From Ignavibacteriota bacterium (GTDB lineage: Bacteria > Bacteroidota > Ignavibacteria > UBA10030 > UBA6906): DNA of 43,668 bases. The notes below the pieces were generated by a model. That model saw only the letters and a list, made by a program, of their open reading frames with translations, did no database searches and was not told the origin of the DNA. Below, one piece after another: positions 1 to 43,668 of the stretch. The translations under genes were made by a program, and so were the position numbers. The first letter of the stretch is position 1; each line of letters starts with the position of its first letter. The stretch lies in NCBI GenBank assembly GCA_003162215.1, contig PMMO01000109.1, forward strand, positions 1 through 43,668, in the 5' to 3' direction.

Positions 1-820
1 CGTCCGACCCGCCGATATCCGAGACCACCCGCAGCTGGTCAAAGCTTGTTCCGGACACCGTTGCGGCAGCGCCCGCCACGACCTTCAGGCCGAGGTGGGT
101 GCCGTTCCCCACGATCATGGTCCCGCCCACTGAAATCAGGGATGCGCCCTTCTCGTCCTCGGACACCGTGATATTTGCCAAATTGGAGAGTTCTTCGATC
201 TTGGTGTCACGCAAGTCCTTCATATCGGCCGTATTGAGCCCGCTCGCCGTGGTTGCCACGATATCCACGTTGAGGTCGCTGATCTGCCCGGCAAGCGTGT
301 TAATCGAATCGATCTTTGTGGAGAGCTCGTCGCGCAGGGAGGACCGCAGCGTGTTGGTGTCGCTGTAGAGGCGATGGAAGGTATCCGCCAGCGCTGTACC
401 TTTCAGCAGAAGGGCATTCCGGGTGACCGAGTCGTCCGGGTTCGTCGAAAGATCTTGCCAGGCGGAGAAGAAGCCGCTGAGTACCCCGCTCATCGACGCG
501 TCCGATGGTTCGTTGAACGTGGCTTCGACCTGGCCGAGGATGTTATAGTCGGAAGTGGCCGCCGAGAGCGAGCTGTTCGAGGTGCGGATTTGCTGGTCAA
601 CGAACACGTTGCGCAGGCGGGAGACGCTTGCGACGGTGACGCCGGTGCCGAGCAGACCGTAGGCCGTGCTCGCGGCAGGGGTCGTCACGAAGTCTGCCCG
701 CTGCCGCGAATAGCCCGTTGTGTTGGCATTGGCAATATTATGGCCGGTGACGCTGATGCCAAACTGTTGCGCCAGCAATGCCCGCCGTGCTGTCTCCAGA
801 AGTCCTGATATGCCGCCCAT
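1..820 (-). CDS. flgK: FlgK, hook-filament junction protein 1 (partial, C-terminus beyond window)
   Basis: This is the N-terminal 273 codons of the first hook-filament junction protein, which joins hook to filament outside the cell. It begins at ATG 820 behind a strong AAGGAGGA ribosome site about 6 nt upstream. The product opens with MGGISGLLETARRALLAQQF and continues to the axial-protein signature NIANANTTGYSRQR near residue 32, which is characteristic of flagellar rod, hook and HAP proteins. A long helical region follows. The frame is open to the window edge with no stop, so the C-terminal part is missing. It follows flgN by 14 nt, the usual pairing of FlgK with its export chaperone; flgL would be expected next. 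Confidence in the family is high. Confidence 0.95.
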   Translation of the reverse strand, partial: MGGISGLLETARRALLAQQFGISVTGHNIANANTTGYSRQRADFVTTPAASTAYGLLGTGVTVASVSRLRNVFVDQQIRTSNSSLSAATSDYNILGQVEATFNEPSDASMSGVLSGFFSAWQDLSTNPDDSVTRNALLLKGTALADTFHRLYSDTNTLRSSLRDELSTKIDSINTLAGQISDLNVDIVATTASGLNTADMKDLRDTKIEELSNLANITVSEDEKGASLISVGGTMIVGNGTHLGLKVVAGAAATVSGTSFDQLRVVSDIGGSD

Positions 821-834
821 GGTGCTCCTCCTTG

Positions 835-1290
835 CTACACGCGGTGATCAACAAGTTGTCGCGTGTGGTCATCGGTAACCAGACGAAGTGTCTCCTGCAC
901 AAATCGCACCGAGCGCTGCAGCAAGATGCGGTTCTGATCGTTCATGTGGATGATCCGTTCTGACACCGTCCGCAGGCGAGTGGATATTGTCGAGATGCGC
1001 AATGCGTCGGAAGGCGCAAGATGACGTATCAGTTCCGTCACGGTAACCGCCGTCCCCTCTCCGTTCTTCGACGGATGTCCTGCGATCTCGGCGGCAAGGC
1101 GGACCCGTTGTTCCTCGAGCTGCTGGAACGGCTTAATCAGCTCCTCTTCCTGCACCACGAGCGAGGCGAGATCGCCCCCATGCAGTCCAACGATGGACCG
1201 CTGTTTTTCTATCATCACGCGCAGCAGCGATTCTCCGGTTTCCACCTCCGATTGCATCACGCGTTCGAGTTCTTCAATCATCGTTTCCAT
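835..1290 (-). CDS. flgN: FlgN-family export chaperone for FlgK/FlgL
   Basis: The product has 151 aa and is almost entirely helical with heptad-like spacing, as expected for the cytoplasmic chaperone that binds FlgK and FlgL before secretion. The start ATG 1290 lies inside the 3' end of flgJ (17-nt overlap) with a CAGGAG ribosome site upstream. The stop codon lies 14 nt before the flgK start. Sequence conservation in this family is weak, so the call rests on length, helical composition with an E/Q/R-rich central region, and position directly before flgK. I see no catalytic motif. Another FlgN-like export chaperone type is the only realistic alternative. Confidence 0.8.
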   Translation of the reverse strand: METMIEELERVMQSEVETGESLLRVMIEKQRSIVGLHGGDLASLVVQEEELIKPFQQLEEQRVRLAAEIAGHPSKNGEGTAVTVTELIRHLAPSDALRISTISTRLRTVSERIIHMNDQNRILLQRSVRFVQETLRLVTDDHTRQLVDHRV

Positions 1291-2113
1291 TACCTGACTC
1301 CTGCTGTTCGAACAGCTTCATGTAGTTCATGACCTTTTCGACGTAGGCACGGGTTTCCTTGAACGGAGGGATGCCCCCGTGTTTTTGCACTGCGCCGGGC
1401 CCCGCATTGTATGATGCCACCGCTTTCTCTTGGTCGCCGCCAAACTGCTCCATCAACTTGCTCAGGTACTTTGCTCCGCCCAGTACGTTCTCGCGGGGGT
1501 TCCAGACATTCTTCACTCCCATCGCTGTCGCGGTGGAGTCGATCAACTGCATTAATCCCTTGGCGTTTTTCGGAGAGCGCGCTTGCGGATCACCGTGCGA
1601 TTCCGTCGCAATAACCGCTTTCAACAGATTCGCGTCGACACGGTGTGTGTCTGCCGCCTCCTGGATCAGGGGAGCAACCAGATCCAGGCGTCTGCGCAAC
1701 ATATCCGAAACTGCAGGCGTTGCCATGCTGTCCGGCTTCGCCGCCGCTGCCGGCACGGGATCCGTGGCTGACGTCGTCTCTGGTGCGATTGCTTTTTCCT
1801 GATGCTGCTTGCCTGTCGGCATCTCTTCGCCGGTCATACGTCGGTACAGCATCTCGGCAAGGCCGAGAGAACTGTTGCGTGAGACGTGTTGTGCCATCTG
1901 GCTGTCAAAAAGGCCTTCCAGAACATCACCGCCATAACTGTCCCCAAACATCTCTTTGCCGTTCATGCTTGAGCGCATGCTCTTCAGCATGTACCCGACG
2001 AGCAGCGATTCGAATTCCTTTGTCACATGCTGCAACCGCTGACGCGTCCGGTCATCGATGGGCTTGTGCGTTTGCGTCGCCGCGTTGTCCGATATTGTGC
2101 GCGTGCCGTCCAT
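1274..2113 (-). CDS. flgJ: FlgJ-like rod-assembly protein fused to a lytic transglycosylase (SLT) domain
   Basis: The product has 279 aa and two domains. Residues about 25-95 form the rod-binding (FlgJ N-terminal) domain, with a helical VTKEFESLLVGYMLKSMRSS segment. Residues about 145-265 form a goose-lysozyme/SLT-type lytic transglycosylase: catalytic Glu171 lies in ATESHGD, followed by GLMQL (186-190) and SYNAGPGAV (234-242). A Pro/Ala-rich linker joins them. The protein caps the growing rod in the periplasm and opens the peptidoglycan. Enterobacterial FlgJ instead carries a glucosaminidase (GH73) domain, so the enzymatic half differs here. The start overlaps the flgI stop by 1 nt (TAATG), and no obvious signal peptide is present, consistent with export through the flagellar apparatus. 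Confidence 0.9.
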   Translation of the reverse strand: MDGTRTISDNAATQTHKPIDDRTRQRLQHVTKEFESLLVGYMLKSMRSSMNGKEMFGDSYGGDVLEGLFDSQMAQHVSRNSSLGLAEMLYRRMTGEEMPTGKQHQEKAIAPETTSATDPVPAAAAKPDSMATPAVSDMLRRRLDLVAPLIQEAADTHRVDANLLKAVIATESHGDPQARSPKNAKGLMQLIDSTATAMGVKNVWNPRENVLGGAKYLSKLMEQFGGDQEKAVASYNAGPGAVQKHGGIPPFKETRAYVEKVMNYMKLFEQQESGNGNDD

Positions 2114-3225
2114 TAGATAATCACCAACTCCGCGTTTAGAGCACCCGCCCGCTTCAAGGCCTGAAAAATCGCTATGATGTCGCGCGGTGTCACTTTCAAT
2201 GCGTTGAGCGTTTTAGCCACGTCCTGCACCGTCGCCGTTCGGTCAAATGCCTGCACCGTTGACGTATCCTGCCCCGCATACACTGCCGTCAGTTGTGTCG
2301 TCACAGTCTGGCCCTGTGAGAATGGCGCAGGCTGCGAGACCATGGGTATGGACTCGATTTCGATATTCAATCCGCCATGAGAGATGGCAACCGACATGAT
2401 GCTCACCGAGCCTCCAACAACAATTGTTCCCGTACGCTCATTGATAACTACCTTTGCGACGACGTCGGGCATCACCTCGAGCCCTTCGATCGAAGCGATA
2501 AACTCCACCAGTCGCCCCTCCGTCCGGATGGCTTCGGGCACCAGGATGGAGATGCTTGCACCATCTTGCGCACGGGCCGCCCTCTGGCCCAGCTTCGTAT
2601 TCACCGCATCCGCGACCCGTGTTGCTGTGGTAAAATCCGGCTCCATGAGCACCACGGAAATTGTCGAATCCTTGCTGATCGACGTAGCCGTCGTTTTCTC
2701 GACCACCCCGCCTCCTGGAATGCGTCCGGCGGCCGTGTGATTGCGACGAACCTCGTTGCCATTTGCCCGGACGCTCATGCCGCCGACTGAGAGCGGCCCC
2801 TGGGCCATCACATAGACGACGCCATCAATCGCGGAGAGCGGTGTGATCAGAAGCGTTCCTCCCTGCAGGCTTGTAGCATCGCCCAAGGAAGAGACGATGA
2901 CGTCGACTTCACTCCCTTCCTTCGTGAATCCCGGAACCGTGGCTGTCACCATAACCGCCGCAACATTGCGCAACCGGAGATCATTCTGGGGCACGTTGAC
3001 GCCAAACCTCTTCAGCATGCTTGCCACTGACTGGAGGGTAAACGTGGACCGTTGTGTGTCACCCGTTCCGTTCAGCCCCACCACCAGGCCGTATCCGATG
3101 ATCTGCTGTCCGCGAATGCCCTGAACATGGGCAATGTCTTTGATGCGGATTGCCCCGAAGGCTATGCTGGCACTCACCAGCAAGACCCCCAAAACCTTTT
3201 CGAAACGTCTGCAGTTTCGTTTCAT
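2113..3225 (-). CDS. flgI: FlgI, flagellar P-ring protein
   Basis: The 370-aa product has an N-terminal signal peptide (basic MKRNCRRFEK, then a hydrophobic stretch ending near SIAFGA). It then shows the P-ring hallmark RIKDIAHVQGIRGQQIIGYG and GLVVGLNGTGD, present in essentially all FlgI proteins. It forms the ring around the rod in the peptidoglycan layer, assembled with the help of FlgA. Length is normal for the family. ATG 3225 has an AGAGG ribosome site and follows the flgH stop by 10 nt. The C-terminus, with ALKVTPRDIIAIFQALKRAGAL, is typical of FlgI. Confidence 0.98.
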   Translation of the reverse strand: MKRNCRRFEKVLGVLLVSASIAFGAIRIKDIAHVQGIRGQQIIGYGLVVGLNGTGDTQRSTFTLQSVASMLKRFGVNVPQNDLRLRNVAAVMVTATVPGFTKEGSEVDVIVSSLGDATSLQGGTLLITPLSAIDGVVYVMAQGPLSVGGMSVRANGNEVRRNHTAAGRIPGGGVVEKTTATSISKDSTISVVLMEPDFTTATRVADAVNTKLGQRAARAQDGASISILVPEAIRTEGRLVEFIASIEGLEVMPDVVAKVVINERTGTIVVGGSVSIMSVAISHGGLNIEIESIPMVSQPAPFSQGQTVTTQLTAVYAGQDTSTVQAFDRTATVQDVAKTLNALKVTPRDIIAIFQALKRAGALNAELVII

Positions 3226-3235
3226 ACCGCCTCTT

Positions 3236-3814
3236 TCAGAAAAGCCAGTGCAACAGTTTCGTGATCCACCCCGGTCCCTGGGCGTTTGACACCACGCCGT
3301 TTCCTTCGAAGGCGATACGTGCCTCGGCGATGTTGTACGAATAGACGCTATTGTCTGCCAGGATGTCCGGCGGCCTTACGATGCCGGATAATGTGATCCG
3401 CTGTTCCTCTCCGTTCACGATAATCGTGCGATGGCCCGTGATCACCAGATCACCATTCGCCAGCACCGAATCCACGCGCGCACTGATTTTGGCGCGGATT
3501 GAACCGTTGCTGGATGTCGCCCCGGAGCCTTTGAACCCATTGACCGTGCCGACACCGAGAGAAACATCGGGGATATTTGAAGTGGACACTTTCCCCGAAG
3601 CATTCATCGAGATATTACTCTCACGATCCGATGATGTGCTTGCATCATTGGATGCACTCGATGTTTCCACAACAAGAACCATCACCGCATCCCCGGCCCG
3701 GGTCGCCTTCGGATCGGCGAATAATGATCGACCGACATTTCCACGCATGTCCTGCCCCATTGCACCGCAGGCAACGACAAGGACGATGATGCCGAGCACA
3801 CATACGCGTTTCAT
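3236..3814 (-). CDS. flgH: FlgH, flagellar L-ring lipoprotein
   Basis: The 192-aa product carries a lipoprotein signal: MKRVCVLGIIVLVVAC, with a lipobox-like VVAC, so the mature protein should be lipidated and placed in the outer membrane as the L ring. Family features include SLFADPKATRAGDAVMVLV near the mature N-terminus, a Ser/Asn-rich middle, and the C-terminal segment VLANGDLVITGHRTIIVNGE followed by LSGIVRPPDI. The ATG overlaps the flgA stop (TGATG). Presence of this gene is direct evidence for an outer membrane. Confidence 0.97.
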   Translation of the reverse strand: MKRVCVLGIIVLVVACGAMGQDMRGNVGRSLFADPKATRAGDAVMVLVVETSSASNDASTSSDRESNISMNASGKVSTSNIPDVSLGVGTVNGFKGSGATSSNGSIRAKISARVDSVLANGDLVITGHRTIIVNGEEQRITLSGIVRPPDILADNSVYSYNIAEARIAFEGNGVVSNAQGPGWITKLLHWLF

Positions 3815-4551
3815 CAGTTCTCCCTTTCCGCATCCAACAGAACAGTAACACTCCGTGGCCCGTCAATCCGTGCGCGGACGCGGTCACGGCGGCTTGCCAA
3901 CTCCACCGTCACATACTCTCCGCGATCCCCGTCATCCCGGGCGGTTCCCTCCAACGTCATCGATACTCCGCGCGATCGGACTCTCACCTGCACCCGGTCT
4001 CCCTGCTGTACAAGCGGAGTGTGCTCAAACAGATCCTCATACAGCATGGCCCCGCGGGGGATAATTCGCCGTGACCGCAATCCTTCGAGGGAATTGTGAT
4101 CGCAAAGAACCCGCCGCCGGATGTCGGTGGTCTCCCTATGCAACGTCTGGACATCTTCAGACCCCGGCGCTGCATGGCGTCCGATTGCACGTCCGGCAAC
4201 CAGAACATTTGCATAGGTCCTTATCAGCATAGATACCAGGCACCGGTGGACAATCCGTCCATCCGACTCGATCTCCACACGCACCGCAAGCGCACCTTTC
4301 CACTGCGTCCGTGCATCAGCGGCCACGTGCAAACGATAGTTCATGCCGGGGACTTCAACGTTCTCCGGCACCGCACGGAAGGTGATTTCCGCCTGCTCAT
4401 TTTCAGCAGCGCGTTGGTCGGCCAGAAATGCCCGCACGGCCTCTTGCAGTTCTGCAGCTGGCACCCTCGTTCCTCCCCGCACACCGGAAGCAACTACCAG
4501 GAGAACAAACACGAGGCTCCACAACAGCATGCTATGTGGACGGCCGGCCAT
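3814..4551 (-). CDS. flgA: FlgA, P-ring assembly chaperone (SAF domain)
   Basis: The 245-aa product has an N-terminal hydrophobic export signal (MLLWSLVFVLLVVASGVRG) and a C-terminal SAF/FlgA region from about residue 115 onward: GRAIGRHAAPGSED, then RRIIPRGAMLYEDLFEHTPLV, then a repeat of short beta strands. FlgA is the periplasmic chaperone for polymerisation of FlgI. The position next to flgH and flgI fits. ATG 4551 follows the flgG stop... by transcription order flgG is upstream and the two are separated by 4 nt. An internal ATG at 4530 directly before the hydrophobic core is an alternative start. Confidence 0.92.
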   Translation of the reverse strand: MAGRPHSMLLWSLVFVLLVVASGVRGGTRVPAAELQEAVRAFLADQRAAENEQAEITFRAVPENVEVPGMNYRLHVAADARTQWKGALAVRVEIESDGRIVHRCLVSMLIRTYANVLVAGRAIGRHAAPGSEDVQTLHRETTDIRRRVLCDHNSLEGLRSRRIIPRGAMLYEDLFEHTPLVQQGDRVQVRVRSRGVSMTLEGTARDDGDRGEYVTVELASRRDRVRARIDGPRSVTVLLDAEREN

Positions 4552-4555
4552 GAGG

Positions 4556-5344
4556 CTACCGTTTCACGTTAGTGGCTACGGTGAGCATGTCTTCAACTGT
4601 CTTGATGGTCTTGGCGCTGATCTCGTACGCACGTTGGGCCGTGATCATCCCTACCATTTCTTCCACAACATCTACGTTTGAGGACTCCAGATATCCCTGC
4701 ATGACCTCGCCGAACCCTTCGTTCGTCGCCGATCCCGTAATGGGTGCTCCGGAGGCGCCGGTCTCCACGTAGAGGTCTCCGCCAATCGCGCGCAACCCCG
4801 CAGGGTTGATGAACTTCGCGAGTTCAAATTGGCCGAGCTTCGTCGTCTCAGCATCGCCGGCGTTTTTTGCTTCAATCGTGCCGTCACGGCTTACGGTGAT
4901 TTCGGTCGTATCGGAAGAAAATGTCACCGCCGGCTCGACAAAGTATCCTTGCGATGTCACAAGAGTTCCATCCCCGGACATCTTGAATGATCCATCACGT
5001 GTGTAGGCAAGCGTTCCATCAGGGCGTCGTATCTGAAAAAAACCTTCTCCCTGCAATGCAATATCCAGCTTATTCTGGGTTGGCTGGATGTCCCCCTGCG
5101 CGAATGACCGTGCGGTCGCTACGGGAACAGAACCATTTCCCACTTGCAGCTCCGATGCCTGTTGCAGATTCGGATTCTCAGAAACGCCGGTGGCCTTCAG
5201 GGTCTGATACATCAGGTCCTGGAATTCCGGCCGGCTCTTCTTGAATCCCGTGGTATTGACGTTCGCCAGGTTGTGAGCGATGGTGTCAATGTTGAGTTGT
5301 TGGGCAAACATGCCTGTTGCCGCTGTACGCAGTGCGCGATTCAT
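4556..5344 (-). CDS. flgG: FlgG, distal rod protein
   Basis: The 262-aa product matches the distal rod protein. The N-terminus MNRALRTAATGMFAQQLNID leads into the axial motif NLANVNTTGFKKSRPEFQDLMYQ, which is diagnostic of FlgG. The middle contains GEGFFQIRRPDGTLAYTRDG. The C-terminus QGYLESSNVDVVEEMVGMIT and AQRAYEISAKTIKTVEDML forms the second axial helix. It is exported by the flagellar type III system without a cleaved signal. ATG 5344 has an AGAGAGGAAG ribosome site, and the gene lies 24 nt after flgF. Confidence 0.98.
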   Translation of the reverse strand: MNRALRTAATGMFAQQLNIDTIAHNLANVNTTGFKKSRPEFQDLMYQTLKATGVSENPNLQQASELQVGNGSVPVATARSFAQGDIQPTQNKLDIALQGEGFFQIRRPDGTLAYTRDGSFKMSGDGTLVTSQGYFVEPAVTFSSDTTEITVSRDGTIEAKNAGDAETTKLGQFELAKFINPAGLRAIGGDLYVETGASGAPITGSATNEGFGEVMQGYLESSNVDVVEEMVGMITAQRAYEISAKTIKTVEDMLTVATNVKR

Positions 5345-5368
5345 ACTGGTCTTCCTCTCTTCGTGTTA

Positions 5369-6112
5369 TTACACTCTACCAATGTCCATGCTACGGTCCA
5401 ACGTCGCGTCCTGCGACTGAATGATTTTCTGGTCTGTTTCAAAACTCCTGCTGATCTCAATCATGGCAGTCATCTCTTCAATTGCGTCCACATTGGATTC
5501 CTCAAGGAAGCCCTGGCGGACGTGCAGCTGATCCTGAGGAACATTGACTGGAATCTGGTCCGGGCCTGGTATCAAGAGAGATTCATGGTCCTTCTGGAGT
5601 TGGTCGGGATCGGCCACGGTCACAATTCTCAGCCGGGTAAGCGGCTCACGATCGGCGAGCACTTCTCCTGCCTCGTTGATGGTGATGTTCCCTTGTTGAT
5701 GTTTGTCAATGCTGGGTACCACGACGTTGCCATTCTCGCCTTGCACATGAAACCCTTCGGCTGTCACGAGGCTGCCGTCAGTTGCAAGTTTGAAGTGGCC
5801 GTTCCTTGTCAACCGGACACCATTGGGTGTCTCGACTGCAAAGAAGCCTGTTCCTTCCAGTGCGAGATCAAAGGGATTGTTTGTCGGCTGGAGCGAGCCC
5901 GGCGCAAGATCCACGACTCGCCGCACGTTCGTTCCGGTGAGATCACTCCGGCCGTCAGAGGAGGGAGCTCCGGACTCCTTCAGCATCTCGATGAATACCC
6001 GGTCCCTTTTGAATCCGGTGGAATTGATGTTCGCCAGATTGTTGGCGATGACTTCCATGCGTGTCATTTTCGGACGCATGGATGCTTCGGACGTATAGAT
6101 CCCTTTGATCAT
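5369..6112 (-). CDS. flgF: FlgF, proximal rod protein (FlgF/G family)
   Basis: The 247-aa product is a FlgF/FlgG family rod protein: MIKGIYTSEASMRPKMTRME, then ANNLANINSTGFKRDRVFIE, a central GTGFFAVETPNGVRLTRNG beta region, and a C-terminus with QGFLEESNVDAIEEMTAMI. It is placed as FlgF because it lies upstream of a clear flgG and is shorter. The start forms an ATGA overlap with the stop of the AMIN-like gene, so the two are translationally coupled. Confidence 0.93.
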   Translation of the reverse strand: MIKGIYTSEASMRPKMTRMEVIANNLANINSTGFKRDRVFIEMLKESGAPSSDGRSDLTGTNVRRVVDLAPGSLQPTNNPFDLALEGTGFFAVETPNGVRLTRNGHFKLATDGSLVTAEGFHVQGENGNVVVPSIDKHQQGNITINEAGEVLADREPLTRLRIVTVADPDQLQKDHESLLIPGPDQIPVNVPQDQLHVRQGFLEESNVDAIEEMTAMIEISRSFETDQKIIQSQDATLDRSMDIGRV

Positions 6113-7200
6113 GATCCCAGTTCCTCCTTCTTCTCCGCCGGACGCATGGAACGCAACTTCACCGCAAGGTCCATTTCTCCGCGTCCCACGCCAAGCTTTC
6201 GCGCGAAATGGAGGCGCTGATTTGGTGTTGTAGCGCGGGTGAGCGTTTCTTCCATCCGCGTAGGCGACAATTGCGGCGTGGCGCGGTCATGCAACCGTCG
6301 GGCGAGAGTGATTTCTTCGCTGCCGCGTCGGAACGAGCGGGCGAGCTGCAGTGATGTCTCGTGGGCGACGTCCGATTCATCGTCCTCATAAGGTTCATCC
6401 ACCAGCAATTCGTGGCTCGCAGTCCCACGTGCCGGTGCTGTCGGGTGCGGAACAGGAACTTCTGTCCGGACTGATCGCGGCGTCATCACAGCGTGCTTGG
6501 CCGGTTTCTTCCCGAAGGCAAGGGCCAGCGCCGCACCGCTCCCGGTCAGGACGATGACCACGATGGCAGAGAGCGCAAGAGCGACTGCAGGCGCCAGGCT
6601 GGCATGAGCGGGCTGTTGCATGCTCGTGCGCGATGGCGGTGGTGACGATTCAGCGTGCAGTTGTTCTCGTGCAACGCCCGGGATGTCGATGACCGCATTG
6701 CTGGCCGGCGCATATGATTGCACTGCGATCGCTTTGGGTGGCTCCGATTTCACAGGGGTCACGCGCCGCGTGGATGCAATGGATGGTCGTGGCAGGGCTG
6801 ACTGCCCACCGGTCGGCAGAACATCAATATAAAGGGCATTTCCCGATGCCGGAAGTACGCAACGGTAGGTTGTCGGTGTCCGAACCATGAGTGACACCAT
6901 GGTGCTGTCACCGGGTAGCGGCGACACAGAGATGGCTGTGACAAGACCCGAGTTCAACAGTTGACGCCGGGCTTTCATGGGAATCGCTACACCGGTGTGA
7001 GAGAATCCCAGCCGGACAACTCCGTCTGATCCAAGCGTGGAGTATCGCACCTCGCCGCGGAACAGAAGTGTCACGCGACTATAGCCCGCCTGCGCGCTAT
7101 ACCGCACATCTGTCAGAGTCGCATCCTCCCCCGCCGTAGCGCGCGGGGAATTCCACAGGAGGCCTGTAAGCATGCCCATCACTATCCAGTAGCGTATCAT
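6109..7200 (-). CDS. Membrane protein with periplasmic AMIN-like domain and duplicated cytoplasmic HTH-like motif; function unknown
   Basis: I do not recognise a named gene. The 363-aa product has a signal/anchor at residues 1-23, then a beta-rich segment (about 28-130: TLTDVRYSAQAGYSRVTLLF ... ALYIDVLPT) resembling the AMIN domain, which localises periplasmic proteins to cell-envelope structures and peptidoglycan. A Pro/Ser-rich linker and one transmembrane helix (about 203-229) follow. The basic and acidic tail holds two copies of a 20-residue motif, at 284-303 and 330-349, of the form L..AR...G..E..LA..L. Eight of the 20 positions are identical between copies, and the motif recalls short HTH-like tails in flagellar-cluster proteins. 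ATG 7200 is preferred: it has GGAGGG 7-8 nt upstream and forms ATGA with the kinase stop. An upstream GTG at 7215 is rejected. A link between envelope and flagellar rod or kinase signalling is inference. Confidence 0.75.
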   Translation of the reverse strand: MIRYWIVMGMLTGLLWNSPRATAGEDATLTDVRYSAQAGYSRVTLLFRGEVRYSTLGSDGVVRLGFSHTGVAIPMKARRQLLNSGLVTAISVSPLPGDSTMVSLMVRTPTTYRCVLPASGNALYIDVLPTGGQSALPRPSIASTRRVTPVKSEPPKAIAVQSYAPASNAVIDIPGVAREQLHAESSPPPSRTSMQQPAHASLAPAVALALSAIVVIVLTGSGAALALAFGKKPAKHAVMTPRSVRTEVPVPHPTAPARGTASHELLVDEPYEDDESDVAHETSLQLARSFRRGSEEITLARRLHDRATPQLSPTRMEETLTRATTPNQRLHFARKLGVGRGEMDLAVKLRSMRPAEKKEELGS

Positions 7201-8561
7201 CGTTGGACCCTCCACACCGGAAGAAAGATCGTGAATGCCGTTCCTTTGTCAATTTCGCTCTCCACCCGCAGTTCTCCTTTGTGTTGGGCGATGATTTTGC
7301 TGCAAATTGCAAGACCGAGCCCCGTTCCCTTTTCTCCCTTTGTGCTGAAGAACGGTTTGAAGATCTTCTCCTGAAGCTCCTTGGGGATGCCGCATCCCGT
7401 ATCGCCAATCCGGATGGAGACGTGAAACCCCGCCAATGACGTCGCGATGGAAATTGTCCCGCCTTTGGGCATTGCATCCCGTGCATTAATCAAGAGGTTC
7501 AGAAACACCTGTTGCAGGTAGTTGGCATTCCCTCCCACCGCCGGGAGTTCTTTATCAAGACGAAGGTCCATCGTGATGCCATTCCCTTCGAACTCGTGTT
7601 GTACCATCATCACAATATCTTCTAGGGCCTTGTTAACATTGATGGGCTCGGTTGCCACTTCCTCGGAGACGTTGCGCGAGAAGTTCATCAGGCGCAGGGT
7701 GATATCTGACAGGCGCTTCAACTGTTTGCTGAACATGTCGATCCAGTTTGGCAGCGGGCGGCCGGCCTGCACCAGCTCGAGATGGAGCATCAGCACCTGG
7801 AGCGGATTCTTGATTTCGTGGGCGATCCCTGCGGCGAGTTCACCGATGGCCGCCAATTTTGCCGCCTGCACCATTTGTGCCTGCGATGCCTTCAACTCCT
7901 CGTTGGCTTTCAGCAGTTGCTGATACGTGCGCCAGTTCTCGACACCGACTGCGGCCTGGTTCGCCAGCACGGACAAGAGCTGTATGTCCTGATTGGAGAA
8001 TTCCTGCTGGGCCTTTTCAGTGTGGATGACGAACACCCCGATCCCCTGACTGCGCAAAATGAGCGGCACAATCACGAAGTTCCGCGCGCTCGACTTCGAC
8101 AACATGTGCTCAAGGTCCGGAATGATCACGGTTTTCTTTTCGGAGATCACCCAATCCACGATACCCGCTTCGAGCTGATGTTGCGCTTCCTCGCCCAAAC
8201 GGGGTGAACTTTTGGAAGACAGCGGAAGGAGCTTGCCGGAGGTGGACTGGAACAAAAAGATGTTGCAGTCCAGCACAGGCACGACCTGGCTGGCGAGCTC
8301 GATCAACGCGCTCACAATCAACTCGGGTTCAGTGGCCGTGCTGATGATATTCGACAACCGTTGCGTCGCCACCAACTCGTCGATGGAGCTCCTGATGGCA
8401 AGATTGTTCTGCGTAGACTGCACGTTATCCTGGCGAAGGATCTCGATCGTCTTTTCGAGGGCCTTGATGTAATTCTCACGGCTCTCAATGAACTGCTCGA
8501 ACTGAGGCAATCCTTCTTCCAGCAACTGGTAACGGTTCTTGCGTTTTGCAGCGTGTTCCAT
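7197..8561 (-). CDS. GAF-domain sensor histidine kinase
   Basis: The 454-aa soluble kinase (from ATG 8561) has an N-terminal coiled coil (about 10-60), a GAF domain (about 70-215), a HisKA domain with phosphorylation site His248 in AGIAHEIKNP, and a HATPase_c domain with N box NLLINARDAM, G1 box DTGCGIP, F region FKPFFSTK and G2 box GTGLGLAI. No transmembrane segment is present, so it senses a cytoplasmic ligand or partner. No response-regulator domain is fused and none is adjacent. It is coupled downstream to the AMIN-like gene and follows an HDOD gene by 13 nt. Start 8561 has AAGAGG upstream; an ATG at 8585 and a TTG at 8591 would overlap the HDOD gene and lack a ribosome site. Confidence 0.92.
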   Translation of the reverse strand: MEHAAKRKNRYQLLEEGLPQFEQFIESRENYIKALEKTIEILRQDNVQSTQNNLAIRSSIDELVATQRLSNIISTATEPELIVSALIELASQVVPVLDCNIFLFQSTSGKLLPLSSKSSPRLGEEAQHQLEAGIVDWVISEKKTVIIPDLEHMLSKSSARNFVIVPLILRSQGIGVFVIHTEKAQQEFSNQDIQLLSVLANQAAVGVENWRTYQQLLKANEELKASQAQMVQAAKLAAIGELAAGIAHEIKNPLQVLMLHLELVQAGRPLPNWIDMFSKQLKRLSDITLRLMNFSRNVSEEVATEPINVNKALEDIVMMVQHEFEGNGITMDLRLDKELPAVGGNANYLQQVFLNLLINARDAMPKGGTISIATSLAGFHVSIRIGDTGCGIPKELQEKIFKPFFSTKGEKGTGLGLAICSKIIAQHKGELRVESEIDKGTAFTIFLPVWRVQR

Positions 8562-8574
8562 GAGCTCTCGCCTC

Positions 8575-9444
8575 TTACCGGGCATTCTCAAATTGGGTGA
8601 CCTGCTCCAGATCGGCCTTGATCAGATCACGATACGACTGCATGTACTGGTCGAGCACTTGAGGATCAGTGAGCTGCAAATGGTCGAGCGACTGGGAATC
8701 GAAATCGAGCCCTTTGTCGAAGTCCACCGCCTGTGCACTCATCCGTATAGCAAAAACGTCCGCACAATGGATCAGGGCGACCAAATCCTTGTTCTTGTCG
8801 GCGCGTGACGGACTGTGGTGAAAACGGATGGCCTCCACCAGATGATCCGGGAGATTCCACCGTTCCGCCAGCCATCCCCCAACCTCGGCGTGCGTCACGC
8901 CCAACACGCTTTCTTCCGCTTCGATGGCATTCAGGTCCGTTTCCTGCAGGATTTCCACAATGCGTTTGTATTCATTCCGGAAATACCGGTGCAATACCGA
9001 GATCCCCATGTCATGCAACAATCCACCAACGAAGACTTCACCGCTCACACGGTACCCCAGGTCCCGCGCGAGCCGGCGCGCAATGACCCCGCTGGTAATG
9101 GAGTGATCCCAGAAGCCTTTGGCATCAAAAACAGCATCGGATTTCTTCTGTAGTGAACTGACCAGTGATATACTGATCACGATTTCCTTTAATGCGTCGT
9201 ACCCGAGAACAATGATGGCAAAGTCAATGGTTGATATCCTGCGCGGGAAACCGTAGAATGGCGAATTGGCAATCTTCAGTACCTTCGCTGTTAGAGCCTG
9301 ATCGGTGGAAATCAGTTTCCCGAGCCTTGACGCACTTGTCTTGGGATTGTCCACCAGTTCCACCACTTCCATGGCGATCGTGGGAAGTGCAGGCAACTGG
9401 ATGATCGTCTGCACTTTCTCCTTGATGTAGTCCGGTGACATCAT
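8575..9444 (-). CDS. HDOD-domain signalling protein
   Basis: The 289-aa product is a single HDOD domain, a relative of HD phosphohydrolases that usually acts as a signalling or scaffold module. Residues 17-22 (LPALPT) begin the domain. ISTDQALTAKVLKIANSPFY (46-65) is the characteristic HDOD segment, and GLLHDMG (141-147) keeps the His-Asp pair. FHHSP occurs further on. Whether it hydrolyses anything cannot be told from sequence. The start ATG 9444 overlaps the stop of the sigma region-4 gene (ATGA), and the next gene encodes a GAF histidine kinase, a pairing repeated at the other end of the window. Confidence 0.92.
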   Translation of the reverse strand: MMSPDYIKEKVQTIIQLPALPTIAMEVVELVDNPKTSASRLGKLISTDQALTAKVLKIANSPFYGFPRRISTIDFAIIVLGYDALKEIVISISLVSSLQKKSDAVFDAKGFWDHSITSGVIARRLARDLGYRVSGEVFVGGLLHDMGISVLHRYFRNEYKRIVEILQETDLNAIEAEESVLGVTHAEVGGWLAERWNLPDHLVEAIRFHHSPSRADKNKDLVALIHCADVFAIRMSAQAVDFDKGLDFDSQSLDHLQLTDPQVLDQYMQSYRDLIKADLEQVTQFENAR

Positions 9445-9743
9445 GTCAGATCGTCTCGTCGTTTCTCATTGTCAGCAATGCGGGATGCCAGATGTGACAG
9501 CGCCCGGGTGTGGAGCTGTTCGGCTTCATCAGCCGCCATTCCCAGCACGACGGCCATTTCTTCGCACGCTAAACCCTCTTCGTAGCACAGCGCAAGTGCG
9601 AGACGTTCGCGTGCCGGGAGTTCTGCGATGGCATTCGCCAACCACGTCCGGGCGGATGCGTCGTTCTCTGGCCCTGCCGGCAGTAACGATACCTCGCTGC
9701 TTGAGGCCAGGTGTTTCAGGGCTCGTGTCACCGTGCTGTTCAC
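9441..9743 (-). CDS. Sigma-70 region-4-only protein, FliA paralogue lacking regions 2 and 3
   Basis: The 100-aa product aligns without gaps to the C-terminal region 4 of the FliA encoded just upstream: NAIAELPARERLALALCYEE against EAIERLSERDRTVIALYYYE, continuing through the helix-turn-helix. I count about 19 identities over 53 positions. No region 2 (core and -10 binding) is present, and the recognition helix (AADEAEQLHTRALSHL against TEGRVSQIHSEVLRQL) has lost basic and polar residues and gained acidic ones. It is therefore unlikely to be a working sigma factor. It may bind RNA polymerase beta flap or FliA, or be a domain relic under coupling. The start is a GTG with GAGAGG upstream, 70 nt after fliA. 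Confidence 0.8.
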   Translation of the reverse strand: MNSTVTRALKHLASSSEVSLLPAGPENDASARTWLANAIAELPARERLALALCYEEGLACEEMAVVLGMAADEAEQLHTRALSHLASRIADNEKRRDDLT

Positions 9744-9813
9744 ATTTCCTCTCCCATCTAGTTTAGAACTCCCTGTTGTTCACATCCCTCTATCCCAAGC
9801 ATGGCACTTTCCG

Positions 9814-10569
9814 TCAGACCTCCATGGCAAGGAGACGGCTGCGAAGTTGCCGCAGCACTTCGGAGTGGATTTGCGAAACACGACCTTCCGTCAGATTCAA
9901 AATTTTGGCGATTTCCGTGAACTTCAACTCTTCGTAATAATACAGTGCAATCACCGTGCGATCCCTCTCGGAGAGCCGCTCAATCGCCTCCGTCAGGGTG
10001 GCACGTGTCTCTTCATCTCCAAGTCGCTCCAGCGGACTCGGAGCCTCAGAGGCTGCTTGATCCAACGGTTCGGGGCTCTGGCTCTCTGTCACAATTTCCA
10101 CTTCGCGGACGACTGTCGACCCGCTCCCCAGCATTTTCCGGAATTCCTCAATCGACATGAAAAGTTTGCTGGCGATCTCCTCATCGAGAGGTTCGCGGCC
10201 GTGCTCCTGCATCACTTCGTGCGCAGCCTTGCCGACTTTGCGTGTGGTCTCGCGCACTGAACGTGGCACCCAGTCCAGCTTCCGCATCTCATCGAGAATC
10301 GCTCCGCGAATTCGTGGAACGGCGTATGTTTCGAACTTGACGCCCTGGGACGGCGAAAACCGATCAATAGCCGTCAGCAACCCCAGGACACCAAAATGCA
10401 CGACGTCGTTGTATTCCAGACCGTGCCCCCTGCCCTGTTGCTGCAAACCGAATTTGCTCACAACATACCGCACCAGGTCCATGTACTGGAGAACCAGCTC
10501 GCGCTTCAGTCCCGCCTCATGCGTCTGTAGGAATTGCCCCCACAGATCCTGTGTCGCCATCTCCGTCAT
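9814..10569 (-). CDS. fliA: FliA, sigma-28 factor for late flagellar genes
   Basis: The 251-aa product is a FliA/WhiG-family sigma factor. Region 2 is seen in LVRYVVSKFG, GLLTAIDRFSPSQGVKFETY and AVPRIRGAILDEMRKLDWVP, with region 3 in RSVRETTRKVGKAAHEVMQE. Region 4 ends the protein with ALYYYEELKFTEIAKILNLT and EGRVSQIHSEVLRQL. It directs transcription of filament, motor and chemotaxis genes. ATG 10569 has only a weak ribosome site (GGGCGA), and ATG 10560 is an alternative. Its usual anti-sigma factor FlgM is not found anywhere in this window. Confidence 0.97.
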   Translation of the reverse strand: MTEMATQDLWGQFLQTHEAGLKRELVLQYMDLVRYVVSKFGLQQQGRGHGLEYNDVVHFGVLGLLTAIDRFSPSQGVKFETYAVPRIRGAILDEMRKLDWVPRSVRETTRKVGKAAHEVMQEHGREPLDEEIASKLFMSIEEFRKMLGSGSTVVREVEIVTESQSPEPLDQAASEAPSPLERLGDEETRATLTEAIERLSERDRTVIALYYYEELKFTEIAKILNLTEGRVSQIHSEVLRQLRSRLLAMEV

Positions 10570-10589
10570 TCAGTCTCGCCCTGATACGC

Positions 10590-10856
10590 TCACGATGGTG
10601 AACCTGTCTGTTGTGAGTGCGGTTCAGTCACCGGTGAAGCCTGGCGATGTTCCGCACGCGGTTTCTCGGGCGCGCTCTTCTTTGTTTTCTTCATCGACGC
10701 AATGATCACGAAAATCACCGCCTGCACGAGTACAATGGCGATGAAGACGATGAAGGAGCGCAGCACCATATCCAAAAGAGGCATTCCTTGCGTGCCGAAA
10801 TACAGAGCTGACACGAAGAATCCCAGCAGACCTACTTGAAACATGACCTTTGTCAT
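10590..10856 (-). CDS. Small membrane protein of unknown function between flhG and fliA
   Basis: I do not recognise this 88-aa protein. It has two hydrophobic segments, about residues 5-22 and 32-53, followed by a Lys-rich stretch MKKTKKSAPEKPR and a hydrophilic tail, so it is probably a two-pass inner-membrane protein with a cytoplasmic C-terminus. Its start overlaps the flhG stop by 4 nt (ATGA), and fliA begins 20 nt after its stop. That tight coupling suggests a role connected with flagellar number control or FliA, but no function can be assigned. Confidence 0.75.
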   Translation of the reverse strand: MTKVMFQVGLLGFFVSALYFGTQGMPLLDMVLRSFIVFIAIVLVQAVIFVIIASMKKTKKSAPEKPRAEHRQASPVTEPHSQQTGSPS

Positions 10857-11692
10857 AGGGCCACCGACAAATTGACCGACCCATGAATTTCATTTTTCAA
10901 GAGCGTGCGCGCCAGCTTGTGTATGGAGAGGGCCGCCGTAGATCGGGGATAACGCCGCACCAATGGCTCCTGGTTGCGGATTGCCTCACTAACACGTTCG
11001 TCCCGGGGAATACACCCGGCACATCCGATTTCCCTCCGCAGGAAATGCCGCACCGCAGCCTGTAGCTTTTCGAACGTCTCTTCTCCTTCGCGAGGCGTCC
11101 GCACGCCATTTACCACTACACTCACCGGCTGCACCATCCCGCCCAGGCTGATCACCTTGATCAGGGCATACGCATCCATGATAGCGGTCGGTTCCGGCCC
11201 CGTCACCAACAACACCGTGTCCGCTTCTTCCGTATACTGTACGATCTCGGGGGTTAAGCCGGCAGCGGTATCGATCATCACCACATCCACAGCACCGTCC
11301 ATCCCGATCAATCCACCGACGAGATCGCGCTGCGCGTCCGGGCCCAGCTGCGGGTAGTCCAATTCACCGGAGCTTCCCGCCAGCAATCGGACACCGTCGC
11401 CGAGAGTCACCAGGGCATCTTCTATGTCGCACTCTGCGCGCAAGACATGGGCGAGACGAAAGCGTGGTGTCACCCCGCTCATGATATCCAGGCCCGCGAG
11501 GTTCGCATCGGCATCCAACAGCACGACCTTCACCCCGAGATCCGCAAGCACCATCGCGGTGTTGAGGGCCAACGTACTCTTTCCCACACCGCCTTTGCCA
11601 CTGGTCACGGTAATCACATACGGTTTGGGGGCGCGTGACGCCTGCGCATAAACTCCTGCAATCTGCCTCATCCGTGTCGCCTGATCATGCAT
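10853..11692 (-). CDS. flhG: FlhG (FleN/YlxH), MinD-like ATPase controlling flagellar number
   Basis: The 279-aa product is a MinD/ParA-type ATPase. The deviant Walker A SGKGGVGKST is at residues 31-40, followed by LLDADANLAGLDIM and the switch/Walker B segment VVMIDTAAG. The N-terminus MHDQATRMRQ matches the DQAxxLR helix by which FlhG stimulates the FlhF GTPase. This decides the start: ATG 11692, overlapping the flhF stop by 8 nt with GGGAG upstream, rather than ATG 11755, which would add about 21 residues. FlhG limits flagellar number and assists C-ring assembly in polar and few-flagella bacteria. Confidence 0.95.
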   Translation of the reverse strand: MHDQATRMRQIAGVYAQASRAPKPYVITVTSGKGGVGKSTLALNTAMVLADLGVKVVLLDADANLAGLDIMSGVTPRFRLAHVLRAECDIEDALVTLGDGVRLLAGSSGELDYPQLGPDAQRDLVGGLIGMDGAVDVVMIDTAAGLTPEIVQYTEEADTVLLVTGPEPTAIMDAYALIKVISLGGMVQPVSVVVNGVRTPREGEETFEKLQAAVRHFLRREIGCAGCIPRDERVSEAIRNQEPLVRRYPRSTAALSIHKLARTLLKNEIHGSVNLSVAL

Positions 11693-12932
11693 GGGCCGTT
11701 TCTCCCGCGAAAACCATTGCCGCAAATTGTGCGGCATCAATCGTCCGGATATCATCCGGCACCGCTTGCCCGGTCGTCACGTACGACAACGGTAGGTGAT
11801 GCCGGTGGACGAGGCTGAGCAATGGTCCATAGGTCACAGCTTCATCAAGTTTCGAAAAGAGGAGCCGATTCGGCTTCACAACCTTGAACTGATCGACGAT
11901 ATCTTCTGCGGTCCTGAGATTGGTCGATGCATTGACGACGAGATGCGTTTCATCCGGGTCGGCCGCCGTAACGAACCTGGCCAGGTCGGTCAATTCCTTG
12001 CGCGAGCGCTGACTCCGTCCGACCGTATCCACGAAGATGATGTCCTTCGCGCGGAACTTCCGAAGAGCCGTGGGCATCTCTGAAGGCTTGTACACTACTT
12101 CCATCGGGATGTCGGCAATTCCTGCAAAGGTGCGGAGCTGTTCAATCGCACCAATGCGGTAGGTGTCTGCCGAAATCAAGCCAACATCCTGCCCGTTCAC
12201 CAATTTGTGGATTGCTGCAAGTTTGGCAATCGTGGTCGTCTTCCCCACACCCGTTGGGCCGACCAGAGCAATCACGCGCGATTTCTTCTTCCGGGCGCGT
12301 TCCGGACCGGCCTGGGGAATCAATCCTGCGAGCGCTGCAACAATCTGCCGTTCGAGATACTGCTTGTTAGCCATCTGATCCTGGTTCGACCGGGACAGCA
12401 CCGCCTGCACCACATCCGCTGCCAGCTGCTCTTCCACTTCATGCTGCACCAGTCGGCTGAAGGCTTTTTGCAGCGTGTCCGGCAGAGCGGGCATCCGTGA
12501 GTATTTCAGATGCTCTGCAATGGCCTTCAGTGTACCTTTGACATCTTCCATGTCGCCGCGGAGTTCGACGAGGTCCCCGGGATCTTGGGCGCGGCGCGAC
12601 GGGCGATGTTCATCCCGGCCGCCACGTTCGTACTGCGTCGCAATCTTTCGCAGGCTCGCGAGCGTGTCCTGCTCTTCAAGCTCCTGCGCGTTGTGTCCAA
12701 GCTGCTGCTGGAAACCCGGTGCAGCAGGACGGCTGCGGTAGGCATTCTGCTGCCCCGGCACGATGTCATCGATCGCGGCAGTGATTTCAAACGCATCACG
12801 ACCAAAGAAATTCAGCGGTCCGCCGCGAGGGATCCTGCGGCTGCTCACAACAATGGCATCAGGTCCCAGCTCCCGCTTCATCTGCTCGGTGGTCTCTTTG
12901 AGCGTGTGCCCGATGAACCTCTTAATTCTCAT
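11685..12932 (-). CDS. flhF: FlhF, SRP-type GTPase for flagellar placement
   Basis: The 415-aa product has an N-terminal basic B domain (MRIKRFIGHTLKETTEQMKR), a linker and helical N domain, and an SRP/FtsY-type G domain. Its P-loop GPTGVGKTT begins at residue 225, G2/insertion residues are ISADTYRIGAIEQL, and DTVGRS stands where DTAGRS is usual. LLFSKLDEAVTYGPLLS ends the G domain. FlhF marks the site of flagellar assembly and is regulated by FlhG. It overlaps the end of flhA by 11 nt. Confidence 0.97.
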   Translation of the reverse strand: MRIKRFIGHTLKETTEQMKRELGPDAIVVSSRRIPRGGPLNFFGRDAFEITAAIDDIVPGQQNAYRSRPAAPGFQQQLGHNAQELEEQDTLASLRKIATQYERGGRDEHRPSRRAQDPGDLVELRGDMEDVKGTLKAIAEHLKYSRMPALPDTLQKAFSRLVQHEVEEQLAADVVQAVLSRSNQDQMANKQYLERQIVAALAGLIPQAGPERARKKKSRVIALVGPTGVGKTTTIAKLAAIHKLVNGQDVGLISADTYRIGAIEQLRTFAGIADIPMEVVYKPSEMPTALRKFRAKDIIFVDTVGRSQRSRKELTDLARFVTAADPDETHLVVNASTNLRTAEDIVDQFKVVKPNRLLFSKLDEAVTYGPLLSLVHRHHLPLSYVTTGQAVPDDIRTIDAAQFAAMVFAGETAHA

Positions 12933-15018
12933 TCGCTGCCTCGAGTTTGCCTATGAATTCAACCTCGGTGTCCGGTGGCAATTCCGTAAACGACAACACG
13001 GCAATGTTCGGAAACGATGTGTGAATCAGTCTGTGAAAATAGGGTCGTACCGTCGCCGCACACAACACCCTCGGCGTCACTCCATGGGCCTTGCACATCT
13101 CACTGTTGGCCGTCAGACTGTGATGCACCGCCTGGATCGTTTCGGGTGCAAGGCCCAGACTGGGACTGCTTTCTCGCTGGTTCTGGAGGGCGGAGGTGAT
13201 CATTTGTTCCAGCGGCGGATCCATGGCGATGGCATGAATGACGCCGCGCCCATCGCTGTACAATCTCGCGATCGTCTCCGAAAGCGAATGACGCACATAT
13301 TCCGTCAACACGTCGATGTTCTTGGTGACACGCGAGTAGTCGGCAAGGGACTCAAGAATCGTCACCAGATCGCGAATGGGTATGCCTTCGCGCAGAAGAT
13401 TTTGCAGTACTTTCTGAATTGTACCCGTCGGCAACAAGTCGACACTGAGTTCTTCGACCACGGCGGGATAGTCCTTTTTGAGATTCTCAATAAGTTTCTT
13501 CGTGTCCTGGCGGCCAAGAATCTTGTCCGCGCTGCTGCGCAATATCTCCTGCAGATGGGTTGCGAGCACCGCCGAGGGCTCGACGACCGTGAAGCCCATC
13601 AATTCCGCCTGTTCCCGCTCGCCCGCCAGTATCCATATGGCAGGCAGTCCGAATGCCGGTTCCTGCACTTCGACGCCCGGCACCGCGCCGTCTGCGGTTC
13701 CGGGATTCATCGCGAGGAAGCGATCCATCAACAACGTACCGCTTGCCGCAACATTGCCGCGGATCTTCACGACGTACTGATTGGGGTCAAGCTGCAAATT
13801 GTCTCTCACTCTCACCGGCGGGATGACAATGCCGAGATCGATTGCCAGTTGCCGCCGCATGTTGGTGATGCGTGCGAACAGGTCCCCGTCGCGTGCTTCG
13901 TCCACAAGCGTTATCAGCCCGTACCCGATCTCGAGTTCAACCGGATCAACCTGGAGATAGTCTTCGACCTTCTCTTCCTTTGGCGCCGCTGCGGGAGCCG
14001 CCACGGGTTCCGACACCTGCACCTTCTGATGCTGCATCGTTACGTATCCCACACCGCCCGCCAGCACGCCGAGCATGAGAAAGGGAATGGTGGGAAGCCC
14101 TGGAACGATCGCAAACATCAGCAACGCTCCTGAGGCGATCAGCATTGCCTTCGGCCGTCCGAACACCTGACCCCGGATTTCCTTGTCGAAGGCATTGCCG
14201 GCTGCACTGCGGGTAACTATCAGACCGGACGACACGGCCACGATCAAGGCCGGTATCTGCGTCACTAACCCATCCCCTACCGTGAGTAGCGTGTAGGTCT
14301 GAAGCGCATCCGTGAACGCCATGCCCTTCTGTGCAACGCCGATCACAAACCCGCCGAGGATATTGACGATATTAATCAACAATCCTGCGATGGCATCACC
14401 TTTGACGAATTTGCTTGCGCCGTCCATTGCACCGTAGAATTCCGCTTCGCGCCCGATTTCCCGCCGGCGCTCACGCGCTTCCTTCTCCGTGATCGTGCCG
14501 GCGTTTAGATCCGCATCAATCGCCATCTGCTTCCCGGGCATGCCATCCAACGTGAAACGGGCCGCCACCTCAGCAATACGCCCGGCACCCTTGACGATGA
14601 CGACAAACTGGATCAATACCAGAATCAAGAAGATGATGAACCCGACAACGTAGTTCCCCTTTACAACGAACGACCCGAACGCAGAGATTACTTCCCCTGC
14701 GTACGCTTCCCCCAGTATCAATCGGGTCGACGCAACATTGAGTCCGAGACGGAAGATTGTCAGAATCAGCAATAACCCCGGGAAGACCGAGATTTCCAGA
14801 GGGTTGGTCAAATACATCGACACTATGAGGATCAGAATGGCGATGGCAATATTCGTCGCCAGGAGAACATCCAGGAGAATCGGCGGAATCGGAATGATCA
14901 TCAGCGCAAGAATCAGGATCACGCTGACAGCGAGAACCACGTCGCTGTTCGCACCGATCATGCGGAGAGCCGGCAGATTCATTATGCTGCGTGCACGTGT
15001 TGTGGCAACAGCTTCCAT
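12922..15018 (-). CDS. flhA: FlhA, export-gate protein
   Basis: The 698-aa product, of normal family length, is the large export-gate subunit. The N-terminal half has about eight transmembrane segments, with the FHIPEP-family signatures NPLEISVFPGLLLILTIFRL and FTLDGMPGKQMAIDADLNAG. The C-terminal half (from about residue 350) is the cytoplasmic docking domain for substrates and chaperones. It forms the nonameric ring beneath the FliPQR-FlhB channel. The gene follows flhB by 4 nt. Confidence 0.98.
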   Translation of the reverse strand: MEAVATTRARSIMNLPALRMIGANSDVVLAVSVILILALMIIPIPPILLDVLLATNIAIAILILIVSMYLTNPLEISVFPGLLLILTIFRLGLNVASTRLILGEAYAGEVISAFGSFVVKGNYVVGFIIFLILVLIQFVVIVKGAGRIAEVAARFTLDGMPGKQMAIDADLNAGTITEKEARERRREIGREAEFYGAMDGASKFVKGDAIAGLLINIVNILGGFVIGVAQKGMAFTDALQTYTLLTVGDGLVTQIPALIVAVSSGLIVTRSAAGNAFDKEIRGQVFGRPKAMLIASGALLMFAIVPGLPTIPFLMLGVLAGGVGYVTMQHQKVQVSEPVAAPAAAPKEEKVEDYLQVDPVELEIGYGLITLVDEARDGDLFARITNMRRQLAIDLGIVIPPVRVRDNLQLDPNQYVVKIRGNVAASGTLLMDRFLAMNPGTADGAVPGVEVQEPAFGLPAIWILAGEREQAELMGFTVVEPSAVLATHLQEILRSSADKILGRQDTKKLIENLKKDYPAVVEELSVDLLPTGTIQKVLQNLLREGIPIRDLVTILESLADYSRVTKNIDVLTEYVRHSLSETIARLYSDGRGVIHAIAMDPPLEQMITSALQNQRESSPSLGLAPETIQAVHHSLTANSEMCKAHGVTPRVLCAATVRPYFHRLIHTSFPNIAVLSFTELPPDTEVEFIGKLEAANEN

Positions 15019-15022
15019 GTTC

Positions 15023-16111
15023 TCAGTTCATTTCGTAGGACGACTGCTTCTGGTTTCTGAGGCGGTAGATGTAGGCCAGCAACTGTGCCACCGCCTGGAA
15101 CAGCTTTTCGGGAATCTCCTCACCGATATCCACTGACCTGTAGAGCGCTTGCGCGAGCGGCCGATCTTCGACGATAGGTACCTGATGCTCAAGGGCAATC
15201 TCTTTGATCTTCAATGCCAACAGATCCGCCCCTTTGGCAACGACATTCGGCGCGTGCATCTCGTCTGCATCGTATCTCAAGGCAATTGCGAGATGGGTCG
15301 GGTTGGTGACCACCACATCCGCTTTGGGAACGTCCGCCATCATGCGCCTGTAGGCAATCCGCCGCTGGATGGTGCGCACCCGATTCCTTACCATCGGATC
15401 GCCTTCCGTCGCTTTCGTCTCTTCTTTCACCTCTTCCTTGCTCATCCGCATTTCGCGTTCATACTCGAACCGCTGGTAAAAGAAGTCGAACACTGCAAGG
15501 ACCATGAACACCAATCCGGTGCGCAACCCTACGCTGAAGGCAGAGCGACCGATGAACCCGAGGAGTCCCACTACGTCGCTCTGGACGAGCGCCGGGCTCT
15601 CGGCGATCACATCCTGCACCGACCACCAGGCCACCATGCCGACCATCCCGACTTTGGCAAGGCTCTTGACGAGTTCGATGAGCGAGCGACGTGAAATGAG
15701 TATCTTTTTGACGCCGGTGAGTGGATTGATCTTTTCAAAGCTCGGCCGCATCACTTCCGGGGAATACACGAATCCCACCTGAAGGTACGCCGCCGCAACA
15801 CCCACACCCATGATGCCGAGGATCACCGGAGCGAGAAGAGCACCCACCGTCATGACACCACGCACAGCCATGCCATGAAGATTGGCCAGCGTCAACGTCG
15901 TCGTTCCGGAATGCAGAAGCGAGTCCCGCACGACCTCCGCCAGGCCGCCCACCAGAGCCGTGCCGCCGAAAGAAATGATCAGCAGACCGAAGAGCAGCAC
16001 AAACGCGGAGTTCAACTCTACGCTCCGGGGTATCTTTCCCTTCCGCCGCGATTCTTCTCGCTTCTTGTCGCTGGCGGGTTCGGTTTTTTCCTGATAGGAT
16101 TCGTCCGCCAT
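15023..16111 (-). CDS. flhB: FlhB, export-gate substrate-specificity switch
   Basis: The 362-aa product has four transmembrane segments in its N-terminal 210 residues and a cytoplasmic domain with the autocleavage site NPTH at residues 270-273 (VVVTNPTHLAIALRY). Cleavage there, with FliK measuring the hook, switches export from hook to filament substrates. The conserved GDPMVRNRVRTIQRRIAYRR lies just upstream of the site. The start ATG 16111 lies 3 nt after the fliR stop. Confidence 0.98.
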   Translation of the reverse strand: MADESYQEKTEPASDKKREESRRKGKIPRSVELNSAFVLLFGLLIISFGGTALVGGLAEVVRDSLLHSGTTTLTLANLHGMAVRGVMTVGALLAPVILGIMGVGVAAAYLQVGFVYSPEVMRPSFEKINPLTGVKKILISRRSLIELVKSLAKVGMVGMVAWWSVQDVIAESPALVQSDVVGLLGFIGRSAFSVGLRTGLVFMVLAVFDFFYQRFEYEREMRMSKEEVKEETKATEGDPMVRNRVRTIQRRIAYRRMMADVPKADVVVTNPTHLAIALRYDADEMHAPNVVAKGADLLALKIKEIALEHQVPIVEDRPLAQALYRSVDIGEEIPEKLFQAVAQLLAYIYRLRNQKQSSYEMN

Positions 16112-16114
16112 GAC

Positions 16115-16879
16115 TTACAATGTCCTCACCAAAAGCACGAGTTCTTCCTCGAAGTGCAGCAAGAGCTGTTTAAATGCATACACCAGAATTGGCGCCGCCG
16201 CCATGAGTACCATGACCCCGACGGCAATCTTAATAGGAAAGCTGATGATGAACACGTTGACCTGTGGTGCAACCCTCGCCAGCACTGCAAGTGCAAGGTT
16301 CAGGAGAAATGATGCCACCACAATCGGTGCCGCGCATTTCATGCCGACTATAAAGATCAAACCGGTCATATGCAGAAATTGGTCGACAGTTGCCGCCGTG
16401 AGTACCAGACCTCCGAGCGGCACAGCATCATAGCTCAACACCAGTGCCTGGAGGATGAACTGTGGGCCGTTCAACAACAAGAACACGAGCACCATCGCGA
16501 GGTACAGGAAATTGCCTATGACATTGTTGGGCCCTGTTTCCGGATCAAATGCCGTCGCAAGAGAGAGCCCCAGATCAAAACCGATCAATTCGCCGGCGGC
16601 TTGCGCCCCTGCAAAAATGAGCCCGGAAGCGAAGCCGATCGCCAACCCCGTAACCGCCTCTTGCATCGCCAGCACCGCGAGGGAGCCCAACGCCAGATCC
16701 ACATGGATCCCGCGGGCCATCATGACGGGGTAGAGCACCAGCGCCATGAACACGCCAAGTCCGACTTTTGTCTGCACCGGCACGGCAGCGTGCCCCAGTA
16801 CCGGCGCCAGCACAATCATCGACGCGGCACGCAGAAATAGGAGCATGAACAGCACGAACTGGAGGACGTATACTTCCAT
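16115..16879 (-). CDS. fliR: FliR, export-gate membrane protein
   Basis: The 254-aa, highly hydrophobic product has about six membrane segments. The N-terminus VLQFVLFMLLFLRAASMIVL continues to APVLGHAAVPVQTKVGLGVF, followed by EAVTGLAIGFASGLIFAGAQ and GELIGFDLGLSLATAFDPET. These match the FliR/SpaR/EscT family of the export channel. Position after fliQ and before flhB, with gaps below 6 nt, is canonical. Confidence 0.97.
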   Translation of the reverse strand: MEVYVLQFVLFMLLFLRAASMIVLAPVLGHAAVPVQTKVGLGVFMALVLYPVMMARGIHVDLALGSLAVLAMQEAVTGLAIGFASGLIFAGAQAAGELIGFDLGLSLATAFDPETGPNNVIGNFLYLAMVLVFLLLNGPQFILQALVLSYDAVPLGGLVLTAATVDQFLHMTGLIFIVGMKCAAPIVVASFLLNLALAVLARVAPQVNVFIISFPIKIAVGVMVLMAAAPILVYAFKQLLLHFEEELVLLVRTL

Positions 16880-16884
16880 CGGAA

Positions 16885-17154
16885 TCAGTGGCCCAGACCC
16901 GGTATTTGATTAAAGACGTTCACGGTAAACGTGATCATGATTTCCATCATCCACGGCAGCGTAAGAACCGCTACGATTGCCACGATGATGATCTTCGGGA
17001 CAAAGGTCAGCGTGATCTCCTGGATCGACGTTGCGGCCTGGAATATGGCAATGAGCAAACCAACGATCAGCGACAGCAGCAGCATTGGCGCAGAGACGAG
17101 CAACGTTGTGTAGAATGCTTCACGGAACAGGTACACCACCATTTGTTCTGTCAT
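16885..17154 (-). CDS. fliQ: FliQ, export-gate membrane protein
   Basis: The product has 89 aa, the standard FliQ length, with two transmembrane helices and the signature GLLIAIFQAATSIQEITLTF. ATG 17154 is chosen over GTG 17166 because GGAG lies 7 nt upstream and the length then equals the family norm. It packs around FliP and FliR in the secretion channel. Confidence 0.96.
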   Translation of the reverse strand: MTEQMVVYLFREAFYTTLLVSAPMLLLSLIVGLLIAIFQAATSIQEITLTFVPKIIIVAIVAVLTLPWMMEIMITFTVNVFNQIPGLGH

Positions 17155-17166
17155 CGCCCGCTCCAC

Positions 17167-17916
17167 TCAGTGAAAACTTTCGAGCAACGAACGCACCACC
17201 AGATGCCATCCGTCCACGAGGATGAACAACAGGATCTTGAACGGCAACGAGATGAGCACGGGGGGCAGCATCATCATACCCATCGAGAGAAGGATGCTGG
17301 AAATCACCATGTCGATCACCAGGAACGGGATGAAGAGCATGAACCCGATCTGGAAACCTATGCGGAGCTCGCTGAGCGCGTACGCAGGAATGAGCGCATG
17401 GATCGGCACATCATTGCGGCTCTGGGGTTTTTCTGCGTTCGCAAGCTTCACAAACAGGGCGAGATCCTCTTCGCGCGTTTGCCGCATCATGAACTCTCTC
17501 ATGGGGACGACGCCTTTGTCGAACGCTTCCTGCAACGACACTTTCTTTGCCAGATAGGGCTGCAGCGCCTCATCGTTTACACGCGTCCACGTCGGCGCCA
17601 TGACGAAGAAGGTCAGAAACAGTGCAAGCCCGATGAGGACCTGGGACGGAGGGATCTGCTGTGTGCCCATTGCCTGCCGGAGGAAATGCAGCACGACGAC
17701 GATCCGCGTAAAGGCCGTCGTGAGAATCAGGATGGCCGGTGCAAGGGACAGAATGGTCATCAGAAAGAGAATCTGCAGGGTAATGGAGACGTCTTCCGGC
17801 TTGGTCGCCTTGCCCACTTCGACCGACAGCTTCGGTATCGGCAGGCTCTTGTCCTGTGCCACGGCGCTGAACGCAACCGCCGACACCAGGAGGAACAGCA
17901 CCAACATCCGCATCAT
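17167..17916 (-). CDS. fliP: FliP, export-gate membrane protein
   Basis: The 249-aa product has a cleavable signal peptide ([20 protein letters not shown]), unusual for an inner-membrane protein but typical of FliP. The family core follows: [40 protein letters not shown] and the C-terminal [20 protein letters not shown]. FliP forms the pentameric base of the export channel. The start overlaps the fliO stop (ATGA). Confidence 0.98.
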
Positions 17917-18293
17917 GAAACCACCTCCGTCTTCTGCCGGCGGCGAATCGTGCGGAGTGTTTCTTGCAGATGCGCGGAAAACGGGAGACCGGACAGGGAT
18001 GTCCCAGGCGTTTGGGCCGGAGAAACGGCCTGCACTTCTTCTTGCGTCAGCTCTGTCAAGGTGTGCATCCCCTGCTCACTGAGGCCAAGCACAAGCACCT
18101 TCCCTGCGACGCGCACAACCGCAATCGACTTTTTCGGTTGAAGGGAGCGCTTGCCGAGCACCTCAATCTGCACCGGCATGCGTACGGGGCCTGTCCCGGG
18201 GAGCACAAAACGCTTCACCAGAAACAGCAGTCCCACCATCAAGGCGAGCACTGCCGAAAGCGACAACACCATCCTGAACACAATGCCTTCCAT
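17913..18293 (-). CDS. fliO: FliO, export-gate assembly factor
   Basis: The 126-aa product has one N-terminal transmembrane helix (about 5-27) and a short cytoplasmic beta domain, [20 protein letters not shown] followed by [20 protein letters not shown], which is the FliO/FliZ pattern. It stabilises FliP complexes during assembly. Sequence similarity in this family is low. The call is supported by the topology, this beta motif and the position between fliN and fliP. Confidence 0.92.
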
Positions 18294-18296
18294 CGC

Positions 18297-18695
18297 CTAC
18301 TTTCCTCCCAAGCTCTTCACCCGTTCCGCGGCATCGACGAGATTGGTAATACGGATGCCGAAGTGTTTTTCGATAACAACGACTTCTCCTTCCGCCATTT
18401 TCTTCCCGTTGATGAGGACATCCACTGGCTCACTGGCGAGTTTTTCGAATTCGACGACCGAACCGCGCTGCAAGTCTAGAATGTCGCGGATCATCAGGTT
18501 TGTCCGCCCCAGCTCAATGGCCACTGACAGACTGAGATCCATCAACAGATTGAGCCTCCTGTCAATCTCTGCCACAGGACCTGCACTCGATTCAATCGGT
18601 TGGAACTGTGCACTTCGCACTTCCAGTGGTGGAGGCCCGCCCGCACCCTCCTGCAAACCACCCGTGGTGTTTTCCATCAACGTCGGATCTTGCAT
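18297..18695 (-). CDS. fliN: FliN, C-ring switch protein
   Basis: The 132-aa product ends in a SpoA (FliMN_C) domain: NLLMDLSLSVAIELGRTNLM, IRDILDLQRGSVVEFEKLAS and INGKKMAEGEVVVIEKHFGI are the classic FliN blocks. The first about 45 residues are a low-complexity Gly/Pro-rich extension. FliN forms the base of the C ring with FliM and helps dock FliH and CheY-P. It follows fliM by 4 nt. Confidence 0.97.
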   Translation of the reverse strand: MQDPTLMENTTGGLQEGAGGPPPLEVRSAQFQPIESSAGPVAEIDRRLNLLMDLSLSVAIELGRTNLMIRDILDLQRGSVVEFEKLASEPVDVLINGKKMAEGEVVVIEKHFGIRITNLVDAAERVKSLGGK

Positions 18696-18699
18696 CTCC

Positions 18700-19698
18700 C
18701 TATTCTCCTGTTGATTGATTCCGCACCGTGCGTGTGACTTTCACCGCCATGTGTCCCTTCGACACACCGGGACGCCCCCACACACGCGTCTTCGCACCGA
18801 TCTGCATCTGAATTTCGTCGCTGATCGGAATGTTTGTTCGTACAATGTCCCCTTCTTCGAGCTCCAGAAGTTCACCCAAGGTCAATGACGTCTCACCAAG
18901 CAGTCCGGTCACCTGCACCTTGGTGGAGCCGAGTTGCCTGATGATCGGTTCCGACCAATCCGATTCGCCTTTCACCACCGACAGACCGCTGAAGTGCTGC
19001 AGGTTGAGCTTGGCAAGCACATCTTCCAGCGCAAATGTGGGGAAACAAAGATTCATGAGATACTTTTGGACACCGATGACCACTTCGAAAGATACCACCA
19101 TGACGATTTCACTGGCGGGGGCGATCTGCACGAAGTCGCCTTCGCTCTCCAGTCGTTCCAGCTTAAAAGACAGTTCCGCCACCGTTTTCCATGCACGCTG
19201 GATATCGGCAAGAGCGCGTTGTACGATCCCCTTCACAATGCTCTGCTCGATCTTGGTAATCTGCCGTGCATTCTTTTCCCCTTCCGCAACACCTCCCATC
19301 AGATGCTCAACCATGGCGAGCACGAGTTGCGGACTGAACTCGAGCACCGCAAGGGCGTCCGACTCGAGAATGCGGAAGACGTACAGGCAACTCGGGCTGG
19401 CGATTGATAACACGAACTCGGAATAGAACAGCTGATCGACGGACAACACATTGATCGTCACCGTCGTCTGCAGCCGTGACACGAGGTATGACGCCAGGGT
19501 CTCGGCAAAGTTCTCGTGCACGGCTTGAAATGTGCGCAGCTGGTTTTTGGAGAGACGGTGCGGCAGGCGGAAATCAAAGGTAATGGCTTCCCGCTCCGGC
19601 TTCTTTGGTTCAGTGGGAACCTCCGCGGCTTCGATCTGGCCTGTCGAGATGCCGGAAAGGAGGCTGTCAATTTCCTGTTGTGAAAGAATCTCAGGCAC
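18700..19698 (-). CDS. fliM: FliM, C-ring switch protein that binds CheY-P
   Basis: The 332-aa product begins MPEILSQQEIDSLLSGI, the conserved N-terminal peptide to which phospho-CheY binds. A CheC-like middle domain follows (FDFRLPHRLSKNQLRTFQAV onward; VEHLMGG region), and a C-terminal SpoA domain ends the protein (VTGLLGETSLTLGELLELEE). It is the receiver of chemotaxis output on the motor. The gene lies 10 nt after fliL. Confidence 0.98.
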   Translation of the reverse strand: MPEILSQQEIDSLLSGISTGQIEAAEVPTEPKKPEREAITFDFRLPHRLSKNQLRTFQAVHENFAETLASYLVSRLQTTVTINVLSVDQLFYSEFVLSIASPSCLYVFRILESDALAVLEFSPQLVLAMVEHLMGGVAEGEKNARQITKIEQSIVKGIVQRALADIQRAWKTVAELSFKLERLESEGDFVQIAPASEIVMVVSFEVVIGVQKYLMNLCFPTFALEDVLAKLNLQHFSGLSVVKGESDWSEPIIRQLGSTKVQVTGLLGETSLTLGELLELEEGDIVRTNIPISDEIQMQIGAKTRVWGRPGVSKGHMAVKVTRTVRNQSTGE

Positions 19699-19708
19699 GT
19701 ATCACCCG

Positions 19709-20275
19709 TTACTGGATAATGAACTTGCTGAAATAGACGTTCGTGAGTGCTCCACCGCGCAGAATGCCCCCGATCTTCTGTTCAATTTCCTTGCGGATTG
19801 ATTCGCGCCCTTCGATGTTGACAATCGTGGTAAGATCCTTGGAGGTGAGAATGGTGTTGAGTACATCGCGCACCATCACATCCTTATTTTCAAGTTCTTT
19901 GAGTGCTTCCGGTGTGGTGACTTCGAACCCCACTGTCGTCAGCAGGAACCGGGTACCGTTGGTGCCGGCAGGATTGACGATGAGGTCTTTGACAACGTAG
20001 ATTTTGCCTTCGCTTTCACCCTCACCTTCCTTCTGTGAGCCATGTCCTTCCTTTCCCCCTTCCGCTTGCCTCTCAGTCTTCTGCGCTTCCGTTCCGCCGG
20101 GCGCCTGAGGCGATGGGGCCAGGAACTTCGTGATGAGGAAATAGACGAGGACAAGTTGGACGACCAGAAGGGGCACGCCAAACATGATGAGCTTCTTGAC
20201 GGGAAGCTTCTGGGCGGGCACCGCCTCGGGGGAAGCCGGAACACTTTGCTCCGGCGAAGCTGTTGTTTTGGCCAT
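19709..20275 (-). CDS. fliL: FliL, basal-body/stator-associated membrane protein
   Basis: The 188-aa product has one transmembrane helix (about 30-52), a charged Gly/Glu/Lys-rich linker, and a periplasmic FliL domain beginning at KIYVVKDLIVNPAGTNGTRF and ending LRGGALTNVYFSKFIIQ. FliL encircles the stators and supports torque. It is the first gene after a 176-nt gap that holds a sigma-54-like promoter. ATG 20275 lacks a clear ribosome site. Confidence 0.93.
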   Translation of the reverse strand: MAKTTASPEQSVPASPEAVPAQKLPVKKLIMFGVPLLVVQLVLVYFLITKFLAPSPQAPGGTEAQKTERQAEGGKEGHGSQKEGEGESEGKIYVVKDLIVNPAGTNGTRFLLTTVGFEVTTPEALKELENKDVMVRDVLNTILTSKDLTTIVNIEGRESIRKEIEQKIGGILRGGALTNVYFSKFIIQ

Positions 20276-20312
20276 TTCGTCGATAGGGATTGTGGCACAC
20301 TTGCGTCACTTC

Positions 20313-20330
20313 TGTCAAAACCTGTGCCAC
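20313..20330 (-). promoter_or_regulatory. Candidate sigma-54 promoter for the fliL operon
   Basis: Read on the minus strand, TGGCAC (20329-20324) is separated by exactly 5 nt from TTGA (20318-20315). This is the sigma-54 -24/-12 layout TGGCAC-N5-TTGC with the last base changed. Transcription would begin near 20303 and leave a leader of about 28 nt before fliL. The same TGGCAC-N5-TTGA form occurs upstream of the flgB operon. The -24 element also overlaps one arm of an inverted repeat, TGTGCCAC (20323-20330) and GTGGCACA (20292-20299). Confidence 0.45.
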
Positions 20331-20400
20331 GAAATTACTTCGAAATCCTGCGCGAACAGGGGTCGGTGGGACCTACTTGGCGGGCAGATGAGAAAAATTT

Positions 20401-20411
20401 GATGGTTAATA
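20401..20411. promoter_or_regulatory. Candidate upstream activator site shared with the flgB operon
   Basis: The minus strand reads TATTAACCATC here, about 100 nt upstream of the predicted fliL transcription start. The same 11-mer occurs in the opposite orientation relative to its promoter at 32470-32480, about 110-120 nt upstream of the predicted flgB-operon start. Enhancer sites for sigma-54 activators usually lie at this distance. This is a pattern match only; no activator gene is in the window. Confidence 0.35.
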
Positions 20412-20451
20412 TCGATCAGTTGGTGGCCACAGTGAGCCTTTCCTGTCGAAA

Positions 20452-20661
20452 TTAGCCCGTTTTTCGAGAAACTGGGATGCAGCGGCGATGGTACGCAACA
20501 ACCTTTTCAATCACTTCTTCGACACTCTCTCTGACCATAAGCTTCTTGCCTGTGGTCGTTGAAATGAGCGTGTCCGGGGTACGCTCCACGAACTCGATGA
20601 GATCGGCGTTCACGACGATCTTTTCTTCTTGTTGTTTTGCCAGTTTTGTCAATTCGATCAT
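20452..20661 (-). CDS. flbD: FlbD-family small flagellar protein
   Basis: The 69-aa product is a member of the small FlbD family (PF06289 type), not the Caulobacter NtrC-like FlbD. It shows MIELTKLAKQQEEKIVVNAD, LIEFVERTPDTLISTTTGKK and LMVRESVEEVIEKVVAYHRR. ATG 20661 is chosen because family members begin MI.LT; the longer ATG frame from 20691 starts inside a hairpin. Its function is not established. In many genomes motA and motB follow; here the 3' neighbour is fliL after 176 nt. Confidence 0.93.
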   Translation of the reverse strand: MIELTKLAKQQEEKIVVNADLIEFVERTPDTLISTTTGKKLMVRESVEEVIEKVVAYHRRCIPVSRKTG

Positions 20662-20682
20662 GAGGAATGCCGCCTTGGAGTT

Positions 20683-20713
20683 GCCGGGCATCCCGCCATG
20701 CGGGATACCCGGC
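20683..20713. repeat. Strong stem-loop between flgE and flbD
   Basis: GCCGGG-c-ATCCCG (20683-20695) pairs with CGGGAT-a-CCCGGC (20701-20713), a 13-position stem with one internal mismatch and a 5-nt loop. It lies in the 86-nt gap between the flgE stop and flbD start. No T-run follows on either strand, so it is not a standard intrinsic terminator. An mRNA-stability or expression-ratio element is more likely. Confidence 0.7.
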
Positions 20714-20747
20714 CCGTCTCCACCTGTGTTCGTGATGGTTATTCAGA

Positions 20748-22022
20748 TTATCGCTTCAAATTCACCACTTCCTGGAGAAACTCATCGCTCGTCGTGATGA
20801 CCCGCGCGCTGGCCTGGAAACCGCGCTGTGCGACGATCATTTTCGTGAACTCATCCGCAAGGTCAACGTTTGATTGCTCCAACGATCCTGCATAGATCTT
20901 CGTGGTTCCGCCTGCATTGACCACACCAGGTGTGCCGGAGTTGCTGGTAATGTTGAACGCGTTTTCGCCGGCTTTCTCCAAACCGCTCGGATTGCCGAAC
21001 TCGGCAAGCATGAGCTTTGCCAGCGTCTGAATCGTCCCGTTGCTAAACGTCCCCCGGATCTGCCCGTCCGACTCAATTTTTACGTCCATGAGGCTGCCCG
21101 ACGCGTACCCGTCCGCCACGCCTGTGACGGCTGATGAACCTGCATTCTGGTTCAAGCCGGAAAACTCGCCGACTGTCCCAAAGTTGAGTTCAATGCTCAA
21201 CGGGTCTGCGCCGGTGGTCGGTGTAATGGTGATCGGAGTGCCGGTAGGCAGTGCCTGTAGCCTGCCTTTGCTGTCGAAGTTCACCGTGCCGCCTCCCACA
21301 ACAGTCGGTGTTGTTGCCGGAGCTGTGGCAGGGATGCTGGCAGACCAATTCCATGCATTCGATCCGGTCTTTGTGAACTCCAGTGTCAACACGATGGGGT
21401 TGCCCAGAGAGTCGTAGGCGCTGGCCGAGGATCGTGTAATACCTCCCGACTCCGGCGGTCCGGCAGCGTAGGGAACTGCCGAGCTGTCAAGATTGCCGCT
21501 GTATTCGATCTTCGACGTTGCTTTAGCCGGAGACTTGATGCTTTTGTTGATGACGATGTCTTCAAGTGAGGTTCCCTGCGGGACCACACCCTGCGCATCA
21601 GCCATCTTCCCCTGCAGGATTGCACCACTTCCGTTGACCAGACGGCCATCTGCATCCAGCTGGAAATTCCCCGCCCGGGTGTACAGCGGCTGGCCATCCT
21701 TGTTCACAACGAAGAACGCCGATCCGAACAACGCGAGATCGAAATTATTCCCCGTCGTTTCGATATTTCCTTGATTGAACTGCGTGTCCAGCGTGTTCAC
21801 CGCCATCCCCAATCCGACCTGCATCGGATTGGTACCGCCGAGGGAGCTCGTCGGGCGGCTTGCACCGCGCAATGTCTGCGCGTACAGTTCACTGAATGTC
21901 GCCCGTCCACTCTTGAACCCCACCGTATTGACATTGGCGATGTTGTTGCCGATGACGTCCATCATGGTCTGTTGGTTCCGCAATGCGGAAACGCCGGAGA
22001 ACAAAGAACGCAAGAATGCCAT
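20748..22022 (-). CDS. flgE: FlgE, hook protein
   Basis: The 424-aa product begins MAFLRSLFSGVSALRNQQTM and continues with MDVIGNNIANVNTVGFKSGR, the hook-protein axial motif. Its central beta domains contain GSAFFVVNKDGQPLYTRAGN, and it ends VDLADEFTKMIVAQRGFQAS and ARVITTSDEFLQEVVNLKR. It is exported without a cleaved signal and forms the hook under control of FliK. ATG 22022 has GGAGGG 8 nt upstream; the GTG at 22037 is rejected. Confidence 0.98.
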   Translation of the reverse strand: MAFLRSLFSGVSALRNQQTMMDVIGNNIANVNTVGFKSGRATFSELYAQTLRGASRPTSSLGGTNPMQVGLGMAVNTLDTQFNQGNIETTGNNFDLALFGSAFFVVNKDGQPLYTRAGNFQLDADGRLVNGSGAILQGKMADAQGVVPQGTSLEDIVINKSIKSPAKATSKIEYSGNLDSSAVPYAAGPPESGGITRSSASAYDSLGNPIVLTLEFTKTGSNAWNWSASIPATAPATTPTVVGGGTVNFDSKGRLQALPTGTPITITPTTGADPLSIELNFGTVGEFSGLNQNAGSSAVTGVADGYASGSLMDVKIESDGQIRGTFSNGTIQTLAKLMLAEFGNPSGLEKAGENAFNITSNSGTPGVVNAGGTTKIYAGSLEQSNVDLADEFTKMIVAQRGFQASARVITTSDEFLQEVVNLKR

Positions 22023-22062
22023 ACTTCTACCCTCCACTCAATAGTTGTTGTTGAACAGTTCT

Positions 22063-22088
22063 GTCAGACTTCATTCGGTCAGTCTGAC
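22063..22088. repeat. Inverted repeat in the flgE leader
   Basis: GTCAGACT (22063-22070) and AGTCTGAC (22081-22088) form a perfect 8-bp inverted repeat with a 10-nt loop. It lies in the 107-nt gap between the TIGR02530 gene and flgE. It lacks a T-run, so it is not a clear terminator. It may be an operator or an RNA hairpin in the flgE leader. Confidence 0.5.
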
Positions 22089-22129
22089 GGGAGGGGCCTC
22101 CTCATGCGAGAGGGCCAGCCCCGGATCTA

Positions 22130-22522
22130 CTACGATTGTGCGATTACTGCGCTGTCAATGTTGGTGAACACGTTCTCTTTAATGTGCTCACCGTCTACTG
22201 CTGTTACAACTGTTCTGTTCTTGACGCTGACGATAAATGCCAGGTCCCGGAGCAGAATGAGCGAGTCCTTCGCCCCTTTTTCTTCGGCACGCGACACAGC
22301 CCGCTGGAGACTCACCATATCCGTATCGTTCAGTCGGATCTGACGCGAATCCAGACGCTCCTGCGCATGTTTGGAAAATTTCAGACCACGGAGTTCTTCC
22401 TGAAGGACATTCTCGAACGTCTTGTCCTGAACACCACCGACAGTCGGCCGTTCTTTGAGCCCCTCAACTCCGCGGGCAGGAACAAATGGCACCCGCACGT
22501 CATTGATGTAGGTGTTAGCCAT
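22130..22522 (-). CDS. Flagellar operon protein, TIGR02530 family
   Basis: The 130-aa product carries the family signature [20 protein letters not shown] and then [20 protein letters not shown] and [13 protein letters not shown], ending in [11 protein letters not shown]. The family is found between flgD and flgE in many flagellar operons, and its role is not established. ATG 22522 with AAGGA 5 nt upstream is chosen, giving an 8-nt overlap with flgD; ATG 22534 is an alternative. Confidence 0.93.
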
Positions 22523-23204
22523 TGTCCTTCCCATTCACAATTTCGATAATCTGTGACAACGGGATTTCCACGCCGTCAACAACAAATACCGTTCCATCGC
22601 TCTTGAAGCGCACGCCGGTGACCGTGCCGGTAACGAACGCGTTCGCAGTGATCGACGCGTTTGCAGAGTCAACCGCTTCAACAGAGAAAGAGTAGGTTCC
22701 CGTTGCTACCTGATTCCCATGATCATCCCGGCCGTCCCACACGGCAGTCCCGTCACCCAGCTTCGCACCGTCAACCGTGATGGTGCGCACCAGGGTTCCT
22801 GAATCGTCGCAGATCTTGACCGTGACCGTAGCAGCGTCCTTCGCGAGCGTATACCCGAGATTCATATCCCCGCTGCCCGCGACGTTAAACGAGTCGCTGG
22901 AAGCCTTGACGGTCTTTCCAATCATGGTGGCGGCCAGAGCGTTGTTGATCGACTGGGTCATCACCTGATTCGCCGAGATGCTTTCCGTTAGACTGCTGTT
23001 GATGTTGGAGAGCTGCTCGACGGAGCTGAACTGCGCAAGCTGCGTGGCGAATTCCGTGCCCTTCATCGGGTCCATCGGATCCTGATTCTGCAGCTGCACT
23101 ATCAACAGCTTCAAGAAATCATCCTTCCCCAGCGCGCTTTTCCCTTTGGTGGTCGTCGTTGAAGGTGATGATGTGAGGGGAAGTGTTGTGTATGTTGTGC
23201 TCAT
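22515..23204 (-). CDS. flgD: FlgD, hook-capping / scaffold protein
   Basis: The 229-aa product begins [20 protein letters not shown] and then shows the FlgD core [20 protein letters not shown], followed by [20 protein letters not shown]. The C-terminal half is Tudor/FnIII-like, with [20 protein letters not shown]. FlgD caps the growing hook. ATG 23204 has AAGGAGA 6 nt upstream and lies 10 nt after fliK; the open frame continues upstream into fliK but has no credible start there. Confidence 0.97.
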
Positions 23205-23214
23205 GGTTGTCTCC

Positions 23215-24810
23215 TTACATGACCACTTCCATGGTGTTGTATCCCAGCAACCTGCCGGTGTCGTACTGTTCGATGGCATCCGTTGCGTAGAAATGACGTT
23301 TGCCACCCTGACGGCGATAGCGATCGCCCTGGTCCCCTCCGGTGTCGCGTGCCAATGATTGTCCGCTGTGATAAACGTCCAACCGTTGCACATCGATACC
23401 ACGGCTGCCCAGCGCATCCCGGAGTTGACCCATGTTGCTTTCAAGTGCCACCTTTACCGCAGCGTTTGAGACATCGATCTGCGCCTGCATCTGTCCCCCT
23501 TCCATGCGTACGCTGAGTGTAACCTCACCAAGCGATGCCGGAACGAGTGTGATGCGCATTTCGGATGTTTCTCCGCGGACCTGCAACGCAGCCTCCTTCA
23601 CCACCTGGTCGATCACATTGCGCGCCGTCTCCAACGGCAATGACGCAAGAAAATCAGACATACGTGATGAGGTCGACTCCACTCGGGGGCTCGACGGTTT
23701 CACCGTGCTGATTTGTGGCTGCGCATGTTGGAACGGGTTCTTCGCCGTTTCTCCATCTCGCAGCTCCGATTCAGCAACCGGCTTGGCCGCAATAACCACC
23801 TTTGCCGCACCCTCTTCGGCCTTCACAGAAACCGGAGCTTCCTGCTCCGCTGTCTCCGCTTTCGCCTGCACCGGCTTCCCCGGCGCAACGTGCTGCGACG
23901 TATCGCCCGTCTCTGATTCAACCGGGGAACTCTCCCGTGAGACAGTTGCAGACGCGAGCACCGTACGCGTCTCCGGTTCCATCCGGGTCGGATTCTCACT
24001 CCGTGAGGTGACCCTGGCGGCACTTCCATCCTGCCTGCGTTCGCCGACCGACGAATCCTTCACTGATTGCTTGCCGGTCTGCAACAACGATGACAGAGAA
24101 GGCCGACTTGCCGACACCGTCTTCTTGTCTGGCTGCGCAGCAGAGACCTGAGGCGGAGGTGTGGCTTTTTCACTCCGATCGGGTCGTGCGTCGTCCGCAG
24201 CGACAGACACGTCGTTGTGTCGGGTGACGGAATCGGCCGGTGGCCGCAGTTCCAGCCCCGTAACACGCAAGTCAGAGTCTTCCGTCACAGGCGTGACCGC
24301 AATCGGAAGCGGGATTGCTCCCGGACGCGGCTCATGCGTGTCCATCTTTACGGCCTGTTGCTGAGTTGTCACCACCTGACCCTGAGGGTCGGGTGATGCG
24401 ATGTTCTCCAGAACCGCCGGCTCCGAAACCGGCGGTGCGGGAACAGGCGAGACGACCTCCGCTATCCCCGGGGGAGAAGGACCCGGCGGTGACGACAGGA
24501 GAAGGGTAGGCGCACCCGGTTGCTCTACTGCCACAGAGCCGGCTGCAGCAGGGATGATCGACTGCACAGAAGCATTCGAAAGCGTTGTGGTGCTGCCACC
24601 ATCCGCTCCCGACTGCTGCGCGGCGGGCGCAGGCAGCATCGATAGTGCCGATGCCATCTGCACTGAACCCCCAATCATCATCTGTAGCAGAATACCGAGG
24701 AACCCATCCGTGTCCGTCAGTGTCTCCGCGGATCCGGGAAGTCGGCCTGCCATTCCCATGACCTCCGGCATGTCGCCGAGCGGTGCAAGGAGTGTGGCCA
24801 AACCAATCAT
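23215..24810 (-). CDS. fliK: FliK, hook-length control protein
   Basis: The 531-aa product has a long Pro/Ser/Ala/Glu-rich, poorly ordered N-terminal region, as expected of the molecular ruler. Near the C-terminus is the Flg_hook domain: [40 protein letters not shown] and [20 protein letters not shown]. It interacts with FlhB to stop hook growth. ATG 24810 has GAGGTG upstream and is preferred over GTG 24819. Only the C-terminal domain is recognisable; the rest is identified by position and composition. Confidence 0.92.
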
Positions 24811-24815
24811 GGCGT

Positions 24816-25349
24816 TCACCTCATGATGCGCGCGGCACGATCCGGTTGAAGCGCTGCCAGGATCTTTGCCGCCTGGCGCTTTTTCATTGTGAGTAGACAG
24901 GTTTTAATATCACCGTCCGGGAAATCGTTCAGGATCCGGGCAGCGCTGGTCGGATCCATATTTTCCAGGACCTTTGCCATGGACTTGCGCTGTTCTACCT
25001 GCGAGCTGTCCGCTGCAGCTATCGCCTTCTGGCTAGTGTCCATGACCGCACGGAGCTGGTCCGCAAGGTGCGCGGACTTCTTGCGCTCGTCCTGGAGCGC
25101 CAGCTGTAATACTATCGTGGAATCTTCTCTCTTGGGAAGTGGCCCCGCCACCACGCTGGAGTCTCCCGCCTGGAGATCCTGGGGTGCCGGACCATACATC
25201 CTGGCAGCCAATGCGTTTCTCGCCGTGCTGTCGGCCGGTACGGCCACAACGGCAGCAGGTGGACGCATTGCCACGAACACCACTGCCATGATCGACGTAA
25301 CAAGTGTTGTGACTGCAAAGACTATGATATAGGGAAGTAGTTTCTTCAT
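24816..25349 (-). CDS. MotE-like protein (MgtE N-domain-like, membrane anchored)
   Basis: The 177-aa product has an N-terminal membrane anchor (about 5-30), a coiled coil (about 75-125) and a C-terminal MgtE-N/FliG-like helical repeat: MAKVLENMDPTSAARILNDF and TMKKRQAAKILAALQPDRAA. This is the architecture of MotE proteins, periplasmic chaperones of the stator protein MotC in rhizobia and common between fliJ and fliK elsewhere. motA, motB and motC are not in the window, so its partner is unknown. Confidence 0.82.
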   Translation of the reverse strand: MKKLLPYIIVFAVTTLVTSIMAVVFVAMRPPAAVVAVPADSTARNALAARMYGPAPQDLQAGDSSVVAGPLPKREDSTIVLQLALQDERKKSAHLADQLRAVMDTSQKAIAAADSSQVEQRKSMAKVLENMDPTSAARILNDFPDGDIKTCLLTMKKRQAAKILAALQPDRAARIMR

Positions 25350-25353
25350 AACT

Positions 25354-25788
25354 CTACAATCCTGACTTCATACGCTGCGCGAGGATGTCAATCACCCGTT
25401 GCGCTTTGCGCTCCTGTTCCTTCTCCTGCTCATCTTTGCGTCGCTGGTCGATCTTTTCGATCATTTGTTTTGATTGCGATTTCTCCAGCAGTTCTCCACG
25501 CTTACCTTCTTCCTGTGTGATAATCTCTTGGACCTTTTCTTCCTGGCGCTGGATCTGTCGTGACAGGCTCTGGATAAATGCCTGGCTTGTCTGAAGATCC
25601 ACGGCTTTGGATTTCATTTTGCGCACGGCGTCCGACATCGCCGTGCTCTGCCGGTCTTCAAGCGATGTCAATGTTCCTTCCTCCTGGACACGGTTGATCT
25701 TGATCACCGCCAGTTCACGCTGGGCCTTCTTCACCTGGAAGTCCTTCACGCGGATCACTGTTCCAAGATGTGTTTCGGATACTCGCAT
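25354..25788 (-). CDS. fliJ: FliJ, export ATPase stalk protein
   Basis: The 144-aa product is almost wholly coiled coil, beginning VIRVKDFQVKKAQRELAVIK and rich in Gln, Glu, Arg and Lys. Length and position between fliI and the motE-like gene are as expected for FliJ, the stalk that penetrates the FliI hexamer and links it to FlhA. FliJ sequences are weakly conserved, so identification relies on helix pattern and context. It follows fliI by 7 nt. Confidence 0.88.
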   Translation of the reverse strand: MRVSETHLGTVIRVKDFQVKKAQRELAVIKINRVQEEGTLTSLEDRQSTAMSDAVRKMKSKAVDLQTSQAFIQSLSRQIQRQEEKVQEIITQEEGKRGELLEKSQSKQMIEKIDQRRKDEQEKEQERKAQRVIDILAQRMKSGL

Positions 25789-25795
25789 ACCGTTT

Positions 25796-27160
25796 TCAGT
25801 CTGCCATTATGCCGGTCAATTGCGCAATACTTTCGTCGAAATCCGTCTTTTCAGCGGCCCTCTGCCGGAGAAACGACCGGATTTTCTCCCAGTTCCGCAG
25901 CGCCTCGTCAATGCGGGGATTACTTCCTTTGACGTAGGCACCGATGTTAATAAGATCCTCCGCCTCCCTGTAGGTCGCCATCATGTCCAGGAGTCTATGT
26001 GCTGCATGGCGGTGCTCGTCGGTGGTGATTGCCGGCATCACGCGGCTTACGCTTTCGAGTACATCGACCGCCGGATAGTGCCCGGCAGAGGCGAGGCGGC
26101 GAGACAACACAATGTGTCCATCCAGAATCGAGCGCACCGCATCCGCCACCGGATCGGTCATGTCGTCGCCTTCTACCAGCACAGTGTACATCCCGGTGAT
26201 ACTGCCGCGCCGGGCATTGCCGGCACGCTCCAGGAGCTTCGGCAACATCGCAAAGACCGAAGGGGTGTATCCCTTGGTCGTCGGCGGCTCCCCGATCGCC
26301 AGCCCGACCTCCCGTTGTGCCATGGCAAGACGCGTCACGGAGTCCATCAGCAACATGACGTTCATACCCCGGTCGCGAAAGTATTCGGCGATGGTGGTGG
26401 CAAGAAACGCCGCCTTCAATCGGATCAACGCAGCCTTATCACTGGTGGCCACAACCACGACCGAGCGTTTCAGACCCTCAGGCCCGAGTTCATGATCCAT
26501 GAATTCCCCCACCTCGCGGCCGCGCTCTCCAACGAGAGCAATGACGTTGACATCTGCACTGGTGCTCCGCGCAATCATGCCAAGCGTCACGCTTTTGCCC
26601 ACACCGCTTCCCGCAAAGATTCCCACACGCTGGCCATTGCCGCACGTCAACAGAGCATCGATGGAGCGAATCCCTGTGCGGACCGGTCGTGTGATGCGTT
26701 GACGCTCGAGCGGGTTCGGTGGCGCGTTGTAGATTGACCGCACTTCCCGTGTGACAATCGGCCCTTTGCCGTCGATGGGATTACCAAGACCGTCGATCAC
26801 CCGCCCTAACAGCTCCTCTCCCACACACGTCGAAAGAGTCCGGTCGGTCGCCACAATCTCGCTGCCGGGACCCACACGCGCCGCATCACCGAGAATCATC
26901 GACAGAACGCGGTTATCACGGAATCCGACGACTTCCGACAGGCAAAGATCCTGACCATCCCTCGACTTGATCATGCACACATCACCCAGCGAACAGTTCG
27001 GCCCCACCGATTCGATCACCAGTCCAATAACCTGCTTGACGCTTCCATTGACCTTCAACAAGTCGATGTGCCGCAGTCTCGTCATGTAGTCCGACAACGA
27101 GGATTGAGGCTGCCCCTCTTCTGCCAGAACCGTATCCTGCCGTATGTGCGGCGTACTCAT
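25796..27160 (-). CDS. fliI: FliI, flagellar export ATPase
   Basis: The 454-aa product is an F1-beta-like ATPase. Walker A GSGVGKS begins near residue 184, the Walker B region is GMNVMLLMDSVTRLAMAQRE, and the signature IGEPPTTKGYTPSVFAMLPK follows. RVIDGLGNPIDGKGP and NPLERQRITRPVRTGIRSID precede the P-loop as in all FliI proteins. The start ATG 27160 forms ATGA with the fliH stop; the longer frame upstream is the fliH region read out of frame. Confidence 0.97.
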   Translation of the reverse strand: MSTPHIRQDTVLAEEGQPQSSLSDYMTRLRHIDLLKVNGSVKQVIGLVIESVGPNCSLGDVCMIKSRDGQDLCLSEVVGFRDNRVLSMILGDAARVGPGSEIVATDRTLSTCVGEELLGRVIDGLGNPIDGKGPIVTREVRSIYNAPPNPLERQRITRPVRTGIRSIDALLTCGNGQRVGIFAGSGVGKSVTLGMIARSTSADVNVIALVGERGREVGEFMDHELGPEGLKRSVVVVATSDKAALIRLKAAFLATTIAEYFRDRGMNVMLLMDSVTRLAMAQREVGLAIGEPPTTKGYTPSVFAMLPKLLERAGNARRGSITGMYTVLVEGDDMTDPVADAVRSILDGHIVLSRRLASAGHYPAVDVLESVSRVMPAITTDEHRHAAHRLLDMMATYREAEDLINIGAYVKGSNPRIDEALRNWEKIRSFLRQRAAEKTDFDESIAQLTGIMAD

Positions 27161-27858
27161 GGCACCAGCTCCCCGCCATCGTGTACAGCACCGAAGAGAG
27201 ACGTTTCGATCTGACGGAGCTGCGTGGAGATGCGGGCATCGACATTTCCCGACGCGCTCTCGATGATACACCCGCCGCGCTCCATTCCCTCATCTATTTC
27301 AATAACCACATCGCGCAGATTGTCCAGAGACGAGAGGAACACAGCACGGTGCGTACGTACAGCCCCCTCGTCAGAAGGATGCACCCGCAGCTTGATGGAT
27401 TCAACACCCACAATGCGTTGAATGGCCTCTTTGATTTGCGTGACAACGATGTCATCCGTCAACGTCACGTCACGCCTGATGATCCGCTCGGCCACGGCTA
27501 TGGCAAAACGATACGCGTCGCGTTCGACGGTCCTCTGGAGTGCTTTCATCTGGTCGGCAATGCCGGCAAGGAGGCTGGCCACGCGTTGATGCTCTTCATC
27601 GCGCATGCGGGCGAGCGTTTCGCGGAACTCCGTCTCGGCAATCTGCTGGCCCTCTTCCACTCCTCTCGCGTATGCATCGGCAAGAGGCTCGGCCGGTTCG
27701 GACGCATGTGCGTGCGGTGCACAGGGCACAACCGCCGGGGGGGCGGGTTCATAGAACGGTGAGAATGATTTTTCACCGTAACCAACGGCCTCTGCGTGGA
27801 CCGGCTGCGGCGTCTGAACACGTATCAGCCGTACCCGCGCGCGGGGAATGCGCCGCAT
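27157..27858 (-). CDS. fliH: FliH, regulator of the FliI ATPase
   Basis: The 233-aa product has a Pro/Ala-rich N-terminus, a coiled coil with ARGVEEGQQIAETEFRETLA, and a C-terminal FliH/V-ATPase E-like domain: FAIAVAERIIRRDVTLTDDI, KLRVHPSD and VIEIDEGMERGGCIIESASG. It tethers FliI to FliN and FlhA. ATG 27858 with GAGGTC upstream, 10 nt after fliG, is chosen over GTG 27894, which would overlap fliG. Confidence 0.95.
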   Translation of the reverse strand: MRRIPRARVRLIRVQTPQPVHAEAVGYGEKSFSPFYEPAPPAVVPCAPHAHASEPAEPLADAYARGVEEGQQIAETEFRETLARMRDEEHQRVASLLAGIADQMKALQRTVERDAYRFAIAVAERIIRRDVTLTDDIVVTQIKEAIQRIVGVESIKLRVHPSDEGAVRTHRAVFLSSLDNLRDVVIEIDEGMERGGCIIESASGNVDARISTQLRQIETSLFGAVHDGGELVP

Positions 27859-27868
27859 ATGAACGACC

Positions 27869-28894
27869 TCAGACAAAGACCTCCTCCGAGCCACCGCGAC
27901 CGGCGATCACAATTTCGCCCTGGTCTTCGAGCTGCTTCACTATTTCGACAATACGTGTTTGCGCCGATTCCACCTCTTTGAGGCGTACCGGGCCCATGTA
28001 CTGCAGCTCTTCCCTGAGCAGATCGCGTGCGCGCTCGGACATATTGCGCAGCACCTTGTCCTTCAATTTGTCGTCCACGACCTTCAAAGCAAGCGCCAGT
28101 TCGCGCTTGTCCACCTCGCGCAGGACGCGCTGAATGCCGCGGTCGTCAACGTACAGCAAATCCTCAAACAAGAACATCAACCGCTTGATTTCACCCGACA
28201 ACTGCGGATCCTGCTGGTCGATGTGTTCCAGGATCATTTTCGCTGTTGCACTGTTGCACTTGTTCAGCACAGAAGCCATGGACTTCGATCCGCCCATCAA
28301 GCTCATGCTCTGACTTATTTCCGTCCGCGCGATCTCTTCCACGACGTCTTCCACTTCGGCAAGCAATGCCGGCGACACCTTGCCGAGAGTCGCCATCCGG
28401 AGACTGACGTTATTCCGGAGGTCATCGGGGAATTCGGTCAACACCTGGGCACCCTGGTCAGGAGTAAGATTGGAGACGATGAGCGCGATGGTCTGTGGAT
28501 GTTCCTTGGCAAGAAACCCTGCGAGTTGCGAGGCATCAGCCTTCTTCAACATGCCGAAGCCCTTGAGGTGCGTCAGCGCCTTGACCTTCTCGAGCACGTC
28601 GGTCGCACGCGAGAACCCCAGCGTGTCTTCAAGAAGCTTCTGCGCGTAGTCGATACCCCCCTGAATCACATACTCCTGGGCGGTAATCATGTGGTGGAAT
28701 TCCTCCACGACGAAGTCCACCAACGACGACGGAACGCCCCTCACGTTGGAAATATCGATCGTCAGGAGTTCGATTTCCTCTTGCGAAAGCTGACGCATCA
28801 GGCGTGTTGCGGTCTCTACGTCCAGCGAAAGCATGAGAAGCGCTGCTTTCTGTCTGGGGGTCAATCGATCTGCGCTAAGATTGGGAATCAACAC
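27869..28894 (-). CDS. fliG: FliG, C-ring torque-generating protein
   Basis: The 341-aa product has the three FliG domains. The N-terminal part contains RLTPRQKAALLMLSLDVETA. The middle has KEHPQTIALIVSNLTPDQGA. The C-terminal charged torque helix region has LMFLFEDLLYVDDRGIQRVL and REVDKRELALALKVVDDKLK, then NMSERARDLLREELQYMGPV, ending EIVKQLEDQGEIVIAGRGG. It binds the MS ring and is driven by stators. The start is a GTG with AGGAG about 9 nt upstream. Confidence 0.98.
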   Translation of the reverse strand: MLIPNLSADRLTPRQKAALLMLSLDVETATRLMRQLSQEEIELLTIDISNVRGVPSSLVDFVVEEFHHMITAQEYVIQGGIDYAQKLLEDTLGFSRATDVLEKVKALTHLKGFGMLKKADASQLAGFLAKEHPQTIALIVSNLTPDQGAQVLTEFPDDLRNNVSLRMATLGKVSPALLAEVEDVVEEIARTEISQSMSLMGGSKSMASVLNKCNSATAKMILEHIDQQDPQLSGEIKRLMFLFEDLLYVDDRGIQRVLREVDKRELALALKVVDDKLKDKVLRNMSERARDLLREELQYMGPVRLKEVESAQTRIVEIVKQLEDQGEIVIAGRGGSEEVFV

Positions 28895-28909
28895 GTATTC
28901 TACTCCTGC

Positions 28910-30451
28910 TTATTCTTCGGCTAACCACACTTTGAGTAACCGTGCGCTGTCTCCCGGCTTTTCGCGAATGTACTCCGATATTCTTTTCCGACGTTCATTC
29001 CGCAATAGCGCATCCGTACTGATCTCTTCCTCGGGACTCGGGAGCTCGATGACGGCCCGTTTCGCTTCAAGCTGTGCACTCAGCGACGGGATATCCGTTT
29101 CGAGCACCGGCAATTCGATCCGCGACCGGAACCGCCGCAGGAGCGACCAGAGCACCAGCACCGCGCCGAGCATGGCGACACCCAGGAAGAGCTGCTCTTT
29201 GTATTCCGTCCAATCCGCAAGCGGGGAGGAGCGGTAGATGAACTCCTGCTCCGGGAGATGCGTACCAAAGGTCAGATTCGTCACTGACACTTCATCATTC
29301 CGAACGGGGTTGAATCCCACCGCCTTCCGCACCAGGTCGGTTAACTGCCGCATTTCCGGCTCAGGACGCGGCTGTATCTCGGTCACCTTCTGGCCGTCGC
29401 GCGTGACCGTCGTCGGCACTCCGTTTACGAGAGCCGCGACAGTCAGGCGTTTGATGTTGCCGATGTTCTCAACGATGTGTTCAACGGTCTTGTTGACTTC
29501 GTAGTTGGTGACGGTGTTCGAACGTGTGGACGGCGGGAGCGAATCCCCCGACGAAGACTTCTCTTCGCTGATTTGTTCGCTGCGCACAACGGTCTTGTCG
29601 GGATCGTACTGTTCAAGCGTCCGTTCCACCTGGCGGAAGTCCAGTTCGGCATTGACCTGCACGAGAGCATTCCCGTTCCCCACAACGCTCTCAAGAAGTG
29701 TCTGTGCTTTCTGGCCAAGGTACGCTTCCACGCGTTGTTGCGTTTCGTACTGCGTCGTCGTCAGGGCAGCGACGGAATTCGGTTTGTGGACATCCGAGAG
29801 CAGCTGACCCCGTGAATCCACGATCGTGACGTTGCTCGACTCGAGTCCTTCCACACTGCTGGAGACGAGATGCGCAATTCCTTGAACAACCTCCGCTTTC
29901 AAGGGCTTGCTGCTTTTGAGCTTCAATACCACCGATGCTGTTGAGGGCTTTTCGTCTTCCTTGAAGAGCACCTTCTCCGGAACGACGAGGTGCACCCGGG
30001 CCGCCTCTACTTCCTCAATGGTCAGTATGGTCCGGGCCAGTTCACCCTCCAGGGCCCGGCGGTAGTTCACCTTCTGCACGAAGTCTGAAACGCCAAGGTT
30101 GGTGCGGTCGAAAATCTCATAGCCGATCACACTCGACTGCGGAAGGCCTTCGCCCGCGAGAGCAAGTCGCATCTCGTAGACCTTTTGCTTCGGCACAAGG
30201 ACGGACTTCCCGCCATCCTCTAATTGGTAGGGGACGTTCTTTTCTTTCAGTTTTGCAACAATCTTCGACGCATCTTCCGGGCTGAGGTTGTTGAAGAGGG
30301 TACTGTACGTCGGAGCATTCACCAGTGTCACGAGGAGGATGATCCCGGCGATCGCCGCGAGTGTCACAAACCCGATCATCATCTTCTGACCCAAGGTGAG
30401 CCGGCCCACGAGGCCCGTCAGTTGCTGCTGCAGTTCTGCGCGATCAGCCAT
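28910..30451 (-). CDS. fliF: FliF, MS-ring protein
   Basis: The 513-aa product has two transmembrane helices, about 24-44 and 425-445, flanking a large periplasmic region with the secretin-like ring-building motifs: PTYSTLFNNLSPEDASKIVA, KEKNVPYQLEDGGKSVLVP and RRALEGELARTILTIEEVEA followed by ARVHLVVPE. The C-terminal cytoplasmic tail, EYIREKPGDSARLLKVWLAE, is the FliG-binding segment. It is the first structure built in flagellar assembly. Confidence 0.98.
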   Translation of the reverse strand: MADRAELQQQLTGLVGRLTLGQKMMIGFVTLAAIAGIILLVTLVNAPTYSTLFNNLSPEDASKIVAKLKEKNVPYQLEDGGKSVLVPKQKVYEMRLALAGEGLPQSSVIGYEIFDRTNLGVSDFVQKVNYRRALEGELARTILTIEEVEAARVHLVVPEKVLFKEDEKPSTASVVLKLKSSKPLKAEVVQGIAHLVSSSVEGLESSNVTIVDSRGQLLSDVHKPNSVAALTTTQYETQQRVEAYLGQKAQTLLESVVGNGNALVQVNAELDFRQVERTLEQYDPDKTVVRSEQISEEKSSSGDSLPPSTRSNTVTNYEVNKTVEHIVENIGNIKRLTVAALVNGVPTTVTRDGQKVTEIQPRPEPEMRQLTDLVRKAVGFNPVRNDEVSVTNLTFGTHLPEQEFIYRSSPLADWTEYKEQLFLGVAMLGAVLVLWSLLRRFRSRIELPVLETDIPSLSAQLEAKRAVIELPSPEEEISTDALLRNERRKRISEYIREKPGDSARLLKVWLAEE

Positions 30452-30454
30452 GGA

Positions 30455-30763
30455 TTACACCTGCATCCTCATGATTTCACGGTAGGCGTCGAGAGCCTTG
30501 TTACGGATTTCCATCAAGAGATCGAAGCTGGTCTTGGCTTTCTCTACGGCGACCATCACCTCATGGAGATCGACGGTTTCCCCCACCACCATCTTCTCAA
30601 CCGCCTTCCCCGCCTCATTCTGCAGGCTGTTCACGTCAGCCATCGCCCGCTCCAACGTCTGCCCGAAGGACGCATTGGTTTCCTTGAGCGTTCTGTCAAT
30701 CAGCGTGCGTTTGCTCGTTTGCGTGACATTGGGAACCAATGTCAACGCCTGACCGATCTTCAT
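30455..30763 (-). CDS. fliE: FliE, MS-ring-rod junction protein
   Basis: The 102-aa product, of normal FliE length, ends with the family motif VMVAVEKAKTSFDLLMEIRN followed by KALDAYREIMRMQV. It joins the rod to the MS ring and is the first rod protein exported. It lies 3 nt before fliF and 3 nt after the 91-aa gene. Confidence 0.96.
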   Translation of the reverse strand: MKIGQALTLVPNVTQTSKRTLIDRTLKETNASFGQTLERAMADVNSLQNEAGKAVEKMVVGETVDLHEVMVAVEKAKTSFDLLMEIRNKALDAYREIMRMQV

Positions 30764-30766
30764 GGT

Positions 30767-31042
30767 TTATCCTTTGCGATCCACCAGAGTACCGGTGGGG
30801 GCACTCTTCTGTTGTTCGCCTGTGCCCGAATAGGCCTGATAGGCACGTATATCTTTCCGGGATTCGGGAAAAAGTCCCTCGAAGTATGACATCTCGTCCG
30901 TGGACAACACCGGTGCATTTCCCGCGCGGGAATGTTCATCCTGTGAGGACATACCTGTCGGCGCCTCTGTTGCCGCACGCCCGCCGTGATTTCTTACAGT
31001 ACCGGTGAAGACCGGTGAGGATTGTATTGAGCGCACGTCCAT
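30767..31042 (-). CDS. Conserved-position small protein of unknown function between flgC and fliE
   Basis: I do not recognise this 91-aa protein. It is hydrophilic, without signal peptide or membrane segment. The N-terminal 50 residues are rich in Ser, Gly and Thr, and the C-terminal half holds an apparently structured segment STDEMSYFEGLFPESRKDIR, then AYQAYSGTGEQQ, ending in GTLVDRKG. The start lies 2 nt after flgC and the stop 3 nt before fliE. Such placement among early rod genes suggests a rod-assembly or export accessory role, but this is inference. Confidence 0.72.
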   Translation of the reverse strand: MDVRSIQSSPVFTGTVRNHGGRAATEAPTGMSSQDEHSRAGNAPVLSTDEMSYFEGLFPESRKDIRAYQAYSGTGEQQKSAPTGTLVDRKG

Positions 31043-31044
31043 AC

Positions 31045-31542
31045 CTAGATCTCCAGAGAATCTTTCGCCATATTTTTCGCGGCGTTGATCGCCACAACGT
31101 TTGCCTCAAAAGAGCGCGAGGCAGAAATCATATTGACCATTTCTGTTACCACATTCACGTTGGGCATCGCCACATACCCGTCCGCGTCGGCGTCGGGGTT
31201 TCCCGGATCATATACCATGTGCGGCGGAGCGGGATCCACCGTCTGCTTCGCGTCGATGGCATTCATCGTCGCCGGATCACCCTGTGCGCCAAAGTCGGCC
31301 CCCTGTACATGCCCTGGTTGTGTCGTGCTGAGTGGAACGCTTGCCTGCTGGAATGTCGACGCAAACACCTGGGCACTGCGGGCTTTGAGCTGAAGTATCT
31401 TCCGCCGGTATGGTCCGCCGCTTTCGGTTTTCGTCGTTTCTGCGTTTGCAAGATTCTCCGCAATGTTGTTCATGCGGCGACGCTGCACGCTTAGTCCGAG
31501 AGAACTGATGTTCAACCCAGCAAAGATCTTATCCAGTTTCAT
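31045..31542 (-). CDS. flgC: FlgC, proximal rod protein
   Basis: The 165-aa product has the FlgC axial start KIFAGLNISSLGLSVQRRRM and NNIAENLANAETTKTESGGP, with YRRK after it. It ends VNVVTEMVNMISASRSFEAN and VVAINAAKNMAKDSLEI, the FlgC C-terminal helix. It is slightly longer than usual (about 140) through an extended central beta region. The ATG overlaps the flgB stop (ATGA). Confidence 0.97.
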   Translation of the reverse strand: MKLDKIFAGLNISSLGLSVQRRRMNNIAENLANAETTKTESGGPYRRKILQLKARSAQVFASTFQQASVPLSTTQPGHVQGADFGAQGDPATMNAIDAKQTVDPAPPHMVYDPGNPDADADGYVAMPNVNVVTEMVNMISASRSFEANVVAINAAKNMAKDSLEI

Positions 31543-31958
31543 TGCGTTCCCCTGATGCTCTTCTGAATACCGCGGAACGTGTCGCCGATCAGGCGGGCTG
31601 CAAACCTGAACCGCAATTGTGTCTTCGCAAGCTCTGCCATCTCTTGATCGAGATCGACATTGTTCACCCCGCTTGCAAGGGCATCAGTTTGCTCTCCCAC
31701 CGGCGACGTTTGTACCGTCGGCGTTGTTGCTCCCGCAGTCTCCGCGCCGATAGGCATGTGCCGCGGATCGGTGGTCATGCCCGGAATGCTCCCGGTCTGC
31801 AACGCCCCCGAAAGCTCCTCTTCAAACTTTACCGACCGGGTTTTGTAGCCTGGCGTCGCGATGTTTGCCAGGTTCTCTGCAATCACCCTTTGTCGGAGGG
31901 CGTACGCATCCAGGGCCCTGTTGAGAACAGGGATCTTCGTTCCATCAAAGAGTCGCAT
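31539..31958 (-). CDS. flgB: FlgB, proximal rod protein
   Basis: The 139-aa product begins MRLFDGTKIPVLNRALDAYA and continues RQRVIAENLANIATPGYKTR with SVKFEEEL, the FlgB signature. It ends with VNNVDLDQEMAELAKTQLRF. ATG 31958 gives the normal length but has no ribosome site. A GTG at 32018 would add 20 residues not found in the family. A 191-nt gap separates it from the upstream 55-aa gene. Confidence 0.96.
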   Translation of the reverse strand: MRLFDGTKIPVLNRALDAYALRQRVIAENLANIATPGYKTRSVKFEEELSGALQTGSIPGMTTDPRHMPIGAETAGATTPTVQTSPVGEQTDALASGVNNVDLDQEMAELAKTQLRFRFAARLIGDTFRGIQKSIRGTQ

Positions 31959-32149
31959 AGTTTGATTTGAGATTGTTGCTGCTTCACTTACTGGCCGTCC
32001 GAAACACACCTCCTGCACTGCGCCACTTGCCGGCCCTCACCTCCATGTTCCGGCCGCCCAGATTCTCCCACCTCTGCTACCGCGTGGAGCCACTCCGTCG
32101 ATGCTGCCAGACGAGGGGGATCCCACCTTCACCCCCCCCGCCCGACACA
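31959..32149 (-). other. 191-nt G-rich leader between the 55-aa gene and flgB
   Basis: No gene was found here on either strand; the longest short frames are under 25 codons. On the minus strand it is G-rich and contains an uninterrupted run of eight G (32132-32139) followed by a GGGATCCCC segment that could pair with it. Such a tract could slip or fold, but no terminator T-run is present. Confidence 0.5.
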
Positions 32150-32317
32150 TCATGAGCCTAGACTATCGTCCCAGCCGTCGTAGTGGTATTGAAGTTTCTG
32201 AGTGGATGCATTCCTGCGTGAGACTACCGCATACGCGGTCACCAGTGTGGCAAGTATCCCGGCGATAAAGGCCAGGCCGCCTACGCCGAAGTTCACGTTA
32301 TTGGGGCCTTGTGTCAT
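32150..32317 (-). CDS. Hidden 55-aa single-pass membrane protein at the head of the flgB operon
   Basis: An open frame runs from ATG 32317 to TGA 32150. The product starts MTQGPNNVNFGVGGLAFIAG and has one transmembrane helix at about residues 10-32, followed by a basic stop-transfer VSRRN and a polar aromatic tail ending YHYDGWDDSLGS. An AGAGGA ribosome site lies 9-10 nt upstream. A sigma-54-like promoter would start transcription about 45 nt upstream. I know no homologue. It is too short to be called by length, but topology, ribosome site and promoter spacing agree. Confidence 0.65.
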   Translation of the reverse strand: MTQGPNNVNFGVGGLAFIAGILATLVTAYAVVSRRNASTQKLQYHYDGWDDSLGS

Positions 32318-32373
32318 TTTGTTGCGTCCTCTATTTCATGAAGCACTTGGGTGAATTCTCGCCATTTCGTATA

Positions 32374-32388
32374 TCAACTGCGGTGCCA
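32374..32388 (-). promoter_or_regulatory. Candidate sigma-54 promoter for the 55-aa gene and flgB operon
   Basis: The minus strand reads TGGCAC (32388-32383), 5 nt, then TTGA (32377-32374), the same -24/-12 form seen upstream of fliL. The predicted start is near 32362, about 45 nt before the ATG of the 55-aa gene. The final base of the -12 element (A instead of C) is a departure from consensus in both sites. Confidence 0.45.
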
Positions 32389-32462
32389 ATCTCTCCGATC
32401 CTTAAAGGACGGCCAAACTGTTTCACTTCTTACTCCTGGATCGAGGGCCGACCCGGTATCTG

Positions 32463-32486
32463 TGGTTATTATTAACCATCTGATGG
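32463..32486. promoter_or_regulatory. Overlapping palindromes, candidate enhancer/operator
   Basis: TGGTTA (32463-32468) and TAACCA (32473-32478) form an inverted repeat with a 4-nt centre. CCATC (32476-32480) and GATGG (32482-32486) form a second one that overlaps it. The block lies about 100-124 nt upstream of the predicted flgB-operon start and contains the 11-mer TATTAACCATC that recurs at 20401-20411. It begins immediately after the stop of the 89-aa gene. Confidence 0.4.
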
Positions 32487-32756
32487 CTACTCTTTGTCAT
32501 ACTCCAGCCGAAGGCTCGCAGAACGGCCACATTTGCATAGAAAATCGACACCTGTCACCCGGTCTCCATCGCGCTGCACAAACAGCAGGGGGTCTTCCGG
32601 GTTCTTATCATCAACTCCAACCTCCTCCACACCCTTTCTCACCACCTGCTTGCGCTTAAGCACATTCCTGTGGGGCCCCGTCGCAAAGGGTTCTGCACCC
32701 CCCAGCGTGAAATCTGCCAATTCTGTGAACTCCTCTGTTCTTTTTCCCCGACTCAT
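32487..32756 (-). CDS. 89-aa protein of unknown function following cheB
   Basis: I do not recognise this 89-aa protein. It is hydrophilic with many Val, Arg, Lys and Glu residues and no signal peptide. The C-terminal portion, VDFLCKCGRSASLRLEYDK, has a CxCG pair of the kind seen in half zinc-ribbon motifs, but a second Cys pair is lacking. ATG 32756 shares one base with the cheB stop (TGATG) and has AAGGGG upstream; GTG 32759 is an alternative. Coupling to cheB suggests a chemotaxis accessory, but this is inference. Confidence 0.7.
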   Translation of the reverse strand: MSRGKRTEEFTELADFTLGGAEPFATGPHRNVLKRKQVVRKGVEEVGVDDKNPEDPLLFVQRDGDRVTGVDFLCKCGRSASLRLEYDKE

Positions 32757-33868
32757 CACGACACCCCTTGCGCAATATGTGTAAGAGCTTGAGGAATATC
32801 CTCAAGCGACAACACGAGATCGGCAACTCCTTCATCCACAGCTGCTTTGGGCATGCCATAGACCACGCATGTTTCTTCGTTCTGGGCGACTACCAAGCCA
32901 CCCATCTCTTTGATGCGCTTTAGTCCTTCCAGACCATCCTTCCCCATACCCGTCATGATAACGCCCAGCAGCGGGCCGTAGCACGCCGTGACGGCGGACA
33001 GCATCATGACATCGGCGCACGGACGATAGAGCGTGTTGAAGGGTTCAGCGGAAATCTGTGCAATCATCTTTCCACCGCCGCTGCGAAATGTAAGATGTTC
33101 CCCCCCCGGTGCAATGAGGACCACACCCGGGGCCAGAACATCTCCTTCCTCGGCCTCTTTGACACGGATCTGGCTTAAGCCGTCAAGACGTTCCGCCATC
33201 GATTTTGTAAACCGCGGAGGCATATGCTGCACCACGGCAATCCCGAGTGGAAAATCCTTCGGAAGCTTCGGAAGCGTCTGAAGAAGAGCAAATGGTCCAC
33301 CGGTGGAAATGCCGAGCACAACAGCGCGCAGGTCTTTCCTGATCGGCCATGAGCTCCGTGCCCCTGTTGCCGTTGACGGCGCGGATGGACGTGCGGCCGT
33401 AACGGTGTTCCCTTTTACACCCTGGAACGTGCTACGAATTCTCTGCAACCGGAATTGGAGCGAACGGCTCTCGACAATCTGTTTGACCTTATGAACGAGT
33501 TCCTCTTTGATCTTGACGATGTCCAGAGACACAAAGGAGAGTTCCTTTGGAATGAAGTCCACAGCGCCAAGGTTGAGGGCATCCAGGGTGGCCTTTGCCC
33601 CATCGGTGCTAAACGAACTGACCATCAGCACGGGGAGGGGCATCTCTTTCATGATGATTCCCAACGCTGTCAGGCCGTCCATGCCTGGCATTTCAATGTC
33701 CATTGTCACCAGATCGGGCCGAAGGTCACGGATCTTCTCGATGCCCTCCTTGCCGTCGCGTGCAGTTGCAACCACCTTGATCTGGGCGTCCGATTCAAGC
33801 ATCATGGAAAGTGACTTCCGCATGAACGCGGAATCGTCCACAACTATCACCTTGATGATCCGTGTCAT
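32756..33868 (-). CDS. cheB: CheB, receptor methylesterase/deamidase
   Basis: The 370-aa product has a receiver domain with phospho-acceptor Asp57 (VTMDIEMPGMDG) and a C-terminal methylesterase. The catalytic Ser is in GISTGGPFAL, His in AVVQHMPPRFT and Asp in GMGKDGLEG. It removes methyl groups from chemoreceptors during adaptation. The start forms ATGA with the cheA stop. The coding sequence contains an unbroken run of eight G (minus strand) in APGGE, a possible slippage site. Confidence 0.97.
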   Translation of the reverse strand: MTRIIKVIVVDDSAFMRKSLSMMLESDAQIKVVATARDGKEGIEKIRDLRPDLVTMDIEMPGMDGLTALGIIMKEMPLPVLMVSSFSTDGAKATLDALNLGAVDFIPKELSFVSLDIVKIKEELVHKVKQIVESRSLQFRLQRIRSTFQGVKGNTVTAARPSAPSTATGARSSWPIRKDLRAVVLGISTGGPFALLQTLPKLPKDFPLGIAVVQHMPPRFTKSMAERLDGLSQIRVKEAEEGDVLAPGVVLIAPGGEHLTFRSGGGKMIAQISAEPFNTLYRPCADVMMLSAVTACYGPLLGVIMTGMGKDGLEGLKRIKEMGGLVVAQNEETCVVYGMPKAAVDEGVADLVLSLEDIPQALTHIAQGVS

Positions 33869-35595
33869 TGGCTGTCCGCGAAGAGCTTCATCATTTCGCC
33901 AACGTCAATAATCATAATGACGCGGCCGTCACCGAGAATCGTCGAACCCGCAATACCCGGAACCGTTCCCAGATAACCACCCAAAGACTTGATAACGACT
34001 TCCTTTTGTCCCAGCATCGAATCCACGACAATACCCAGCCGTTGCTGCGCCAGCCCAACAACGACGATGTAGATCCACTCGTCCTGTTTGGACCCGTTGG
34101 CCGTTGTCCCCATCACCCGATGAAGACGCGCCAGAGGCAGAACGGTTTTGCGCAGCCGAACGACTTCACGTCCACCGATGGTACTGATATCCCTTGCCTC
34201 GATGCGCACGACTTCGAGGACTTCTTCGAGCGGAATGCAGAACACCTCCTTTGCCGCTTCAACAAGCAACGCCTGGATGATCGCAAGGGTCAAAGGGAGC
34301 TTGACAATGAATTTGCTCCCTTTCCCGAGTTCCGACTCGATCTCTATGATGCCTTTGAGTTTGATGATGTTGGTCCTCACAACGTCCATTCCGACACCTC
34401 GGCCGGAGACGTTGGTGACCTTTGCGGCTGTGCTGAACCCGGGAGCAAAAATCAGATTGAAGGCGTCGGTACTCGACATTTCTCGCGCCTGGGCCTCCTT
34501 CAGCACCCCCCATTCAATTGCTTTGGCTTTGAGTTTCTCAGGATCCATGCCGTGGCCATCGTCACCCACGGAAATGACAATATGGTTTCCCTCGTGCTCA
34601 GCCCGAACGGTGATGGTTCCCTTTTCTGGCTTCCCTGCCGCCCGCCGGTCTGCAGGCGATTCAATCCCATGATCTCCAGCATTGCGCACAAGGTGGACAA
34701 GCGGATCGTTGAGTTCTTCGATTATCGACTTGTCCAGTTCTGTTTCTTTACCAGCCACGATGAGTTCGAGTTCTTTCCCGGTTTCTTTCATGAGATCACG
34801 TACAAGGCGTGGCAGTTTGTTGAAGACTTTTGCAATCGGGACCATGCGGGTCTTCATCACGGCCATCTGAAGTTCGGTGGTGATGAAGTCGATTTGGGAG
34901 CTTGTTTCCGTCAGATTCTTGGAGAGGGGTGTCCCTTCGCACTCCTGGCTCATTTGGTAGGCGATTTGCGTCAGACGGTTACGGCCGAGCACAAGCTCAC
35001 CGACCAGATTCATGAGGGTATCCAGACGCACGACATCCACACGTATTGTTGTATCGACCGGCTTCTGCGCAGTGGCTTCAGCAACGTTCCGAGGCGGAAG
35101 TTCCTTACCGGCATCCGGGGGAACCTGAGCTGCAAGCGGCACCGGTTTGGGCGGAGACACAGCTGCAGGAGCAGACGCCTCCTGCGATAATGCGCGAAGC
35201 CTTGCAAGGATGGGGTCCAGGTCGATGCGCTGGATATTCCGCGATTCGATCTGCATAAGCAATTCTTTCATCAGGTCGTATGCGTCAAACATGACATCCA
35301 TCTTGTCTGACGATACCTGGAGCTCGCCCCGGCGCTGCTTGTTCAGTACATTTTCGAAGCTGTGTGCCAGCTGTGTCATTTGTTCCAGGCCAAGGAACGA
35401 TGAGGTTCCCTTGACGGTATGCACCGCGCGGAAGATGGCGTTCAACAGATCGGCATCTGTCGCGCCCTTTTCCAATGTGATGAGGTCCTGCCCGAACTTG
35501 TCGAAGGTCTCACGGGTTTCGACAATGAAGCTTTCGAGAATCTCCGCCATTTCATTGTCGAATGCCGGCCCGTTGCCCGTACCCTGATCACTCAT
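33865..35595 (-). CDS. cheA: CheA, chemotaxis histidine kinase
   Basis: The 576-aa product has the CheA order. An HPt domain carries phosphorylation site His59 (FRAVHTVKGTSSFLG). A Pro-rich linker precedes the dimerisation domain (VRLDTLMNLVGELVLGRNRL). The HATPase domain has HLVRNAGDHGIE, VGDDGHGMD and SGRGVGMDVV, and a CheW-like domain ends the protein. The linker is short and a separate P2 CheY-binding domain is not obvious, as in several compact CheA proteins. ATG 35595 overlaps cheZ by 8 nt; the upstream frame continuation is the cheZ region in another frame. Confidence 0.97.
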   Translation of the reverse strand: MSDQGTGNGPAFDNEMAEILESFIVETRETFDKFGQDLITLEKGATDADLLNAIFRAVHTVKGTSSFLGLEQMTQLAHSFENVLNKQRRGELQVSSDKMDVMFDAYDLMKELLMQIESRNIQRIDLDPILARLRALSQEASAPAAVSPPKPVPLAAQVPPDAGKELPPRNVAEATAQKPVDTTIRVDVVRLDTLMNLVGELVLGRNRLTQIAYQMSQECEGTPLSKNLTETSSQIDFITTELQMAVMKTRMVPIAKVFNKLPRLVRDLMKETGKELELIVAGKETELDKSIIEELNDPLVHLVRNAGDHGIESPADRRAAGKPEKGTITVRAEHEGNHIVISVGDDGHGMDPEKLKAKAIEWGVLKEAQAREMSSTDAFNLIFAPGFSTAAKVTNVSGRGVGMDVVRTNIIKLKGIIEIESELGKGSKFIVKLPLTLAIIQALLVEAAKEVFCIPLEEVLEVVRIEARDISTIGGREVVRLRKTVLPLARLHRVMGTTANGSKQDEWIYIVVVGLAQQRLGIVVDSMLGQKEVVIKSLGGYLGTVPGIAGSTILGDGRVIMIIDVGEMMKLFADSQ

Positions 35596-36139
35596 TGTCC
35601 GCCTTGTTCCATTGTTTGATGATCGCGTCAGCATTCTCCTGGCGTTCAGTTGATCCCGTGAATGAAGCATTCCCATCGAATGCCGTCGCCTCCCCGGGGG
35701 AAGGCCCGGCCGGAGATCTCTGTCCCGGTTCAAGCTGGCCGAGAGCTTCGAGCAGCTGGCTGCGAACGGTCTCTATCATGTGAGACACACCGGCGATTTG
35801 CTGGGACGTAATGTCCTGCACCTGAAGCGCCATGGCAATATTCATAGAATCCTGGCGCGTGTCTGCCAGGGCCTGGCTGATGGCTTCGAGCGATTCGGCG
35901 GTATTAGCCGGTCCCTGCCGCAGCCTTTGGATAGCTCCTTCGGCGACTTCGATGCGACCGGTCATGCGGTCCAGGACATTGAGTATCTCCACCGTCGCCA
36001 TCTCTGTTGCCTGGGTGACGTTGTTCAGCTGGATCGAAGCACGTGGAATCGCCCCCGTGGTCTGCTCGATGGATTGCTTGATCTGGTCCAGCACCGGAAT
36101 GATGCCGAACAATGCCTCCACCGCATTTCTCATTGACAT
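35588..36139 (-). CDS. cheZ: CheZ-like CheY-P phosphatase
   Basis: The 183-aa product is mostly a long helical hairpin. It contains VQDITSQQIAG, where Asp109 and Gln113 have the D-x-x-x-Q spacing of the CheZ active site (QDLTGQ in Escherichia coli). The C-terminal end, QENADAIIKQWNKADNE, resembles the amphipathic tail with which CheZ binds CheY. It should speed dephosphorylation of CheY-P. ATG 36133 is a second possible start. The position between cheY and cheA is typical. Confidence 0.88.
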   Translation of the reverse strand: MSMRNAVEALFGIIPVLDQIKQSIEQTTGAIPRASIQLNNVTQATEMATVEILNVLDRMTGRIEVAEGAIQRLRQGPANTAESLEAISQALADTRQDSMNIAMALQVQDITSQQIAGVSHMIETVRSQLLEALGQLEPGQRSPAGPSPGEATAFDGNASFTGSTERQENADAIIKQWNKADNE

Positions 36140-36223
36140 TGGTAGTGTCTCTCTTGTGTTCTCTCGTGCTGCACTCTACGTTTCATTGTCATCTGCTTTC
36201 GTTGATCAAATCCCAGTCCGCAC

Positions 36224-36616
36224 TCAGGCCGGTTTGCCATTACTGCTCTTCAGAATGGCGTCAATCTTCTCTTTCAAGCCCTGAGCTGTGAAGGGCTTCA
36301 CGATGTAATTGTTCACCCGCATTTTCATGGCGTCAATGACGTCTTCCTTGTTCCCCCGTGTCGTCACCATCAGAATGGGGAGCTCGGCAAACTCCTCATT
36401 GCCCCGGACCCATTTCGTCAGCTCGAGACCGTTCATTTCCGGCATGTTCCAGTCGGTAATGAGAAAGTCGGCTCCCTCACTCATCAGTTTGGTCATGGCG
36501 TCTTTGCCGTCGGCCGCCTCGACGATCGCTGAGAAGCCGAGAGTCTTGAGGGTATTAACGACAATGCGTCGCATCGTCAACGAATCATCTACCACCAAAA
36601 ACTTTGTAGCGCCCAT
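36224..36616 (-). CDS. cheY: CheY, chemotaxis response regulator
   Basis: The 130-aa single receiver domain closely follows chemotaxis CheY: FLVVDDSLTMRRIVVNTLKT, phospho-acceptor Asp in FLITDWNMPEMNG, Thr in MVTTRG and Lys in YIVKPF. It is expected to bind FliM when phosphorylated by CheA. ATG 36616 with AGGGAC upstream is chosen; ATG 36631 would add five residues. It precedes the cheZ-like gene by 84 nt; nothing else is seen in that gap. Confidence 0.93.
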   Translation of the reverse strand: MGATKFLVVDDSLTMRRIVVNTLKTLGFSAIVEAADGKDAMTKLMSEGADFLITDWNMPEMNGLELTKWVRGNEEFAELPILMVTTRGNKEDVIDAMKMRVNNYIVKPFTAQGLKEKIDAILKSSNGKPA

Positions 36617-36652
36617 GTCACGTCCCTGCAATAGATGAACACAATGAATACA

Positions 36653-37027
36653 TTAGTCTGCCCAGTTCACATACTTCGACACTTCATACTGTATCTTTTC
36701 GAGACTGAAGGGTTTGACGATGTAGGAATTCACACCCAGCCTTGTCCCTTTGTCCTTGCTGTCATCATCGGTTAACGACGTCAGAATGATCACCGGAAGA
36801 TCTTTGTAGGCCGGATGTTCCCTGAGCGCTTTGATCAATTCGAAGCCATCCATGTTTGGCATGTTCAAATCGGTGATCACCAAATCCACCTGCTGGTTGG
36901 GCAACTTCTCCAGTGCATCCATGCCGTCGCATGCTGTGACGACCCCGAATCCCTGCATGGTCAACGCCACAGAAACAAACTTGCGCACCGTGGCGGAATC
37001 ATCAACCGCAAGAATCGTCCTCCCCAT
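36653..37027 (-). CDS. Second CheY-like single-domain response regulator
   Basis: The 124-aa receiver domain has Asp-Asp in ILAVDDSATVRKFV, the acceptor Asp in LVITDLNMPNMDGF, Thr in IILTSL and Lys in YIVKPF. It is less like motor-binding CheY than its neighbour and resembles PilG/CheY3-type receivers. It may act as a phosphate sink or serve another output. It lies 6 nt after cheR. Confidence 0.93.
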   Translation of the reverse strand: MGRTILAVDDSATVRKFVSVALTMQGFGVVTACDGMDALEKLPNQQVDLVITDLNMPNMDGFELIKALREHPAYKDLPVIILTSLTDDDSKDKGTRLGVNSYIVKPFSLEKIQYEVSKYVNWAD

Positions 37028-37033
37028 AATGTC

Positions 37034-37933
37034 TCACTCCTTCTTGTAGGCAACAGTCTTGGGAAAGCTTTCCAGCTTGAATGCGGTGGATATGCCGTGG
37101 AGCGATTCTGCATAACCGATAAACAGATACCCCCCGCGGTTCAGTGCGTTATACAGATTGGAGACAACCTGAATCTTCGACTGCGTGTCGAAGTAGATCA
37201 GCACGTTGCAGCAGAAAATTACATCGACATTGGTCACCTGCCGCATGCGTGTCTGTTCGTACAGATTCATATGATCGAAACGGACGAGGCGTTTGACCTC
37301 GTCACGCAGCAGATACCGCACATCTTCGACGGTAAAGTACTTCTCCAGGTAGTGTTTGGGCATGTTGCGAATGGAGTATTCCCGGTAGACTGCTTTGCGG
37401 GCAGTCTCCAGGACAGCATAGCTGATGTCCGTTCCGACAACCTCAAGTTCCAGCCCCTGGTACTTCGTCCGGAGCTTCTCGAGATAGATCATAGCAATCG
37501 TGTGGGCTTCTTCGCCCGAGGAGCTTGCAGCGCTCCAGACGCGCAATTTCTGACGCGTGAGTGATCCCCTTCGTGCCAGGATCGCCGGCACCAGTGTTTG
37601 CTCAAAGGCCTCAAATTGCGGTTCATTCCTGAAGAAGAACGTCTCATTGATCGTGATGGCATCGTAGAAGTGCCTCAACTCTTCCGTACGGCGCGTGCCG
37701 TACTTGATGAGTTGAAGGTAGTCTTCATACGAGTTGAGCCCGAGGAGCTGGACGCGCTTGCCGATTCTCCCTTCAAGGAGGTACTTCTTGTTGTCCTGGA
37801 AGTAGATCCCGGTCAGCTGATAGATGAATTCCCGGACCACGCGGAACATCTCATCCGACATCTTCATCATGGGTGTCATCGGCGGCTTGGCCACTAACGG
37901 CGCTGCTATGGTCACGGTGTTCGTGCTCCTCAC
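37034..37933 (-). CDS. cheR: CheR, chemoreceptor methyltransferase
   Basis: The 299-aa product has a CheR N-terminal helical domain (FREF region: EFIYQLTGIYFQDNKKYLLE) and a SAM-dependent methyltransferase domain: ETFFFRNEPQFEAFE, LRVWSAASSSGEEAHTIAMI, VVGTDISYAVLETARKAVYR and VIFCCNVLIYFDTQSKIQVV. It methylates receptor glutamates. The listed start is a GTG overlapping the HEAT gene stop by 4 nt (GTGA). A GTG at 37915 with AGGAG upstream is equally possible and gives 293 aa. Confidence 0.95.
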   Translation of the reverse strand: MRSTNTVTIAAPLVAKPPMTPMMKMSDEMFRVVREFIYQLTGIYFQDNKKYLLEGRIGKRVQLLGLNSYEDYLQLIKYGTRRTEELRHFYDAITINETFFFRNEPQFEAFEQTLVPAILARRGSLTRQKLRVWSAASSSGEEAHTIAMIYLEKLRTKYQGLELEVVGTDISYAVLETARKAVYREYSIRNMPKHYLEKYFTVEDVRYLLRDEVKRLVRFDHMNLYEQTRMRQVTNVDVIFCCNVLIYFDTQSKIQVVSNLYNALNRGGYLFIGYAESLHGISTAFKLESFPKTVAYKKE

Positions 37934-39345
37934 ATTTGGGGCGCGATATCGTATCCCTTGCTGTGCAAGGTGCCCATTGCCACTTCACGGACCATCTCAT
38001 CGTCGTCCTGGAGAAAACGCGTGATGAATTCCGGGGCGCGCGCATCAGCAATCGCCGCAATGACTTCAATGACATGAATGCGCAACCATGGATCAGGATC
38101 GTTCATGATCGCATCAAGGAACTCCACCGCCCGGTCACCATCCAGACGGAAGAGCACGTCCACAATGACCGCCCGCGTTTCCTCATCAGCTTCACTCCAC
38201 TGCGCTGCGATGGCCGCAAACGAACGGCCAAACACCTCTTCATCGCCGCTGTTGATGGCTTTCCGCATAACATTCTGGATCGTCTCCATGGTGAGGCGGC
38301 CCAGCAATCCGATGACGGCTTTTTGCTGCCCCTGAGGCACCTGTTCGAGCGCTGCTGTCGACACATGCAGCGCATCATCCCTCTGCAACAGTGCCGGCAC
38401 GGCAATGGCATCAACTTCCGGAGAGGATCCAAGCGAATGGATCAGGGCTGCCGTCACATCGCTGCCGGAATACGCTGACAGCCCTTTGACTCCGCTGACG
38501 CGCACAGCTGGATCGCTTTCCTTCAATGCCCGGAGATAATCATTCTTCAAACTTTCCTGGGCGGGGAGTGCTCGACCCAGTCGCTCGGAGATGCGAACCA
38601 TCGCGTGCAGGCGTGCGGAACGGAGCGTCCCCTTCACCGCCTCCAGGGTCTGACGCAACTCGGTCAGCGCATCGCCTCCACCGAGAACGCCGAGGGCTTC
38701 GATAATGGCAAATGGCGTGACGGGATCGGTGGCAAGTGTGTCAAGGGATTTCCGGAAGCGATCAATCAAGAATGGCTCAGCATCTGCGGAACCGATCTTG
38801 CCGAGCGCCTCGGCAACTGCCGGGCGGGCGTAGCCATACCGGTCATATGTCTCGTAGAGCCCTTGCATGCTCGCTGAGCTCTTCATGTTGCCGAGCGCTT
38901 CGACGGTCGAAACCACGACATTGTCATCGGGATCATGCAGGAGGGGCAACATGCGTGGGGTCGGTTCATCGCTTCCGATGAGCCCCAGAATGTCCACGGC
39001 AAATTTGCGCACGTCCCGGTCCTCATGCTCGAGGTACGGGAGTATTGCCGGTATGGAGGTGCCGCCCAACTTCACGAGAAGTTCCGCCACGAGGTTCCGC
39101 GTGACAATGTTGGTGTGCCCTATGTATTCGACGATTGCGCGGGCCACGGCGATTCCACCGGTGGCGAGCAGCGATCGACCGGCGGCATCCCGCACTCCCT
39201 TGCTTTCATCCTCCAACGCCGCAGCCAGCGCAGTGATGGGCGCAAGACCCGGAGCGGCGGCGAGTTCCTCCGCAGCCCTACGGCGCACATCCGGCTCATT
39301 ACCGGAAAGAAGTATGGCGATGTAGTTTCGGGTTTGGGGCGTCAT
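37930..39345 (-). CDS. HEAT-repeat protein coupled to cheR
   Basis: The 471-aa product is a solenoid of paired helices. Repeats with the pattern D..VR..A...LG appear from about residue 20 to the end, for example LEDESKGVRDAAGRSLLATG, LEHEDRDVRKFAVDILGLIG and LHDPDDNVVVSTVEALGNMK, with the last near LQDDDEMVREVAMGTL. HEAT solenoids act as protein-binding scaffolds. No enzyme motif, signal peptide or membrane segment is present. It is coupled to cheR, so a scaffold role in the chemotaxis or motor complex is plausible but not shown. Confidence 0.88.
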   Translation of the reverse strand: MTPQTRNYIAILLSGNEPDVRRRAAEELAAAPGLAPITALAAALEDESKGVRDAAGRSLLATGGIAVARAIVEYIGHTNIVTRNLVAELLVKLGGTSIPAILPYLEHEDRDVRKFAVDILGLIGSDEPTPRMLPLLHDPDDNVVVSTVEALGNMKSSASMQGLYETYDRYGYARPAVAEALGKIGSADAEPFLIDRFRKSLDTLATDPVTPFAIIEALGVLGGGDALTELRQTLEAVKGTLRSARLHAMVRISERLGRALPAQESLKNDYLRALKESDPAVRVSGVKGLSAYSGSDVTAALIHSLGSSPEVDAIAVPALLQRDDALHVSTAALEQVPQGQQKAVIGLLGRLTMETIQNVMRKAINSGDEEVFGRSFAAIAAQWSEADEETRAVIVDVLFRLDGDRAVEFLDAIMNDPDPWLRIHVIEVIAAIADARAPEFITRFLQDDDEMVREVAMGTLHSKGYDIAPQM

Positions 39346-39369
39346 CGCCTCATAGTCTCTTTCCGTTGG

Positions 39370-39390
39370 CCGTTTCGCTACAGCAAACGG
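39370..39390. repeat. Short inverted repeat between the 50-aa gene and the HEAT gene
   Basis: CCGTTT (39370-39375) and AAACGG (39385-39390) flank a 9-nt centre. The 70-nt gap around it has no other feature I can support. No T-run follows, so it is not a clear terminator. Confidence 0.35.
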
Positions 39391-39415
39391 GTTTCAAGGA
39401 TTCCTCCCCATTCAA

Positions 39416-39568
39416 TCATCGTTTTGGCATGGACGGTACCATCTTGATTTTCACGAGCTTGTAGACCGCTTCTTTATTGCCGGTTGTGAAATCAACGTTT
39501 CCTGCGATGATTTGCGGCGTTTCCTCCACAACTCCAACGGCTCCTTCGCTCCCGTGAGATTCCATCAT
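39416..39568 (-). CDS. 50-aa protein of unknown function
   Basis: A short frame from ATG 39568 to TGA 39416 encodes 50 aa beginning [20 protein letters not shown] and ending in a basic VKIKMVPSMPKR. It forms ATGA with the stop of the response regulator and has GGGGGA just upstream, so it is probably translated. No domain or membrane segment is visible. I prefer this start to one further upstream that overlaps the regulator. Confidence 0.55.
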   Translation of the reverse strand: MMESHGSEGAVGVVEETPQIIAGNVDFTTGNKEAVYKLVKIKMVPSMPKR

Positions 39569-40149
39569 TCCCCCTGCGGGTGATTGCGCAGTCTTAGCGC
39601 CGCAATTTGCGGCTGTACGATATTCTTGTAGCACTCAGGACAGATCCCGTGCGAGAATTGCGCCTCCGATCGGTTCGTGATGTAGCTCTCTACAGCTTCC
39701 CAGCGTTCGCCGTTCACATGAATTCGCTTGCATTTCGGGCAGATCGGGAGCAATCTCTCCAACTGCCTTACCTGACTTTGCAGTGCCAGGATCCGCTCTG
39801 CCACGCGAAGCCGCACAGTGAGCTCCGCGGTGTCGGCGGGCTTGACGATGAAATCATCAGCCCCTGAACTCATGCCCTCGATATATGCTGCCTTGTTCTC
39901 AAGAGCCGTCAGAATGATGAGATAGGTATACTCGGGGCGGTTCACCGAACGGATGCGGCTACAGAGCTCGGGTCCACTCATCTTTGGCATCATCCAGTCT
40001 GTAATCACCAGTACGGGTCGCTCGCGTTCGTACGCTTCCCATGCGCGGACGCCGTCTTCCGCTTCCAGCACCTCATACCCCATTTTTTGCAGCTGAGCCG
40101 AGAGGATCGTGCGCGATGCCTCGTCATCCTCAGCGATGAGTGCTCTCAT
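39565..40149 (-). CDS. Response regulator with C-terminal Cys-pair (zinc-ribbon-like) module
   Basis: The 194-aa product has a receiver domain (about 1-120; Asp8-Asp9, acceptor Asp51 in [12 protein letters not shown], Lys103 in IVKPAD). A short coiled coil leads to [20 protein letters not shown] and [12 protein letters not shown], with Cys137, 140, 170 and 173. This Cys-pair module is common at the C-terminus of response regulators and PAS kinases. It is not a DNA-binding output domain. The start forms ATGA with the hybrid kinase stop, so it is probably the kinase's partner. Confidence 0.92.
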
Positions 40150-42338
40150 GCTTTGCTCTCAGAGTAACTACATTCGTTATGCAATTCTTCCTTTACGTAT
40201 TCGAATTCCTTTTCCAGCGCGTGCAACGGCACGTCGACACTTGTGAGATTTCCCTCCTGACTTGCAGCCTGAAGAGTCTGGCTCATCGCCATCATCTTCA
40301 TGACGCCGATATTCCCGCAAATGCCCTTTAAAGAGTGCGCTGCAGTGAAGAACGCACGTGCATTGTTCGTTTCCAGGGCATGCCACATGGTGATGATGCG
40401 TACCGGGGCGTCATCAAGAAACGATCGAATCAACCTCTCGAACAGGGCAGGATCCTGCCGCTTGCTCAGGTCCTGAAGGTACCTCAACCGCTCGTGGTCA
40501 ATGCGCAGTGCAGGCTTCTCTTCCGCAGGGGTCGTGTGCTGGCGATCTGATGCCGTTGACGCGTCCATGTGCACCCACGCTGCAAGCTTGTTCGCAAGGT
40601 CTTCGAGCATCACCGGCTTGCTGAGAAAGTCGTCCATTCCGGCGTCAAGGCCGCGCTCTTTTTCCCCCTGCAGAGCGTTCGCCGTCATGGCAATGATGAT
40701 CCGGTGCTTTTTTTCCCCCTCCGACCGCCGGATCATCCGCGTTGCCTCAAACCCATCCAGCACCGGCATATGACAATCCATGAAAACGACATCGAACTCC
40801 TTCTCTACAAGTGCCTCCACAGCCTCCTGCCCGTTGGTCACAATCTGCGATTCGCATTCGAGCTTGCCAAGCATGATCGATGCGACGAGACGGTTGGCTT
40901 CATTGTCTTCGGCGACGAGCACGCGTGTGCCGCGCATTGAACGATTCTTCCGTGGCGCAGCGTGTGTTTCCGTTGCCTGCTCAACGGCGCTCTGGACAAT
41001 ATCGAACGTTGCGGAAAACCAGAAGGTGCTGCCCTTCCCGACTTCGCTCTCCACGGCAATGATCCCCTGCATCATTTCTACGAGTTGCTTGGAGATCGCC
41101 AACCCGAGTCCCGTTCCTCCGTATTTCCGGGTCGCGGACCCATCCACCTGGGAGAATGATTGGAACAGTGCCTTCAATCCGGCAGGAGGAATGCCAATGC
41201 CGGTGTCGGTGACATCGCACCGGATAGAGACCTGGCGATCGGTGCGGTGCGGAACGGTCACAGTCACCGTAACGCCGCCATGCTCAGTGAACTTGATGGC
41301 ATTCCCGACGAGATTGGTAAGGATCTGGGAAAGACGGATGGCATCGCCCATCACCGCCGCCGGAATGCCGGGATCATAGTTGATGTTCAGGCGGATGCCT
41401 TTTTGCTCGGCACGACCCGCAAACAAGTGCACGGCCTGTTCCACCGTCGCACGGATCCCGAAGGGTTGCTGGTCAAGAGTAAGCTTTCCCGCTTCAATCT
41501 TGGAAAAGTCGAGAATGTCGTTGATCACCGTCAGTAATGCCGTGCTGCTCCCCTGGATGATCTGCAGATATTTCCGCTGGTCCGGCTCAAGCCGCGTATC
41601 CCGGAGAAGATCCACAAGTCCCATGATGCCATTCAACGGAGTGCGGATTTCATGGCTCATGTTTGCCAGAAATTGCCGCTTGGCGATGTTGGCAACCTGG
41701 GCCTCTTCCAGGGCGCCCTGCAATTCACGGGTACGTTCCTTGATCGCTTCTTCCAGCGTGCGGTTGTAGTCGATCATTTTTTGATACAGAGCAGCATTTT
41801 CCAGTGCATTCGCTGTCTGGAACAGAAGGATCGACAAAAGGTTCAGCGACACCTCGGTAATCAGCTGTTCTTCGCCCGGCAGAACACCGACGAACATGCC
41901 GATGACGCGCGAACGCGTAGTCAGCGCATGGAGCACGATGTTTGTCGCAGAAGTCTTCGCGGGAACCACAAGCGCGCGATTCTGATTGAGTGCCCATGCA
42001 AAGGTCCCATCGTCGATCTGCAAATCGATCTCGCGTTGCAGTTGAGCCATGTGATCGGCGGGGGTGCAATCGGTAATGACCAATTCGCCACCGTCGTGGG
42101 GCTCGGTCATAAATGCTGTCACCTCAAGCGACAGAATGCGACTGACGTTTGACCTGGTCGCTGCCATGATTGTGGAGGCATCCTGGTCGGGATTGATGCT
42201 TGTCTGGAAATCGCCCAGCGATGCGACAAAGTCAAGCGCATCAAGGACACGCCTGTTGACTCCTTCCAGGTGGCGTACACGTCCTTCCGCCTGACGGAGT
42301 TGCTTTATGATGTCACTGAGTTCTTCCATCTTATGCAT
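40146..42338 (-). CDS. Hybrid sensor histidine kinase (GAF-like, HisKA, HATPase, REC, HPt)
   Basis: The 730-aa soluble kinase has a GAF-like region (about 35-185), a HisKA domain with His229 ([15 protein letters not shown]), a HATPase domain (N box LVGNAIKF; G1 DTGIGIP; G2 [10 protein letters not shown]), a receiver domain with Asp521 ([13 protein letters not shown]) and an HPt domain with His668 ([13 protein letters not shown]). All phosphorelay residues are present. The final phosphate acceptor may be the adjacent response regulator. ATG 42338 overlaps the HDOD gene by 8 nt; ATG 42329 is an alternative. Confidence 0.95.
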
Positions 42339-43182
42339 CCACCATCATGGTTTGGAGGGCATCGTGATATTGACGGTCGACCTGTTCTTCCACACTGCCG
42401 AGAACACTGGGATGGAGCCCCAGTTTCTCCCACGCACTCGGATCAAGCGGCGGGATATAGGTCTCCCCGCTGGACCCCAGATCCATTGCATGGACAATGA
42501 TGTCCGAGATATGAACGATGGCCGTTTCCATGGGGAAACGCGTTGCGGACGTCGGGTTGTGATGATACATCACAATTTCTTCCAGACTTGTCGGGAGTTT
42601 CCATGTCTGCAACAGGAGACCGCCGACCACGGCATGGTTGAACCCCAGCGCCTCCCGCTCTGCTTCGTACAACAGCATCGGCGCGTTGCGCGCACGATGC
42701 AGGATTTCCTGGCTCCTGTCGGTGAGTTTTGTGTAGAGGATGAGTCTCCCGATGTCGTGCAGCATGCCCGCAACGAAGAACCGTTCCGCGTTATTGTCAC
42801 GGCGCATGGTCGCCAGCACCCGCGCCGCCAGGCCGCAGGCAATACTATGCCGCCAGAATGAATCCATGCTGACAAGGTTCGACTGAATTCCTTTGAACAT
42901 CTTCATCACCGACGTGGCCAGCGCAAGAGCGCTGAGCTGTTGCGTACCCACAATCGTCACTGCCTGCGAGATCGTTTCCACCTTCGACGGAAAATTGTAG
43001 AAGGCACTGTTGACGATGCGTAACAGACGCGCAGTCAACCCGGGATCCTCGCGGATGACTTTTGCGATATCCGACATCGATTTCTTGGGATTGTTGATCG
43101 CCTCTTCCAAGCGCAGATGAATCGTGGGAAGGGATGATACTTCGACATATCCTTTGAGAAGATCACGTGGACTGGTGTCCAT
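42331..43182 (-). CDS. HDOD-domain signalling protein
   Basis: The 283-aa product has an HDOD domain: [40 protein letters not shown] (the HDOD signature) and GMLHDIGRL with His142-Asp143, then YHHNPT. It is similar in layout to the HDOD protein at 8575-9444. ATG 43182 has GGAGG 7 nt upstream and overlaps the 119-aa gene by 20 nt; upstream ATGs in that frame are rejected. It is followed by a hybrid kinase. Confidence 0.93.
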
Positions 43183-43522
43183 CCTGGGCCTCCGTCTTCG
43201 TGCGTACATAACGCAGAGTGGCAAGTCGCGCGAGCTCCTTCGTGCCCGCATGCTCCATATCCGCGAAACGGAACAGTAGCATGATTTCTTGTTCCGCCTT
43301 CTCGCGTATCACCGGATCGATTGTCGCGGCATCATGGGCAGCGACATCCTCCAGCGCCACTCCCTGAATATCAGCTTCGGTGATCCCCCACATTTTGAAG
43401 ATCCGGATGTGCTTGTCGGAAATCTCGACCCCCTTGACAAGCAGGGTCCTGCCATTCCGATCCTGAACATCCGCTGCAAGCACCATGCCGGCGCGTACAT
43501 CACTAATATTGATTTTCCCCAT
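43163..43522 (-). CDS. Small HDOD-associated protein (resembles the N-terminal DUF3391-like part of HD-GYP proteins)
   Basis: The 119-aa product begins MGKINISDVRAGMVLAADVQ and continues DRNGRTLLVKGVEISDKHIR with IFKMWGITEADI, a beta-rich module like that preceding HD-GYP and some HDOD domains. The C-terminal half is helical. The next gene encodes an HDOD protein and overlaps by 20 nt, so a split two-component module is likely. No catalytic residue is evident. Confidence 0.82.
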   Translation of the reverse strand: MGKINISDVRAGMVLAADVQDRNGRTLLVKGVEISDKHIRIFKMWGITEADIQGVALEDVAAHDAATIDPVIREKAEQEIMLLFRFADMEHAGTKELARLATLRYVRTKTEAQDGHQST

Positions 43523-43540
43523 CGATGGTTCCCTTATGTG

Positions 43541-43668
43541 TCAGAGCTTGCTGCATTCCGGACAGAGTGTATGCTCGAAGGCGGTCTCGGTTTTCTCTCC
43601 CATGTAGGATTCCAAAGGATGCCAGAGATTGGTATCGTCGCGGATCTTTTTGCAGTAGGAACAGATCG
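43541..43668 (-). CDS. C-terminal end of a signalling protein with a Cys-pair module (partial)
   Basis: The frame enters from beyond the window and ends at TGA 43541, leaving 41 complete codons. The residues ICSYCKKIRDDTNLWHPLES and then FEHTLCPECSKL give two Cys pairs spaced as in the response regulator at 39565-40149. The module typically ends PAS, GGDEF or receiver proteins, so the missing N-terminus is probably a sensor or receiver. It lies 18 nt upstream of the 119-aa gene. Confidence 0.85.
   Translation of the reverse strand, partial: ICSYCKKIRDDTNLWHPLESYMGEKTETAFEHTLCPECSKL

Follow-up and report, generated by a model that had tools for sequence, protein, structure and literature searches.

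The window analyzed here, a 43,668-nucleotide stretch of an Ignavibacteriota contig, carries a short open reading frame (ORF100) between fliA and an HDOD gene, whose product is nearly all sigma-70 region 4 domain. Its anatomy is very probably that of a truncated HDOD-sigma4 protein, a fusion family that occupies the same slot in related genera of the same taxonomic family and order. On the sequence comparisons presented below, we propose, with a probability of about 0.4, that ORF100 mimics region 4 of sigma28 and acts as a decoy for FlgM that would free some FliA.

As originally predicted, ORF100 exists as a stand-alone region 4 protein adjoining fliA and lacking region 2, and both the reading frame and its domain matches bear this out. 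Pfam placed Sigma70_r4_2 (PF08281, E 4e-9) and Sigma70_r4 (PF04545, E 2e-7) on the protein, both above their gathering cut-offs, and the best NCBIfam model was FliA_WhiG (TIGR02479), of which only positions 158–222 of 224 were matched. Neither Pfam nor NCBIfam matched region 2 or region 3 in ORF100; Pfam also returned no match to HDOD, to the FlgM domain (PF04316) or to a receiver domain, and the PhyR_sigma-like model scored 16.6 bits against a cut-off of 27. AlphaFold2 predicted a region 4 fold for the protein alone, a four-helix domain (residues 25–40, 44–55, 60–67, and 71–99) with pLDDT of about 91–98 across residues 31–90. In Foldseek searches the model grouped with sigma28 and sigma4 structures, including sigma4 domains inside holoenzyme, and the match to Pseudomonas aeruginosa sigma28 (9wsf) showed 45% identity over 64 columns.

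Table 1. Features of ORF100 and its neighbors in the window.
Feature	Coordinates	Strand	Basis or remark
ORF100, stand-alone sigma region 4 protein	9441..9743	-	100 aa, GTG start
Pfam PF08281 span, ORF100 sigma-70 region 4 domain (residues 34-85)	9489..9644	-	
Former -35 recognition helix (probable loss of function), ORF100 residues 71-86	9486..9533	-	column comparison
GGGAGAGG, ribosome-binding-like, purine-rich	9748..9755	-	5' of the ORF100 GTG start
ATGA overlap, ORF100 stop / HDOD gene start	9441..9444	-	sequence
fliA, full sigma28 (regions 2, 3, 4)	9814..10569	-	Pfam, NCBIfam
Canonical stand-alone HDOD gene, directly downstream of ORF100	8575..9444	-	Pfam
GAF-histidine kinase gene	7197..8591	-	Pfam; downstream neighbor of HDOD in most related loci

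ORF100 belongs to an operon-like run, flhB-flhA-flhF-flhG-orf88-fliA-ORF100-HDOD-histidine kinase-(AMIN-like)-flgF-flgG-flgA-flgH-flgI-flgJ, in which the flg, flh, and AMIN names were assigned by reading the sequences without separate family searches and AMIN-like is tentative. A scan around fliA and ORF100 found no promoter or terminator, which is weak evidence for a single operon at this point. By our reading of the sequence, 4 nt separate the ribosome-binding-like stretch from the GTG codon, and the ATGA overlap makes translational coupling of ORF100 and the HDOD gene possible. The orf88 gene (10590–10856, minus strand) encodes a probable membrane protein of 88 amino acids without a convincing family match; in most related loci it separates flhG from fliA, and it is a conserved gene of the flagellar locus. 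A second, divergent HDOD gene begins at 42331, near the end of the window and far from the flagellar operon.

Selection on the ORF100 protein is clearly purifying. Within the genus, a sister species carries a counterpart in the same place, with 93 amino acids, 60% gapless identity and the same GTG start. Comparison of the two genes gave a dN of 0.25 and a dS of about 1.7, the latter close to saturation, and thus a dN/dS of about 0.15; for the sigma4 part the values were 0.19 and 1.6. Differences at the first, second, and third codon positions numbered 18, 20, and 55. Pseudogene decay is ruled out by this third-position bias together with the low dN/dS. The sister species' copy of the canonical HDOD gene is 91% identical, and 17 bases lie between it and the ORF100 counterpart, so that the ATGA overlap is absent there. 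The fliA gene of that species (L021, 6214–6897) encodes 227 amino acids, some 25 residues fewer than FliA of the window, owing to a deletion or an assembly error.

A survey of the genes downstream of fliA in relatives, reached with the canonical HDOD protein as query, found ORF100 kept in the sister species and fusions in other genera; a pattern scan of genome contigs with ORF100 itself as query found no relatives. The fusion is a protein of about 350 amino acids, HDOD followed by a C-terminal region 4 (a full-length example is L042:3936-4982), and two copies stand in tandem in L041 and L042, two genomes from a single nearby genus. Pfam placed both domains above their cut-offs in three full-length fusions and two intermediates, and in L063, from a Kryptoniota-like family, HDOD was above the cut-off and region 4 below it. 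Of 245 sampled genomes of the class, 16 had a region 4 match inside a frame adjoining fliA and no shorter than 330 amino acids, all of them in the order of the window or in family f12 (Kryptoniota-like by its named loci), and a phylum-wide sample (n = 148) contained no fusion outside the class. The HDOD structures 3hc1, 9qzk (SadB), and 1vqr (Cj0248) matched the fusion model. The two intermediates are L062, with 229 amino acids comprising the front half of HDOD and sigma4, and L049, with 190 amino acids comprising a decayed HDOD and sigma4. The gene is absent altogether in L043, L044, L048, and more, and the canonical HDOD gene is retained in genomes that have no sigma4 protein at all. In many Melioribacter-type genomes (L073–L104), fliA is followed immediately by a tandem pair, in one case a triplet, of plain HDOD genes that lack sigma4.

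The original description made ORF100 a FliA paralogue of which only region 4 is left. The gapless alignment behind that description, with 19 of 53 residues identical, agrees with the 36% identity that we obtained against its own FliA over 59 gapless columns, but the comparison as a whole points to an HDOD-sigma4 fusion minus its HDOD half. In L041 and L042, which represent the closest genus to carry fusions, the tandem copy adjoining the HDOD gene has a sigma4 domain 48–50% identical to that of ORF100. In a sigma4 tree, a starred branch (96/92) set ORF100 apart from FliA and together with some of the fusions, although the tree comprises 59 columns, its inner support is weak and the exact place of ORF100 is weakly supported. 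ORF100 also shares the position of the fusion family, with fliA on one side and the canonical HDOD gene on the other. We reject a direct duplication of FliA followed by truncation to region 4, since the sigma4 domain is nearer to the fusions and fusions occupy this slot in relatives. Within the order, most HDODs of the fusions fall into a single clade separate from the canonical HDODs, and the canonical HDOD is therefore not the missing half of ORF100. Given the half and decayed HDODs of L062 and L049, ORF100 most likely marks the last stage of a stepwise loss of HDOD; the simplest history would be that the ancestor of this genus lost the HDOD half. The L062 protein (4307–4996) is an exception, because its sigma4 domain is placed beside FliA of the same genome (54% identity), apart from the other fusions, a possible sign that region 4 was recruited independently a second time or that gene conversion by fliA took place.

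The domain has changed where FliA would read DNA. We compared 62 distinct FliA region 4 sequences, column by column, with 21 distinct fusions and two stand-alone ORFs. R43, Q46, and H48, which we take to be R220, Q223, and H225 of the Escherichia coli recognition helix, were invariant (100%) in the 62 FliA sequences and occurred in 23%, 14%, and 33% of the fusions, respectively. Both stand-alone ORFs have E at column 43, keep H48, and have A in place of the K/R that is conserved in FliA eight residues past the histidine (column 56); ORF100 of the window also keeps Q46. The gain of acidic residues that had been noticed in the recognition helix was borne out, D-E-A-E standing in ORF100 where FliA mostly has S-R-V-S, and the mean net charge of the domain is +1.95 in FliA, −1.1 in the fusions, and −4 in the stand-alone ORFs. 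The region 4.1 core is kept (L22 100%, E26 95%, L28 85%), and the tyrosines of columns 23–25, which are 93–100% conserved in FliA, vary in the fusions and ORF100. With invariant residues changed and the core kept, promoter reading has probably been lost and the fold retained, and ORF100 itself has thus probably lost the ability to read −35 DNA.

The original prediction also noted the absence of FlgM and suggested that ORF100 might substitute for an anti-sigma factor. FlgM is indeed absent from the flgG-flgA-flgH-flgI-flgJ-flgN stretch of the window, and the Pfam FlgM model gave no match in the genome; however, the genome as a whole does contain flgM. Relatives gave weak Pfam FlgM matches, and these defined a divergent FlgM family whose genes lie next to flagellin and fliD-like genes. 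All eight aligned members of this family match Pfam FlgM, the first of them below the cut-off, and the best PDB match of the family profile was Aquifex FlgM (1rp3_B, E 0.002). Through its members, a clear flgM was found on another contig of the same genome (G000:C109:36640-36918), beside flagellin and FlbT-like genes and 72% identical to the copy of the sister species. Because FlgM is present in the genome, the idea of an anti-sigma substitute has lost its premise and is unsupported.

A FlgM match was present in 18 of the 18 genomes in which the fliA locus was seen, including that of the window. A second FlgM occurs in both two-fusion genomes and in the sister species of the window; the genome of the window and those with a single fusion have one. 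A link between FlgM copy number and fusion number comes from one small clade and is a lead only. In the family of the window, the two FlgM paralogues of L125 (176–436 and 3143–3442), L131 (293–553 and 2961–3257), and L124 (1465–1746 and about 4231–4521, minus strand) flank flagellin and, in two of the genomes, FlbT-like genes; two of the three also have a pair of HDOD-sigma4 fusions.

In its general form, the predicted role as a decoy or co-regulator is supported, with a putative partner. A region 4 domain that is maintained by selection in the fliA operon, and that has probably lost −35 reading, most likely contacts a protein that FliA region 4 also binds. As the surviving sigma4 half of a fusion, ORF100 would mimic region 4 of sigma28 and hold the protein that normally binds this region of FliA, the likeliest candidate being the anti-sigma factor FlgM. 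FlgM held in this way would leave some FliA free, an anti-anti-sigma effect whose direction we infer. In the full-length relatives the HDOD domain would gate the decoy, and with the gate gone in this genus the decoy would be constitutive. FlgM blocks the RNA polymerase-binding determinants of both sigma2 and sigma4 of FliA (PMC4598750), and sigma4 is a common target of anti-sigma factors (PMC2877774). Lacking region 2, such a decoy may have a lower affinity for FlgM than complete FliA does. L22, E26, and L28 of the core also serve the fold and so do not single out FlgM as the partner.

FlgM is slightly favored as the partner over the beta flap of RNA polymerase. Sigma4 domains as a rule dock on the beta flap, ORF100 keeps the region 4.1 core, and its fold matches sigma4 domains in holoenzyme structures, all of which would suit a domain that binds the beta flap or another polymerase partner, either as a sigma competitor or as an adaptor that brings in the HDOD protein. 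However, an isolated region 4 is usually a weak beta-flap binder, and the tyrosines of columns 23–25 are variable in the fusions and ORF100; we consider this role unlikely. Pairing of ORF100 in trans with the downstream canonical HDOD protein, as the partner of its sigma4 domain, would make the fusion a Rosetta stone that ties HDOD to sigma4, and both the ATGA overlap and the gene order in the operon point to coupled synthesis. The fusion HDODs nevertheless form a clade apart from the canonical ones, and the canonical HDOD is kept in genomes without a sigma4 protein, which makes such pairing improbable. That ORF100 still binds DNA, regulating flagellar promoters as a small transcription factor, would agree with the helix-turn-helix fold predicted by AlphaFold2 at high confidence and with the retention of Q46 and H48, but the charge reversal at R43, the loss of K/R at column 56 and a domain net charge of −4, against a FliA average of about +2, leave little room for it. 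A functionless remnant, retained solely to lead translation into the HDOD gene, would suit the stepwise loss of HDOD in relatives, the loss of the whole gene in L043 and L044 and the ATGA overlap in the genome of the window, yet it is very hard to reconcile with the dN/dS and third-position bias of ORF100 and with the 17-base gap in the sister species.

If the FlgM decoy reading of ORF100 is extended to its relatives, the HDOD-sigma4 proteins would be signal-gated sigma28 mimics that compete with FliA for FlgM (or polymerase) and control late flagellar genes, with ORF100 as a natural ungated version; we put this forward only tentatively. Control of FliA activity is best known through the binding and export of FlgM. 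If the proposal is true, an operon-encoded mimic of sigma28 region 4, joined to HDOD in most carriers, would be a second input to the FliA/FlgM checkpoint, and HDOD, described as a domain of unknown function (PMC11004494), would acquire a defined output. Since the gene occurs naturally in full-length, half-lost, and HDOD-less forms and is absent from some genomes, the idea is open to comparative testing.

Within the open-access literature, which leaves most subscription journals outside its scope, we found no description of HDOD-sigma4 proteins and nothing usable on FliA region 4 contact mutants. With region 4 of FliA/sigma28, ORF100 shares its domain, fold, and best profile match; it differs in the absence of regions 2 and 3 and in the acidic residue that replaces the FliA-invariant arginine of region 4.2. 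HDOD proteins with motility phenotypes include GsmR (Xanthomonas), Cj0248 (Campylobacter), SadB (Pseudomonas), and PSPTO_4229, which the accessible portions of the sources describe without a region 4 domain (PMC11004494, PMC11813219), whereas ORF100 has no HDOD. By analogy, such effects in several bacteria would suit a gate on a fusion switch. In Streptomyces, the c-di-GMP enzyme RmdB frees a sigma factor of the FliA/WhiG family from its anti-sigma factor (WhiG-RsiG; PMC13232838), an effect parallel to that proposed for ORF100, but it contacts the sigma factor via its GGDEF domain and without sigma mimicry. The layout of the full-length fusions resembles that of PhyR of Alphaproteobacteria, in which a sigma-like domain joined to a signaling domain has a non-promoter role (PMC4598750). 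PhyR binds the anti-sigma factor NepR and combines ECF-type sigma2- and sigma4-like parts with a receiver, whereas the fusions have a FliA-type sigma4 only, together with HDOD. Sigma mimicry is thus already known from PhyR; the HDOD-sigma4 version would be new if the mechanism holds, and would represent PhyR-like logic, separately evolved, in the flagellar cascade.
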